Assembly (NCBI GenBank): GCA_900095095.1
Contig: FMBT01000290.1
Coordinates: forward strand, 806,001-870,000
Origin: Fragilariopsis cylindrus CCMP1102
Taxonomy: Eukaryota; Bacillariophyta; Bacillariophyceae; Bacillariales; Bacillariaceae
Direction of reading: 5' to 3'
DNA length: 64,000 nt
A program made the translations under genes and the position numbers. The notes under the pieces are model-generated. The model made no database searches. It was not told where the DNA came from and saw only the letters and a program-made list of their open reading frames with translations. Below, piece by piece: positions 1-64,000 of this stretch. Numbering within the stretch: the stretch's first letter is position 1; each line of letters opens with the position of its first letter.

Positions 1-196
1 GTTATTTTTTCTGACAGTGAAGGAGATAGAATCGAATGGATCGAGTCGATCCACCCGTTGCTGTTACTGATAGTATTACTTGTATAACTTATGTTATTTA
101 TTTTATAGTAGCCTGTCGCATTTCTCCCCATCAGTGAACGACCCACACCACTTTATTATTCTATAGTACCACGAACTAGTTATTTTGTGCCAACCA

Positions 197-2011
197 TCAC
201 CGTAGCGTATCGATCGGTAGTATTCTTTTAGAGCTAGGAAGATCAATTAATGTACTTACTTGTCGTAGTGATGGTGGTGATACGTTTCCACCGACCATCA
301 TCGGTCTACTTTCCCAATGATTGGTACCATTAAGAGGTCCTTCCATTATCTTAATAGGATTCGTGGTGACAGTAGAATCACCTAGACGACTAAATCCTGT
401 TACGGCGTTATTTGAGTTTATCAGACCTCCGTTCATCTTCATCATGTCAGCATTGTTCATCATACCGTCCGTCATCGTCATTATCGTCGAAGTAGAGCTG
501 TTATTGTTGCTGTTGTTGGAAGGAAAAGGGCCAATAGTACCCCCTATCTTTCCCAACAATGCAGCATGAGTCATACTATTAGTATCAATACCAGCAGGAG
601 AAGTAGTAGTGTTAGTACCGCTAGAATCAATACCAGTTCCAGTTATACCATTATCACTATCAATTCCTCCTAATAAACTACCCATATCACCTCTTAATCC
701 ACCTGCCATACCCACCGATATACGTAATAGTGATATACGTGATCTAGACAAATCCTGTAGTTCATAAATTTGTCGTTCTTGATGTTGTTTCAACAGTCCT
801 TGATAATGTGGGACTCGTCTTCTTCCTCCTTGTACTCCTCCATTTATGTTCATATGATCATGATTATTTTTGCTATTAAGGTCTCTTAACGAAGACGAAT
901 TGGATGATATCTCATGAACTTCTTTCTTTGGTTGTTTAGGTAAAAAAATCGCCGATAGTTTACGTAAAAACCTTCCATTCCTTTCTAATGTAATCGTATC
1001 TTGAACGGCTTGTGCTAAACGATTCTTTATAATAATTTCATCATTGTCGTTACTGCTATTGTCATGACTTTTACTATCACTATTACTGTTACTATTACTG
1101 TGGCTGTTCTTTGCCTGCTGTTGCCATGTGCCATTGTCAGTTCCATTGTCGTCCCTTCCAGTGCTAATGACGCCGTTGCTAACATCGTCGTTCTTCGTTC
1201 TGGTTCTATTTACGACCTGATTGTATGCAATTTGCTGCTGCTGCTTTTTCTTCTTTAGGTGACGTTCTTTGGTGAGCTGGAATATTTGTATAATCCGATC
1301 ACGAGCTGTATTAAAATCAACAACGTGAACTTCTTTTCCTATCGAGCAATCGCCACCGCCAGCATTGTCGCCGACATTATTATTACTATCATCATTATTA
1401 TTATCACGACAACGACGACGATGCAATTTAATAAATCGACCATTACTGGATAAGACCGCTAATACAATTTGTTCAACAATCAAAATTCTTTCTTGGATTG
1501 TTTTAGCTTGATAATAGAATCTTTCGTAGTTACACTTAATAATTTCTTTCAAATTACTATTGTCCTTACGAACAGTGTTTACCCCAAATAATACAACATC
1601 ACGGTTATTACTACGGTATTCACGATGGATTGATTCAGTGAACTGTACTTCTTTCAATGGTGTGGAATAACTATTGCTGGTACTATTGTTTCCTTCTCTA
1701 ATGATGACATCATTATCATTTTCATCATCATCGTCATCACTGCCGACCACTGGTGATGGGAATGATGATAGTAATGATGGTAATGATGGTAATGATGACG
1801 GGAGAATCGAAATGGAAGAAATGATATCTTCTAGGACTTCTCCTACTATTGTTCTGACTTTCTTCTCCTTCTCGTACTCGTAGATCATACCATCATCGTT
1901 GTGACTACCACTAAACACAATTTCATTACATTGTGATCGTAGTACTACGTTGGATTGCTTATTACTGTTACTATCGTTCGTCATTCTTGTCATTGTCGTC
2001 GCCATCATCAT
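197..2011 (-). CDS. DUF6824-like domain protein (diatom-type, hypothetical)
   Basis: A single-exon frame of 604 aa, very rich in Asn, Ser, Thr and Asp. The part that looks conserved runs from about residue 135 to 255. It starts with RDVVLFGVN, continues with NYERFYYQAKTIQERILIVE and a V(x)nNGRFIKLHRR block, and ends with DFNTARDRIIQIFQLTKER. This order (D-V-L/V-x-G start, a helix with K.I...IV.AV, a GGRF(L/I)K motif, then W/F..a...K..QalR) is how I know the DUF6824 domain, which is abundant in diatoms and of unknown role. A second NGRFLRKL motif near residue 350 may be an echo of the same unit. No signal peptide or membrane span is seen. Several ATGs lie at the start (MMMATTMTRMT); the outermost is used. 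The function is unknown. The family call is made from memory of the motif pattern and needs a profile search. Confidence 0.65.
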   Translation of the reverse strand: MMMATTMTRMTNDSNSNKQSNVVLRSQCNEIVFSGSHNDDGMIYEYEKEKKVRTIVGEVLEDIISSISILPSSLPSLPSLLSSFPSPVVGSDDDDDENDNDVIIREGNNSTSNSYSTPLKEVQFTESIHREYRSNNRDVVLFGVNTVRKDNSNLKEIIKCNYERFYYQAKTIQERILIVEQIVLAVLSSNGRFIKLHRRRCRDNNNDDSNNNVGDNAGGGDCSIGKEVHVVDFNTARDRIIQIFQLTKERHLKKKKQQQQIAYNQVVNRTRTKNDDVSNGVISTGRDDNGTDNGTWQQQAKNSHSNSNSNSDSKSHDNSSNDNDEIIIKNRLAQAVQDTITLERNGRFLRKLSAIFLPKQPKKEVHEISSNSSSLRDLNSKNNHDHMNINGGVQGGRRRVPHYQGLLKQHQERQIYELQDLSRSRISLLRISVGMAGGLRGDMGSLLGGIDSDNGITGTGIDSSGTNTTTSPAGIDTNSMTHAALLGKIGGTIGPFPSNNSNNNSSTSTIMTMTDGMMNNADMMKMNGGLINSNNAVTGFSRLGDSTVTTNPIKIMEGPLNGTNHWESRPMMVGGNVSPPSLRQVSTLIDLPSSKRILPIDTLR

Positions 2012-4248
2012 CGAAGGTGGTGATTTATTCGTGTAGAAGAGGATACAGTAGTTTGTGCTGCTTTGTTGTTGCTGTTGTCGATTGGTGGTGGAGGACTGAA
2101 AAAAATGAGAACGATTACTGCTTTACATCGCGTGAGAATGGTTGCGTATCGAATATAGACGAGCTAGTATATTTTATCTTTTAATTCTACTCTCACAGCA
2201 CCTACATACGCTGCACTACTGTAGAGGGAGTGATATTTTGTTGTACTTATTGTTCCAGGTGAGAGTTGCAAGCATATCTATTAAACAAGATCATAATTGC
2301 ACATTACAGTCCAATCGCTGTTCAAGTGCTACCTGTGCCCCTAGAGAACACAGTTTCTCCTCGTTAAATTACTCAAAAAAGGGTTTTTTGTACGATTATT
2401 GATGCGATGCTGTATGCTGTATGCTGTATGACGACGCGACTAAAGAAAAAGACCAGAAGAAAGCGAAATAACGTACGTACAATTGTACAGGAGAACTTCC
2501 TTTGCTACTGTTGTTCCTTCCATTCCAAAATTGTACTGCCCCCGCTGGAAAACACAATTTCATTGCTTAATAATTGCTGTTGATGCTATGCATACGTTTT
2601 TTTAATTGACACACGACACGACGACGCGAATAATAAAAGGGACTGAGAAAAGAGTTTAAGTACTAAGAAAGCAGGAATGAAAATCTGTACAAGATCTTTC
2701 TTCTTGATTTTACTAAGTAGACGCAGTCGAAGAACATCAGCGATAACGGCGAACACGGCGCGACTAAGAGAGATCTCTTTTTGAATTAGTTCATAGAGAC
2801 CCCATATTATTGTAATTGTTTTTTGCATGGGCGAACACAGTTGCCTCGTTTGAAAGTTGAGTTTCCTAAATAAAAATACTGTTTTTGGAGTGATACGCCA
2901 GTAGAAGTCAAATACGACGGCGAACGAAGCGACCCGAGTTATTTGAAGTGTTTCCCCACTTTACCAATGTTGATGCTCTTTAATAAAAATACTGTTTTTG
3001 GAGTGATACATACGCCAGTAGAAGTCAGGACGACGGCGAACGAAGCGACTCGATTTATTTGAACCATGGGCATCGGCATCGGTAATCGGCATCCACTAAT
3101 CCATTCATTTATAGATATGCTGTTATGAAAGGATTGACGTCGACGTTGTCGATGACGTGCTACCACGGTACTCTCCTGGTAGCGATTATGGAAAGGTCAT
3201 TTGTGATTACGTTTCATTACCTGAGAAAGTGTGGAACGATGACAGTGCTACTGGTGAGCTTTTACCGATATGGTAGATAAGTACAATGTGGCGCACAGGA
3301 AGATCCAAGCTTTAGCAAATTTGTATTTGCATTGATTGCCACTATATATCTGAATTACAACCTTGGAAGAAATTTTTTATACTAGATGTCACACTAGATA
3401 TTTGGTGGAGTGAGTCACTTCTTTCAGTGGTATTTGACATCAATTGTTTCTGGATTCCAGTATCATTATGAGATAGACATGATAAAGTAAAAAATGATGA
3501 AATGCAGTCATGACATTGATGCTGGTGATAGGTTTATCATCAATTGCTTATCAAGCGAGAAAGAATTCGTTTTGTGACTGCATTTAGTCGAAGTAAATTG
3601 AACCGAAGAATATCGGGGAAAATGGTGAAGTGCTCTGGATTTACTGAGTTGTTCCGAAGGGAAGGATTGAATAGATGCAGTGGTTGCTCCCCTGAGTATT
3701 ACCACAGCAAAAAATGTTAGATCAAACATTAGCCTGGGCACAGAATTTACTGCAAATAAGTAGTGTCAGCGATGTCGGCAGCAAAGTAATAACCAAAAGA
3801 ATGGGGATAAGAGAGAGAGTGAGAATGCGAAAGTGAGAACGATACGTACAAGTACACATATACATAGGATTCATATATCACGGTACAGTCTAATAGGATT
3901 TGGCTTTATTGTATAGAATACCAGAGAAAGATAGCAATGAAAAATGATTAGTATAGCAATGCTACGACTTAGCTAGAAGATTGAAAATAAATACTACAGT
4001 AGTGTGTCGTTTTCATCTAAGCCAGTTATTATTACTATCATTATTCTATAATATAATACGTTTTATCTTTCCAATATTTTGTTCTGCAGCTACTGCTGCT
4101 GGTATTGCTTTGCTACAATTGCTGGTTGTTATTATTGTCATTATAATTCCTCATTCATTATCGTCCTACTAGAATCATCAGATGAAGAACCAGTATTGCT
4201 GGCCGTTGATGTCGTCATCGTCGTGCGCGTCGGTTTAATGAAATAAAC
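2012..4248. other. Intergenic, no convincing gene; contains a ~78-bp direct repeat
   Basis: About 2.2 kb of AT-rich sequence. Small open frames on both strands (for example 2586-2828, 2939-3166 and 3508-3741, all minus) have no recognisable domain and look random. The one clear structure is a direct repeat at 2866-2946 and 2981-3062. Both copies contain the phrase 'aaaaatactgtttttggag' followed by 'cgccagtagaagtca' and 'cgacggcgaacgaagcga'. Confidence 0.6.
2866..3062 (+). repeat. Direct repeat pair, ~78 bp units
   Basis: Copy 1 covers about 2866-2946 and copy 2 about 2981-3062. They match over 'taaaaatactgtttttgga', 'gtagaagtca', 'acgacggcgaacgaagcga' and the closing 'tatttgaa', with a few substitutions and a 4-bp insertion in copy 2. 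The offset is about 115 bp. No coding content is seen. Confidence 0.8.
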
Positions 4249-5027
4249 TAGATGTTACGTTGAGTTGTATAATCTTCTGAATGTAAAACATCGTCATCAT
4301 TACTATCATCATCATGATTGATTTTGTTATAATCCCATCTAAATATAATTCTTCTAATACCCTTCCATGAATCTTGCCATGTACTGTCTGGTATACGATT
4401 ACAAGCACCTTCCCAACAATGCGGTTTATGTATCAACACGGAATCAATTTTGGATACATTTAATCTCCTTAATGCATTTTCTATTGCTTCCTTTCGTTGC
4501 ATCATATCCTAAATCTTCTGGATGGATCTTTGTTTGTATAAATATATATATATATATCATCATCATCATCATCATTTTGATTCTGTTTTTGTTTTTGTTC
4601 CTGATTTAAAGTACTACCACGATAATTAGATATTGCTGTACCAACCTCATCTTCATGATAACCCCAATTATAACTTTATGCTGTATCAAAAAATGCATAT
4701 CCTGCATTTGTTACATGCTCCTCACGGACACCACTAGCACAACCTAATCCGATGAATGGTATAACATGACCATTATATAGTGTCGCCGTTGGTATATTTG
4801 GTGGCTGCTGTTGCATAATGCTGATGATCTGAATATCCTTCTTCTGCGATGAAAATGATCATGATGAAGATGATGATGATGATGATGATGTTGTAGTTAT
4901 TTCTTCCGCTTGTATGAACATCGTCGTTGTTGTTGTTATTATTACTGGAAGAAAGAAACAAAGACTTACAACCAACCTTGTTGCTGACTGGAACTAGAGC
5001 AGTAATACGGCGTAGAACAGGGAACAT
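4249..5027 (-). pseudogene. Aldo/keto reductase pseudogene (stop + frameshifts, C-terminus missing)
   Basis: Reading the minus strand in changing frames gives a clear aldo/keto reductase N-terminal half. The pieces in order are NIPTATLYNGHVIPFIGLG, a GYAFFDTA segment, an in-frame TAA, then SYNWGYHEDEVGTAISNYRG, an Asp/Ile-rich insertion, IQTKIHPEDLGYDATK, ALRRLNVSKIDSVLIHKPHC and WKVLEELYLDGII. The DTA..Y and K..E..G pattern matches the AKR active-site Asp/Tyr region and its NADPH-binding surroundings. I count the TAA (where Gln is likely), a frame change between the N-terminal leader (start near 5027) and QQQPPNIP, one extra G between DATK and EAIENALRRL, and another extra G inside WKVLEE. 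Nothing resembling the C-terminal third of an AKR follows below about 4320. With this many lesions I call it a pseudogene, though sequencing error could account for some. Confidence 0.8.
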
Positions 5028-5629
5028 AGTATTTTTTTCATATCCCTCTATCTCGTCGTCTGCATGCAGTTATATTGCGAGTCGAGGAATGTAACGTATA
5101 CTTCTATTCTAACCTACTACCTACCAGCTAGATAGATCCTACACTGTCGTCTTTCCTTGCTTTGTGTCAGAGTGGTGCTACACGTTTACCTTCGAACCTT
5201 CAATTTTTTTTCCCACATATAACCTGAAGCTTTGCTTTGCTTTGCTTTACTCCTTATTGCTTCGCTTTTCTCGAAACTCGAAATCTTTTTGTTTCATGAT
5301 TTGACTAACTTAATATTGAGTCCCGTACAAAAAGTCCAATAAACTTTGGAAAAATAGAAGCACTCTCTATTGGTCATCTTTCCTTTTGTTGCGCTAGCTA
5401 GTAGAATTTAATTGACAAAGGGTTTACGGGATATTATTACTCTTCGATCGATTTTATATTGGAAGTTGATCCAGCAGTGCTCATTAATAGCCTTTAAGAT
5501 TTTTAAATAAAAAAGCACTACCGTAAAATAAAAATGTACAAGCAAATCGATCAGAGCATTGAAAGTGAACAGACATATCATTACGACGAAAAATAGACCG
5601 GCTCAGGATAAGGACCATCATCAGCCAGT
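5028..5629. other. Intergenic between AKR pseudogene and MORN gene
   Basis: About 600 bp upstream of the plus-strand MORN gene; it should hold that gene's promoter and 5' UTR. It shows short T-rich and 'gctttgctttgctt' stretches but no recognisable element. Confidence 0.5.
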
Positions 5630-7774
5630 ATGGACGCCATTAATGACAGAGAAGATGATATCAATAGCACAAGCAGTAGTATTCGTAATGCAAGTGACAA
5701 TGACGGCGACGAGCAATCTTTAACAGAAGAGGAACTAATGGAAGAAAAATTAATTGAGACTATTCATCAAAAACGAAAGTTACCTAACCGAACAAGAAAG
5801 AAGATTGATAAATTAGTAAAAGAATTCGTTGATAAAATTGAATGGGATATCCATCGTCATTTATGTAATAGTAGAGACAAGACAAACAACAACAACAACA
5901 ACAACGAGGAGGAGGAGGAGGAGGAGGAGGAGGAGGAGGAGGAAGAAGAAGAGGAGTGGGAAGATGATGACGACGACGAAGAACATAATAATTACGAGGA
6001 ATATTATGGACTAGATAGTGATCGTGATACCAAAGCTGAAGTTGAAACTGCAATCCGATTGTTCCCTCATGTTTTGAGAAAGAAATCAGAAGAGACATGG
6101 GACTCTCATAACAACGACGACGAGGATGACCACAACGAGAATGACAACGAAGATTGGTGGAAACAAGGTTATTCGCCAATTCATCATCTGACTCATGTAA
6201 AGTCTGTTGCATTTCTTCCTCTTGTAATTGGTCTGGTAATGGAATTTACTGAGTGTGATCCAACATTTCAATATCATGACTGTTGGAGATACGGACTATT
6301 AGAACAGAATGAATGTATTGGATGTCCCTACAATGTTTTCCAGCTCCTAGTTCTCAATGGCGGTGGCTGTGGTGGCCGCTACGCAAATCACAACCGTGAT
6401 GGCCGCTACGTAAAACACAGTAGGGATGTAAATACATTCGTTGATAATAAATATCTTGACGTGTTAAAAGAATTGAAACAAATGGATATTTTTTTCAAGG
6501 AAGATATTTCTGACTACGAGTTACTCCACCATTTGATCAATGGAATGCGTAGTGGAGATGAAAAATATGTGGTAGAAAAACGGTTCGAATTCCTCGTCAA
6601 TTGGGATCCATATGAATTACTACACCGTAATACAACTGGGAGCTTGCCTCTCCATATTGCAGCACGTAGTATACATACTGACAAGCATTTGGATATTTTT
6701 CGTAAAGTATTTGAAACAGGAATGCAATACTTTCCAAAAAAGAGAGGAATACTTCTTCTATTTACCGAATGCACATACGGCATTGGCGGCAAGACGCCCC
6801 TTGATGAGACCCTTTCAAGAAGGATGTATCAAGAACTATCCAGAATTGAACCCGAGAAAGCTTCCAATATTAGACGTGAAAAAAAGCGTGAAATTTTATC
6901 GACGGTAGTAGAAGCAATTCTTAGTCGTAATGCAGCTGTACCAATCGATACTGAACAGGCATTATTATTGGCAGCAACTGATAAACTTATTGATTTTGAC
7001 TGTGCATATTTCCTATTACGTCGGGAACCAGATGCAGTAGTAAAATTACTATCAGCACCGTCATCGTCCGAGATACGATTAGAAGCTTCCATGCCAAATT
7101 CATCATCACCATTACCTAAATCGACCAGGTCCTTGGGACAGACCGTCGCTAGCTCAACCTACGGAGATGATCGTTTGAAGGTTATTGGTAGAACATTACT
7201 TGATCCGTATGGTGACGAGGGAACATTTACAGGTGTTGTTTTGAGAAATACAGGTATGCCACATGGGCAGGGGAAAATGGTCTACGAAGAAGACCTACGA
7301 GTATTTGATGGTGAATGGCGACATGGGCGTTGGCATGGATTTGGACGTGCATCCTTTTCTAACGGTGATTCCTATGAAGGAGAATACAAATTAGATCGAC
7401 GACACGGAACGGGCCTGTATCGATGGAATGATGGACGTGTGTATGATGGACAATTTTCGGAAGACAAACGTCATGGGAAAGGGAAATTTACCTGGCCTGA
7501 TGGTGCAGTGTACGAGGGTTTCTTTGTCAATGGACAAAGACAGGGTCATTATGGTAACTACACATTTGCTGATGGAGGGCAATACGATGGGTCATGGAAG
7601 GGTGGACGATATGATGGATTTGGGACATGTACATGGGAGGATGGTCGTCGCTATCGTGGAGCATGGCGTAATGGAATGGCCCATGGACATGGAGCAGAGA
7701 CATATCCAAATGGTAGCATTCGACATGAAGGTCAATGGATTGACGATGAACCTGTTCGTGTGGAACACAATTAA
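5630..7774 (+). CDS. ANK-like / MORN-repeat protein
   Basis: A 714-aa single-exon frame starting at the ATG after 'catcagccagt'. Residues 1-180 are acidic with a long Glu/Asp run (about 90-125). Residues 185-480 look like the ankyrin-like module common in pennate diatoms: PIHHLTHVKSVAFLPLV, then RFEFLVNWDPYELLHR, then LPLHIAARS, then YFPKKRGILLLF and GKTPLDETL. Residues about 530-710 carry seven or eight MORN repeats of the form YeGeyk.GrrhGkGkf.w.dG, for example YEGEYKLDRRHGTGLYRW and YDGQFSEDKRHGKGKFTW. MORN units are short beta-hairpins used for membrane or partner contact; no catalytic domain is attached. The frame closes with TAA straight after the last MORN unit, so it appears complete. 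Its role is unknown; a scaffold function is an inference. Confidence 0.88.
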   Translation: MDAINDREDDINSTSSSIRNASDNDGDEQSLTEEELMEEKLIETIHQKRKLPNRTRKKIDKLVKEFVDKIEWDIHRHLCNSRDKTNNNNNNNEEEEEEEEEEEEEEEEEWEDDDDDEEHNNYEEYYGLDSDRDTKAEVETAIRLFPHVLRKKSEETWDSHNNDDEDDHNENDNEDWWKQGYSPIHHLTHVKSVAFLPLVIGLVMEFTECDPTFQYHDCWRYGLLEQNECIGCPYNVFQLLVLNGGGCGGRYANHNRDGRYVKHSRDVNTFVDNKYLDVLKELKQMDIFFKEDISDYELLHHLINGMRSGDEKYVVEKRFEFLVNWDPYELLHRNTTGSLPLHIAARSIHTDKHLDIFRKVFETGMQYFPKKRGILLLFTECTYGIGGKTPLDETLSRRMYQELSRIEPEKASNIRREKKREILSTVVEAILSRNAAVPIDTEQALLLAATDKLIDFDCAYFLLRREPDAVVKLLSAPSSSEIRLEASMPNSSSPLPKSTRSLGQTVASSTYGDDRLKVIGRTLLDPYGDEGTFTGVVLRNTGMPHGQGKMVYEEDLRVFDGEWRHGRWHGFGRASFSNGDSYEGEYKLDRRHGTGLYRWNDGRVYDGQFSEDKRHGKGKFTWPDGAVYEGFFVNGQRQGHYGNYTFADGGQYDGSWKGGRYDGFGTCTWEDGRRYRGAWRNGMAHGHGAETYPNGSIRHEGQWIDDEPVRVEHN

Positions 7775-10084
7775 AGATCTTAGCATATGCATATGTATAC
7801 ATTTATAAAATGTAGTGTAGTTTTTAGAATAAATAACATATGCTTGTGCAAGAAGATTCAGCAGCAGCATTCATTCAATTTAATCTCAGTCCATCATTCT
7901 TCGCATATATTTTACTCTGTATATTCAATTTAAATGACTGTAATTGAAGTTAATTTATTTTAATTTAATTCAAAATACAATTAAAAACATATTATGAAAC
8001 GCGTGATATTAGAATAGTAATGAAAGAAATGGAGGAAGACAAAGTGGAATTATATCAAAGAGAACAACTGTACAAAGAGTGAATAGAAAAACTTAATCTA
8101 CTTTAAGTTGATTTATCAAGCAATCTTCTTGTACTTAACTATTCTGTAGTCCACTAGTGAGACACGTACATTGATCCAAAAATAAACGATGCAGAGAGGA
8201 GGACTATTATTCCATGGTATCGATTAAATAATTGCACAGATGAACAAACAATTTGTTCTGACGATGATGTATTATTATAGCTATCTAGTACGGCATGATC
8301 TTCTTACCGACCGAGAACATTGATTTAAGAGAAAACTTACTCCGATTCGTAGCAGTAGCATTAGCAGTTGTTGTTGTATAAGTAGTAGTAGTTGTTGTTG
8401 TTGTAGAAGCAGACGATGATGACGATGATGATGATGAGGGGTTTTTCCTCGGAAAAGTCCTGCTTGCTGTGGTGGTATTAGTGGTATTACTATTACTTTT
8501 ATTATTACCCCTCTTGCTGTTGTCGCTGTCGCTGTCGCTGTTGCTGTTGTTATATTTGATCTATATTGTTTCCTTGAATAAGCACGAAGTCGTGGGCAAG
8601 GACGAGAAGTAAGTAATTCTTGGCGTGGATTATCACTATCATTACATGCATGGTGATGATGATATCGGTATTTTCCATCTCATTTCTTTCAATTCTCTTT
8701 TAGAATACCATAACTATCGATGTTGATATTGTTTAGAGAAATTATTCTTATGATCTAATACAATCCGTGTTTGTACAGTATAATTGAATGTAATAGTTTT
8801 GTCATTATTAGCACTCGATAAGGATGATGATGATGAATATGATAATGATGATGATTATCGTGTGGTATCATCGTCGCTTACGATACCGACACTCACACTG
8901 ACATGGTGAATACTGCAGCAAGACGATGATGATGACGAAGTACTAATGTAAGAACAAGTACAAGAAATAGTTGAAGTAGCAGTAATAGTCGTTACATCGT
9001 CATCGTCATCGTCGTTCTTGTTCTGTACTGTTTGTTCGTTGTTTTCGGATGAGCTTTTTGCTGTGCAGCCTGTTGCTATAAAACGAGGTAAGTTAAATAG
9101 ATGATAGAAGATAGAGATGAGATAATTATGGAACGGCGGATGATACGAGTTTACAAAAGATACTGGAATCAGGAATCTTCCGGAATCATAAATAGAGATA
9201 ATCGCGCCATCATTCACGACATGGCTCTCTCACCTCAGACTTTTTATTTTGAATTTTTGAATGTACTACGTATTTACGGATTGATACAAAAAGTACATAA
9301 AAGCAATCGAAGAACAAAATTATTGCATTCTCGCCCATTTTTTTGCTGTTGACGCTAACAACCACGACACAAAAAATTCGAAGGCATATATATTTAGTTT
9401 TAACTCGTCTAAAAATAAGAATTGACTATGTATTATTTAGATATATGTCAATCATAGTACAGGAGTATCCAATAGAATTTGTTTTAGTGATACTAAAATT
9501 TGTGTATCTAGTATGATGACTGTGGTGGATATTCCGCCCTTGCCAGATTAGTGATAGGTTAAGGAATTTATGAGTTTGTCGTTCGGAGTTGCATTCACTA
9601 AGCAGTCATTGATATTTCTTTTTCGCGGAGAAGAAAATATTTCATACAAAGACTGACGTCAAAGCGAAGAAGTGTCGTATCGTCTACCTTACCAACCACG
9701 ATAGAACCACGATATGAACCACGACCAGTTAAAATGTACCAGTAAAATTACTGCGCTACTGTAAAAAACAACGCACAAAAATACGGAATTTAAGGCCCAA
9801 AGTAAAACGAGCTTAGATTGTACTGCAGTCTCAATAATATCACGATCACTAGTGGCAACAGCCAACCTTACATATACTTACCCCAGTAGAACAATAAAGC
9901 GGAGTAGTACCGTAGATGACTCAATACAATAATACTGACATTCCAGTATACTGTACAGTACATCGCTCATTGATCGCATACTGTACATAATAGCTATGGT
10001 ATAGCTAACAGGATCTCATAAAATACATAATTCATAACTGCTATACAAAAGCAACACAATCAAGGAATATATCAAACCAAGATA
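7775..10084. other. Intergenic, 2.3 kb, with a coding-like minus-strand segment
   Basis: No complete gene can be supported. From 7920 to 8080 the sequence is AT-rich with 'aatttaatttaatt' runs. The stretch 8285-9217 (minus) is listed separately because its composition looks like coding sequence. From 9220 to 10084, upstream of the esterase gene, nothing is recognisable. Confidence 0.5.
8285..9217 (-). other. Possible broken or multi-exon Ser/Thr-rich gene
   Basis: Minus-strand frames here read like real low-complexity protein but do not join into one frame. From 9217 there is a frame ending near 8855 with a run ATGCTAKSSSENNEQ, preceded by a plausible acceptor (TTTATAG/CAACAGG). Further down, HACNDSDNPRQELLTSR and PCPRLRAYSRKQYRSN are in one frame, while a Ser/Asn-rich stretch (SKRGNNKSNSNTTNTTTA, then a poly-Ser and poly-Thr run) to a TAG at 8285 is in another. 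A GTAAGT at about 8332 could be a donor. It may be a spliced gene, a decayed gene, or chance repeats. Confidence 0.25.
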
Positions 10085-12568
10085 ATGCCTTCATCAATAT
10101 CATCATCGCCATCTCGTGCCGTGTTCATTCTATTATGGTGCTCACTAGCACTAACGCTAGCAGTAGAAGGTGGGGATATAGAATCATCATTGCGTCGTAG
10201 GACGTTGGTGGCAACAGAGAAATTTCCTCTATCAAAACAGGAACAGAAAAAGGAAAAATTACCATGTTTACGATCCTGTCCAAATCAAAATATATTAACA
10301 TCCCAAATATTACAAAAATGCATTAATTTATGTCAAACACAAGGTTTAACACCAAGATGTTGTGGTAATCGTTTAAATGGTGAAGCAACACAAACAAGTT
10401 CCGGAAAATTAAGTTGTTCGAATGGATGTGAAATGGCATATTATATTGGTATGAATACTACTCCAGTTATTCCAGTTAATGCAATAGAAGCACAACCTGA
10501 TTTACCAGTAACAGCAACAACAAAAGCTGAAGGTGACGGTTTTCTTCGTCAACGACAACGACAACTTAGTAAAGCTGAAGAATCATCATCATCGTCGTCA
10601 TCATCAAAAACATCATCATCAATTACATTACAATTATCATCAATGATCAATACATGTAAATCATATTGTACTGAAGCAAATCAAAATACCAACAGTCGTG
10701 AGAATGGATGTGCGTATCAACCACCCTATGCAAAACAATATGGTTTAACATATATAAAAGAATTTCAAATGTGTGGTTCGTGTCAAGAATCATGTACAAT
10801 AAATATTGATGAGAATGAATGTGATGAAGGATGTGAATTAGCAGCAAAATTACTAGATAGTAATGTTGGATTTTATAATGGTTATTTCAATGAACTAGTA
10901 CGGGAAAATGGTGAATCTGAGGATGATGAATCACAACAAGTATGTGAAGATATTGTTATTGAAAGATTTCCACGATTCTTATTTGCAGGACAAAGTAATA
11001 TCATTGGTAAGTTAAGTGGAAAGCTTCGTTTTGTTTCCTTCTTTCTTTTCTTTCTTTCTTTCTTTCTTTCTTTCTTTTCAATATCACATCGCATCGCATC
11101 GACTCACATTTCTTTCTTTCTATGTCTTTCTTTTGTCTCATTTGCAGGACATTCCGGTCAAGCACGCAAAGAATTATTTGATGAATTGATTGAAGTTGTC
11201 AATGGTAGTAGTCAAGATAATAATATAACGATGAGTAAATTTTCTACTACTGCTTCAAAAACAGAGGTAGAGGCAGCACCACCAACTTCAATAAAGAAGG
11301 AAATGATTAGTAAACTTAAAGCTGCTATTGAACAAGGACAACAATCGAAGGCAGAGTCTGTACAATATGAAGCAAAATTAATATATAAATTAGCAACAAC
11401 GAAAACAACAACACAAAAAAGAAAATTAAAAGGAAAAGGAAAAGGATTATTAGATATGGATATTATATTAAATCCAAATCCAAATGTTGTTTGTTCGTTA
11501 ACTGTACCATCAACGATGCCATCTACATCTAGTGCATCAACAACAACAACAACAACAACATTAGATTGTGAACGTCCTGTATCACCAACAGCATGTGGAC
11601 ATATGAATGAAAATTATGGTCCAGAATTAATGTTTTCACATACATTTACTAAATTATATGATAGTCCGTATAATAACAACAACCCAAACTCGAACTCCAA
11701 TAAAAACAATAAACTTGGTATTGTTAAAGTTGGTCAAGGTGGTACGCAAATACAACAATGGTTAAATAATAATGATGATAAGAAGAAGAAGAAGAAAAAG
11801 AAGAAGAATAGAATCCTTGATGATGGTGTCACCGCGATAACGAAAGAAGATGAAATTGAAACTGATTTTGTACCACAACTAGATAATTATTGGTTGACGT
11901 TACGTGATTCGATCCGTGCAGCTGCTGGTACAATAGAAGCATTTGTTTGGTTCCAAGGTGAAAATGAAATTTTGGGATTGAGTAGTAATGCCGATACAGA
12001 AGATACATACTACGAACAACTACAACTATTAGTATCTGATGTTCGTGATGAAATTTTTATGGCATACAAAAATAATCAAGATAAGAATAATAACAAGAAC
12101 AGGGTATTACAGTTTGATACACCAAATGATATACCTGTTGTTATTATTGAATTAGGATCTGCTTTTGCCAAAGCTACTAAAGCAGCTACTGATGAGGATG
12201 AAGCAGTTAAGTTTCCTGGTCCTATTATAGCTGCACAAAGGAAATTTGTTAAGAAAGACTCAAATTCAATTATTGTGAATACAGGTGCAGATGAAGATCC
12301 TACAAAGCAATTATCACAATTTTATCATTATGATGCTGCCACTGTTTTAGTTATAGGTGATCGTATCGCTGAAGCACTTGCAACGTTATCATCATCTCAA
12401 TATGCTAAACAAGAAGAATCTAATGATGCTGATAAGCGGTATCGATTTGAATCATCATCGGGAATAGCTACACCAGCAACAGAAAAAACAACAAAGAATT
12501 CTTTTACAAAAACTGATCCCGAGTCTTCTGCCACCTCAGACGAGGGAAGAGGTATTATCCTCATCTAA
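10085..12568 (+). CDS. Secreted SASA-type carbohydrate esterase (two exons)
   Basis: Exons 10085-11006 and 11148-12568 join to 780 aa; the 141-bp intron has GTAAGT and TTTGCAG ends. The protein starts with a hydrophobic signal-like segment (RAVFILLWCSLALTLAVEGG), followed by a Cys-rich region (about 55-270) with CxxC and CxxxC pairs. The catalytic part resembles the sialate O-acetylesterase (SASA) / DUF303 fold: FLFAGQSNIIGHSGQ holds the nucleophile Ser of the GQSN block, EAFVWFQGENEI is the second block, VVIIELGSAFA the third, and the FYHYDAATVLVIGDRIAEAL end supplies the likely catalytic His. Asn- and Lys-rich insertions split these blocks. It probably deacetylates an extracellular or wall polysaccharide; the substrate is not known. 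Splicing removes a Phe-rich 47-residue stretch and restores the GQSN..GHS spacing of the family. Confidence 0.85.
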   Translation: MPSSISSSPSRAVFILLWCSLALTLAVEGGDIESSLRRRTLVATEKFPLSKQEQKKEKLPCLRSCPNQNILTSQILQKCINLCQTQGLTPRCCGNRLNGEATQTSSGKLSCSNGCEMAYYIGMNTTPVIPVNAIEAQPDLPVTATTKAEGDGFLRQRQRQLSKAEESSSSSSSSKTSSSITLQLSSMINTCKSYCTEANQNTNSRENGCAYQPPYAKQYGLTYIKEFQMCGSCQESCTINIDENECDEGCELAAKLLDSNVGFYNGYFNELVRENGESEDDESQQVCEDIVIERFPRFLFAGQSNIIGKLSGKLRFVSFFLFFLSFFLSFFSISHRIASTHISFFLCLSFVSFAGHSGQARKELFDELIEVVNGSSQDNNITMSKFSTTASKTEVEAAPPTSIKKEMISKLKAAIEQGQQSKAESVQYEAKLIYKLATTKTTTQKRKLKGKGKGLLDMDIILNPNPNVVCSLTVPSTMPSTSSASTTTTTTTLDCERPVSPTACGHMNENYGPELMFSHTFTKLYDSPYNNNNPNSNSNKNNKLGIVKVGQGGTQIQQWLNNNDDKKKKKKKKKNRILDDGVTAITKEDEIETDFVPQLDNYWLTLRDSIRAAAGTIEAFVWFQGENEILGLSSNADTEDTYYEQLQLLVSDVRDEIFMAYKNNQDKNNNKNRVLQFDTPNDIPVVIIELGSAFAKATKAATDEDEAVKFPGPIIAAQRKFVKKDSNSIIVNTGADEDPTKQLSQFYHYDAATVLVIGDRIAEALATLSSSQYAKQEESNDADKRYRFESSSGIATPATEKTTKNSFTKTDPESSATSDEGRGIILI
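11007..11147 (+). other. Intron of esterase gene (141 bp, TTTC-rich)
   Basis: The donor is ATTG/GTAAGTTAAG and the acceptor TCATTTGCAG/GACATTCC. The interior has a (TTTC)n run. The length is a multiple of three and contains no in-frame stop, so an unspliced message would still translate with 47 extra, very hydrophobic residues. Confidence 0.9.
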
Positions 12569-13290
12569 GGAAACAGGGGGAATCGTCATAAATATAGGGG
12601 CTATATCAAGGAATGTATAATACACAGTAAATGTATACTTTAACATACTAATATAAAATGTAAAATATATAATAATAGCATTAATGAAATATCTTGCTTT
12701 TTGATTGGTTCAGCTAGCTATTTTCTGTCCTCTGACTTTTGGTATTAGGTTACCAATAGCCGGAGGCAACTGAGAACATCATACTCGCCATGAGACTATG
12801 AATGAAAGCTCATAAAGGAGAAAAACTGAAGTACAGTGCGTAGGATAACCACTATTGTCCGCTATGGTACATAAAGAACTAGCAGTACGGTATGTGCGTG
12901 TGTGTGGTAACGAAGAATGCTGCCTTTCCAATGATATGCTTATCCGTCGTGATTCGTGATTGATTCGCATTCATGATTAAGATTTTTCATTTTTCTATAC
13001 AGTACTCGTTCGCAAGAACGACAAGTACTGAATTAGTCGTTTCTTTTTTCCACGAATTTGAAATTCGCGGCTCAACTCTTTCAACAACGTACACACGATC
13101 ACGAATCATCACAATCACAATGTCTCTTCACAGAACAACAACGCGATCAAAACAAACAAAGAACAGCTCGCGAAATTCTTCTGAGACATAGGAAGCAACC
13201 AAACCAAAAAGCAAAGTCCACAAAAGCGACACCTATACCGTCAACATCAACATCGCCTTCAAAGATTGCTGCAATCAAACAATAGGTAAA
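12569..13290. other. Intergenic between esterase and F-box-like gene
   Basis: About 720 bp. A short upstream ORF at 13121-13189 (starts MSLHRTTTRSK) and an overlapping one at 13058-13285 precede the F-box-like gene. They may be upstream ORFs in the leader. No domain is seen. Confidence 0.4.
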
Positions 13291-14319
13291 ATGAAACGAC
13301 GAGTAAACAAGAATAATAATCGTAAACGTAAACGTGCTCCTCCTCCTCCTCCTCCTCCCGGTAGTGATTATATTGCTAGTAGAACACGTCATAAAATAAA
13401 GGCAATAGCAGCGAAATGGGATTTACAAACACCTATTATGATTGAAATTTTGAATTGGTTAGACCAAGAAAGTCTTATAAATGCAACACTTGTTTCGAAA
13501 CAATTGCACAAGATTATTTGCGATGATGGGCATGGAATAGAAAATAAAATAAGTCCTATGATTGAAATTAGTCCAACGAATGGATCGACACGCGCATTGT
13601 TGGAGCATATTTGTTATAATGTAACAGACATTGAGACAAAAAACAAGATGCGACGTTGTCTCCACATGAAAGTGAATGATGCGGACAAATTTGATCATGT
13701 TACTTCCAAAGAAGTAAAAGCGATCACAGAGGATGCTCAAATGGATTGGATCTTGTCCTTGGATATGTCGTTGCCGATTCGAATTGGGAGACATGGATGG
13801 AAACATGGATATGTGTATTCCCTTCTTGACGGTTTGTCGCGTATTTTGCCAAATTTACGTGAAATTGATCTTTCGAACATATCATGTCTTCTTTCCGGCA
13901 CGATGCTAACACTCCATTGTCCACATCTAGAAAAATTAACATGGAGTAATTCTGCCAATGATATGTTTGTCCTATTGAATGGGCAGGGCTTGAGATATTC
14001 CAATAGTATAAAAGAAATCATCATGAATGATTCTTCATTCTATTGCACACAACCAGAGATAGATCAAATGTCGGATCTAGAAAACCACAGAGATACATTC
14101 ATTTTTCATCACTGCAGCAGGGCTCTTGAACGTGTTTCAATTCGGAATGTGAAATGGCGTAGTGTAAGTACTGGCATTATAGACATGGTTCCACAGGACG
14201 CTTTGATTAAATTTGTTCGGAATGCACCTTCAACCTTACGTTATTTTCGAAGTGATCTAACTCAAGAGAATATGACAATGCTTCGATTGGAACGATCCGA
14301 AATTGAATTATTGAATTGA
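13291..14319 (+). CDS. F-box/LRR-like protein (diatom-type)
   Basis: 342 aa, single exon. The N-terminus is basic with a poly-Pro run (APPPPPPPG). An F-box-like helix set follows at about 45-75: IMIEILNWLDQESLINATLV, then SKQLHKII. Next are a conserved-looking block (RCLHMKVNDADKFDHVTSKE), then DWILSLDMSLPIRIGR and LRR-like strands LPNLREIDLSNI, CPHLEKLTWSN and SNSIKEIIMNDSSFYC. This matches a leucine-rich F-box family that I know as expanded in diatoms. F-box proteins are usually substrate adaptors of SCF ubiquitin ligases in the cytosol or nucleus; this role is inferred from the family. The start follows 'caataggtaaa' and no better ATG in this frame lies upstream. Confidence 0.75.
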   Translation: MKRRVNKNNNRKRKRAPPPPPPPGSDYIASRTRHKIKAIAAKWDLQTPIMIEILNWLDQESLINATLVSKQLHKIICDDGHGIENKISPMIEISPTNGSTRALLEHICYNVTDIETKNKMRRCLHMKVNDADKFDHVTSKEVKAITEDAQMDWILSLDMSLPIRIGRHGWKHGYVYSLLDGLSRILPNLREIDLSNISCLLSGTMLTLHCPHLEKLTWSNSANDMFVLLNGQGLRYSNSIKEIIMNDSSFYCTQPEIDQMSDLENHRDTFIFHHCSRALERVSIRNVKWRSVSTGIIDMVPQDALIKFVRNAPSTLRYFRSDLTQENMTMLRLERSEIELLN

Positions 14320-14565
14320 AGAAATAATACATCATATAAACTATATACTTGATCGACCGGACATCGTCCCTCAGAACAACAACAACAACAACAACAACGA
14401 CAATAACAATAACAATAACGATAATAACAAGAACAATAAACAACGCAAATATGGCATACAGTCATCCGAAGAAAAGAAATGAAAATAAGCTCTATGGACG
14501 ATGTTGATGATAGTAGCAACTTAAAAAAACTTTAATTTCATCATTCAGTTTTGTTTTATTGTATT

Positions 14566-15864
14566 TTATTTTGTATCTCTATTATTATTATTGTTGTTGT
14601 TGTTGTTTATTTGTTGTTGTCGTTGAAATGCTATAAATACACTTGGATTTTCATAATCGTATATTAATATAGGACGCAAACCATTACTACGTGTTATTGT
14701 ACCACTATTAGTAGTAGTAGTAGTATTTCCACCAGCACCAGCACCACCATTCTTTTTATTACGTTTCTTTTCTTTTCTCTTTTCCTTCCGATTAGTACTT
14801 TTACTTTTATTCCTGATATAGATCTTATCAATATCAGCAATACTACTAGCAGTAGTATTAGCATTGTTGTTGTTATCATTATCAGTCTTATCATTAGTAA
14901 TATACATAACTGCATAACGAAGTCGACCACCAATTGATTTTGATTCTAATAACATATTATTACGTTTTTGTAAACGTTTTTGTTGTTGTTGATATTGTCG
15001 TAACTGTAAATTATGACAATTCCTAACAAGATAGTTCAAATAGTGACATGATTCTGATAGATATATAACATCTATATTTGATTCCATATATTCAAGTATT
15101 GTATTAATAATAGTAGAACCTTCTGATAACATTTCAAATGTACCACCACCGGCTGCAGCTGCTACTACCGAATTCGAATCATTATCATCATCACCTGTTG
15201 TTGTAGCGGTGTGCTTCCCCCTACTCCATGCTCTTTGTCGGTTATTTAACTGTTGTTCTTTGCTATGAAGAATACCTGGTATTAATTGAAGAGCTGGGAT
15301 TGTAGTATCATCATCCTCCTCGCCCTCATCCTCCTCATCTTTGTCGTTGTCGTCATCATCATTATCGCCGCCGTATTTACTACCGTCAGCAGCAGTAGCA
15401 GCAGCAAAAGCAGCAGCAGAAGCAGAAGGAGCAAATGTTTCTTTACCATCACAACCAGTTCCGATTCCGATTCCATCATCAGTAGTAGTAGTAGTAGGAA
15501 CTTGAACATGAAGTGTAACATTTGATAATGCATTAAAAATTGAATATTGATGTGAAAATTTACATCGTCGATTACAACAATTATCATACCGAAAATAGGA
15601 TCGACATAAAGATGGTTTATCATTAATACATGCATCTTCTACTTGTAAATATATATCAGAATTAATTGCGGACGACAAACTATTATTATTACTTGACGTT
15701 GATGTTGATGTTGATGTAAGTATTTGTTTTAATATTGTATAACGTTTACTGGATTCAATTTGTTCTTGACGTTGTTTCTCTTTTGATACTTTTTTTGCAG
15801 CAGCAACATCTAATGCCTTACGATGATGACTACCACCACCTTTTAATCCATTACATTTACCCAT
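14566..15864 (-). CDS. CCCH zinc-finger protein, Asn/Ser-rich
   Basis: The frame is open upstream to 15990, but the likely start is the internal ATG at 15864 (MGKCNGLKGGGSHHRKALD), giving 432 aa; the 42 residues upstream look like leader DNA. A single CCCH-type finger lies at about 115-135: CRSYFRYDNCCNRRCKFSH, spacing C-x8-C-x4-C-x3-H, which suggests RNA binding. The N-terminus is basic and coiled (AAKKVSKEKQRQEQIE). A block around 260-300 (INTILEYMESNIDVIYLSES, then CHYLNYLVRNC) resembles an F-box-like or short helical module. The tail has a Lys/Arg-rich cluster (RKEKRKEKKRNKKN) fit for nuclear import and ends in an Asn run. The specific function is unknown. Confidence 0.7.
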   Translation of the reverse strand: MGKCNGLKGGGSHHRKALDVAAAKKVSKEKQRQEQIESSKRYTILKQILTSTSTSTSSNNNSLSSAINSDIYLQVEDACINDKPSLCRSYFRYDNCCNRRCKFSHQYSIFNALSNVTLHVQVPTTTTTDDGIGIGTGCDGKETFAPSASAAAFAAATAADGSKYGGDNDDDDNDKDEEDEGEEDDDTTIPALQLIPGILHSKEQQLNNRQRAWSRGKHTATTTGDDDNDSNSVVAAAAGGGTFEMLSEGSTIINTILEYMESNIDVIYLSESCHYLNYLVRNCHNLQLRQYQQQQKRLQKRNNMLLESKSIGGRLRYAVMYITNDKTDNDNNNNANTTASSIADIDKIYIRNKSKSTNRKEKRKEKKRNKKNGGAGAGGNTTTTTNSGTITRSNGLRPILIYDYENPSVFIAFQRQQQINNNNNNNNNRDTK

Positions 15865-16908
15865 AATAGCCGGTGGTTGATAGGTTAAAAAAATTGATCT
15901 ACTAGCACTGTACTTCCAAACAAAACTAACGTAGAATATGACTTTATAAATTCCTTGACCGTTCTCAAAGAAGCAAATCGAATCAATCAATTCCCGTATA
16001 GATTTCGTAGATTGTACGAGCTATTGCTCAGCGATCCGTTGTGCTGATGATATGATTACTGTAGTTTGCTTGTGTATTTATAGGCGAGTTGAGTAGGAGG
16101 CAGGAGGTTTCTTGCTTGTTGCCATCGTTGTAGACCCTTTCTTTTTCTTTTTCATGGATGTTTTTTTTCAATGTTGTCAGTCCCGGATGGCCGTAATCAC
16201 GAATTCAAAAAATTCAAATCTAAATATTCTCTTCTTGTCCTAAACTTTACGACGGTGGTGATTACTGGATGGACGGAATTGTCGCGGTGTGTGTGTGTGT
16301 GTGGACGTAGTGTGCGAGGAAGGATAGAAACAAGGCACCAAGCAAAATGAAAACGCACCATGGATAAGAGTGAAAAACATTATTCTGAATTCTAATTGTA
16401 GTAAAATCTACTATGATATTTAATTTTATTTTGTTTAGTGAATTTTGTTCTAAAATACGGTGGTATCAATAATCATTATGAGAATTCAACACTCTAAATC
16501 GTCGTATTAATAGGATAGAATATGACGCAAATGTACTATATGAATTTTTCACAGTATAAGTGGTCATAGTGCTGCTGCAGCATGCAGAATCAATCACCGA
16601 CCGTTGTCATCGCCGATGCATGTGCATGTCGCTAATCATAATTCCATCGATCCGTTCCATCATTGCATAACTGGATGCGGGTGCTACAAGATTGATTTAG
16701 ATGGAGTAATCTTTGTATAATGGGAGAAATATAGATGGTATCATCGATGACGGGATGAGCGTCGACATTACTGTATTGATGAGATGATCATAATCGGTAC
16801 CGTGTCTTCTAGTAAAGATGCGACGTAGTTTTGCTTTCGATTCGTGTTCCTACTTCTTTTTCTTTCATTCTTAATCAATAATATTAGTATATACAGTGTA
16901 GGACTAAT
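15865..16908. other. Intergenic between two minus-strand genes
   Basis: About 1 kb with a (GT)n microsatellite at about 16286-16302. Nothing coding is recognised. Confidence 0.5.
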
Positions 16909-18012
16909 TCATATATTACCCATACAAAATTCGTATGATACAAATATAGCAGCATTGACAGGAAATGCTCTTAATAGACATGGTCCAATACCACGAAAAT
17001 ATCCTTTCCATCCGTACTGTTTATATATTATACGAAATTGATCTATCATACCAATTTTCTTTCTTATTGTCTTAGACGAATCGGTTAAATTTGATGTTGG
17101 TAATACTATATCAGCCATCATTTTATTTGCCACTAAATCTAAAGGATAATGACTCAACCATGTTGCCATGCCTGCTAATCCACCACCTATAATAACTGGT
17201 AAAATGTTTTTCCTTTTGCTACTATTACTATTACTGTTTTTGTTGTTATTATTGGCATTGTCATTGTCATCGTCTTCCATAAGTAGTATTTGTTCCATAT
17301 AATGTACAGTTTTATCATATGTTGCAAAACGGAACCCATATCCAATAGTGGAACCTAAAAAAGTTGGTAATGCACCTGTATACATCCCTTTCCAAGTTCC
17401 TAATCGTGATACCGTTGTTTTGATAGCTTCAATTGGTCCTGTTAGTGTTAGTAGTACTGGTTTTAGTTTTGGTGGTTGTACTGTTGATATTGACGCTGCT
17501 ATTGACGCTGTTGACGCTGCTGTTGCTGCTGCTATTGTGGTGGTTGCCTGAAGTTGTACCTTCACTAAATAAACGGGTGTTAATATTAATGATGTACAGG
17601 CACCAGCAATACCACCACTCAATCCAGCTTTGTAGGAATCATTTATTTTATATTTTTGTTGTTCTTGTTGCTGTTGTTCCAGAAAGGTTTGGACTGTTCC
17701 TTTTATACCAAATGCAATACATTGTTCAATTGATTTGGTCATTAATGGTAATGATAAACCACGAAAGAATGATTTTAGACCATATTGTGAATTATACATT
17801 TCTATTGCAGTACGACGAGCTGATATTGATGATAATGGTGATGATAATGGTGATGATGAAGTTGATGGTGATGCCGATGATGTTGATGCCGATGATGTTG
17901 ATGCCGATGATGTTTGCATTACAACCTTAATAGAATCGAGTGGATGACCAATAATCTGACCCACACAACCGGCAACAGAACCAGATATGAATTGACGACT
18001 ATCCATCATCAT
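16909..18012 (-). CDS. Mitochondrial carrier (SLC25) family protein
   Basis: 367 aa, single exon, with the three-fold repeat of the mitochondrial carrier family. Each repeat begins with a signature: HPLDSIKVVMQ (repeat 1), TPVYLVKVQLQ (repeat 2) and YPLDLVANKMM (repeat 3). Helix partners are GSVAGCVGQIIG, GLSGGIAGACTSLIL and GGGLAGMATWLSHY. The canonical Px[DE]xx[KR] is intact only in repeat 1; repeat 2 has Tyr for the acidic residue and repeat 3 has Ala where Lys/Arg is expected. Ser/Thr/Ala-rich and Asn-rich inserts sit in loops after helix 1 and before repeat 3. It should span the inner mitochondrial membrane (or a peroxisomal or plastid membrane). The overall look is closest to carnitine/ornithine-type carriers, but the substrate cannot be assigned. 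Confidence 0.9.
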   Translation of the reverse strand: MMMDSRQFISGSVAGCVGQIIGHPLDSIKVVMQTSSASTSSASTSSASPSTSSSPLSSPLSSISARRTAIEMYNSQYGLKSFFRGLSLPLMTKSIEQCIAFGIKGTVQTFLEQQQQEQQKYKINDSYKAGLSGGIAGACTSLILTPVYLVKVQLQATTTIAAATAASTASIAASISTVQPPKLKPVLLTLTGPIEAIKTTVSRLGTWKGMYTGALPTFLGSTIGYGFRFATYDKTVHYMEQILLMEDDDNDNANNNNKNSNSNSSKRKNILPVIIGGGLAGMATWLSHYPLDLVANKMMADIVLPTSNLTDSSKTIRKKIGMIDQFRIIYKQYGWKGYFRGIGPCLLRAFPVNAAIFVSYEFCMGNI

Positions 18013-20378
18013 ATATATACAGCATATGTATATAGTATAATCAAAATCAAATCAAATCAAAAGATAGATACAACTCGGTATACAGTAGAGTTATTATTAT
18101 TATCAAGCTAATATAGCTAGCTGGCTTAGTACTACGTAGCCTAGCTGCATTATTTGAACCCAACGACTTGCTTGGGGGACCTGCTGTATTAAGTATTATT
18201 AGTTTCGTTTCGTTCGACCTGATTGATTCTCGTCTTCTCGTTTGCTTTCTAACTTACTGTTGTAACTTGACTTGCTTTTGGATCCAACATGCAGGGAATT
18301 AAGAATCATCTAGAATTCGTTTCTAACGTCAGCTTTGAATGAAATTGCTGATGGAATGAATGAATGAATCATCAGATTTGTTTTAAAAGCAAGCAACACA
18401 AAGCTACCGTTAGAGAATGCAGTACGCCGATGATAACAATGAAATCATTCTGTCTGCGCTGTACAGTTAATTAAAGGGAGATCGCGGCTACTACGTAGCT
18501 CGATGGAAAAAGAAAAAGGGGAGTAGGAAAGAGAATCAAGGGGAATCGTACGTTTTTTATTGCTTATTATTTTCCCACTCTGTTTCCCCCTTCTACAGTA
18601 TTGTTTAGCTACCGGTATGTATCGGGCGCGCCAAAAAGCACCCAAATAGAACAAAAAGCTACTACTTGTAAAGATCTGAGTTCAAATTCATAATCAGCAT
18701 CGACTTTAACACCTAGACAAGAAGAATAGAATCCACCTGAGATATATGGTGGTTCTAAAGTTAAAGCAAGTGGTGTTTATTCCTTTACCAGCAAGTGGTA
18801 ACAGTGAAAACGACGACAGCTCAAGTGAAAGTAGTAGTAAGTCTGAGATTACCAAAGCTACTTCTGATTCTGATAATAGTACAAGAAGCCTTCTAACAGC
18901 TCAGAGTCAGACTCTGATATTGCAAGTAAAGCTATTATGTCTTCTTCAATCTCGATGAGTAGATCTCCTATTTGCAATGGTGCAATTGATGGGCATGCTA
19001 CGCCAGATAGCTCTCTCATGAAGAAGTCAATCTCATTTCTGCAAGCAAAGGTTTACATCATGATTGGATGGCAAGGGTAGATTTAAGGGATACTATTAGA
19101 TATCTTAAAAAGACTTGGATATTGAAGAACTCATATCCAGGCCTCAAGCTTGTAGTTCCATATATCTTGTTGTTTCGCGTACTCAACCTCAAGATGAGTT
19201 ATCAAAGAAAAAATGAAGCCCAACTTTCCTGAATCCAACTATATATTACTTTAAGATGTCTACACTTCACTACTATAAAGATAGATACCTGATTTGTGTT
19301 CTTAAAGCGAGGTATTGCGCGCATGATTGAAAATGTCAGGAACTTTCCTTCCTACCATTGGACCTGGTCAAGAAGGTCAAAAAAAAGAATCAAGAAGGGA
19401 ATAGATATTTTCAATGATCTAATCAGTGAATGTAAATAAGGTAATGTGTGTACCACTGTGTTTACTCCCGCACTTTTGGGGTCCTGTTTTTGAAGGGGAG
19501 TTTCTCCCTTAAAAGGCACCTTTTTACTTACTTATAATACGCAAAAGTTGCTTTGTACTATATGGGGTGAAACTACACTGCAAACCGGGGGCAATTAATA
19601 GTAATCTGGAAAAGGACTGTTGGAATATTTGCGTTTATCGTGAGATATGGTGCTAAAGATGTGCCTGCGCAATAATTTTTAGTCTGAAAACTCAGAACAA
19701 TTGATTCAAGCTGATAGGATTGAGTTCGCACTGTAGCACGGTCAAAGCTTAAAATTTGCTTTGTACCTAATCTAGTATGTATCACACATTGGCTACCCTG
19801 TATTCATACAATACATGTGTACTGAAATAAGTTAGACATATATTTGTTACAAAAACAATGTCATACTTTACAATAAAGTAATACGTGTTGAGAGATTTAG
19901 ACCCCCCTTTTGAGTATTGTTTACTTTCATGTGGGATGATAGGGTGGTAATTTTAGTCCTACTGTTATATTAAATTCATGTTGTGTGCTTCAGAAACAGA
20001 AATAGGCCCAAATATAAACCATTCCTCCATTCTGCGCTTCTGTACCATTCCTGTACCTCAAATATAAACAAACAAATTTGAATGCATAACATAATTGACC
20101 CAAATGCTGCCCCTTCTGTACTTGGAAGATTTGTCTGATCACAACTATCTTAGTCAACATGTTGACAGAAAAGCATGGTACATACTTAAAAGATGCTGAA
20201 CTACGTGTTCCACTGTCCATCTATCTATCAAATTATTGTATATAGTGTAGCATGTGTTATAGTATAAGTAGGTCATTCTTATTTTAATTTATTTTTTTAT
20301 GTTTTCTTGGATATGATACAACACCCATCATGACTTACACGATCCATTTTCACGTCTCGCTTTTATTATTGCTATTAT
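18013..20378. other. Intergenic, 2.4 kb, with decayed coding-like stretch
   Basis: Upstream of the carrier gene there is ordinary AT-rich promoter-like DNA (18013-18700). From 18745 to 19440 plus-strand frames read like degraded protein. From 19440 to 20378 no gene is seen; small minus frames lack any recognisable domain. Confidence 0.5.
18746..19440 (+). pseudogene. Degenerate coding-like region, origin unknown
   Basis: Plus-strand frames give SENDDSSSESSSKSEITKAT in one frame and, after a shift, KKPSNSSESDSDIASKAIMS leading into NGAIDGHATPDSSLMKKS in the next. Further on comes RVDLRDTIRYLKKTWILKN. The compositions are protein-like but stops and shifts break them. It could be a remnant of a mobile-element ORF or of a host gene; I recognise no domain. 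Confidence 0.3.
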
Positions 20379-22629
20379 CTACTCGTCAGCAGCAGAAGCA
20401 TTATTTGCATTATGATCAATAGGTTTAAGACCTACACCAGAATTGAATCTTTCAGTGCGTAATTCCTTACTAGGAGTAAATGCTCCAACTAATGGTTTAT
20501 AAATTTCTCCCATAAAACCTGGATCTAAAAATCCGTACATAGGATCTTTTTTGGATGCTTCCTTTAACAATGATATATGATTATCAACATGTGTCATAGT
20601 ATTTGCAGCAATTGCACCAGATGCGGCTGCACTTGGTGTACCTATACCAGGAAAGCATGAATCACCACATCTCAACAAGCCATCAATTGGTGTTTTTAAA
20701 TTAGGAAATGGGAATGGTAATACTTTACCTAATAATCCGGCTTGTGGCGCGGACGTACCAGCTGCCCATGCCATACCATACGTACCACGATCTCTTCGTA
20801 AGAATGCTTCATGTGCTAATGGACTACCAATAATAGAAAATTCTAATCGTTTACGTACATCTGGAATACATTGTTCCACTGCTTGAAATAAAACTTCCAC
20901 ACGTTCCTTCTTATAGGCTTCATATTCAGGTGAACCTTGTTCCAATTTTTCCCATGGTTCATACGGTTCACCACCAGAGGAATATACATGAATCACATGT
21001 TTCCCTTCTGGACAGACAGACTTATCCAAAAGTGATGGAATAAAGAAGGAACATAAATTTTGTGAATCTTGCATTGATCGTGACCAATCTTGGACGACTA
21101 ATTGTGCAGGATCTTTAATATGAGATAAATCTAAATCTTTGGCATCAATACCTAAAAATAAATGTGATATTGCACCATGACGTGGTAATGTACCCATATC
21201 ATCTCTCCATTTTGTTAATAACTTTGGTTCATCTTCTTTATGTGGCATTAATTTCACAGTATCAAATGGTGTGGCATTCGACACCACCGCCTTTCTTGCC
21301 CGAATGACCTTACCATTCTTCAGTCGTACACCCACAGCACGCCCATCTTCAATTAAAATTTCATCGACATGGGCATTCATTTGTAATTTACCATCAAATT
21401 TTTCTAATCCACGTTGAATGGTTTCACCTAATTGAGATGTACCACCAATTGGTACAGAAAATGCAGCATCTTCTTCAAAGAATCGTTCTAAGATATATAA
21501 GATATGTGCCGTCATGGCACCCTTGGCCGGGAAACCACAAAAGATACACATTAAATCAATAAAGTTACGAACAAATGGTACCGTCACAATTTCATCGACT
21601 GTCTTTGATAAATCATCAAATGTTAATGGTAAATCCAAAAAAACATCCGGATTGGTTGCCACAAATGGTAATGCACCTGCAGTGGTGGCTAAAAATCCAG
21701 CATCTTGACGTAAATTTAATAATGCCACAGCTGTTGTGGATCCACCTAATGTTTTAAGTCGATCACGTAATGCATTCCATTCCTACATACAAATAAATAA
21801 CAATGAATAGTAAAAATACAATACAATACAATAAAACGTGTGTGTGTGTGAGAGGAAGAAAAAGAGTAAACGAACGAACGCGTTCAATCAAATCAAGATC
21901 AAGATCAAGATCAAATAACAAAACAACGAAAGTATAGAATCAACTCTTATCACTATTACATACCTTCACAGCTTTTGGTCCATCCTCACCACAACGGTCC
22001 ATTAATAAATCTTCAAAGGCTTGTTTATCACCAATCGGGAATCTCCAATATCCTTCGGGTGTCCAAAAACCTAATCCCTTATAGGTCTTTACTGGCATTT
22101 CTTCTTCTAATATATCAAAGACCATCCGTAATGGATTTAAACTAGGTTTATCTAATCCTTCAAAGATAGAGGGACCCACTTCAAAGGAATATTTTTCACC
22201 ATTATGTATTTTTGAAAAGGTATGTGCGGAACCACCTACTTTAATATGTGATTCTAAGACTAATACTTTCGAACCATACTTAGCCGATAAGGCACCACAG
22301 GTTAATCCACCCATTCCGGATCCAATCACAATAATATCATATTGATCTTCACATTTGTCACCAGACATACCATTCCCGGTACCGGGATACGTGGGTTTTG
22401 TATATTTTTCTTTTTCCGACATATCATAACTAAATGTCATCACCTTTTCACGGGACGTGTCTTCTGTTTGACCAACATTTTTATCTGTTGATTTATTATC
22501 TTCGGTAGTGGATCGAAGAGTTGTAGTACCGGTACGCGATGGAGTCGTCGTCGTTAATGTTGGAGCGAAGGCATTTGCCGACGCAGCGAAAAGACAACCA
22601 ACGACCAAAAGTGCTTGTTGGAAGATCAT
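20379..22629 (-). CDS. CRTISO: Plastid-targeted CRTISO-like FAD flavoprotein (two exons)
   Basis: Exon 1 22629-21964 and exon 2 21782-20379 join to 689 aa; the 181-bp intron has AAG/GTATGT and TATGTAG/GAA ends. The N-terminus is a signal peptide followed by ANAFAP, the phenylalanine motif at the cleavage site of plastid pre-proteins in diatoms and related algae. An FAD-binding Rossmann start follows (DIIVIGSGMGGLTCGAL), then ESHIKVGGSAHTFS. Exon 2 has VPIGGTSQLGETIQRGLEKF and VVSNATPFDTV, and ends with the flavin-binding close LLRCGDSCFPGIGTPSAAAS. This architecture is that of carotenoid cis-trans isomerases and related phytoene-desaturase-like oxidoreductases. Algae have several paralogues; one diatom paralogue (CRTISO5) is reported to act late in fucoxanthin synthesis, so the exact reaction is open. 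The gene diverges from MenB across 744 bp. Confidence 0.85.
21783..21963 (-). other. Intron of CRTISO-like gene (181 bp)
   Basis: Read on the minus strand, the donor is GTATGTAATAG and the acceptor TTGTATGTAG. It contains a short tandem 'gatcaa' run and a GT-rich microsatellite. Confidence 0.9.
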
Positions 22630-23373
22630 TGTAGGATAAATTATATCTATTCGATTCGATTCGTGAGATATATTTATTACCTCTACTACGATTTTCTAAC
22701 TTACTAGATCCAAATGTAGTTATCTACAAAATACAATAAACTATGCTTTTCTTTGTTGTCGTCGAATTTGTCGTGCCGTGCATATCCATGCAATTGGCAT
22801 TCCTCGGAAGAATTTCTTTTGATCTTCTGAGTGTGGAGCGATGGCGATACTGATTTGTTTGAAGTAAAATCTAAGAAATCAGCTTCAACTTTGAGACACA
22901 CTTTTGATTGCATTCTGTTTATTACCCCCTGTTCTTCTGTTCCACCTGGAAGAAAAACAAAAGTCAATGCCACCAAAAAAGCAAAGAAGCAATACAACAA
23001 CAAGTATGAGGGTACAGTATGATTCATATTATTTATACATATATTACGAGATACATTCTTTGTCTCGACTTCGAGGTTTATATTCCACGTGGAATTTCAT
23101 TTGTCTGTCCATCTACCGTAATGAGCGATGATGATGATGTGTTGATGGTGTGAAGATTTTTTTGCGCGCATTTCTTCTTTCGTGAGAATGATTTGAGATG
23201 ATGGAAGGAAGGAAGAAATAGGAAAGAAGAAGAAAGATTGGCTGATGAGCAGAACGACTAACGACACAAAAAAGAATATTCGCATACCGTACATACCACC
23301 TACCTCTACCTAACGTTACAGTAAAAGTCCTACTGCTGCTCATATCATAGAACCAAGTTTATCTATATATACG
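22630..23373. promoter_or_regulatory. Shared upstream region of CRTISO-like and MenB genes
   Basis: 744 bp between two divergent start codons, so it should carry both promoters. I see no specific motif that I can name; small frames inside it look random. Both products feed plastid functions, so co-regulation is possible but is only an inference. Confidence 0.45.
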
Positions 23374-24378
23374 ATGGATAATTCAGCAGAGAAAGATGAG
23401 CAGCAACACAATGTAGCATCAATGAGTGCTGGACGTAGTAGTAATAGAAAGACGGGTGAAGGAGCACCACCACCACAACCATCCAAACATCGTGATGGAT
23501 TTGAATTAATATCACGTATACCAATTGAATGGACCAAATATCAATCAAAAGAATCTCAATCATTCGTAGATATAACATATGATATATCAATTCAAGATCG
23601 TTGTTCACGTATTGCATTTAATAGACCAAATGTCTTACATGCATTCCGTCCACAAACAATACGTGAAATTCAACAAGCATTACAGCTTTCAATTGACAAT
23701 ACTGACGTATCAGTGATTATATTAACATCCAATAACATTCCAAAATATACACCAGCATTTTGTGCTGGTGGTGATCAAACAGTTCGAAATAATAATGGTG
23801 GTTATCAAGATGGTACCGAAGTTTATCCAAAATTACGTGTCTTAGAACTCCAGGTAGAAATGAGACGTTGTCCCAAACCAATTATGTGTGTGGTCGATGG
23901 ATATGCGATTGGTGGGGGTCATATATTACATATGATGTGTGATTTAACAATTGCCTCCAATCGTAGTATATTTGGTCAAACCGGACCCAGAATGGGTAGT
24001 TTTGATGCAGGATACGGTAGTACAAGAATGACTAGATTAATTGGACAAAAACGTTCACGAGAATTATGGTTTTTATGTCGATATATGGATAGTAAAGAAG
24101 CCTATGATACAGGATTAATTAATGCATCCTATCCATTACCAGACTTAGATGGTAGAACAGCTCAATGGGTACGACGAATAAATATGAATTCCTCCACCGC
24201 AATCACCTGTGTAAAAATGGCATTAAATGCGGATGAGGATGGTGGTGGTGCATTTGGTATACAACAATTAGGTGGACAATTAACGAAAATGTTTTACCAA
24301 ACAAAAGAATCACAAGAAGGTCGTGATGCATTTTTACAAAAACGTCCACCAAATTTTATATTACATAGTAAATTATAA
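23374..24378 (+). CDS. menB: 1,4-dihydroxy-2-naphthoyl-CoA synthase, MenB (peroxisomal -SKL)
   Basis: 334 aa, single exon, crotonase fold. Hallmarks of MenB are all visible: RPNVLHAFRPQT, the AFCAGGDQ oxyanion-hole segment, DGYAIGGGHILHMMCDLTIA, GQTGPRMGSFDAGYGS with the Ser-Phe-Asp active-site turn, SRELWFLCRYMDSKEAYD, and QEGRDAFLQKRPPNF near the end. The enzyme cyclises O-succinylbenzoyl-CoA to the naphthoate ring in phylloquinone (vitamin K1) synthesis. The last three residues are Ser-Lys-Leu, a canonical PTS1. The N-terminal extension (about 55 residues, Ser/Pro-rich) lacks any signal or ASAFAP-like motif. A peroxisomal location agrees with what is known in land plants, where this step is peroxisomal. 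TAA follows SKL directly, so the C-terminus is certain in this assembly. Confidence 0.95.
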   Translation: MDNSAEKDEQQHNVASMSAGRSSNRKTGEGAPPPQPSKHRDGFELISRIPIEWTKYQSKESQSFVDITYDISIQDRCSRIAFNRPNVLHAFRPQTIREIQQALQLSIDNTDVSVIILTSNNIPKYTPAFCAGGDQTVRNNNGGYQDGTEVYPKLRVLELQVEMRRCPKPIMCVVDGYAIGGGHILHMMCDLTIASNRSIFGQTGPRMGSFDAGYGSTRMTRLIGQKRSRELWFLCRYMDSKEAYDTGLINASYPLPDLDGRTAQWVRRINMNSSTAITCVKMALNADEDGGGAFGIQQLGGQLTKMFYQTKESQEGRDAFLQKRPPNFILHSKL

Positions 24379-24854
24379 TATAATACAATACTACTGTATT
24401 ATGATAATGAATTAACATTGTAATGCAAAAAGCTAGAAGAAAGAAAGAGAGAGAAGAAGAGAGAGAGAAAGAGAAAGAAGAGATAGGTTGAACAAATAAT
24501 CTATAATCAAGGATATCTTTAAGAAATAAAAATAGTAGGATATTAAAGTAGAATAACAGCAATGATTTTATTTTATTTTGTTTTTCTTTAAATGTGATAC
24601 GGTACAGTAGTAGGATAGAATATGTATTTCCATGACTTTGAACAAGAACAGGAACGGGAACGAGAATGGGACGGACTGACATACATTAAAACGATAAGAA
24701 TGATAATAAGTACAAGTAACAAGAAACGGAAATGTAATAGGTGATAGGTGATAGGTGATAGGAAGACGGACGAACATAAATCAGATATCGCTCATAATCA
24801 GATATACCAGCATCAGTTTGATGAGTGGAATTGTTATTGGTTACTGTGAGATCA
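24379..24854. other. Short convergent 3' region
   Basis: About 480 bp between the ends of MenB (plus) and the PT-repeat gene (minus). It contains a purine-rich 'agaaagaaagagagagaag' type stretch and a 'gtgataggtgataggtgata' tandem near 24740-24760. No gene is seen. Confidence 0.5.
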
Positions 24855-26862
24855 TCATAAAAAATTTGTGGTGTTGGTGTTACTAACTGGATCATCATCA
24901 TCGTCGTCATCAAGATCATCAGGATCATCGTCATCATCATCGTCGTCATCAGGATCATCAGGATCTTCACTACCGATTACATTATTAATACCAAGCAGAC
25001 CATTCATTTTATTAGTATCATCCAAATTACTGCTATCTGGGGTAGACCCATTATTGTCGGTATCGTCTTCTTCCTGTGCTACTTCATCTATTTCGACAAC
25101 ATCATCAACATCAACATCATCATCTCCTCCAGGACTGGGAGCAGCTGAAGGCGAAGTGGTAGTGACAGTATTAGCAGTAGCAGTAGCAGTAGCAGTAGCA
25201 GTAGCAGTAGCAGTAGTAGTAGGGGACTGTGTACTAGGGTTATCGCTACGTATAGTTGGTACTTCAGTCGGAGCAGGGACTGCACGTACTACTGGTGGAT
25301 CAGTCTCAGTGTCGGTCTCAGCAACAGCCACGGCCGCTTCAACAACTATCGCTGCTGCTACGGGGGCATTAGTAGGAGCATCAGTAGGAGCATCAGTAGG
25401 CGCATCAGTAGGCGCACGAGAAGGAGCACGCGTTGGTGAATTTGTTGGTGAATTGGTTGGACTACGAGTTGGTGATCTAGTTGGACGTAATGTCGGCTGC
25501 TGACTTGGACGCGATGTTGGATTTAGTGTTGGACGTTGAGATGGTCTAGAGATTGGATTCTGAGTAGGGCGTTGCGATGGTCGAAGTGTAGGCGATCGAG
25601 TCGGTCTTATTGTATTTTATAGGTAAAATGAAAGATGAATTTAGATTTGTTTTTACGAAATTAAGTGAGATAGATCAATGAGTTCTGTAAGAATCATATT
25701 GTTACAAAAACAAAGCCTCGGGTAAAATGTTCAAAAATTGTATCTCTATTTCACTATGGTCCATTGGATCGATTGGTCGATCATAGCGATGGACAATTCG
25801 TGTGTACGCTTTAAAAACAATACTAAGACGAAAGAAAACTTACTGACGAGTAGGAGCTCTCGTTGGATCTTGTGTTGGTTGACGTGTTGGTTGACGTGTC
25901 GGAGTTGGAGTGGGCCTTTGTGTGGGATTAGGTGTTGGTCTCGGGGTTGGATTCTGTGTGGGCCGTTGCGACGGACGTTCTGTTGGTTATCGAGTCGGCG
26001 TCGGTGGTCTTGTAGGGCTTGGAGTGGTTGGATTGAAGGGAAATGCTACCTTTGATGCATCATTGACTACGATTACTACTGGTAGTCTGTTATTCGTTGG
26101 AATGAAAATCCTCTTATTGTTCCATCCAGAAAAAATAGAGCTCAAGTAGCCGATTCTATTGAATCCACCTTTTCTTGTGGCGTATCCCTTACCCCCGCCG
26201 TGGTATGAAGGGTATGCTCCTCCTTTACCACCATAATGCGGATTGGGCAAGGCTCGTTTGTAACGATAATTGTGGTAGCCATAATCACTTTTGGCACTTT
26301 TTCCTTTCTTCTCTGATTTCCCAGCCTTGTAGTTGTAGGAATTATATGGTGTCATCCCTAAATACGATCCGAACCCACTGCTATAATACGGCCTTAATCC
26401 GCGGTCGTTATCGTTTTGTTCTCTTTCTGTATCATTTTCTTTCATTTCAATAGCTTTATTTTCATACTTTGTATCGATCTCTCCAGAATGATGAAGGGCA
26501 TTACCTTGTTCTTGCTTATTTTGTGAAATGTTCGTCTTGGCTTTACTTTCCTCGTCCTCGTTTTTCGCGTTTTCTGAGGCAATCCGCCCCTGAACATTTC
26601 TTGTGTCCATTTGTTGCTGTTTTTGACGTTTAGGTTCATTATATAGGCTAAGAGATCCTCCAGTAGTACTTCGAAGGTATTCTTCCTTTCCATCCGCATT
26701 GTTAGTTGAAACTCCTCCTTCATCATTGTTGTCTGAGAACAAGATTTCATCGTTATTACTGTTGCTCTGGCTGTGGTGGTTGCCTTCAATAATAGGTAAG
26801 CCGAGAAGAATACAAAGGGGAAGAATCATTGAGCCGATGACTAGAACAGGTCGAAAAATCAT
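24855..26862 (-). CDS. Secreted Lys/Tyr/Gly-rich PT-repeat protein, silaffin/cingulin-like (internal stop)
   Basis: Exon 1 26862-25844 and exon 2 25605-24855 join through a 238-bp intron (CA/GTAAGT, AATAAG/ACC); the join rebuilds TRQPTRSPT perfectly. The start is at MIFRPVLVIGSMILPLCI, a signal peptide (the frame is open up to 26961). After an acidic/Gln-rich part comes a Tyr-Gly-rich zone with a lysine cluster at residues 179-191 (KAGKSEKKGKSAK), where Lys occupies every third position. RGL and RAL, which fit the RXL processing motif, flank this zone. Then follow about 45 Pro-Thr/Ser repeats (PTxxPT) across both exons and an Asp-rich tail. Lysine clusters, RXL sites and Tyr-rich blocks are features of silaffins and cingulins in diatom biosilica. 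An in-frame TAA at 25989-25987 (codon 292) sits inside the repeats where CAA would keep the pattern, so this allele may be truncated. Confidence 0.65.
25606..25843 (-). other. Intron inside PT-repeat region (238 bp)
   Basis: On the minus strand the donor is CGTCA/GTAAGTTTTC and the acceptor ATACAATAAG/ACCGAC. Splicing gives CAA (Gln) and continues the PTRxPT pattern without a break, which is strong support for the intron. Confidence 0.85.
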
Positions 26863-28724
26863 AGTAATACAATTAACTATCACGTTTGACTCTTCAACCA
26901 TGTAGGATACATTTAAAAAATGAAATAGATACGTGAGTGCTAAATCGAATAAATTTCGCATGAAGACTATCAGTATTTTTGCACCCTACTTACATACTGC
27001 TTCGCCTACCGAATTTTGTCTTCTTGAGACCTTATCGTTTTGCAATGGTTTGCAATTGAATTATGGAAGTAGTAAGACCATTCGATAGATAAAGGAATAA
27101 TGTACTGTAAATAGTCGCAGTAGCGGTACAATTGCCATTGCCCTAATTCGGAACCAATTTTTCATTTTAATATCGGCGAACAAAGAGAGTAAGAATGGTT
27201 GGTCATCCGATATTATTTAGTTGATATGCTATTTAAAGTAGTAGCTTTTGCGTAATCAATTGATAATCGATACACTTTGTATGATCGATTGTTAATTGAT
27301 TAGGTGTGAACAAGAGGCAAACATACCGGTATCTAAACAAAATGTATATTATTGGCCTTGACTTAAAAAATGTTAGAATTTTAAGAAGTGTGACTCGTTC
27401 CACGATCGTTTGCTGGCCTGTGGTTCTGGGATCAAATCTCGACAAATTCATATTCTATTTATGCAACCAAATTACAGAGAATATATGCTCTTAAACTGTG
27501 TTTTTTGGTGCGCGAAATAACGCGGAAAACTAAATCATGTCCTGTGGTACTTGCTACCTGTACCACTCCACTTTCTGGCATTCTAACCCATCCTAGCATG
27601 TATAAAGTCCTAGTCAGATGGTATAATCTGAGCTTGATATGCATAGGGTGGATACCTGGACCAGACTATGGGGCGCTAGGTATATGTTCTTCACACTGGA
27701 AGGTGGTAAATGGTGTGATGCAGCCTAGGACATGGGAAAATGGCCCATTTGGGGGGATATGTGACCTAGTACACACTCAAAGAGATGAATTGTCCCAAAG
27801 TAAGCACATGGGATTGACCATATACACCAAAGGGAATATAAACTTAGCTAGCTATGGGCAGGATCATGCTGATGTGGGAGCTAAGGGGAAATACCTGTTT
27901 TGGGGCCTAAATGACCCTTTTGGGGGCTTAGCACACCCTGACACCTTCCTAAACTCCCTAGAGCCCTAAGCAATAGCTTGACCTTGTACCCATAGTTATA
28001 AGGTTGAGCTCCATATTATCTTGCAAGGTTATTAGGTCTGCATTGATGGTGCATTGTGGCCTAGATTACACGCGCACTTGGCACTTAAAGAAATTGTGTG
28101 TTTTAATAGCTGTGGGTTTTGACCCATGACAAACCAAATACATGTATGGTTACCTAAAGCAATAGTAAAATCCAAAACCTTTATGAGTTAGGTTGATGTC
28201 TAGCTATTTTATTTGGGACTCAGCATACCTGGTATGGGCGTGGTAACATCTCAAATATCTTTGCAACGTGTCCCTTTTTGGCCATTTATGTCTATTCTAT
28301 TGTTTCCAACCCCACCACACCCCCAGTATGACAAATGTTCCAGGTATTGTTGGTGTTTTTTGACCATTCGCATATATGGAAGGTATCTGGATGTTCAAAC
28401 CATGGTCCAATTCCTTTTTTTGTTGTTGTAGCAGCCTATTTCTGAATGGTACTTTTGGGCATGGAAATATGGCATGTTGGCCAAAATGCAATGTTTGTGT
28501 TCTGGAAGCAAGAATAAGGTATATATGAGGGATCATGACCCTTGGTTCATCCCCTATGGGTATAAGATGAATGACTGAGGGGTATTTTGGTGCACCATGC
28601 TGGTTGTAGAACCTAAGGAGAAGTTACTCTTTTTTTAATAACCAAACTCCACAGGAGAATTTGTGAGATACAAATAATGATACCAATCAGAATTACTTTA
28701 GTCAAGTGATGATGAACCACCAGG

Positions 28725-28985
28725 GATGGTAGGAGACAAACACAATGTTCTAGTACACTATGTGGATGTTTGTGCACCTAACCCATCTAGTGTTGTCCTC
28801 TGTAACTGTTCCAAATGAGAAATTTTGTTGTTCATTATGTCTTATCCAAAATCATGTTTTTGTGTGTGTGCCTGCCACAAAAGCGAATTGAATTTTATTC
28901 CTCAACCACAGCAATAGAAAAGTTGTAGGAGGCAAACATAATGTTCCAGTACACTATGTGGATGTTAGTGCACTTGACCCATCTG
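28725..28985 (+). repeat. Direct repeat pair, ~65 bp units 196 bp apart
   Basis: Both copies contain 'agtacactatgtggatgtt', preceded by 'gtaggag(a/g)caaaca(c/t)aatgtt' and followed by 'gtgcac(c/t)t(a/g)acccatct'. Copy 1 is 28728-28793 and copy 2 28924-28986. They may be two units of a diverged satellite or parts of a mobile element. Confidence 0.75.
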
Positions 28986-31406
28986 GCCCGTCGCCCCCTG
29001 CAGTTAAGTCTGAGGGGTTAAAATGCTTGGGGGAACATATGGGGCTACACAATTGTTACCAAGAGACTGCTGCTTCTTCTAAGACAAAATCCTATGAGGC
29101 GTGCTGCATGTATGTCATGACAATTATTTGTCTGGAAGGCTCTGACTGAACATGCCATCCTTACTACAAGATGGTTCATTGATTCGGCTCTCCATACCTG
29201 TACACAATGTGATTCTTTCTGAGACTTTATCAGGAAGCCGACTTCACTATTAGTTGTCCATTTCTTCTTTAATTTTCCCTTCTTTTGATATATGACAACA
29301 TTTGACTACTACTCTCTGTTGTATAGGTGGTACAGACTCTTCCACGGAAAACCCAACTAAATTAGACCACATGAATTCCCTCTTTTCTCTGTATCTCTAA
29401 GGATTCAGCAATTGCAACAATGGTCCATGGATAATGGGACTTTACTACTGTTGCTGCTGCTGTTGCTGCTAGTAGTAGTTCAACGGAAGGTGGCAGGAGA
29501 AATAACAGCTATTTACCAACATAACACAACACAAGTTGTGGTTGAGTTAGCAGCATAAAAAATATAAGAGTTATGCAGGGCCCTTTCAATAGGACCCTTT
29601 CTTTATATCCCTATCTCTAGCCTCCTCTTTCCACCTACCTCTTCTACCATTCCTTCCATTGATTCCGCCATTGGCATTTGAACCAAAATATTTTTGTTAT
29701 TGCTGTTCCAGTTGTTCTATCATTACAATGTTATAACTTGTACTTAAACCAAACTAAACCAATTATTGTTCAACTTCATGTTTTACTCGTACTATTATTT
29801 GATTCAATATTGAACCTGATATTTTAAGTTTTCTAAATTTGTTTAGTGTCAACTTGACTAGCAAGTTAATGCCAGCATTACACTGTGTATTCTATGATGG
29901 TCTTCATATATACAAACAAATGATGTTAGGGTTTCCTTTTTGCTAGTATGTAGTGTAATATCAGGTAACATTATCTTCTTGCTTTTTGCAATTTGTTGTT
30001 GTTTAAAATAACAAGTGAGTCTCCCTTCCTGTCTTCACACCACAGGATTTTTGTGCTTGTGCAAGTAGATATGGATTACCCTCTCTTATCATGTTCTATC
30101 CTTGCGTGGTTGTGGGTATAGTTATGTAGAATAAATGCTATAGCACAGCAACCAACATGTTGCAACAGCAAATCATTCACAGGTAGGTAAGTGTAGCATG
30201 TAAGTAGCATTTATGCACATACATTATTATGGAGTAGTAATGGTTCAACGTAAGCATATATGCACACACATCATTGTCATGAAATATCTATGGTCAGAGG
30301 TAGGCAACTTTTGTGTTGAATGTTCACACACCACCATTAAGCGACAACAAAGTTGAATGTATGTAAATCATCACAGAGCAACAATAAAGTTGAACAATGG
30401 TTGTAACAGGTACAGTAGATAGTGGGCAGCATAATGGTGACAGCAAGCCTGCTGCACATACACCAATATAAGTAATGAACTACCAATAGCAATTCAAGGT
30501 AGTGGAAATTTTTGACTAAACTTATAGTTGAAAAACAAGAAAGGAAAAACCTTATCTAGCAAAAGATTTTTGTCAAGCTTTACAGTGTAAAGATTGTACT
30601 CAGTTCCATGGTAATTGATTGGTAGCTTTACCAAACGTGATCAAAACATGATATGGATCAATTTTTTCTTCCTGATGGTGGTGCTGCTGACAAGGATGAA
30701 CACGCCAAATGGAACAAGGATCAAAGATACTTTGAGATACTGTTCAGTAAGGATTTCTTCTTTCTCAAGTGCAATTTGTGTTAGACAGGACAATTAGTGA
30801 CATCCATCCTAATCAAAAATATCTACCTGGTGGTGTTGATTCAAGCAACAAAAGTCTCATTTTAGTGTTCAAGACTGGCAGGTTTCTGCTCTTGATAATA
30901 TGGTGCATCTATCATCTTAATTTATGATGGTTCCTGGGTTTCTTTTGAAGATAGCATCAGAGCAATGAGTTCTTTGACTTGTTAGATCCCATTCCAAGCA
31001 ATTACAGATACCATGGTGCACTGCTGTTCCATTCAGATTCCCGCCACACAACAATTGTTTTCTTCTGATGTTGTCATATTCTTACTTATAAAACAATGCA
31101 TATGGAAACTGTAGTGCTTTCAAATTTTTTAGGCCTATAAGAAGCAATACTAATAAGGAATGGAAAAGTGTCTGTATAAGTTGATTTGATAGGTGCCTGG
31201 TATGGTGTGCTACAATATAATATATAATTTCATTCAAATCAGATGAGGCAAAAATATTATTTCTTAATAATATGTTAAAGCAAAATTGATATTCAAAAAA
31301 ATTGCCAACACAGGGACACTATACATGCATACTGTATTGCTGTTGTTGATTTATACTCTCCTCTTCTTCCTTGAGTTGAATCCAAGGGTTGGTGGGGTTT
31401 TCTTCT

Positions 31407-31426
31407 CCCCCCCCCCCCCCCCCCCC
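31407..31426 (+). repeat. Poly-C tract (20 C)
   Basis: An uninterrupted homopolymer of 20 C between 'ttcttct' and 'acaaata'. Such tracts are prone to length error in sequencing. Confidence 0.9.
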
Positions 31427-31888
31427 ACAAATATGTTACAGTGTGGTTTCACCCTACTGATGGAGTAGCCTTCTTCAAGGCCAAGACACAGCTTGCCAGT
31501 GAGTCTAACATCAGTTTTCATGGTCATGTCAATGGTATCAATCAAGAACCTTAGCTGTCTTTCAGAAGGTTGACATACTAGCAGAAAGTAAGTGTATCAA
31601 TTTCAGGAGAGGCGTAAGTAAAGAATTAATTTTATTGGTTAATTAAATAAATAATGCATAATGGTCATTTATTCCACGCGACGAAAAAAAACACGATCGC
31701 TACTTCAAGTAGTCTTCAACCTGGGCGGTACAGTACGAGACTCTGTAAAGGATAAACATCACACACTCAAGCATAACTTTGACCGACTACAGCAATAGCA
31801 ACCGGTTTATTCAAGAGGGAAAGCTAGTTATAAATTAGTTTGTTAATACGATAGAAAGATCCGACGAAAAGAACATTTAGCGATTACG

Positions 31889-32746
31889 ATGGCATCATCT
31901 ATAGAAGAACAAACCAGAAATAATGATTACAACAACGAAGATGCGGACACCTTCAGCATGGAAATGCTAAACTCGTTCCTACCAAAGTCAAACTTTTATA
32001 ACGTTGGGATGCGATTACGTGGTGTGGATCAACACGATCTAGCACGTGATGCATTTCAACGTGGATCTGAAACTGGTTGTATTCCTTGTATGTCTTTATA
32101 TACTGATTGTTTGTCTAAGGGGGGGAAGGAAAGTATGATCCACCTACGCTTACCTTGGCTTTTAGAGGGAGCTATTCGTGGTCACTTATATATTATAGAC
32201 TTACTGGTTGCATTTTATAAGAATGCCGAGCCAGCAAATCCAGAATCATTGCAGATTTACTGGACGAAAATATTAAATTCTCTACACGTATCATTGGGAA
32301 TGAATAAGGAAGAAAGAAAGAATAACAGGGGTACTATCGGGAACGTTTGCTATCCCTGTCGTGAAGAAGATTCGGACGATAGGAAATTTCAACAATGCAG
32401 CGGGTGTAAAATCTATTCGTATTGCGGAAAAGAGTGTCAATTAGAACATTGGAATGATGGGAATCATAGGGGAGAATGCAAACAACTTCAAATCTTGAAC
32501 ACATATCATAAACCATACGCGAAACAAATTCATAAAAAAATTACTCGTGGAGATGATCCAACTAAAATTATTGAGCTACAAACATTAAGAGAAAAACTCG
32601 GTTTGAGTCGACCAAAAGATGAGTACGAAAAATTGTTACTATTTCTCGGTGACGATTGTGATGATTATCGTCCAATTCGTCGTGAATATATTGTTGCTAG
32701 AGACGACGGAACAGTACACATTGGATCAACAGCGGAAGTGATTTAG
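31889..32746 (+). CDS. MYND-type zinc-finger protein
   Basis: 285 aa, single exon, ATG at 31889. Residues about 150-195 form a MYND finger: CYPCREEDSDD followed by CSGCKIYSYCGKECQLEHWN and HRGEC, i.e. the C-x2-C..C-x2-C..YC-x3-C..HW..H..C arrangement. The N-terminal part (MRLRGVDQHDLARDAFQRGS, then EGAIRGHLYIIDLL) resembles a Sel1/TPR-type helical repeat, a combination I know from many diatom MYND proteins. MYND fingers mediate protein-protein contacts. No SET domain is present, so there is no case for methyltransferase activity. Function otherwise unknown. Confidence 0.85.
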   Translation: MASSIEEQTRNNDYNNEDADTFSMEMLNSFLPKSNFYNVGMRLRGVDQHDLARDAFQRGSETGCIPCMSLYTDCLSKGGKESMIHLRLPWLLEGAIRGHLYIIDLLVAFYKNAEPANPESLQIYWTKILNSLHVSLGMNKEERKNNRGTIGNVCYPCREEDSDDRKFQQCSGCKIYSYCGKECQLEHWNDGNHRGECKQLQILNTYHKPYAKQIHKKITRGDDPTKIIELQTLREKLGLSRPKDEYEKLLLFLGDDCDDYRPIRREYIVARDDGTVHIGSTAEVI

Positions 32747-33359
32747 AGAAAAGAACAAATGATATCAGATCGGATCGATGAAATTGACATGAAAAAAAGT
32801 AAATATGGATGATGGGAACTAAAACTGCCTTCCAGTAATATATATGGAATGTGGTAAAAATTAGAAAGGAAAAGATCAAAAGTCCGTGCTGTTCATTAGA
32901 CGTTTGGAGTGGAAGTGATAGCACCGTCGATGAGGCAACATAATTGTAAGATTGTACAAGTAATCAATACTGCATCGAACCGAACATCGCTGGTGCTACA
33001 ATTCTACTACACGATACGGATTCGAAAAATACTTGATAAAATAAAATAATAAAGAAATCCGACTTGATTATCATTCACAATAACTAGTATATTTCTTTTG
33101 TTCTAACTACACGCTACATTAATAAAACAATCTGTTTTCTTCTCTATTTTACATCGTATAAAACTAAAGGATGATTATAAAGATATATATTTTTTTCAGC
33201 CGAAAAGTGATTATGCTGAATGTGTTGCATGGGTCTGTTTTTGCTCCGGATAAAAATGAAATTGCAATATCATTCATTACTGCAGTTATTTGCCACTATT
33301 CGTCTTTGATGAATCCGATTTCAATAGGTATCTTTTGGTCCTTCTTCGATCCCATTCGA
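32747..33359. other. Convergent 3' region, no gene seen
   Basis: About 610 bp between the MYND gene (plus) and the large hypothetical gene (minus). It is AT-rich; nothing coding is recognised. Confidence 0.5.
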
Positions 33360-35723
33360 TTACTTTTTCTTCTTCTTGGAGGCCAATAGTTCCACTAGCA
33401 CGGCCGGATTTGCTCGTAATAATTCGTAGATCCTATCTATGGCAAGATGGTTTCCGCAGCTTTCGCTGTGAACGCTTCTAAATGATGGCCCTAACGATTG
33501 CGAGCAACTTACCGTCGCGGCTAGTGCAAACGGTGGAAGGAGTTCAATACAATCCACTGAATGTAAAACGCTTGGATCAAGTTTTACAACATCCCGTACA
33601 ATTGTCCGCCAAGCGTGCTTTCGACGGATTGCAGTATATAGTGGACGATGATGATAATGGTGATGATGAAGATCGCGAAGAGTGAACAAATTAGAAGCAT
33701 TGTTCTTTGTTGTTGGTAGTAGTTTCTTGTTAAGCGATATGTATTCCTTTACCTCCATATGCGTATTCTTCTGTGCCATACCATCAATCAGAAACGTTTT
33801 TGAGGAGAATTTAAGCCACATTGTTCCAATGGCTACAGGAGAATATACGCCACGTTGTTCTGATGGCTCTACGCATCTGCACGGTTGTAATACGACTCTG
33901 TTGTAGTAAAGAATAGTAAGCGAGTCTAGTACACAATTCATCAAGGATGCAATAGTAGTATTTGTGTCCGATGAGTAATGATCATCAAGCAACGCCGAAG
34001 GCGGTAAGGAAATCGCACAACATGAGCTATCATAGATCGCGACAACATCGTCGATGACCTTCCCTGCTTCCTCATTTTCGGCTTGCATACTTTTGCGACG
34101 AATTTCAGCTTCCCGTTGGCTTATCTCGACTCTTGATTTCTTTTTCTTCATCGTTACTAAGGGCCCATCGACATCCAAGTCGATTCCTTCCTCAATTTTG
34201 ACCGTTTCCCTTCCTCTCTTTTTCTGAAGCGTTGCTTGATGGCAATTATCTATACTAGTAGGTAAAATTAGGTGCATCTGACCATCATTATACAACTCAA
34301 GGCATTTACGAAATAAATCTTGATCTTTTTCTACCAAAAACTTGAACATTGTTGCAATCAATGAATTCGGCACTTGTTTGTTTTCGCACTTTGCGAACCA
34401 TTCCTCTATACCACAATCAAACTCGGGATCATGGGTGAATGCATTATCGAAACAATTTCTAGCACCGTAAACAATTCTTTTCGAGATGCATACACCCAAT
34501 AAATAGTCTAATAATACTTGTTTATGATTCACCGTTCCAATGAATTGTTCACAAAGTAAAAACGCAGCAGCTCGCCAATCGTTTTCGAGTATAACCTGAG
34601 CCTGTGGTGATATGATCATCTTTACGTCAGTTTGTTTTTCATCGTCATCTAAAAATTCGTCGCTAGTAATTGTATAGTATTCAGCAAGAAATCGACGGAG
34701 CGGCATCCAATCCTCGATATATGGACAGAATTGGGTCGCTAGGTATTGGCCATGATGTCTCGACGAAGTGATTAAAATCTCAAGGATCTTGGGGTTTAAT
34801 TCCTTTGCAAAATCAACTTCGTAGTCATCGTTGGTTCTGTTAAAGTCGTCATTATCATCAACGTCACCACCATCGTCGCTACCATCGTCGCTACTATCGT
34901 CGCCGTAAGTGTTGTTTTCTTCGCTATCAAATTCTAAAAGAAAGCACAATATACCAAGCGATCCGGTATTAAGTAACCGATCTTGGTCAGCACGATGACG
35001 GTATCGTCCTTGTTTGACGGCTTCCGGGTAAGCGTCGACGATTTTTGAGATAATTGTTGATGGTGATATAGTTTCCAAGTGACTATGACGTTGATGGACA
35101 GTGAGAACCAATATTGCTAGAGTGAGTACAGAAAAATATCCACCGTTATTCCGTTCTTGATGGAATAAATCGAATTCAATCTTCGCTATACGTGGAATAC
35201 GTTTCAGATCCTCAAGGAATACATTCCAGTCGACCGTCGGGGGTAATAATGGAACGAGGTCACGACGAACTAATCTTCCACGGAATTCTATCATTTCACG
35301 TAAGTTCCTTCCAAAATGCTTATCAATGATATATTCTGGGTTGTCGTTAGATAAACGACGAGATACTTCTTCTTCAGGAAGAAGTTTTAGAAAGGTTGCA
35401 AAAGATGTCGGAATCATGTTAGGAACTTCGTCTTCTTCTTTCTCTCTCACATGGCCGTGATGGACAAAACGAACTAAATACTTCCACTCATACATATAGT
35501 CATAGTCATCGTTGTCGCCGTCGTGTATTTGTTCGTATCCTTCAATAATTCCGTCTAATCTCATTTCTACGCAGTCATCTAAGGGCGCGTACCAAACATG
35601 ATCTACTATGGATACCTTAGTACCTATGGTATATTCCATTTTTGGTCGAGGTCTACTTGTAAGATCATTGTCCGGTGTACGTCTCAGTAACAATGCCGGA
35701 CGTTGTTGATCGTTGTGATCCAT
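33360..35723 (-). CDS. Large diatom-type hypothetical protein with ANK-like C-terminus
   Basis: 787 aa, single exon, complete from ATG at 35723 to TAA after a terminal poly-Lys run. The N-terminus (about 25-110) has IGTKVSIVDHVWYAPLDDCV and YEWKYLVRFVHHGHV, which could be a small beta-barrel of the Tudor/chromo type, but this is only an impression. A helical region follows with an Asp-rich stretch at 285-310. Residues 510-590 carry basic KKKRGRE and KKKKSR motifs (possible nuclear import). The C-terminus (about 690-780) has LYTAIRRKHAWRTIVRDVV, LDPSVLHSVDCIELLPPFAL and IDRIYELLRANPAVLVELL, the pattern of a large ankyrin-related family in pennate diatoms. No enzyme motif is seen. The role is unknown. 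Confidence 0.75.
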   Translation of the reverse strand: MDHNDQQRPALLLRRTPDNDLTSRPRPKMEYTIGTKVSIVDHVWYAPLDDCVEMRLDGIIEGYEQIHDGDNDDYDYMYEWKYLVRFVHHGHVREKEEDEVPNMIPTSFATFLKLLPEEEVSRRLSNDNPEYIIDKHFGRNLREMIEFRGRLVRRDLVPLLPPTVDWNVFLEDLKRIPRIAKIEFDLFHQERNNGGYFSVLTLAILVLTVHQRHSHLETISPSTIISKIVDAYPEAVKQGRYRHRADQDRLLNTGSLGILCFLLEFDSEENNTYGDDSSDDGSDDGGDVDDNDDFNRTNDDYEVDFAKELNPKILEILITSSRHHGQYLATQFCPYIEDWMPLRRFLAEYYTITSDEFLDDDEKQTDVKMIISPQAQVILENDWRAAAFLLCEQFIGTVNHKQVLLDYLLGVCISKRIVYGARNCFDNAFTHDPEFDCGIEEWFAKCENKQVPNSLIATMFKFLVEKDQDLFRKCLELYNDGQMHLILPTSIDNCHQATLQKKRGRETVKIEEGIDLDVDGPLVTMKKKKSRVEISQREAEIRRKSMQAENEEAGKVIDDVVAIYDSSCCAISLPPSALLDDHYSSDTNTTIASLMNCVLDSLTILYYNRVVLQPCRCVEPSEQRGVYSPVAIGTMWLKFSSKTFLIDGMAQKNTHMEVKEYISLNKKLLPTTKNNASNLFTLRDLHHHHYHHRPLYTAIRRKHAWRTIVRDVVKLDPSVLHSVDCIELLPPFALAATVSCSQSLGPSFRSVHSESCGNHLAIDRIYELLRANPAVLVELLASKKKKK

Positions 35724-37150
35724 TGTGATATGATGATTGATCGGATCAGGTGCGATGGATTTGATTGATTGGATTAAAGTCGATTTCTGGAGACTACGAC
35801 CTATACGATGCTTCGTCGAAGAGACTGCGCTACGAGTTGCGTAAGCTAGCTAGAAACGATCGAAAAGGCTGTCGCGGTAAAGGCCACTGTTTCTCTATTT
35901 CGTCTCTTATTTCTTCAAGTTCTTTTCAAATATCTTATTTCTTGATTTCAGCTGTACGTCTATATTTAATAAAACGTATCAGCGTATCGATGCGTTGGTG
36001 GTATGTAATATACTAGTCCAATGCGGTTCGACAAGACAATGCAAAAGGTGTTAGTGTTAGTGTGATATTGTTGTTGCTGTTGTTGTTGTCTGAGCGTAGG
36101 TTGTTTTGCTTTTGATCGAACAGCCATCTTGTACTTGAAGTACGCGAGTCATTGTTACAAAATCATAGAGAGAAAAAAAAACGCACGATCGCGACTTTTT
36201 CAGTTTCCCGGAACCTCGCAAAAAATATCTCACCTCTCTAACATATTATTGAAAGATTATGTTCTCAAAACCCGTAAATGCATCGGGCTACCTAAGCTCT
36301 ACTAGACTGAAGACTTCCTAAACAGTCATATGTAAGTAATGTTTATTAGAATTGTGTGCTTAGTTGCTCATTGGTGTGTATATATACTCATATGGTCAGT
36401 CCTTGGGCAGTCATTCCCTAGTTACTCTTGCTACTCCAACAACTCTAGCCAAAATTCAACAGCAACACACACATTGGCGTGTCCTCTTATACCTTAAATT
36501 ATAACCTATGAATAGGTTGTAAGATGAGTATGGTCCATCAAATTACCACATAGTAATCCACTCCATACCCATTTAATTTGATACAGTGGGATAGACCAAT
36601 GGAATTGGTCATGATCCTTTCGGAACTAACATATTGACTTTTGTTCAACATGCCATATTTCCAGGTCCAAAAATAGCCCTTATCATCGAAGGGGGTCTCA
36701 CATGATCAAAATAAGGAATTGGGTTGTAGTCTGACACATTTCATTATAATAATATGTGCATATTATCATAGGTCACATTTATGATAGAGATCACATTATC
36801 AATGATTCTCTGAACGTTTGCCATATTGTTGGCAGTGTCATGGACAGATAGACTTATTTTTCTAAAGTACTTGTTGGAAAAATATTTGGAAGATGGTTCA
36901 TCCCAAATATAATAGCTTGGAATTGACCTAATTTATAGATAGACCAAACTATACCATTTGTTTAGGCAGTCATACATTTTATATTTTATTCATATTTTAG
37001 GAGTGTCATGGGTCAAAAAAAACCCTGTATAAAGCACACTCTCTTTGTATTGTTTGCAGGTTGACAGGAATGGAATAAAACCTGCCACCCACCTACATAA
37101 TGTGCATGCCTCAGAAGTGGACCCATGATTAGTAATATCTATGTACATAA
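35724..37150. other. Intergenic / mobile-element flank
   Basis: To about 36200 this is the upstream region of the large hypothetical gene. From about 36300 the texture changes and resembles that around the Copia fragments downstream. A stretch 36330-36560 with a 'tgtatatatactcatatgg' TATA-like core could be a decayed LTR, but I find no matching second LTR or primer-binding site. Confidence 0.4.
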
Positions 37151-37876
37151 ATGTTGTTTAGATGCCATTTACACTTTTTACCTCACTTTAAAGCTAATCC
37201 TAAGGTAAGTCTTACTCTTAACAATGAAGGCATCTTCCTTCATATGCCATGCGGTACTAATCTTAAAGGTGCTAACTATGTCTTGAACTACGCTGTTAAA
37301 GCTTTCTATACCCTCTCACAACGTGGTGATTGGGATAAGTGCTTACAACAGCCTGCTGGAGATGCTGCTGCTCACATGGCAACCAGTGGCGACGCACCAC
37401 CACCTTCCGGCATTCGTTGCTTCAACTGTGACGACAGTCATCACCTTTGTCACTGCCCATTGCCTTGCGACCATGCCAAGATCAAGAGAGCTAGAGAAGA
37501 GCAAGCCTCTTCTCAACCTTCCAAATTTGGACGCAGAGCCTTCACTTGTCCGCCTAAGTGGCGTCTTCCTGAAGAAGGGGAGAACAACAAGCGTGTTATT
37601 GACGGAAAGCCTTTCACTTTCAATCCTACTTCCAAGAGATGGGATGCGGATACTGTACCTGACAGCGGAATTCCTCCCATTGCTGCTGTTGTACCTCCTG
37701 CAACACCAACTGGACAACTGTCTACTCCTGCACCTGCCACACCAACCATGACACTGCCTGCGATGCCTACATTACCACTTGCTCAAGGTGCCTTCTTCAC
37801 TGGTTATGGTGGCTCTCCTATTATGGACAGGGAATCACAAGAAGGTTTTGAAGATGATGATGATTGTGAAACTTAG
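37151..37876 (+). mobile_element. Copia retrotransposon gag-like fragment
   Basis: A 241-aa frame with the zinc-knuckle zone of a diatom Copia-type Gag: IRCFNCDDSHHLCHCPLPCD gives a degenerate CX2CX3HX4C finger. It is followed by the family's basic/Pro part (KWRLPEEGENNKRVIDGKPF, then FNPTSKRWD). The Pro/Thr-rich tail and an Asp-rich end close the frame. The N-terminal Gag domain, protease, integrase and reverse transcriptase do not follow in this orientation; at about 37880 the sequence switches to an integrase fragment on the opposite strand. It is a remnant, not an active element. Confidence 0.75.
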
Positions 37877-37879
37877 TCT

Positions 37880-38075
37880 TGGTGAATAATTCGATAGGGC
37901 TTAGCTTGGTATCTGAATTGGGAAGATGATTCCAGATATGGATTGCCTGATCCACTGCGAATGGCCACAGATCTGTAGAGGAGGCTTGAGGCCAATGCAT
38001 AGCAAAGTGAATGAGCATGGCTCGTGCCATGTTGAAGATAGATTGGATGTTTCTTTCTTCAATGAATGAAACCAC
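37880..38075 (-). mobile_element. Copia integrase fragment (inverted relative to gag)
   Basis: The minus strand reads MVSFIEERNIQSIFNMARAM, then LWPFAVDQAIHIWNHLPNSD and KLSPIELFT. This matches the conserved segment of Copia integrases (..M..HW....WPFA..A.Y.WN.LP.....SP.E.FTG). Only about 65 residues remain. It faces the gag fragment tail to tail, so two insertions or an inversion must have joined them. Confidence 0.8.
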
Positions 38076-38079
38076 TATT

Positions 38080-38960
38080 TACATGAAATAGGTTACAAGA
38101 AGCACACAGTAAATTCTTACACTTGTTGTTGTTGATGCCAAGAAAAGATAGAGCCTGCATGGGCACATGTGTATTAGGCAGTCAGGAGTGGATCCAGCAG
38201 TGAACCAGCCTTTTGATACACAGAAGTTTACAAGAAGGGTGTAACCAATTCTAACAAAGCAGCAGCTCCTACTGTTGTTTCCCCTGTTGTTTCTGCTGCT
38301 GTTTGATATTGTGTGGTTGACAAGAGAAGATAGGTCCTGCATGTGGGCATGCATCAGGAGAGAGGAGGAGATCCACCAGTGATTATGTAAACTAATAATA
38401 ATATTATTGGACAACCTTTACAACATGTAAATATTTAAAGGAAGTGTGCAGCCAATTCTACCAAATCAGCAGTTATAGTTGTTGTTTTACATGGATTGGT
38501 TAACAGAAAAGGAAGCTATGTGTGCATGCTTCAGGAGTGGATTAATCCACCACCAACAAGCCACCAATATTGCTACTAGTATGCAGACACCCTCTACCTA
38601 CGTGCAGATGCAGAAGTTTACAAAAAGTGCAGACTGAATTCTAATCAAACTATTGTTGTTTCAAACTTGTTACTGTTGTCAAAAAATTATAGAACCTGTT
38701 TGTGTGCGCATATCAGGCAGGTAGGAGTGGATCCACCAGTGACATATTAATCAATAATATTCAATGGACACTGCCTTTACACTACACATGCAAAAGTTCA
38801 CAAGAAGTGCAGTGCAGTGCATTGCTGTACCACAACAAATACTTCTAACACTGCATGCAGCTAGCAGTTGTTCTTGTTGTTGTTCCATATCTTGTTTTAC
38901 ATGTACATGCCTCAGGATTGGAACCCACCCATCATTGATACACCAATATATTTGGTGTTT
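38080..38960 (+). repeat. Degenerate tandem array, ~172-190 bp units, about five copies
   Basis: A phrase like 'caggagtggatccacc' recurs at about 38183, 38355, 38532, 38718 and 38913. Each is preceded by 'gcatg' or 'cctgcatg' and a 'tgttgttg' stretch, and followed 40-80 bp later by 'cagaagtttacaagaagtgcag' or a variant, then 'caattctaacaaa'. Spacing between copies runs from 172 to about 190 bp. A related phrase ('tgcatgcctcagaagtgga') also lies at about 37103, upstream of the gag fragment, which suggests the array belongs to the mobile-element cluster. Confidence 0.7.
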
Positions 38961-39564
38961 GGTACTTCTTAATACAGGGCCATCCTCAACTCAATAAAGT
39001 AATATCTTTTGAGTTTTTTTGGTGGCGCGCCGTTATACGCCCGTTACATGATCGCGAATCTCCAACTACCGTAAAAAGATTTTGAAGAAGGCAGAATTAA
39101 TGAGAGAATACACCGTAAGATGAATGAGCCGAAGAATATCAATCAATCATCAATCAAGAAAAGACAATAATACGGTATCTCTTGATTCTTGACTACATGC
39201 AGTACCACTCAACTCAACTCAACTCAACTCAACTCAAAACCTAGAATGAGAGACTTTCGTTGTGAAAGCAAGCAAATGACTAGGACTGATCTAATCTAGA
39301 CTAATCAATCTGATCTGATCCGACTGGATAAAAGTTAAAGAAAATAACTACGTATATATCTTTTTCTTTGTTCTTTTCTATTCTATAGCTAGTACCGCAA
39401 TCTACTGTACTTTGCAGTACGTATTGTTTGTGTCTATTGGCGTGTCGAACATAAAAGTAATCAGCACAAAACTGGTGCATTTGCAAAATCTCATTCGTAA
39501 GGAGAATATCGTTTTAATAGGGAAATCGAAATTCGAAAGAAAAAAGAAACGGTGTTATAATATA
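38961..39564. other. Upstream region of RBR ligase gene
   Basis: About 600 bp. It includes a pentanucleotide microsatellite (ACTCA)5 at about 39207-39236. The RBR frame is open up to 39412, but the start at 39565 is preferred. Confidence 0.5.
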
Positions 39565-41547
39565 ATGTCGACGTCCTTCCTATCTTTTTTGTCTTTTAAT
39601 AGTAAGACAAACAGTAATAATAACAACCAAGACGGTGTTAACGTTAACGATAACGATAAAGTAGACCAAGAACAATGTTGTTCATTAAACAAGGAGAAGG
39701 ATGAGAAGGACGAGGACGATGTTGACGACGACGAGGAGGAGGAGGGCAGTAATTATTGTTCGATATGTTATGAATCATATTATGTTCCTTTACCTATTAT
39801 TCCGTCATCGTTCACATCCACAACTTCTTCTGCAATAACAACAACAACGAGGACCATCATTCCGGCTAATATTACTTCGACAAGCAGAAGAAGTGACAAG
39901 GAAGACGACGATGACGACGACGATGACAACGACGACATGGAAACTGGTGTTACAACGAAGAGTGACAGCTGCAGCTACGACAGCGACATTAAAATCAAAA
40001 TCAACGACGACAACAAACGAAAGGCGTCCAGTACTACTACTGCATCCACTAATACTGCTAATAGTAGCAGTATTAATAGCGATGACGACGATGACGATGA
40101 TGGCAATGATTACAACAATCTTTTTCATCATCCAAAAGAACGTATTCAAATTCCTGGCAGTGATGGTAGTTCTTGTGGACATTCATTTTGTAGAGAATGT
40201 CTTCATAATCATTGTTCCTACGCAGTATCTATACATAAATTACCAGTATGTTGTCCATCAACATCAGCATGTAGTAGTAATAAAAACAACAACAACAATA
40301 ATAGCAATAATTGCGCTTGTTCTACAATCTTACCGGTAAATCTTATTCGTGATTCATTATTACTGTATGATAGAAAAGAACAACAAATAAGACGACTACC
40401 CATACAAGAACAAGAATCCGATGACAACGACAACGACCATGACAATGGCAACGACGACGACCACGAGAATGATGATCTTTGGAAACTCAACAACAACAAC
40501 AATAACAACATCAACAGCAACAATAAAGATTGGGTCAAGTTTCAACGATTGCATAGAATGTATTTAGATCCATCCTTGATATCATGTACACGTTGTGATG
40601 AACTACTTGTTACCAGTCCTACTACTGATGCCAGTAATAGTAATGACTATCATCAAAAGATTTTGTGTCAAAATTGTCAATCATCAAAATCAAAATCTGA
40701 AGATGATGAAGAAAAAAAGCAAAATCAGGTGGTTAATGATACAGCAGCAGCATTACTATATAATGATAAACGATGTAAGCCGTGTAGTCATTGTTATGTA
40801 CCAATATATAAAGAATCAGGATGTGATCATATTATATGTACACAATGTCATCAAGATATGTGTTTTAAATGTGGTACACATCTATATTTAAATGTTAATG
40901 AGAATAACAATAATGAACATAATGAACATACAAGTACTACTATGATACGAAATTGTTCAAATTGTTCACAATCATATATCGATCATCGACATTTAAATAA
41001 ATATCGAATATTCCTATGTATATTCTTACCGTTTTATATACCATTTTATCTGATGTATATATTATTTGCATGTATACTTGTAATTATAACAGTTGGTTGT
41101 TTCTGTTGCTTATGTTGTGGTATACGACGATATAGTAGCAAGGGTAAAAAGGAAATGAAGAAGAAAGTAGTGAACTACTCTACTACCGGATCATCATCAA
41201 CAAAAACATCACAAAAAAGAACTACGGTAATAAAATACAAATGGATGCCATTATCAGGTATACAAAAAGTATTCGGTTTTATATTTTTACCATTTCTTAA
41301 TTTATTCCGTCAATGTGGATTTACATGTTGTTGTACAAGTACAAGTTTCAGTTCTCTTTTTATTTTTAATTACGATGTTGATGAAAATAACGATGATGAT
41401 GATGATGAAATCATCTATTATGATAACGACGAATACGATGGCAATGATTACCTCGAGGAAATTCAAGGAATAGAAATACGACTGTCATCAGCAACATCAA
41501 CATCAACTGCACGTACTGATAGAACACTACTCATTGAAAACGTATGA
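39565..41547 (+). CDS. RBR-type (RING-IBR-RING) E3 ubiquitin ligase with C-terminal membrane segments
   Basis: The preferred start is the ATG at 39565 (MSTSFLSFLSF), giving 660 aa; an in-frame extension to 39412 looks like leader DNA. RING1 begins with YCSICYESY (about 65-72) and is split by a 115-residue Ser/Thr/Asp-rich insertion before CGHSFCRECLHNHCSY. An IBR-like region follows with ISCTRCDELL and ILCQNCQSS. RING2 is CKPCSHCYVPIYKESGCDHI followed by ICTQCHQDMCFKCG; the Cys in SGCDH aligns with the catalytic Cys of RBR ligases such as parkin, so the enzyme probably passes ubiquitin through a thioester. After it come hydrophobic spans IFLCIFLPFYIPFYLMYILF and ACILVIITVGCFCCLCCG, so the ligase is likely anchored in a membrane. 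The acidic tail is Asp-rich. The substrate is unknown. Confidence 0.85.
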   Translation: MSTSFLSFLSFNSKTNSNNNNQDGVNVNDNDKVDQEQCCSLNKEKDEKDEDDVDDDEEEEGSNYCSICYESYYVPLPIIPSSFTSTTSSAITTTTRTIIPANITSTSRRSDKEDDDDDDDDNDDMETGVTTKSDSCSYDSDIKIKINDDNKRKASSTTTASTNTANSSSINSDDDDDDDGNDYNNLFHHPKERIQIPGSDGSSCGHSFCRECLHNHCSYAVSIHKLPVCCPSTSACSSNKNNNNNNSNNCACSTILPVNLIRDSLLLYDRKEQQIRRLPIQEQESDDNDNDHDNGNDDDHENDDLWKLNNNNNNNINSNNKDWVKFQRLHRMYLDPSLISCTRCDELLVTSPTTDASNSNDYHQKILCQNCQSSKSKSEDDEEKKQNQVVNDTAAALLYNDKRCKPCSHCYVPIYKESGCDHIICTQCHQDMCFKCGTHLYLNVNENNNNEHNEHTSTTMIRNCSNCSQSYIDHRHLNKYRIFLCIFLPFYIPFYLMYILFACILVIITVGCFCCLCCGIRRYSSKGKKEMKKKVVNYSTTGSSSTKTSQKRTTVIKYKWMPLSGIQKVFGFIFLPFLNLFRQCGFTCCCTSTSFSSLFIFNYDVDENNDDDDDEIIYYDNDEYDGNDYLEEIQGIEIRLSSATSTSTARTDRTLLIENV

Positions 41548-42141
41548 TCAGCAAGCAACGGCAACATGATTTCTAAACCCCTTTCTTTTTTTCCTGCACC
41601 AACCAGACTTGGACTGGATCTTGCCCGTGGGTGCAGTACTCAAGAATTGTAGTATAACAAACCATGGAATTCACAAAAAAGTTTGAAATATCCATCCCTC
41701 TCGAAGATAGACATCGAGCTAAAACAAAACAAACTAAACAAACAATTGTATTCATTTTGTATAGGAAATAAATGAACACGTAATATTATAAATATAGAGT
41801 TTGAAAATAGAAGTAGGTTGTAACGTCTCATCTTTTGTCTTCCGCCGCAGCATTCGTCCAAGGTCGATTGATTTTTCATATATTCTAAAAATTGCATTAT
41901 GATGATCATATTGACGTGTGTGTTTCAATTTATATCATCGTATCAACTTAGCTCAGCTCTCTTGTCACTGTACTACTTTTCATACTTATTTTCTTGTATT
42001 CATTTTTTGTTTTGTTTTAGAATTTAATTTGCCGTAGGTATCATATTTCTGATTGATTCACGTTTTTCTTCCGATCTGTCTGTGAAAAAAAATCAAAAAA
42101 TCATCACCATCAGAAAATATATACGAATCAAAATCAAAATC
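41548..42141. other. Convergent 3' region, no gene seen
   Basis: About 590 bp between the RBR gene (plus) and ISD11 (minus). The small minus frames lack any domain. Confidence 0.5.
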
Positions 42142-42748
42142 TTAAGGGATAACACCGGTAGGTAATGTATCCATAACACTTTTCGCACTTGGATAAAGTC
42201 TTGAAATTACACTTTGTCGAGTTAATACAGCCAATTGTTCTTGACCTTCCTTTATTGCCATTTGTGCAGTATTCCTGTATATTGTTTGTATATTTGTGTA
42301 TTTTGTTGTTGTTGTTGTTGTTGATGTTTTGAGTGTTTGTTTTTCCGAATTCAATCGTCGTTTTTAATGATGTTGTGCGAAGTGGAGAAATGGAAAGGAA
42401 ATAGAGATTATTTATTAGGAAACAGAAAAAAAGTGACCAGAGACGATGAAGAGTATCATCATTATAAGTCAGTCGTATAATCAGAGATCAATAAAATGAA
42501 GGAATTGAATTGAATTGAATCGAACCGAATCCAACACAAACAAAAATACAATACACTGTACAAATCAAACCTTTCTTTCTTCTTAACACACAATATGATC
42601 TAAGCAAGTCTACTTACCCTTCTAATAGACGATTCTGGTCAAAACCACCACGAATTCTTCGTATGGCATATGCACGAAAATTATAATCATTCATTTGAGT
42701 TGCTTGTTTCATTAAATTACGGAATAATACTATCTGTGGTTGACTCAT
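42142..42748 (-). CDS. ISD11: ISD11/LYRM4, Fe-S cluster assembly LYR-motif protein (two exons)
   Basis: Exon 1 42748-42618 (131 bp) and exon 2 42274-42142 (133 bp) join to 87 aa; the 343-bp intron has GAAGG/GTAAGT and ATACAG/GAAT ends. The protein starts MSQPQIVLFRNLMKQ; the L-F-R tripeptide occupies the LYR position. It continues with NDYNFRAYAIRRIRGGFDQN, the most conserved part of ISD11, then IKEGQEQLAVLTRQ and the hallmark SRLYPSAKSVMD near the end. ISD11 binds and stabilises the cysteine desulfurase NFS1, with acyl carrier protein, in the mitochondrial matrix. Size and motif order match the family. There is no separate presequence, as usual for this family. Confidence 0.93.
42275..42617 (-). 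other. Intron of ISD11 (343 bp)
   Basis: On the minus strand the donor is GTAAGTAGAC and the acceptor ACAATATACAG. The intron is longer than either exon. Splicing restores LLEGNTAQMA in frame. Confidence 0.9.
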
Positions 42749-43520
42749 TGTGTGTGAACTTGTGTTGTGTTGTGTTATTGATTTAATTTGTTTACGTATT
42801 ATTGGTTAGCTAGGGAGTATTAGTTGGTTGGTTAGTTAGTTGCTATATTATGGATTGGCTTATAGTTTGAGAGGTTGGCTGTTGGGAAGTTTGCTCTCAT
42901 CGTTTACCTGGTACAGTAATCGAAACAATCCCCAACATTCGCCATCTTTTTTCTTCACATCATTATTCTTTTACTCACATCACGTGCATTATTCCATTCA
43001 TTCGTGATTTTCATTCCCTTCTGATTCATTCGTGACTGGGATTCAAAAATCGAAAAAATATACTTCTTTCTTGCCCCTCCCCCCCGTTTGTTTGTTCATC
43101 GTCAATCGAAACAATCCCAACATTCACTTCTGATTCATTCGTGACTGGGATTCAAAAATCGAAAAATATATTTCTTTCTTTTCTCTTGCCCCCCCCCCCC
43201 CCTGTTGATCAATTCATTCAATGCGATTTTGCAGATAGCTTATATTGTTGAACAACATCGTATCCTTATGGCACAGAATGAGTGGCTTAAAATGATTCTT
43301 TTTCCAGGAAAAATTCCATAGATGCACCCATGCTTCTACAGCAGTAATAGTAAATAATTTTCTGTATGTTCTACGATTGAAGGTTCCTCCTTTGAGAATA
43401 CAGTAATAACAACAACAACAAAACAATGGTAGAATATTATGGCTGTTCTTTTTGCCATTTAGGTAAAATTATGGTTAGTTGGCTAGCTAGCTTGGGTGTC
43501 TTATTTTCGTTGATATATCT
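42749..43520. other. Intergenic with direct repeats and poly-C
   Basis: Upstream of ISD11 and downstream of the large minus gene. It carries the direct repeat 43018-43202 (listed separately). A 70-aa frame at 43214-43426 (minus) shows no domain. Confidence 0.5.
43018..43202 (+). repeat. Direct repeat (~107-bp period) ending in poly-C tracts
   Basis: 'tctgattcattcgtgactg' plus 'ggattcaaaaatcgaaaaa' occurs at 43019-43060 and again at 43129-43167. Each copy is followed by 'cttctttcttgccc' or a variant and a C-run (7 C at about 43079, 14 C at 43189-43202). Flanking 'atcgaaacaatccc(c)aacattc' appears before both copies (42917 and 43105). Confidence 0.85.
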
Positions 43521-46500
43521 TTATCCGATCTCTGTCTTCTCTACTTTTGTTAAATCCGATGATGAGTAGTTTATTGTTGTGGCTTGCCTATAACATTTAC
43601 TTAGGAGACAATCTTGATCTAGTACATTTTGAATTGATTCCGATCGTCCACATACATGACCAGCAACCATAACGATAAAGACAAGGCCAATCTCCATAGC
43701 AGCTTGATCATTAATATCATCCAATGGTAGTAATAGAATACGATCGATTAGCAGAAGTGCTAAATCAACAATTAAATCTGCATCGGTATCAGTAACTCCC
43801 TGGTTATAACACGTACTGATTTCTTCTTCGATGTGTGTAGTCATAGTACTATCTTCATGTCCATTGTTGACATCGTATAAGATAGGGGTTAAAGATAAAA
43901 TATCTAAAGGGTGTGCCTTCTCGGCTACTTCACAAAATAAATTGTAAGAAGATGGGACCTCGACACCTTCTTGTAGGATCATTTTTGATATAGCTGACAT
44001 TGCCTTCCAATTATTGTCTGTGTGGTCAGATTGCAACAAGTCAAGCAATGCGTCTCCAACTAAGCCCCCAACGCTACTTATACCGGTACTTTTATTATTG
44101 TGACGGGGAGAGTCAAAAGAATCATTATCCCAGTCAGGAGGAAGCATTGCAAAATCAAGACCAGGATCGTCTAAACTTCTTTTGATGAATGTCGAAGCCT
44201 CACGTTTGATAGCATCTTCCATTCTTTGTTTTTCGGATTCTCCAAGCATAGAAGATGGGACGATGTAATTAAGGATAGAGCTGCTTGTATTTAAACTACA
44301 GATAAAACTGCGTCGTTGAGTTTCAGGGGTAACAATCTCGTCCGAGATGCTACGATCCATCGTATCGACGGAAGTATCGTCACGACTTATCACTGAACGG
44401 TCTTCACAAAGCTCAGCATCCTCCAGTTTCATTCCAAAACGAAAAAAATCACCGAGTGCACGTCGTTCTTCTTCTGTTTTATCAAAATTACATTCACCAG
44501 AATCTGTATTGTTCACAAAATTATCGATTGCTTCATCCAGGAGTAAACCACAATAGTAACGAGCTTCAGCTTTACTAGTCAATAAAGGCAATGCCGACGC
44601 AGATGCAGCCAATGATCCTCCATCAATGCAAATCGTGAAAAGATCCACAACAGATCTAGCGTTGGCGCTGTCTAAAACATCGTCGCTGCTATATGCTTTC
44701 GTAGAATTTGCTTCGTCAAAAATATGCGGTAGCGGGAGAGGGAAAAGATACTCTAAGTTGCTAGGTTCGATTTGTCGACCAATTTCCAAGAAAAGAGATG
44801 CAAATTGAAGATTGGATGCACATCGGCGGGTGGCATCAACTATTGCTGATAGAAGGCTTTGACTCAGTCGTATATTAAATTTCGAAATATCAGATGGGTC
44901 TTTCGAGTATCTCTTGTGAACTTTCGAGATCAATTCTAATGACCTGAATACGATCAAACGCAGTACCATCATCGATATGTCAGTGCTTCGTGATGATAGC
45001 AATCGGTGTTGCACCTGACTGTCAATCACCTGTGATGAATTGTATTTATGGTTGTAGTAGAATAAAAAGATCCAAAAGTTAGCAAGTAATAATATCAATT
45101 CAAGAGAAAAACAGCATAAACGGAAATTAAGTACCTTTAATTGCCTTTTTAGATCATCAAGTTGTAACGGCGATTGTTTTGACACACAGAGGTCCATTCG
45201 TATAGATGCAGCTTCGAGGAAGAGTGTGAACAACGAAGTAGCGAAGGCCGGAGGTGTCATTAGAAAAGGACTCTGGGTATTCATGTCACCCTCAAGAATA
45301 TTAGACGAGAAAATATGCCTATCAATATCCCCTAATTGATTTCTGCTAAATTTTTGAGAGCTTTGACCTGACCTCAGAACGCATCCATAACTCGATTGTG
45401 GCACTAGGCCTAAAGCAATATCGACTTGACTACCGGAGGAGGATTGTAGAGCCCAATCAGACACACTACCCACTTCGCAAATTGTGCCGAGGATCCAGCG
45501 CCGACCTTCATCCATATTATTCTCTTTACTCACAAGGGAAGGTCGACTGAGTCCTTTTGGTTGCTTCGTATCAGGTCTTCTGATTGATGTCACGGATGGA
45601 GTGGGCCGAACGTTTCTCGGTGCATCGTTTTGGTCGCGGTGAGATGTCACAACTGATGGTACGGACCAACACAAGACTTCGCCGTTCAATAGCTCAATGT
45701 TCCATACAAATCTATAAACGGAACTGTCTGAATCCGGTAGATTTCTATGGGAAGAAACAGCATCAGATAGTTGAAATTTCGAGACTTCGGTTTCTGTAAG
45801 GGTTGCACCGCAAGTTTGTAAGTTTTTACCAATCGACAAGGCGTGCATCCCTCCCGGAGTACGGTTCACACCAAGCGTTATAGCGAAATCTTCTTTCTCA
45901 TCTTCTTTAGTAGTAATATGATTTCCCCCCAATTTTCTCAGATCAAAACGAAACCACGCCCCTGCAACAAATGCGGATGTTACTGGTCCTAACAAATCCT
46001 CCTTATTTTTTATGCTTGCCTGAAGTATTTTGTGTGACATAACATAGTACGGTCTAGAAGAATCATTGTTTTGAAATACTTGTAGCCGGAACACGCTATA
46101 GTCGCATTCTGTTGACACCCTATCGGGTGAATACAAAAGAACAACTGCTCGTCGTAGATCACCATGACACGTGGACTGATCTTGTTGAGGCTCGGCAAGA
46201 ATAGATATGTTCGTTACTCTAATATCCATCGGTAAAGGTATACCCCAAGATGGCTCTGGATCTTGCGACTCGCCCGGTTTCCATTCAAGGTCTGGGGTAT
46301 CCAACAACTGATGCATCAAATCCAAACTATAGGTATATATGTGTGTGTGAGTAAGTGTGCGTGAGAGAGAGAGAGAGAGAGAGAGTCCATACATTGTTCG
46401 AACAAACAAGTTGCATGTTTGTTTGTTTCTTTATTTACTACTTACCGTTTTGACGACCAGCAGCCTAGAAATTGTTCACCATTTCTCGTTTGGATGATAG

Positions 46501-49285
46501 CTACCAATAAATCATCCTTGTCGCGTTCCTTTCTTCTTTTTAGATTTCCTTCCCACCATGTCATGGCTACTACAGAAAACGATCGTTCTTCACTTGGACT
46601 ACCAAACTGTTTCCATTTGTTATTACTGGTATCCATGACGCATACTCCAAAAGCGGACGAAACAGCAACCGATTTGGCTGCAATGGGACTAATTATTGCA
46701 ATTTTAGGTGGTCCATGGGACATGGTGTACGACAAAGGCAAAGCGGAAATCTTCCAATCAAGTTCAAGCATCGTTGGGTCAGAATCTTTCTTTGCAACAT
46801 ATGGAAAAGAAATATGGTCTCTAGCAAGTAACAACGAGGATCGTTCGGTAAATACACCTGGATTGGTTGAATTGTCTGGCGATAATACGGCAGCTGGGAC
46901 GATCCTTTTCCCCGTTTCGATGACTTTATTATAAGTGTTCTTATTTGTACTATTCGAGTCATTATTAATCCCACTACTATCACCATACCGTAACGAGGCA
47001 TTAATGTATACCAAATGAGAGCCTCCTCCGTAGTTCGAATCTCGACCACTATACAAGCGTGACCAGATTTGGTGTTGTAACGTCGCATTCATTATCTGCT
47101 TTTGAATCATCCACCCGATAGAGTTTGATCTCCAATTCCATACACACCCAATCCAATAATAATTATTATTTTTACTACCGAATATCGAACTGATTAGAAA
47201 TGAATTCGAATCAGGATCATGTTCTATACCATATAATTGTCGAGAATGGATCTTAGTCATACTAGTAGTAGTACCATCCAAATCAGTTCCATAATTCTTG
47301 CATTCATCGTTGTTGTTGTTGTTGCTGCTGCTGTCCGCAACACTTGACGCTTGTTCAACTTGATCGGCCGATAAGAATAATGATACGACCGGTACTAATT
47401 CACCAGTAGTATTACTGATGGTCAATACTTGTGCAATCCGTTGGCTTGGTCCTAAGGATGCCGATGTTGTTGATGTTGATGGCAATTGGCAATAAACTAC
47501 GCACAATACGGAAGCCAAGGCACCGAAGCAAACATCGGCTATAATTTTGTTGTTACTGTTGTTGTTACTGTTGCTGTTGGATGTTGGTGACCAAATAGAT
47601 AATAATTTTACATCCATCCTCGTCCTCGAGCCACCACCACCCCTACCATTTTCATTTTCCGCACTAGATCTTCGAGGTGGAACACGAGTTGTAAGTTTCT
47701 CTTTACTTTGCTGTTGCTGTTGATCGTCATCATGATAATCTATTGCTTCTGATTCGTCTGAGTGTTGTTGTGACAATGTAGCATGTCCAGTACTTGCACG
47801 TCGTATACTTGTCATTTGAACTTCTGTTGTTAATTTTTTTAAATTCCATTCGACAACAACCATCAAACTATTACATTCTCCATCATTACTATTGCCATTG
47901 TCATCCCCATCTATCAGCACCAATAACCCCTTTTCGTATGATGAAGTTGGTGATGTTTTCATTATTGATGTAATAGTAGTATCGACACTTCCTCTTCCTC
48001 TTCTTCTTTTTGTGCTATTAGTATTAGTATTATTAGGCAAGGATGCAGTAGATAAAATTTGTACGGAACGAGTATCAATCCATATCAAGGTTCGATCATA
48101 ATTCCGTAAGGCTAAAAAGCAACAGTTACTATTCAAAGGAATGTTGTCGTTGTTGCTGTCGTTTTTTACATTATTATTATTATTATTATTACCGATACGA
48201 CAAATCGATGTAATACCCCAACAACATGGAACAAATTTTGGACTAGTAGCAATAACTGGTGATGATAACGATGCTGCTGCCATGTTGGTAAAGGACGACG
48301 ACGACGACGACGATGACGACGATGTGCTATTATTGCTGTTGCTGTTGCTATTGATATTGCTATTACTGTTGTTGTTATCACTGCTGCTGCTGTTGCTGCT
48401 GTTATTGTTGCTATTAATAATATACGAAGGAAGTGGTATATCACTTCGATCATTACTAGTACTATTTCGACGAGGTTTCCGTAATTGAAATACGATTACT
48501 GACGATTGTTGTTGCTGTTGCTGTTGTTGTTGCGGTGGATGAAAAAGTAAAACTATTAATTTTTTTCTATCTCCAGAAAAAAGAACTTGTGGTGGTTGTG
48601 GTTGTGGTTGTTGCTGTTTTTGTTGTTGTATATTCAGAAATGAAGTAGTAGAATTCGAATCATCATCATCCGATGACGACGAGTCTAATGAATCCGATTC
48701 TGATTCTGATTCAGACGATAATGATTCTGAATCATTTGAATCCTCCGAGTCATCAGTATCATTACTATTCCTGCCATAATCAGAATCAGAATCAACATCA
48801 ACCTGAACGTTTTCTTCATTATCGATTAATAATTCTAACTGGTATATTGTTTCTCTATATGTCGATGATGATAATGATCGAATTAATGGTGAAATTTGAA
48901 TTCGAATTTCTACCATCCTTCTTCTTCTTCTTGTTATATTTTTCATTTTTTTATCATGATCATTCTCATTCTCATTCCTATTGTCATTCTCATACCTATT
49001 GTTGTCATTATCATCATTATCATCGTAATAAAATGATATAACAACTCTAGCTTGCCATTCATTTCTTGGACAAATTGTCCATGTTACATTTTGATTTTGA
49101 TTATAATTTCCAGTATACGTGTGTGGTTCATCATCGTCGTCGTTCTTCTTTTCGTTACTATTATCCTTAACATCAGTATTCACATCTTTGCCACCCCTTG
49201 CCGATTGTTGTTGTTGTTGTTGTGGACATTGAAGTAGTCGTTCGGATGATAAAGACACACCGCCAACTGCAATCGGTAGAGGCAT
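43521..49285 (-). CDS. Giant hypothetical protein, ~1,846 aa, three exons
   Basis: Two long frames belong to one gene. Exon 1 is 49285-46446, exon 2 46326-45135 and exon 3 45029-43521; total 5,541 bp, exactly 1,847 codons. Intron 1 (AAAACG/GTAAGT to CCTATAG/TTTG, 119 bp) joins CWSSKR to LDLMHQLLDT; intron 2 (TTAAAG/GTACTT to ATCACAG/GTG, 105 bp) joins RQLK to VIDSQVQ. The N-terminal 600 residues are heavily Asn-, Ser- and Gln-rich with islands such as SSVIVFQLRKPRRNS, KFVPCCWGITSICRIG and LALRNYDRTLIWIDTRSVQI that could be beta-propeller strands. The later two-thirds is well-structured in composition (helical around 1300-1800) but I recognise no domain. No signal peptide is seen. Residues encoded by 47917-47691 share sequence with ABCA intron 1. 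Function unknown. Confidence 0.75.
45030..45134 (-). other. Intron 2 of giant hypothetical gene (105 bp, frame-neutral)
   Basis: The donor is GTACTTAATTTC and the acceptor AATTCATCACAG. Its length is 35 codons with no stop, so retention would add a hydrophobic stretch (SLELILLLANFWIFLFYY). The intron reading is preferred because of the splice signals and AT-rich composition. Confidence 0.75.
46327..46445 (-). other. Intron 1 of giant hypothetical gene (119 bp)
   Basis: The donor is GTAAGTAG and the acceptor ATATACCTATAG, read on the minus strand. It contains a (CT)n and (CA)n-type low-complexity stretch. The intron joins two frames that would otherwise look like separate genes. Confidence 0.85.
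47691..47917 (+). repeat. Source copy of ABCA intron 1 (antisense coding DNA)
   Basis: This + strand segment starts 'gtaagtttctctttactttg' and ends 'catccccatctatcag'. It matches 52188-52420 almost throughout, with a few substitutions and small indels in trinucleotide stretches. Here it lies within exon 1 of the giant minus-strand gene, coding (antisense) for the region around EVQMTSIRRASTGHATLSQQ. Confidence 0.95.
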
Positions 49286-50224
49286 TATTCTATTATTATT
49301 ACTTATCTATTCTATCCTATCCTATCCTATTCTATCCTATCTATCGATCGATCCCCTCTCTCTCTCTCGCTCGCTCTCTCACGCACACACTTTCTCGCTA
49401 TCACTTACTCTTGACTCCATTTCCCTCTCTAAGACTACGCACAGAGAGATAAAGAGATGTGTAGTAGTATCGGTATGTGACAGAAGAGAAAAGATAGATG
49501 AACAATGTCAAATAATTAATAATCCATCCTTCGTGAGTTGCTGTTTTTTGAAAATTTAAGCGGGACTGGACTGAAATAAACTTTGCGTACAGAAATAGTC
49601 CCTCTATTTTATTAATCTTTTGAATGAGTCGTACATTGTAGGGCCTACATTTTTCCACCATCATGTACTGTACTTCAAGTAACTTTTATGGGAAGGAACA
49701 AGCGACGCACCTTCTTTTACTTCTTTTCTTGTTCGTGCTTGACTTGCTTTCGACTTCAGATATATCGCATCCACACACGACGAGAAGCAAGAATGAAGAG
49801 CTGCGATACTACGGTAGAGGAAAGTGAAGAGTTTTGTGAAAGCAGGATACAAGATAGTAGGCACGATCTATCACTTGTACTTTGTTTTGAGTCGTGACGA
49901 GATCTATGATAAAGTAAGATCGCACATCCTATCCAGATTGATAAGAAAGAGGCCATTATTGTAACGTTAGAGAGAATACTGATATCATTTTGACACAAAA
50001 TTAATACACACAAATTGAGAAACCCGTTTACAGTAAAACAACATCAACATCAACATCAACAGGAAGTGCAACCGCAAACGCAATCGCAACCGCAACAGCA
50101 GCAGCAACAGCAACCGCAACCGCAACAGCAACAGCAATAGCAACAGCAATAGCAACAGCAACAGCAATAGCAACAGCAAAGCAAAGCAAACACCAAGTGA
50201 CCGAGTAACGCCACGCGGATCGCA
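49286..50224. promoter_or_regulatory. Bidirectional upstream region with CAA/CAG-type repeats
   Basis: 939 bp between two divergent ATGs, so it should hold promoters for both the giant gene and ABCA. On the giant-gene side there is (CTATC)n and (CT)n low complexity (49310-49395). On the ABCA side, 50041-50185, a hexamer-like run based on 'caacag', 'caatag' and 'caaccg' leads to 40 bp before the ABCA ATG and probably forms part of the 5' UTR. Confidence 0.55.
50041..50185 (+). repeat. CAACAG/CAACCG hexamer-like repeat upstream of ABCA
   Basis: About 145 bp of imperfect CAA-N-A/C-G units, beginning with (CAACAT)n and passing into 'gcaaccgcaacagcagcagc' and 'caacagcaatagcaacag'. There is no in-frame link to the ABCA start. 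Confidence 0.85.
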
Positions 50225-53200
50225 ATGACAACAATGGCAGAGAAAGATACGGAAGAAGCTATCACTACTGATCCTCGTAGTAATAGTAGCGAACAAGCAG
50301 TACAAGAAGTAGAAGTAATACGAAGAACCTCCCGTCCAACAAAATTGAAACAATTACAAACATTGACAAAAAAACAATTTAAAATTGATTGGAATGAAAA
50401 GAAATCATTATGTATACGAATAGTAATTGGACCAATTTTCTTTTTCTTATATACACTATCTATTAGGCCAGGGAATAATTCGAGTGTGAGTGGTGTGGAA
50501 GGAATTCCACCTATCTTAGGATCAGCACAAACATTCCCATACGAACAAATTAATTGGACGACAGTTCCTGATCACGATGTTATTACTGACCCTGTTGGTA
50601 ATGATGATGATGGCTGGCAACTCTTTCTTGGATCGAGTCCATCATTACAGAACAACAACAACAACAACAACAACAACAGTAACAACGTGCAAGCAATCTT
50701 TGCTAACGAATTGTCAATTGCGTTGGGATGGGGAGAAGCATCATCATCATCATCTTCTTCGAATGATACTTTGAACGACACTTCTACTAGTATCAGCAGT
50801 AGCAATAGCAATAGCAGCAGCAGCAGCAGCTACAAGAATGAAGTTCTGGTAGTACCATCGAGTACAGAAAATGACTTTCGAAGTTATTGTAACGAATTGT
50901 CTTCTACACGAAGTTCTTTTTTCTTAGGATGTATATATTTATCAGACAATACACCGAATTGGAAATACGTTTGGATGCCACCTGGATTGCCACTCAAACT
51001 TTTGTATGAATCATCATCCTCATCTCCCTACCTGTTAGTCAAGGATGGAGATGAATCGTCGTCGTTGTCAATTTTAATGGATCAAAATATTATTGCAGTA
51101 CAAAATGCTATCCAAAATTCAATCCTTGCAATTGAATTGCAACAAGAACAATCATCATCAACAACATCAACTTCGAATAATAGTAGTTCGATTAATTATG
51201 AGTTCATCCAACGTCAACCGATTGAAATTGTTGAAGACAATGAGAATAACAAATTACCATCATGGGGAATGTTATTGGCTGTTGGTGCATATGCTAATTT
51301 AGGTGTATTATTTATGTTAAGTATATTTGCACAACTTGTTAGTGAAGATATACGTATCGGATTAGATCGGCAATTTTTACTAATGGGTGTTTCATCAACA
51401 ATATATTGGTTTCATTATTTTATTGTTTACTCAATTGAGAATATTGTAACAGCTACATTGTATACAATTATATCATACATGGTATTCTTAAGTGAGTGCA
51501 ATTTTGGTCTATTACTATTAAGTTTTATAACAGCATTTTCTGCAGTTAGTTCATTAATTGTCTTATTGCCAACGTTCGTTAAACAACCTGATGCAATACA
51601 GGTTGTACCATTTATATTTATACTGGTATCAATAATTATTTGGACACCTATTATATATCTTGTAAAGGATCCAGCAAATGTAATTATTACATTACTTAGT
51701 TTACTAAATCCTATATGGGGTATGCAGCAATTATTGGCATCGTATTATTCCTTTACTGGGGCAGGTCTTGGTATTGGTGTGACAACCATAATGGAATGGT
51801 GGGATTGTGGCGCCGGTCCATGTTTTATCGCACAAATTGGTAGCATCATATTATATCTTAGTCTAATTCATTATAAGAATCGTCCAAAACGAGGAACAAT
51901 CCCATCAGCATCCGATGAAGATAAGCAGTCAGCGTTGACACCATCCAAGTACATTCAATCGATACCAGCTGAACGTAATGCATCAGATATTGCTATTTCT
52001 GTTACAGGGTTACAGGGTTACGAAAAGAATTCATTATTGGTGGTAGTGGTAAAACTAAAAAGACGATAAAAGCTGTAAATGGATTAAATATGACTGTATT
52101 GAAAGGTGAAATTTATGGATTCCTTGGTCATAATGGTGCGGGGAAAACTTCGGCATTAAGTTTGCTGGCTGGTGAAATGTTACCAACGTAAGTTTCTCTT
52201 TACTTTGCTGTTGCTTTGTTGTTGTTGTTGTTGTTGCATCATGACAATCCATTGCTTCTGATTCGTCTGATTGTTGTGACAATGTAGCATGTCCAGTACT
52301 TGCACGTCGTATACTTGTCATTTGAACTTCTGTTGTTAATTTTAAACTCCATTCTACAACAACCAACAAACTATTACATTCTCCATCATTACCATTGCCA
52401 CTGTCATCCCCATCTATCAGGTCTGGAGAAGCTGTATTTCATTTTGATAATTTTCAAAACCAAAACCAAAATGATGGTACGTCAACAACAACAACAACAG
52501 CAACAGAATCATTGTTACCAATCGCACAAGGGAACGAAGAAGAGATTCGTTCACGTCTTGGATTTTGTCCACAGCATGATATACTATTTCCAAATCTATC
52601 ATGTCGACAGCATTTAGAATTATTTTCTAGACTGAAAGGTGGAGTAAAAATAACGAACGAGGGACAATCTGAAGAGGATGCTATCCGAATCGAAGTCGAA
52701 ACACGTCTTGATGAAATCAATTTCCCCGAAGATGAAGACAATGATAAACCGTGTGGTACTCTTAGTGGTGGAATGAAACGCAAAGTTAGTCTTGCATTAG
52801 CTTTGATTGGTGACCCATCTGTTGTTTTCCTTGATGAACCCACATCCGGTATGTAAACGAAAGTCGTTACTGTCGTTCTTGCTTAAAGTTGCAGTTGTTG
52901 TTGTATTAATTTTGGTTTTTTTTAATATCGTTCTGATAATTCTTCTTTTTTAAAATTGTGATACATTTAAAACCAAATGTTTTAATTGCTCCGCATGCAG
53001 GTATGGACCCAGCAAATCGTCGAAGTGTTTGGGAGATGATTAGTAAAGCGAAAAAAGGACGTAGTATTGTGTTAACTACACACTTTATGGATGAAGCAGA
53101 TATTCTGTCCGATCGGATCGGCATCATAAATGGAGGTAAAATGGTAGCAACTGGAACATCGTTGTTTCTGAAACAAAACCTTGGGACCGGTTATCGTTTA

Positions 53201-56200
53201 ACTTACGAGGTCTGCAACGGCGAAACTGCAGATCAAGTACGAACATCAATACAAACGATGATACCAAGTCTTGATCTTATTAGCGTTGCTCCTTCAACAA
53301 ATATAAATGGAAATCAAGTATTCAAATACCACGTTCCTCAGGGTTTGGAGTCGAAATTTGCTCCTTTATTGCGAGAACTTTCGAATCTTGGATGTATAGG
53401 CATCGAAATGGAAATGACAACTCTTGAGGACGTATTTCTGAAGCTTGGCGGAGAAAATGCCACCAGTGATTCTGACGATGACTTCGAGGACAACACTAAC
53501 AATAATACTGAGGATACGGACTCTAACGGGGACCACTTAATCCAACGACCACAAGAAGACCAAGAAATGGATGACATTTGGGGTGATTTAGGAGAAAAAT
53601 TGAGCCTTAATTTCATCCAAAAAGTATGGATTGCTGCTAAGGTGAATATAATAAGAAAAGCGCGAGATAAACAATACTTGATTTTTGTGGTTTTATTGCC
53701 AATAGTCTACGGAATTGTAGGCTTTGGCCTGAGCTACGCTTTCGAGAGGCAAGCTAGTACAGTCAGATCCCCTTTACCGATTGCGCTGTCGGCTGCTGCA
53801 ATGGGACATCCATTACCTACTTTTGATCCAGCTGTATACGGGATAGCACCAAGTGTCGACATTGGAGACGGTGTTGTTTGGGAGGAGGAAGTACCTACGA
53901 GTCCAGATGGATTTTTGTCTCCTCCAACTGGAACCTATTTTCTGGGTGGACCGTTAGGGAACGGTACATTAATGTACAACTCTTCGTTAACTTTTTCCGT
54001 GCCACTGCTTTCGGGTCTACTTGCAAATTATACGCTTGCAGAAGAATCACCAGGTACATCTATTCTCGGATACCTATCTCCCCTAGATTACACCGATAAC
54101 AGTATCCTTGCTGTGTCGTACATGTAAGTCATATCCAATTGTTAGTGCATTTTTTCATCATATAAAATCCTGTGGATGGATCTCACTCTGCTTTTTCGTT
54201 TCAGACTTGTGCCAATAATGATTTCATTCGGTTTTATGTCCGCATCGATTCTTGTCGTTGATCTTCTACTCCTCAAGACCGACAAGATGTATGCGCTATT
54301 CCGATCTGTGGGAATTTCTGCGATACAACTTCGCGCTGGTGTGGCATTGCAGTCCATTTTGATCAACGTTGTGCCGTTTTGCTCGGTATGTATAATTCTT
54401 GCTTTTGCTCTTTCAAGGTAAGTACACATGATTGTTACACTATCGGTCAAGTATTATAAAATTTTGTATTATTCTACTATGATGCTGTTCTGCTACTTAA
54501 AAGACGTTGTCAATTCCTTGTCCTCGCCTATTTGTTTAATCTTTCGTTTAAATACCATTTGCTCTTTGAAGTCCTCTAGTTGGGGATGGTGGACGATGGC
54601 TTGCCTTTATTATGACTTTCATCGGTTATGCTTATGCGATCACACCTTTCTCCATGATGTTTGAGCCGATATTCAAGTCGTACAAAGCCGCGAAGGCTTG
54701 GTGGCAACTAATATCTCTGATCATACAGATGTTACCTTATGTAATATACTCAATTATTTTTCTTCCACCCATGTCTCAAGCCAAAAGTGAAACGGCGCAA
54801 ATTGTTTCCTCTATACTTTACATCTTCCCTACGTTTGTGTTGCAGAAAAACCTGGGATTTTTACAATTAACAAGCTTCATTCCTGGAGAAGTCACGTGGA
54901 GCTATGTTTGGAGTTGGAATGCTGGCGTTTGGTTCGGTATTCTGATGCTTTTTGTTATGGGTTCTATTTTTTGGGCAGTCGTTTACTGGTTGGCTGTGAG
55001 GAATGAGACGCATCAGTATGGATCGTTGAGTCCAGATGTTGACATTACGAATGACTTCGATCTAGTCGAGGAACGTAAACGAGCATTTCATGAGCACAGC
55101 GGTATTCATATAATGGACGTAGTCAAGCACTTTCCAGCTAAGGCGTCGTCACAAAGCTTATTCAACCGATCCATAAAACCAACTGAAGAGAAGCTTGCTG
55201 TTAAGGGAATAAGTATTGGTGTTGCACCCGGCGAGCTATATGTCTTGCTCGGTCCTAATGGCGCAGGTAAGATCTGTTGAATTTTGGTTGCGTTGTTTCG
55301 TTCGCAATAGAATCGGTATTATGACCCACCGTCTATAATATCAAATAGAGTGTAAAATTATGTGCTTGTTTCATTTGAAATTGTTTCTCTTATCCAAAAC
55401 TCACACGATTGATTGAATCCAAACTATTTTTGAACGCGCATTTAGGCAAGACAACACTAGAAAGCTGCATTATGCAAGATCTTTCCATGGATGGTGGTAC
55501 TATTTCAATGGGTGATCTAGACACCGTAAGCGATTTCTTTAAAGATGCCAATGTTGGTTACTGCCCACAATACGATTCTATATTCGAGGATCTGCTAGTT
55601 GAGGATCACATCAAATTTGTTGCCGAGGCAAGAGGTTTAGATACGAAAAGTAACGAACGTCATAGACTTCATTTGGATACTATCATTAGAAAATTCGGTC
55701 TCGATTCGCATCTTTGCAAGATGGCAAAAGCACTTAGCGGAGGGTACAAACGGAAGCTTTGTCTCGCAATAGCATTGATCGGTCATCCGAGTGTTCTTAT
55801 TGCCGACGAACCATCAACAGGTGTTGACCCGGTAGCACGCCGTAGTTTGTGGACCGTTCTAAAACCTTCCGATGAGAAACGTCTATTGCTTGATATGCCA
55901 GCAACACTTTTGAGTACCCATTACATGGAGGAAGGAGAGAATCTTGGAACAAGAATCGGAATTCAAATCGATGGGCAACTCGTTACATCTGGATCATTGA
56001 CTCGACTAAAAGAAAAATATTGTCAGGCTAATTTTTTGGAAGCAACGTTTACCCAAGACGCGCCGAATGGTGCAGAGGAAGCACTGTGCTACTTCTTAAA
56101 ACAGCAAGAAGAACTCAAACCACAGATGCAAGAATCATTAATGGGACGTGTAAAGATTCAATTTCCGGTTCAGTCCAATAAATCTGTCGTCCAGCTTGCT

Positions 56201-56356
56201 ACCTTATTTGATCTAATTGAGACCAACAAGGCAGATCTGCATATTGAATTCTACAATCTTTGCTCTCAGTCGCTGGAACAGATATTTATTGATCTATGTA
56301 AGCTTCAAGAGGAAGAGAAAACGAGGACTGTAGTTGATGAGGCATCACAATTGTGA
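50225..56356 (+). CDS. ABCA-subfamily full ABC transporter (six exons, 8-bp frameshift)
   Basis: Exons are 50225-52187, 52421-52848, 53001-54123, 54205-54417, 54572-55266 and 55446-56356. They total 5,333 bp; subtracting an 8-bp tandem duplication at 52001-52016 leaves 1,775 codons (1,774 aa). Order: TM1 (RIVIGPIFFFLYTLSI), a large Asn/Ser-rich lumenal loop, five TM spans (about 350-545), NBD1 with Walker A GHNGAGKTS, signature LSGGMKRK and Walker B VVFLDEPTSGMDP. A linker with acidic runs follows, then TMD2, and NBD2 with GPNGAGKTT, LSGGYKRK and VLIADEPSTGVDP. TMD-NBD-TMD-NBD with large first loops is the ABCA layout; members move lipids or sterols across membranes. As assembled, the frame closes at 52069 (just after the duplication), giving only TMD1. 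The duplication may be an error, an allele, or a true inactivation. Confidence 0.85.
52001..52016 (+). other. 8-bp tandem duplication breaking the ABCA frame
   Basis: 'gttacagg' occurs twice in a row and is followed by 'gttacg'. With one copy the frame reads ISVTGLRKEF, the expected first beta-strand of NBD1, and continues to the Walker A. With two copies the frame hits TAA at 52067-52069. Confidence 0.9.
52188..52420 (+). other. ABCA intron 1, derived from coding DNA of the neighbouring gene
   Basis: A 233-bp intron, donor CCAAC/GTAAGTTTCTC and acceptor CATCTATCAG/GTCTGG; splicing gives EMLPTSGEAVFHF, as expected in an ABCA NBD1. Its whole length is a near copy of 47691-47917, in the same + strand orientation. 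Homology begins at the donor GT and ends at the acceptor AG. Confidence 0.95.
52849..53000 (+). other. ABCA intron 2 (152 bp) within Walker B/D-loop
   Basis: The donor is CATCCG/GTATGTAAAC and the acceptor CCGCATGCAG/GTATGG. It splits SG and MDP of the NBD1 D-loop. Confidence 0.9.
54124..54204 (+). other. ABCA intron 3 (81 bp)
   Basis: The donor is TACAT/GTAAGTC and the acceptor TCGTTTCAG/ACTTGTG. It joins AVSY to ILVPIMISFGFM. Confidence 0.88.
54418..54571 (+). other. ABCA intron 4 (154 bp)
   Basis: The donor is TTTCAAG/GTAAGTAC. The acceptor GCTCTTTGAAG/TCCTC is chosen over the nearby CCTCTAG because only it keeps the frame into SPLVGDGGRWLAFIMTFIG. Confidence 0.8.
55267..55445 (+). other. 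ABCA intron 5 (179 bp) within NBD2 Walker A
   Basis: The donor is GGCGCAG/GTAAGATC and the acceptor CGCGCATTTAG/GCAAGAC. It rebuilds GPNGAGKTTLES. Confidence 0.92.
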
Positions 56357-57954
56357 TTGCCTTTCCTGTATCTCCACGGGTTGACAAATAAATAATCAAT
56401 TCGAGATTTTAAAAAAATCCAACATATTTAGAAACTAAATAACTGGAAACTTAGTTAACATTAACATTTATTACATATGACTAATAAAAATAGATAGAAT
56501 TCTATCTACAGGCATTATGCCATACTTAAGATTAAAGACAACTGAATAGACAAAAAAAAACAATCAATCGGACGCAACAGCTCTTCCTGTTCGCTGACAC
56601 TTCCTATTACGGTTGTTGAGTGACAACACCGCCCTTTCTTTCTCTTTCCATAATATCTATGGTAATCATCACCTGCAGTTTTAATCTCTTATTAATAGGA
56701 TATTGAAGCTACAGTACGGTTTTTGAATATATATTGTCGTGAGACGACGCGACTACGACGCGATTTCGACGCAACTGACACGCAACTTTAGACGCAACTA
56801 AGACGCCACCCTTCAGTTACTTTTCATAGGGCTCTCGCGTTCACATCCTTTAATTTTGTATTATCTACTTAGCTTACGTACAGTCATCACCTTCACATCC
56901 TTCGAAAGCTCTACTTCTATTTTCAATCTTGTATTATTTACTTAACGCAATATTGGCATTTACGATTGACTGAACCGTTTCCGAAAAAGACATAACTATC
57001 AGTTTATCAATCAGTAAAAGTTTCACGAATAGAGCAAGTCTGTGAGCGAGGATTTTATCTCATGCCAGTGCACGGTTCGCAATTCATTTCCACTTAAATC
57101 GAATGATAAATTGACATTACTATTATCGTGAAGAATTGTTGTAGCGTAATAGTTATATAAATTTACTTTAATAGAACTACGCGATGTGCAGTATACATAA
57201 TAATATTAATACCCTAAATAATAATATACTTAATAATTTGTTTGACGTTCACCAATCAATGAAAATATCAATAAAAGAACCGTACTTGTAACCTCATTCT
57301 ATGAAGTACTTCGTAGAAGTTCGTGGAAGTAAGAAAAGAAAATGAGTTAATTATGTTTTTGTATCAGAAAAAAAATTGTATGCTCTAAGTCTTTAATATA
57401 TAAGCAATTTTGACGTTAAATTGTACCTAATTAACAATAATAACTTAAACTTTGTTAAAAGAAAGATAATTCCCACTTTAAGTTAAATTGGGTCTTCGTT
57501 TTGTTCCATTATTATTTACATATATTGTTCTCAATTGGAGGCGATGCCATGCCGACGAAGCAGTACTGTACCTGTAGGTCCTACATGCTCACCAAATATT
57601 TTCTCGTCGCTCTATTCGTTGGAACACACTGTGTCACTGGAACACATTCTTTTTTGTTCAATTGATTTTATATATATTGCGTCTTGAGTAAGTTACGTGA
57701 TTCCCATCAAATATTTTCACATTCGCCCTATTCGTGACACTCAAGAAGCCAACACATACCTTTTTGTCGACGAAAAACACACAACATAAAACAAATAGAT
57801 ACATTCTTCAGCTAAGAGAAGGACATTGCATTATTTCTCTCTCACTTTAAAAGTCAATTCTGTTGCCGTTTTCCAGGACATATTTATTTATTTCTCTGCT
57901 CATCACTTTACATCACATATAATTGAATCTATTTAATTTGAATAAAACTACGAG
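56357..57954. other. Intergenic, 1.6 kb, AT-rich with small repeats
   Basis: No gene is recognised. It contains the 11-bp periodic motif at 56740-56806 and two weak duplications: 'cacatcctttaattttgtat' at 56840 versus a diverged copy at 56897-56945, and 'caaatattttc(t/a)c' with 'ctattcgt' at 57593-57620 versus 57708-57735. Some of it must hold the promoter of the next gene. Confidence 0.5.
56740..56806 (+). repeat. Short tandem of an ~11-bp 'cgacgcaact' motif
   Basis: Units such as 'gacgacgcgac', 'tacgacgcgat', 'ttcgacgcaac', 'tgacacgcaac', 'tttagacgcaac' and 'taagacgccacc' follow one another with a period of 11 (12 at the end). Confidence 0.75.
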
Positions 57955-58780
57955 ATGCCGAAAGATAAAAAGAAAAAAAGAAGTGGACGCAGTAGCCGAA
58001 ATCATAATTCGTTGCCGCCATCACAATTGATCATCCCATCATCCGACTATAGTGCAAACTGCTGTGATGACTTTGACTTTGATGATTATATTACTAACAA
58101 CAACATTATAGTTGAAGGTGGAAGTGGTGGATGTAAAGAATATATTTGTAAATTCATTCACATACTATCTATATTATGTTATTTTTGTTCACCATTTATT
58201 GTAATGTTGGAAATATATGGTCTAAAGATAGCACCAATTTTAGGATTTGGACTATTTTTATTTAAAATTTTTGTACTTGATTTAATTCTATTCAATATGG
58301 GAAGAAAGAAGAATCAGGAGGATTGGCCAAAAACGGTAAGTAGAGTGCAATAAAGTGCAAATAATATAATAAACGATTCCTCATTCCGATTCCAATTCTT
58401 TGATTCGTCGGTGACTATCATTATTTCTCTTGCTCACACCGAGATTTTTATTTTCCACTTATACGGCTTATATTATATCATAGTTTGATTTAACTGCTGC
58501 AGTAGTATTTGGTTTATCTGCAATATTTACTTATACATTTCCAAGGACAGATATACAACAATTTCAAAGTATGTTTGGTATACACCGATTTTCATTTGGT
58601 TCATTAACATTATTGATTGCAATAACATGGTTTTCATTATTTTCTATTCTTATTATGATTTATGTTTTAATACGAATATTTAATTCATTACAGTCAAATA
58701 TTATTATGACAAATACAAATAAGAAATCCGATCATAAGAATCACTTTAAAATTAATAAACTCCTTGAAATGGAAATATAA
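57955..58780 (+). CDS. Small multi-span membrane protein (two exons)
   Basis: Exons 57955-58335 and 58484-58780 join to 225 aa; the 148-bp intron has AAAACG/GTAAGT and ATCATAG/TTTGAT ends. The N-terminus is basic (MPKDKKKKRSGRSSRN), then there is a hydrophilic, Asp-rich part. Hydrophobic spans follow: FIHILSILCYFCSPFIVMLE, then IAPILGFGLFLFKIFVLDLI, then FDLTAAVVFGLSAIFTYTF, and LTLLIAITWFSLFSILIMIY. Four spans with basic ends suggest an endomembrane protein. I recognise no family. The exon join is supported by unbroken hydrophobic character and consensus splice sites. Confidence 0.7.
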
Positions 58781-59756
58781 GTTATGAATCAGGTACCAGT
58801 AGTACATGATGATGATGATGATAATATTATTGGCGAAGATAATAATGTGGGAATAATGAAGGCAAACAGTTCTATACCGGTTGACACACAAACATACATA
58901 CAGTCACAGGCATGTTTTACTCAAATGCATGAACGCAAAGTATTTTTGAGCAATATCAGTAGTCCTTATTATATAATGTATTCATGTCGTCGCCATACTA
59001 CTGTAAACGTCTCTCCCCCAAGCATTTTTCTAAAAATAAAATAAAGTAATATTAATGTAGCATTGAGCTGTTAAAATTATATCGTGTAGTACTGTAGATC
59101 AATCAACAAAGTAGGACTATTGATGAGAGTGATATGAAATCTTATAGTCATCGAAATCTATATTATAACCTAAGACCCTAACAAAAATGCGGCTGCTATA
59201 TTATTATCTGCAAGTGAAGTTGACTGTAGCAAAAGCGAACGAACCACTATTTATTATCCACGATTGGATGATACTTTGGTCACGCTTTTTAAAAGGATAG
59301 CTACATTTTTGCACTTTACCGTAGTCCCCTTCTCTTGTACCGTAGTCCCGCCTGAATTGATTGATTGTACAATTTGTACGTTGTATGTATCGTACGGTAC
59401 TAGTGTATGTTCCACTTTGATTTGTAGTATTTGTCCGTACTTCAGCCGGTTTCGATTCAGGAACATACATTATTTTTAAGAAATGAGTTCACCCTGTAGG
59501 ACCTACTACAGTACTTCGAGTAAGCAAGGGGTGTCTAATAAATACAGTAATCAAAGAGATTCCTCATTAGCATGCTTTGAACGGAACCGAACGCGACGAC
59601 GAATAAATTGAATAAAATCGAAAGAAGACGAACCGAACCGCTACGAGTAAAGCAGCTTTAACAAGTATAGGACAGCAGTAGTATCACCGAAAAAAAAGCA
59701 GAAACGACAAAAGATTTCTCACACACAGCCAGTTACTGTAGTGACAAGCAACACAC

Positions 59757-59788
<32 letters not shown>

Positions 59789-59975
59789 ACAGAGAGTAGT
59801 GGAGTGATCCTCTAGCTGCAGTCTCCGTATTGAAAAAGCTGTCGTAAAACAAACATAGCAGTCGAATAAGCCCGGGTTTTTTATCGATAGTTCGGTCATT
59901 ACATCTTTCTCCTTTTATCAATCAAATCAATCAACCACGTGTTACGACACACACACACACACACACGCCGCAAAG
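58781..59975. other. Intergenic upstream of CDKA1
   Basis: About 1.2 kb. An 86-aa frame at 58784-59044 lacks any domain and is probably 3' UTR of the membrane protein. A (AGT)n microsatellite lies at 59757-59785 and an (AC)n run at 59947-59966, ten bases before the CDK start codon. Confidence 0.5.
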
Positions 59976-61155
59976 ATGGAACGATATCAAAAAATGGAAA
60001 AAATTGGTGAGGGTACATACGGAATAGTATATAAAGCCAAAGATCGTGTAACTGGTGAAATTATTGCCTTAAAAAAGATTAGATTAGAAGCAGAAGATGA
60101 GGGAATACCATCGACAGCAATACGTGAAATATCATTATTAAAAGAATTACAACATCCAAATATTGTACGATTATATGATGTCGTTCATACGGAACGTAAA
60201 TTAACATTAGTATTTGAATTTTTGGATCAAGATTTAAAGAAGGTAAGTGTTGTTAATTGTTAAGTGAAAACAACAGTTTTCGTTTCATGAATGATTGTAT
60301 TTCGAATAAAATGGAATGGAATGAAAAAGAAATGTGGCGTCTCTGTTGCTATACAGTATTGTATTCGATGTGTTATACTCACACGATTTGTTCCTCTCGT
60401 ATTCTCTTTCTTCTTCCGCGATAACCAAATCGAAATCAAATCGAAATCGAAATCAAATCACTTTTTCTTGTCACGCACCTTAACCTCCGTACGTAACGTA
60501 ACTGTAGTATTTAGATGTATGTGATTCAGGATTAGGTATACCAATATTAAAAAGTTTTTTATATCAATTATTAACTGGTGTTGCGTATTGTCATCATCAT
60601 CGTGTATTGCATCGTGATTTAAAACCACCGAATTTATTGATTAATCGGGAAGGACAATTAAAATTAGCAGACTTTGGTTTAGCACGTGCCTTTGGTATAC
60701 CAGTACGAAGTTATACCCATGAGGTGGTGACATTATGGTATCGTGCACCAGATGTATTATTAGGATCCAGGAAGTATTCCACACCTGTGGATATATGGAG
60801 TGTTGGTTGTATTTTTGCTGAAATGGCAAATGGTCGACCATTAGTTGCCGGTACCTCCGAAGATGATCAATTAGATCGTATATTTCGGTTATTAGGTACA
60901 CCAAAACCATCCCGTGATTTTCCGGGTATCGTTGATTTACCGGATTGGGATCCAACACGGTATCCACCCTATCCACCACCACGTGGTGGATTAGCAGCAT
61001 TAGTACCAACATTAGATTCCTCTGGTATAGAATTATTAAATCTAATGTTACAATATGATCCTGCACGAAGAATAACAGCACAAGATGCATTACAGCATCG
61101 TTTTTTTTCTGAAATGAAAGTACAATGTGGTGGTGGTGGTGGTGGTCCCAAATAA
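59976..61155 (+). CDS. CDKA1: PSTAIRE cyclin-dependent kinase, CDKA1
   Basis: Exons 59976-60242 and 60508-61155 join to 304 aa; the 265-bp intron has TTAAAGAAG/GTAAGT and AACTGTAG/TATTTAG ends. The numbering follows human CDK2 at the start: Gly-loop GEGTYG at 11-16 with the inhibitory Thr14 and Tyr15, catalytic Lys33 and the cyclin-binding PSTAIRE at 45-51. Exon 2 holds [12 protein letters not shown] (Pro where CDKs usually have Gln), [11 protein letters not shown], the T-loop with [19 protein letters not shown] (activating Thr) and [13 protein letters not shown]. The end is a short poly-Gly tail, PK. A PSTAIRE helix points to the A-type CDK driving the G1/S and G2/M transitions in nucleus and cytosol. 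The length is normal for the family. Confidence 0.95.
60243..60507 (+). other. Intron of CDKA1 (265 bp)
   Basis: The donor is GTAAGTGTTG and the acceptor GTAACTGTAG. The acceptor is fixed by the need to read [17 protein letters not shown] in frame; the nearby TATTTAG would give a stop. Confidence 0.9.
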
Positions 61156-62068
61156 ATAAGGGTGAATGATGATGATGGGGGTGGTGGTGGTGATTGTATC
61201 TATCTCGTTGATCTAGTTTTATCTTGCCTAGTCTAGTTTATACTAGAATACGGTAATGATAAGCTATGGCTAGTGGAAATACTCTACCGGGCAGAGTACA
61301 TATAAATTCTTGTATCTCTCCGCCACCGAGCGATAGCGTAACAAAACAAATCTGGAGAGAGAGAGAGAAAGAAGGAAGAAAGAAAGGATCGAAGAGGAAG
61401 AAAAAATACATTCTTGGCTTTTTGTCTGAGAAAACAAGACAAAAAACTACCCCTCTTCGGCTAGAGTAGAAAAGTAATAATAAAGTAGTGCGATGGGAAG
61501 AATAACAATAACAATAGAATCTTTTCCATTTTTCCTAAATATCAGAATAAGATCAGAATAATATGCTAGACTAGACTTATAATAAAGAGTGCAGTACAGT
61601 ACGTGACAATAGTAGTACAGTATCATCTTTCATTTCTCTCGTATTTGTGAAGAGAAGAGGAAAAAGAAACGAAGGACTTTCGCGGATGTAGTGCTACTGG
61701 AGGTACATACAGTATTTTACTACAGTAATAGAGTAGAGTAGATTAAGTTTATTTACGGGCGCGAGCGAGTGAGTGATGAGGGATTATTAATGATTTGGTT
61801 CTTATCTTATTACTTTGTATAAACATACTACTATTATAGTATATATTCTTATTCAATTCTTCATCAATTCGATTCATTCGTTTTGGGGGTCATTTTTGGG
61901 TCGTTCGTCATTTTTTACTCGAGCTAATTTTTTTAATTTTTGATTTTTTTTCCTTCTTGTTCATTCGGTTTACTTTGTTCCTTCTTTTCATGTATGGTTA
62001 AAGATCCTTTCATTTTCTTGTTTACTCCTCTTTTTACTTACTTTACTTTACTTACTTACTTATACTGT
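61156..62068. other. Convergent 3' region of CDKA1 and GlnRS
   Basis: About 900 bp. It shows purine-rich runs (61350-61400) and T-rich DNA near the GlnRS end. No gene is recognised. Confidence 0.5.
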
Positions 62069-64000
62069 TTACTTATGTCCTGCTGCAATTTGTGCTTGAT
62101 TTTTTTTTAATTGTTTTGCATGCTTATCTTGTTCCTTTTTTAATTTTTTGATAGCTGATTTTGTTAATTCAATTTCATCTCCTCCGTCAATCGAATGGGT
62201 TGGTAAACCAGTTTCTAAATCGAATTTCGAATATTTACCTTTATATTCATCTGCGAAACGAAATAAGTCTTTTGGTTCTAATTTCATTCTTGCTTCTTTT
62301 AATTCTAAATCTTGTTTTTGTTTTAATTTACGTGCAATATTCGCATCCGCTTCACGTTTATCAATACTAGTAACTTTCTTCTTCGATACTTCCTCCTTGA
62401 GTGTAACTGTACGATTAAATATTAATCTACCTTTCCCAGTAGTGGCATTATAGGTTGAATCATAATCCACTACAAAGTATCCAATTCTTTCAAATTGAAA
62501 TGCTTGATTGGATTGTTTCCGATTAATTTTTGTGCAACAACACATATCATTGATTAGTACAGAGGAATCAATTTTTCCTTTCGAATATATAATTTCAGAT
62601 TTCGAATTAATTTCATCTTCCCATAAATCAGTTGGTTCCGGTACAGTAAACAAATGATTATAGATTCGTATTTCACAATCAATAGCAGTTGTGGCTGGTA
62701 CCCATGATATCCATGTTTTTGGTTTATTACGTGTTAAAGAATTATCTAAATGACAATTTAATTTCTTGATAACCTTTCTATCATCGTCTTCATATATAAT
62801 TTCATCACATATTAAATTACCACCATAATATTTTAATCCAACTGCTTTATTTGGTGCTAGACCATAGTAGTCAGTATCATCTACTAAACGAAAATCAGTG
62901 GAATCAATATATATGGATGATGTCATTCCAATTGTATGACTTCCCATTGTTGTATCAGTTGGTGAATTTTGTACTTCAAATGTCATACCATTCTTGTCAC
63001 CTTCTTCATTCGACTCCTTAACAGCATCAATCCAATTCATTATATTAATTTTAATTGGTTGTAATACCGCCATAGCACGGATAGTTTTGGTACTTAATGA
63101 GATTCGTGCAGTCGAATATAATTTTTCCATTTCAATGACATTTGCAGCACGTGTGGCACCGAGATCATTACAAAATTTAGTAATGATTTCTGGTGTAAAT
63201 CCACGACGTCGATATCCTGATAATGTGGGCATACGACAATCATCCCAACCACCAACAATCCCTTTTTGTACTAATTTTAATAAACGACGTTTACTTAATA
63301 CAGTATATTGTAAATTTAAACGTGACATTTCATACACATTCGGTCGAAACATATTTAATTGTGCTAATATCCAATAATAGGGTTCACGTCGTGTTTCAAA
63401 TTCTAATGTACATATTGAATAATCAATATGTTCAATGGAATCACAGATACCATGTGTAAAATCATAATTTGGATAGATACACCATCCATTTTCACCATTA
63501 TCTGAAGAATGTGCTGCAGCTGGATGGGCGGTATATCGTATACGATACGCTACTAAATCATACATATTTGGATTACTCGATGTAAAATCCATTTTTAATC
63601 GTAATGTCCAGGTCCCTTCATCATACAATCCTAATTTCATTTTTTCAAATATCTCGAGGTTGCGTTCGACACTACAATTTCTATTCCGTCCTGGTAATAT
63701 ATCCGAGGATGGAATTGGTGCTTCAACGTCAGGATCATTCTTTAAATTAATTGCTAATACACGTTTCATTGCTAATTCACGTTGAGTTTCCATTTCAATT
63801 TTGGTCATATCACAACAATATGCTTTATCGGATTTTATTAATTGAATGGCATAGTCATATAATTGTTGAAAATTATCACTCGAATACGTCGTTCGTTCCG
63901 GTGTAAATCCTAACCATTTAATATCATCGACAAAACTATTAATATATTCTTGACTTTCGGCATCGGGATTAGTATCATCATAACGAAAAATAGTTTTTCG
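62069..64000 (-). CDS. QARS: Glutaminyl-tRNA synthetase, C-terminal part (runs off right edge)
   Basis: The frame is open from the window end to TTA (TAA) at 62069, 644 codons with no intron. Its first residues read RKTIFRYDDTNPDAESQEY and TTYSSDNFQQLYDYAIQLI, the class I GlnRS/GluRS catalytic segment after the HIGH motif (which lies outside). Then come CSVERNLEIFEKMKLGLYDE, a DFTHGICDSIEHIDYSICTL block and RLNLQYTVLSKRRLLKLV with VLSKR in the KMSKS position. GGWDDCRMPTLSGYRRRG follows, typical of eukaryotic-type GlnRS. The C-terminal anticodon-binding beta-barrels follow, with DFRLVDDTDYYGLAPNKAVG and CCTKINRKQSNQAFQFERIG, and a Lys-rich tail. It attaches Gln to tRNA-Gln in the cytosol; organelle import cannot be judged without the N-terminus. 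Confidence 0.95.
   Translation of the reverse strand, partial: RKTIFRYDDTNPDAESQEYINSFVDDIKWLGFTPERTTYSSDNFQQLYDYAIQLIKSDKAYCCDMTKIEMETQRELAMKRVLAINLKNDPDVEAPIPSSDILPGRNRNCSVERNLEIFEKMKLGLYDEGTWTLRLKMDFTSSNPNMYDLVAYRIRYTAHPAAAHSSDNGENGWCIYPNYDFTHGICDSIEHIDYSICTLEFETRREPYYWILAQLNMFRPNVYEMSRLNLQYTVLSKRRLLKLVQKGIVGGWDDCRMPTLSGYRRRGFTPEIITKFCNDLGATRAANVIEMEKLYSTARISLSTKTIRAMAVLQPIKINIMNWIDAVKESNEEGDKNGMTFEVQNSPTDTTMGSHTIGMTSSIYIDSTDFRLVDDTDYYGLAPNKAVGLKYYGGNLICDEIIYEDDDRKVIKKLNCHLDNSLTRNKPKTWISWVPATTAIDCEIRIYNHLFTVPEPTDLWEDEINSKSEIIYSKGKIDSSVLINDMCCCTKINRKQSNQAFQFERIGYFVVDYDSTYNATTGKGRLIFNRTVTLKEEVSKKKVTSIDKREADANIARKLKQKQDLELKEARMKLEPKDLFRFADEYKGKYSKFDLETGLPTHSIDGGDEIELTKSAIKKLKKEQDKHAKQLKKNQAQIAAGHK

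Follow-up and report, generated by a model that had tools for sequence, protein, structure and literature searches.

The first intron of an ABCA-type gene in Fragilariopsis cylindrus probably originated as a copy of antisense coding DNA from the gene next door. In the reading we prefer, to which we give a probability of about 70%, a single local copy of exon DNA from a divergent, RIC1-like neighbour was laid down in the ABCA gene as templated filler during the repair of a break, and became an intron there. All positions refer to the window, the whole 64,000-nucleotide stretch of DNA analysed, which lies on contig C91 of the assembly.

The predicted intron and its source segment

The ABCA coding region 5′ of intron 1 (50201..52187, + strand), whose start is not fixed, comprises the membrane domain and the first part of nucleotide-binding domain 1, and exon 2 (52421..52848, +) supplies the remainder of that domain, to PTSG. 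Between them lies intron 1 (52188..52420, +), 233 bp long and in phase 2, with GTAAGT as donor and ATCAG as acceptor, and with pyrimidines at 15 of the 20 positions preceding the acceptor. Excision of the 233 bp joins EMLPT to SGEAVF in frame. The resulting product, ...GHNGAGKTSALSLLAGEMLPT/SGEAVF..., regains the conserved PTSG motif and aligns without gaps to residues 915–959 of ABCA1, spanning the junction; this was the best alignment among 565 distinct PDB sequences. Retention of the segment leads to an immediate stop (EMLPT*). From the GT...AG ends and the frame restored by removal, two features of a U2-type intron, we infer that the segment is spliced from the ABCA mRNA, as the earlier note had supposed. 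A mild weakness is the branch site: the nearest YTNAY motif lies 85 bases from the 3′ end of intron 1, and introns 2–5 have one at 19–57 bases or nearer (19, 23, 36, 37) from theirs.

The counterpart of this intron (47691..47917, in the + orientation of the copy) corresponds to residues 464–539 of a 954-residue open frame on the − strand (46442..49306). This frame confirms that the source sits within an exon of the divergent gene and codes on the opposite strand. The neighbour had been described as a "giant gene"; its position and strand stood, and its name is refined here to RIC1-like on the strength of a partial match to Pfam PF25440 at residues 843–919 (E 1.1e-11), which at 45 bits falls below the curated cut-off of 150, so that the label is a putative one. 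In the source region itself, Pfam returned a weak unrelated match (E 0.18), the RIC1 match falling outside it, and sequence searches of the PDB gave no RIC1 chain. An AlphaFold2 model of the region, built from one sequence, had a mean pLDDT of 32 and, being uninformative, was set aside. No relatives of the RIC1-like protein were found in our viral-contig and genome-contig collections, which are without eukaryotes.

With intron 1 as a genome query, the match to 47691–47917 extends over the full length of the intron (1–233), with an E-value of 4.9e-82 and 88% identity including gaps; the segment sits 4.5 kb from the intron in the same + orientation. By global alignment the two differ by 8 substitutions per 220 aligned positions (3.6%; roughly 96% identity), a count that shifts slightly with the alignment chosen for a trinucleotide run. 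There are also three length differences, one of +12 in the trinucleotide run and two of −3. Since each is a net multiple of three, the intron copy still forms an open frame on the − strand. Homology runs from the first base of GTAAGT to the last of ATCAG. Beyond these points the 30-bp flanks, compared without gaps, are identical at 5/30 positions on the left and 10/30 on the right; the flanks are therefore unrelated, and the homology ends sharply at both splice sites. The target reads AAC-GT-CTGG, which leaves the ends of the copy ambiguous by 2 bp (GT). Microhomology at the junctions amounts to this 2-bp GT on the left, where the donor site itself needs GT, and to none on the right. The earlier note's account of the pair, with a whole-intron match in the same strand orientation 4.5 kb away, shared GTAAGT and ATCAG ends, and high similarity broken by small indels, agrees with both the genome search and the alignment.

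Routes from exon to intron

In the break-repair reading, the ABCA exon would once have been uninterrupted, and some 230 bp of the RIC1-like exon would have been copied into it at AAC/GTCTGG, keeping the + orientation. A break in ABCA would have exposed a 3′ end (GT) that primed on the RIC1 exon; the exon would have been copied as filler, and the broken ABCA ends would then have been rejoined. With usable splice sites already in place at both ends of its antisense strand, the segment would have been spliced out of the mRNA from the start, which would have allowed the insertion to persist. The copying itself, we infer, was DNA-templated. An intron copied from elsewhere in the genome, as expected for break-repair filler, is what we found, and the earlier note's preference for this mechanism is plausible. 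The exactness of the ends has a price, however. Among 287,520 random 227-bp segments of the surrounding 144 kb, four start with GTAAGT and end with CAG. For random filler to have splice sites exactly at its ends is thus a strong coincidence, unless numerous insertions that failed were purged. It must be assumed, in other words, that only spliceable insertions survived.

This coincidence is what lends weight to a route through RNA, which we rank second to filler and consider unlikely. Here an RNA running antisense through the RIC1-like gene, possibly a read-through product or an ABCA 5′ leader begun far upstream, would have been spliced at GTAAGT/ATCAG, and the intron then reverse-spliced into ABCA RNA or otherwise made into DNA. 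It is conceivable, at the same low likelihood, that ordinary exons carry ready-made introns on their antisense strands: such a transcript would itself be spliced at this segment, and the freed RNA would have been inserted exactly, from end to end, into ABCA, an RNA-mediated local transfer that turned coding DNA into an intron. The RNA route predicts homology ending exactly at donor and acceptor, an arrangement of ends found in just 4/287,520 random segments, and with the source located 5′ of ABCA in the same strand orientation, an extended ABCA transcript might contain it. That antisense spliced transcript is nevertheless hypothetical. An origin by reverse splicing would need a spliced intron as its source; the segment here falls within an open frame that codes for the RIC1-like protein, and may yet be an intron on the antisense strand. 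Nor is the target, AAC/GTC, an AG/G proto-splice site. Introns 2–5 are kept in ABCA, so a path through cDNA needs partial recombination. Reverse splicing is called extremely rare in the accessible part of one review (PMC3443670). We place templated filler first.

The insertion site and the direction of copying

Of 32 other loci tested, 27 matched the ABCA domain, and in 16 the site of intron 1 lay within a single match, which was free of stops in 14. As several form near-identical pairs and many belong to other ABC subfamilies gapped near the site, the informative loci come down to two ABCA domains on contig C40 (L012 and L022), distant paralogues that read straight through it. Their lack of an intron at this site argues against an old intron position in which the content alone was replaced by the RIC1 copy. 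Homology that reaches both splice sites leaves no remnant of such an older intron, and we regard content replacement as improbable.

There is likewise a slim chance that the insert is no intron, the ABCA locus being a pseudogene or an allele that carries an insertion, or else misassembled. In favour of this, an exact 8-bp tandem duplication in exon 1 (ACAGGGTT twice, 52004–52019) shifts the frame just before the conserved LRKEF, which may mean an inactive ABCA copy or a fault in the assembly at this point; the duplication could reflect an error of assembly, a null allele or the footprint left by an excised element. The assembly is likely a PacBio one, for which residual errors are known from the available text of PMC5634323. 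On the other hand, the two copies differ at 8/220 sites and in length, unlike a collapsed or duplicated read artefact, and exact GT–AG ends together with exact restoration of the motif are unlikely by chance. The rest of ABCA consists of long open exons. We found no allelic contig for the ABCA exon or the RIC1 flank in the assembly beyond short low-complexity matches.

Elsewhere in the gene, intron 2 (52849–53000) has a direct repeat, GGTATG, at both sides (CCG-GTATGT... and CAG-GTATGG), of the kind reported around Daphnia neointrons. At intron 5 (55267–55445), the donor side AGGTAAGA resembles the exon that follows the acceptor, AGGCAAGA, at 7/8 positions, and this near-repeat falls within Walker A of nucleotide-binding domain 2.

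Several observations favour an exon-to-intron direction, in which coding came first. Frames were scored with codon statistics drawn from 30 other open frames (15,570 codons) within the 144-kb region. Read in the RIC1 frame, the source reaches 0.43 bits per codon and intron 1 reaches 0.47, with no stops in either; the remaining five frames of each range from −0.40 to 0.05, and the RIC1-like exon has a mean of 0.28 (SD 0.12) over 36 windows. The best − frames of introns 2–5 score 0.14 to 0.32 bits per codon, all with stops, and each of their 12 − frames contains at least one. Among 20,000 resampled non-coding sequences, the chance of a stop-free frame of such length was 0.0034–0.0040. As judged from sequence features, namely this frame, its coding signature and the intron-free C40 paralogue domains, the earlier note's direction, from antisense exon DNA to intron, appears to be the right one.

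The opposite course, in which an older ABCA intron was the template for the segment in the RIC1-like exon, is very doubtful. Deleting exactly 227 bp from that exon shifts the frame, with a first stop at residue 471; the segment would hence be an integral part of the RIC1-like frame, unless the insertion was slightly imprecise. Such imprecision could be tolerated, as removal of 228 or 225 bp leaves the frame open, and the region is one of low complexity. But the segment in RIC1 has no flanking target duplication (GTT/CACC), and its coding signature and freedom from stops would be a matter of roughly 0.4% luck.

Between the two copies, 7 of the 8 substitutions, which are unpolarised, change an amino acid in the RIC1 frame, close to the 82% (543/666) expected without constraint. 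There is accordingly no sign of protein selection, and the copy looks free of constraint; on the same figures we rejected a second coding role for it as a RIC1 exon.

Copy number and comparison with known intron gains

The genome-wide search for further copies that the earlier note had proposed was run on the 67.9-Mb assembly of 818 contigs; it passes over simple repeats, and its counts are lower bounds. Seven candidates were scored with intron 1 as query: the intron, the source, and five short matches of 37–50 bp, all within a low-complexity, trinucleotide-rich stretch of the query (3–69). Long matches thus number at least two, the intron and its source, and with just these two listed no introner family is seen. 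With the RIC1-like protein as query, only its own gene and intron 1 appeared among the 48 of 77 candidates scored. ABCA introns 2, 4 and 5 each match nothing but themselves in the genome (the intron 5 query was one base short). When the 144-kb region was compared with itself, intron 1 and its source formed the sole same-strand pair spaced 1–10 kb apart under the filters applied; it also turned up one inverted pair, of 96 bp and 2.9 kb apart, along with numerous tandem pairs and 40–120-kb repeat-family pairs.

Other repeats are common in this part of the contig. Tandem duplications, diverged and with periods close to 100–190 bp, are numerous in the 144 kb of C91, for example 43012–43085 with 43121–43195, and 2853–2947 with 2966–3063. 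A dispersed repeat family, with tandem units inside it that measure about 190 bp, occurs on both strands, at 28729–28986 of the window and at about 778.5–779.3 kb and 874.8–875.2 kb of the contig; it is possibly part of a mobile element. The GC content of the sequence is 37%.

Although introners do give rise to introns whose ends are splice sites, membership of such a family or of a transposon family has next to nothing left to recommend it: the 68-Mb search gave two long copies in place of many, one of them the source, and no terminal repeats were seen, GT alone being repeated at the ends. Tandem genomic duplication was rejected as well, the source being not adjacent and lying in another gene.

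The origin of new introns is an open question, and the proposed history of intron 1 can be set beside four known kinds of gain. The new introns of Daphnia share with it an insertion into an exon, GT–AG ends and an ancestral frame regained on excision, and repair filler has been proposed for them too; yet of 90 such introns, four had BLAST matches to potential sources, mostly weak, according to the accessible text of that study (PMC4202315). The ABCA intron, by contrast, has as its source a nearby coding exon with 96% identity over the full length, and its flanking repeat is merely GT. Drosophila introns that match mitochondrial DNA were also explained by filler DNA; in the part of the report available (PMC3296678) such matches to the mitochondrial genome concern eight introns, with E-values up to 0.1, whereas the source here is nuclear and local, at E 4.9e-82. 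Tandem genomic duplication likewise turns a copied coding segment into an intron, but in the available portion of PMC3443670 it involves an adjacent stretch of the same gene, on the sense strand, with AGGT repeats, in contrast to a source 4.5 kb off, in a different gene and antisense. Introners resemble the present case in that the inserted DNA brings both splice sites; they are multi-copy families, as described in the accessible part of PMC9860276, and the ABCA intron is single-copy. In the open-access literature, so far as its accessible text goes, we found no report that traces an intron back to antisense sequence of a neighbouring exon; the subscription literature may contain some.

Intron 1 offers a rare view of the origin of a new intron. 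Its donor survives a short distance away, 96% identical and antisense to coding sequence, and the ends of the copied stretch coincide exactly with splice sites. This makes a specific route testable within one species, for which RNA-seq and Sanger data have been published. If the proposed origin is true, coding sequence can hold latent introns on its opposite strand that become functional once they are moved.
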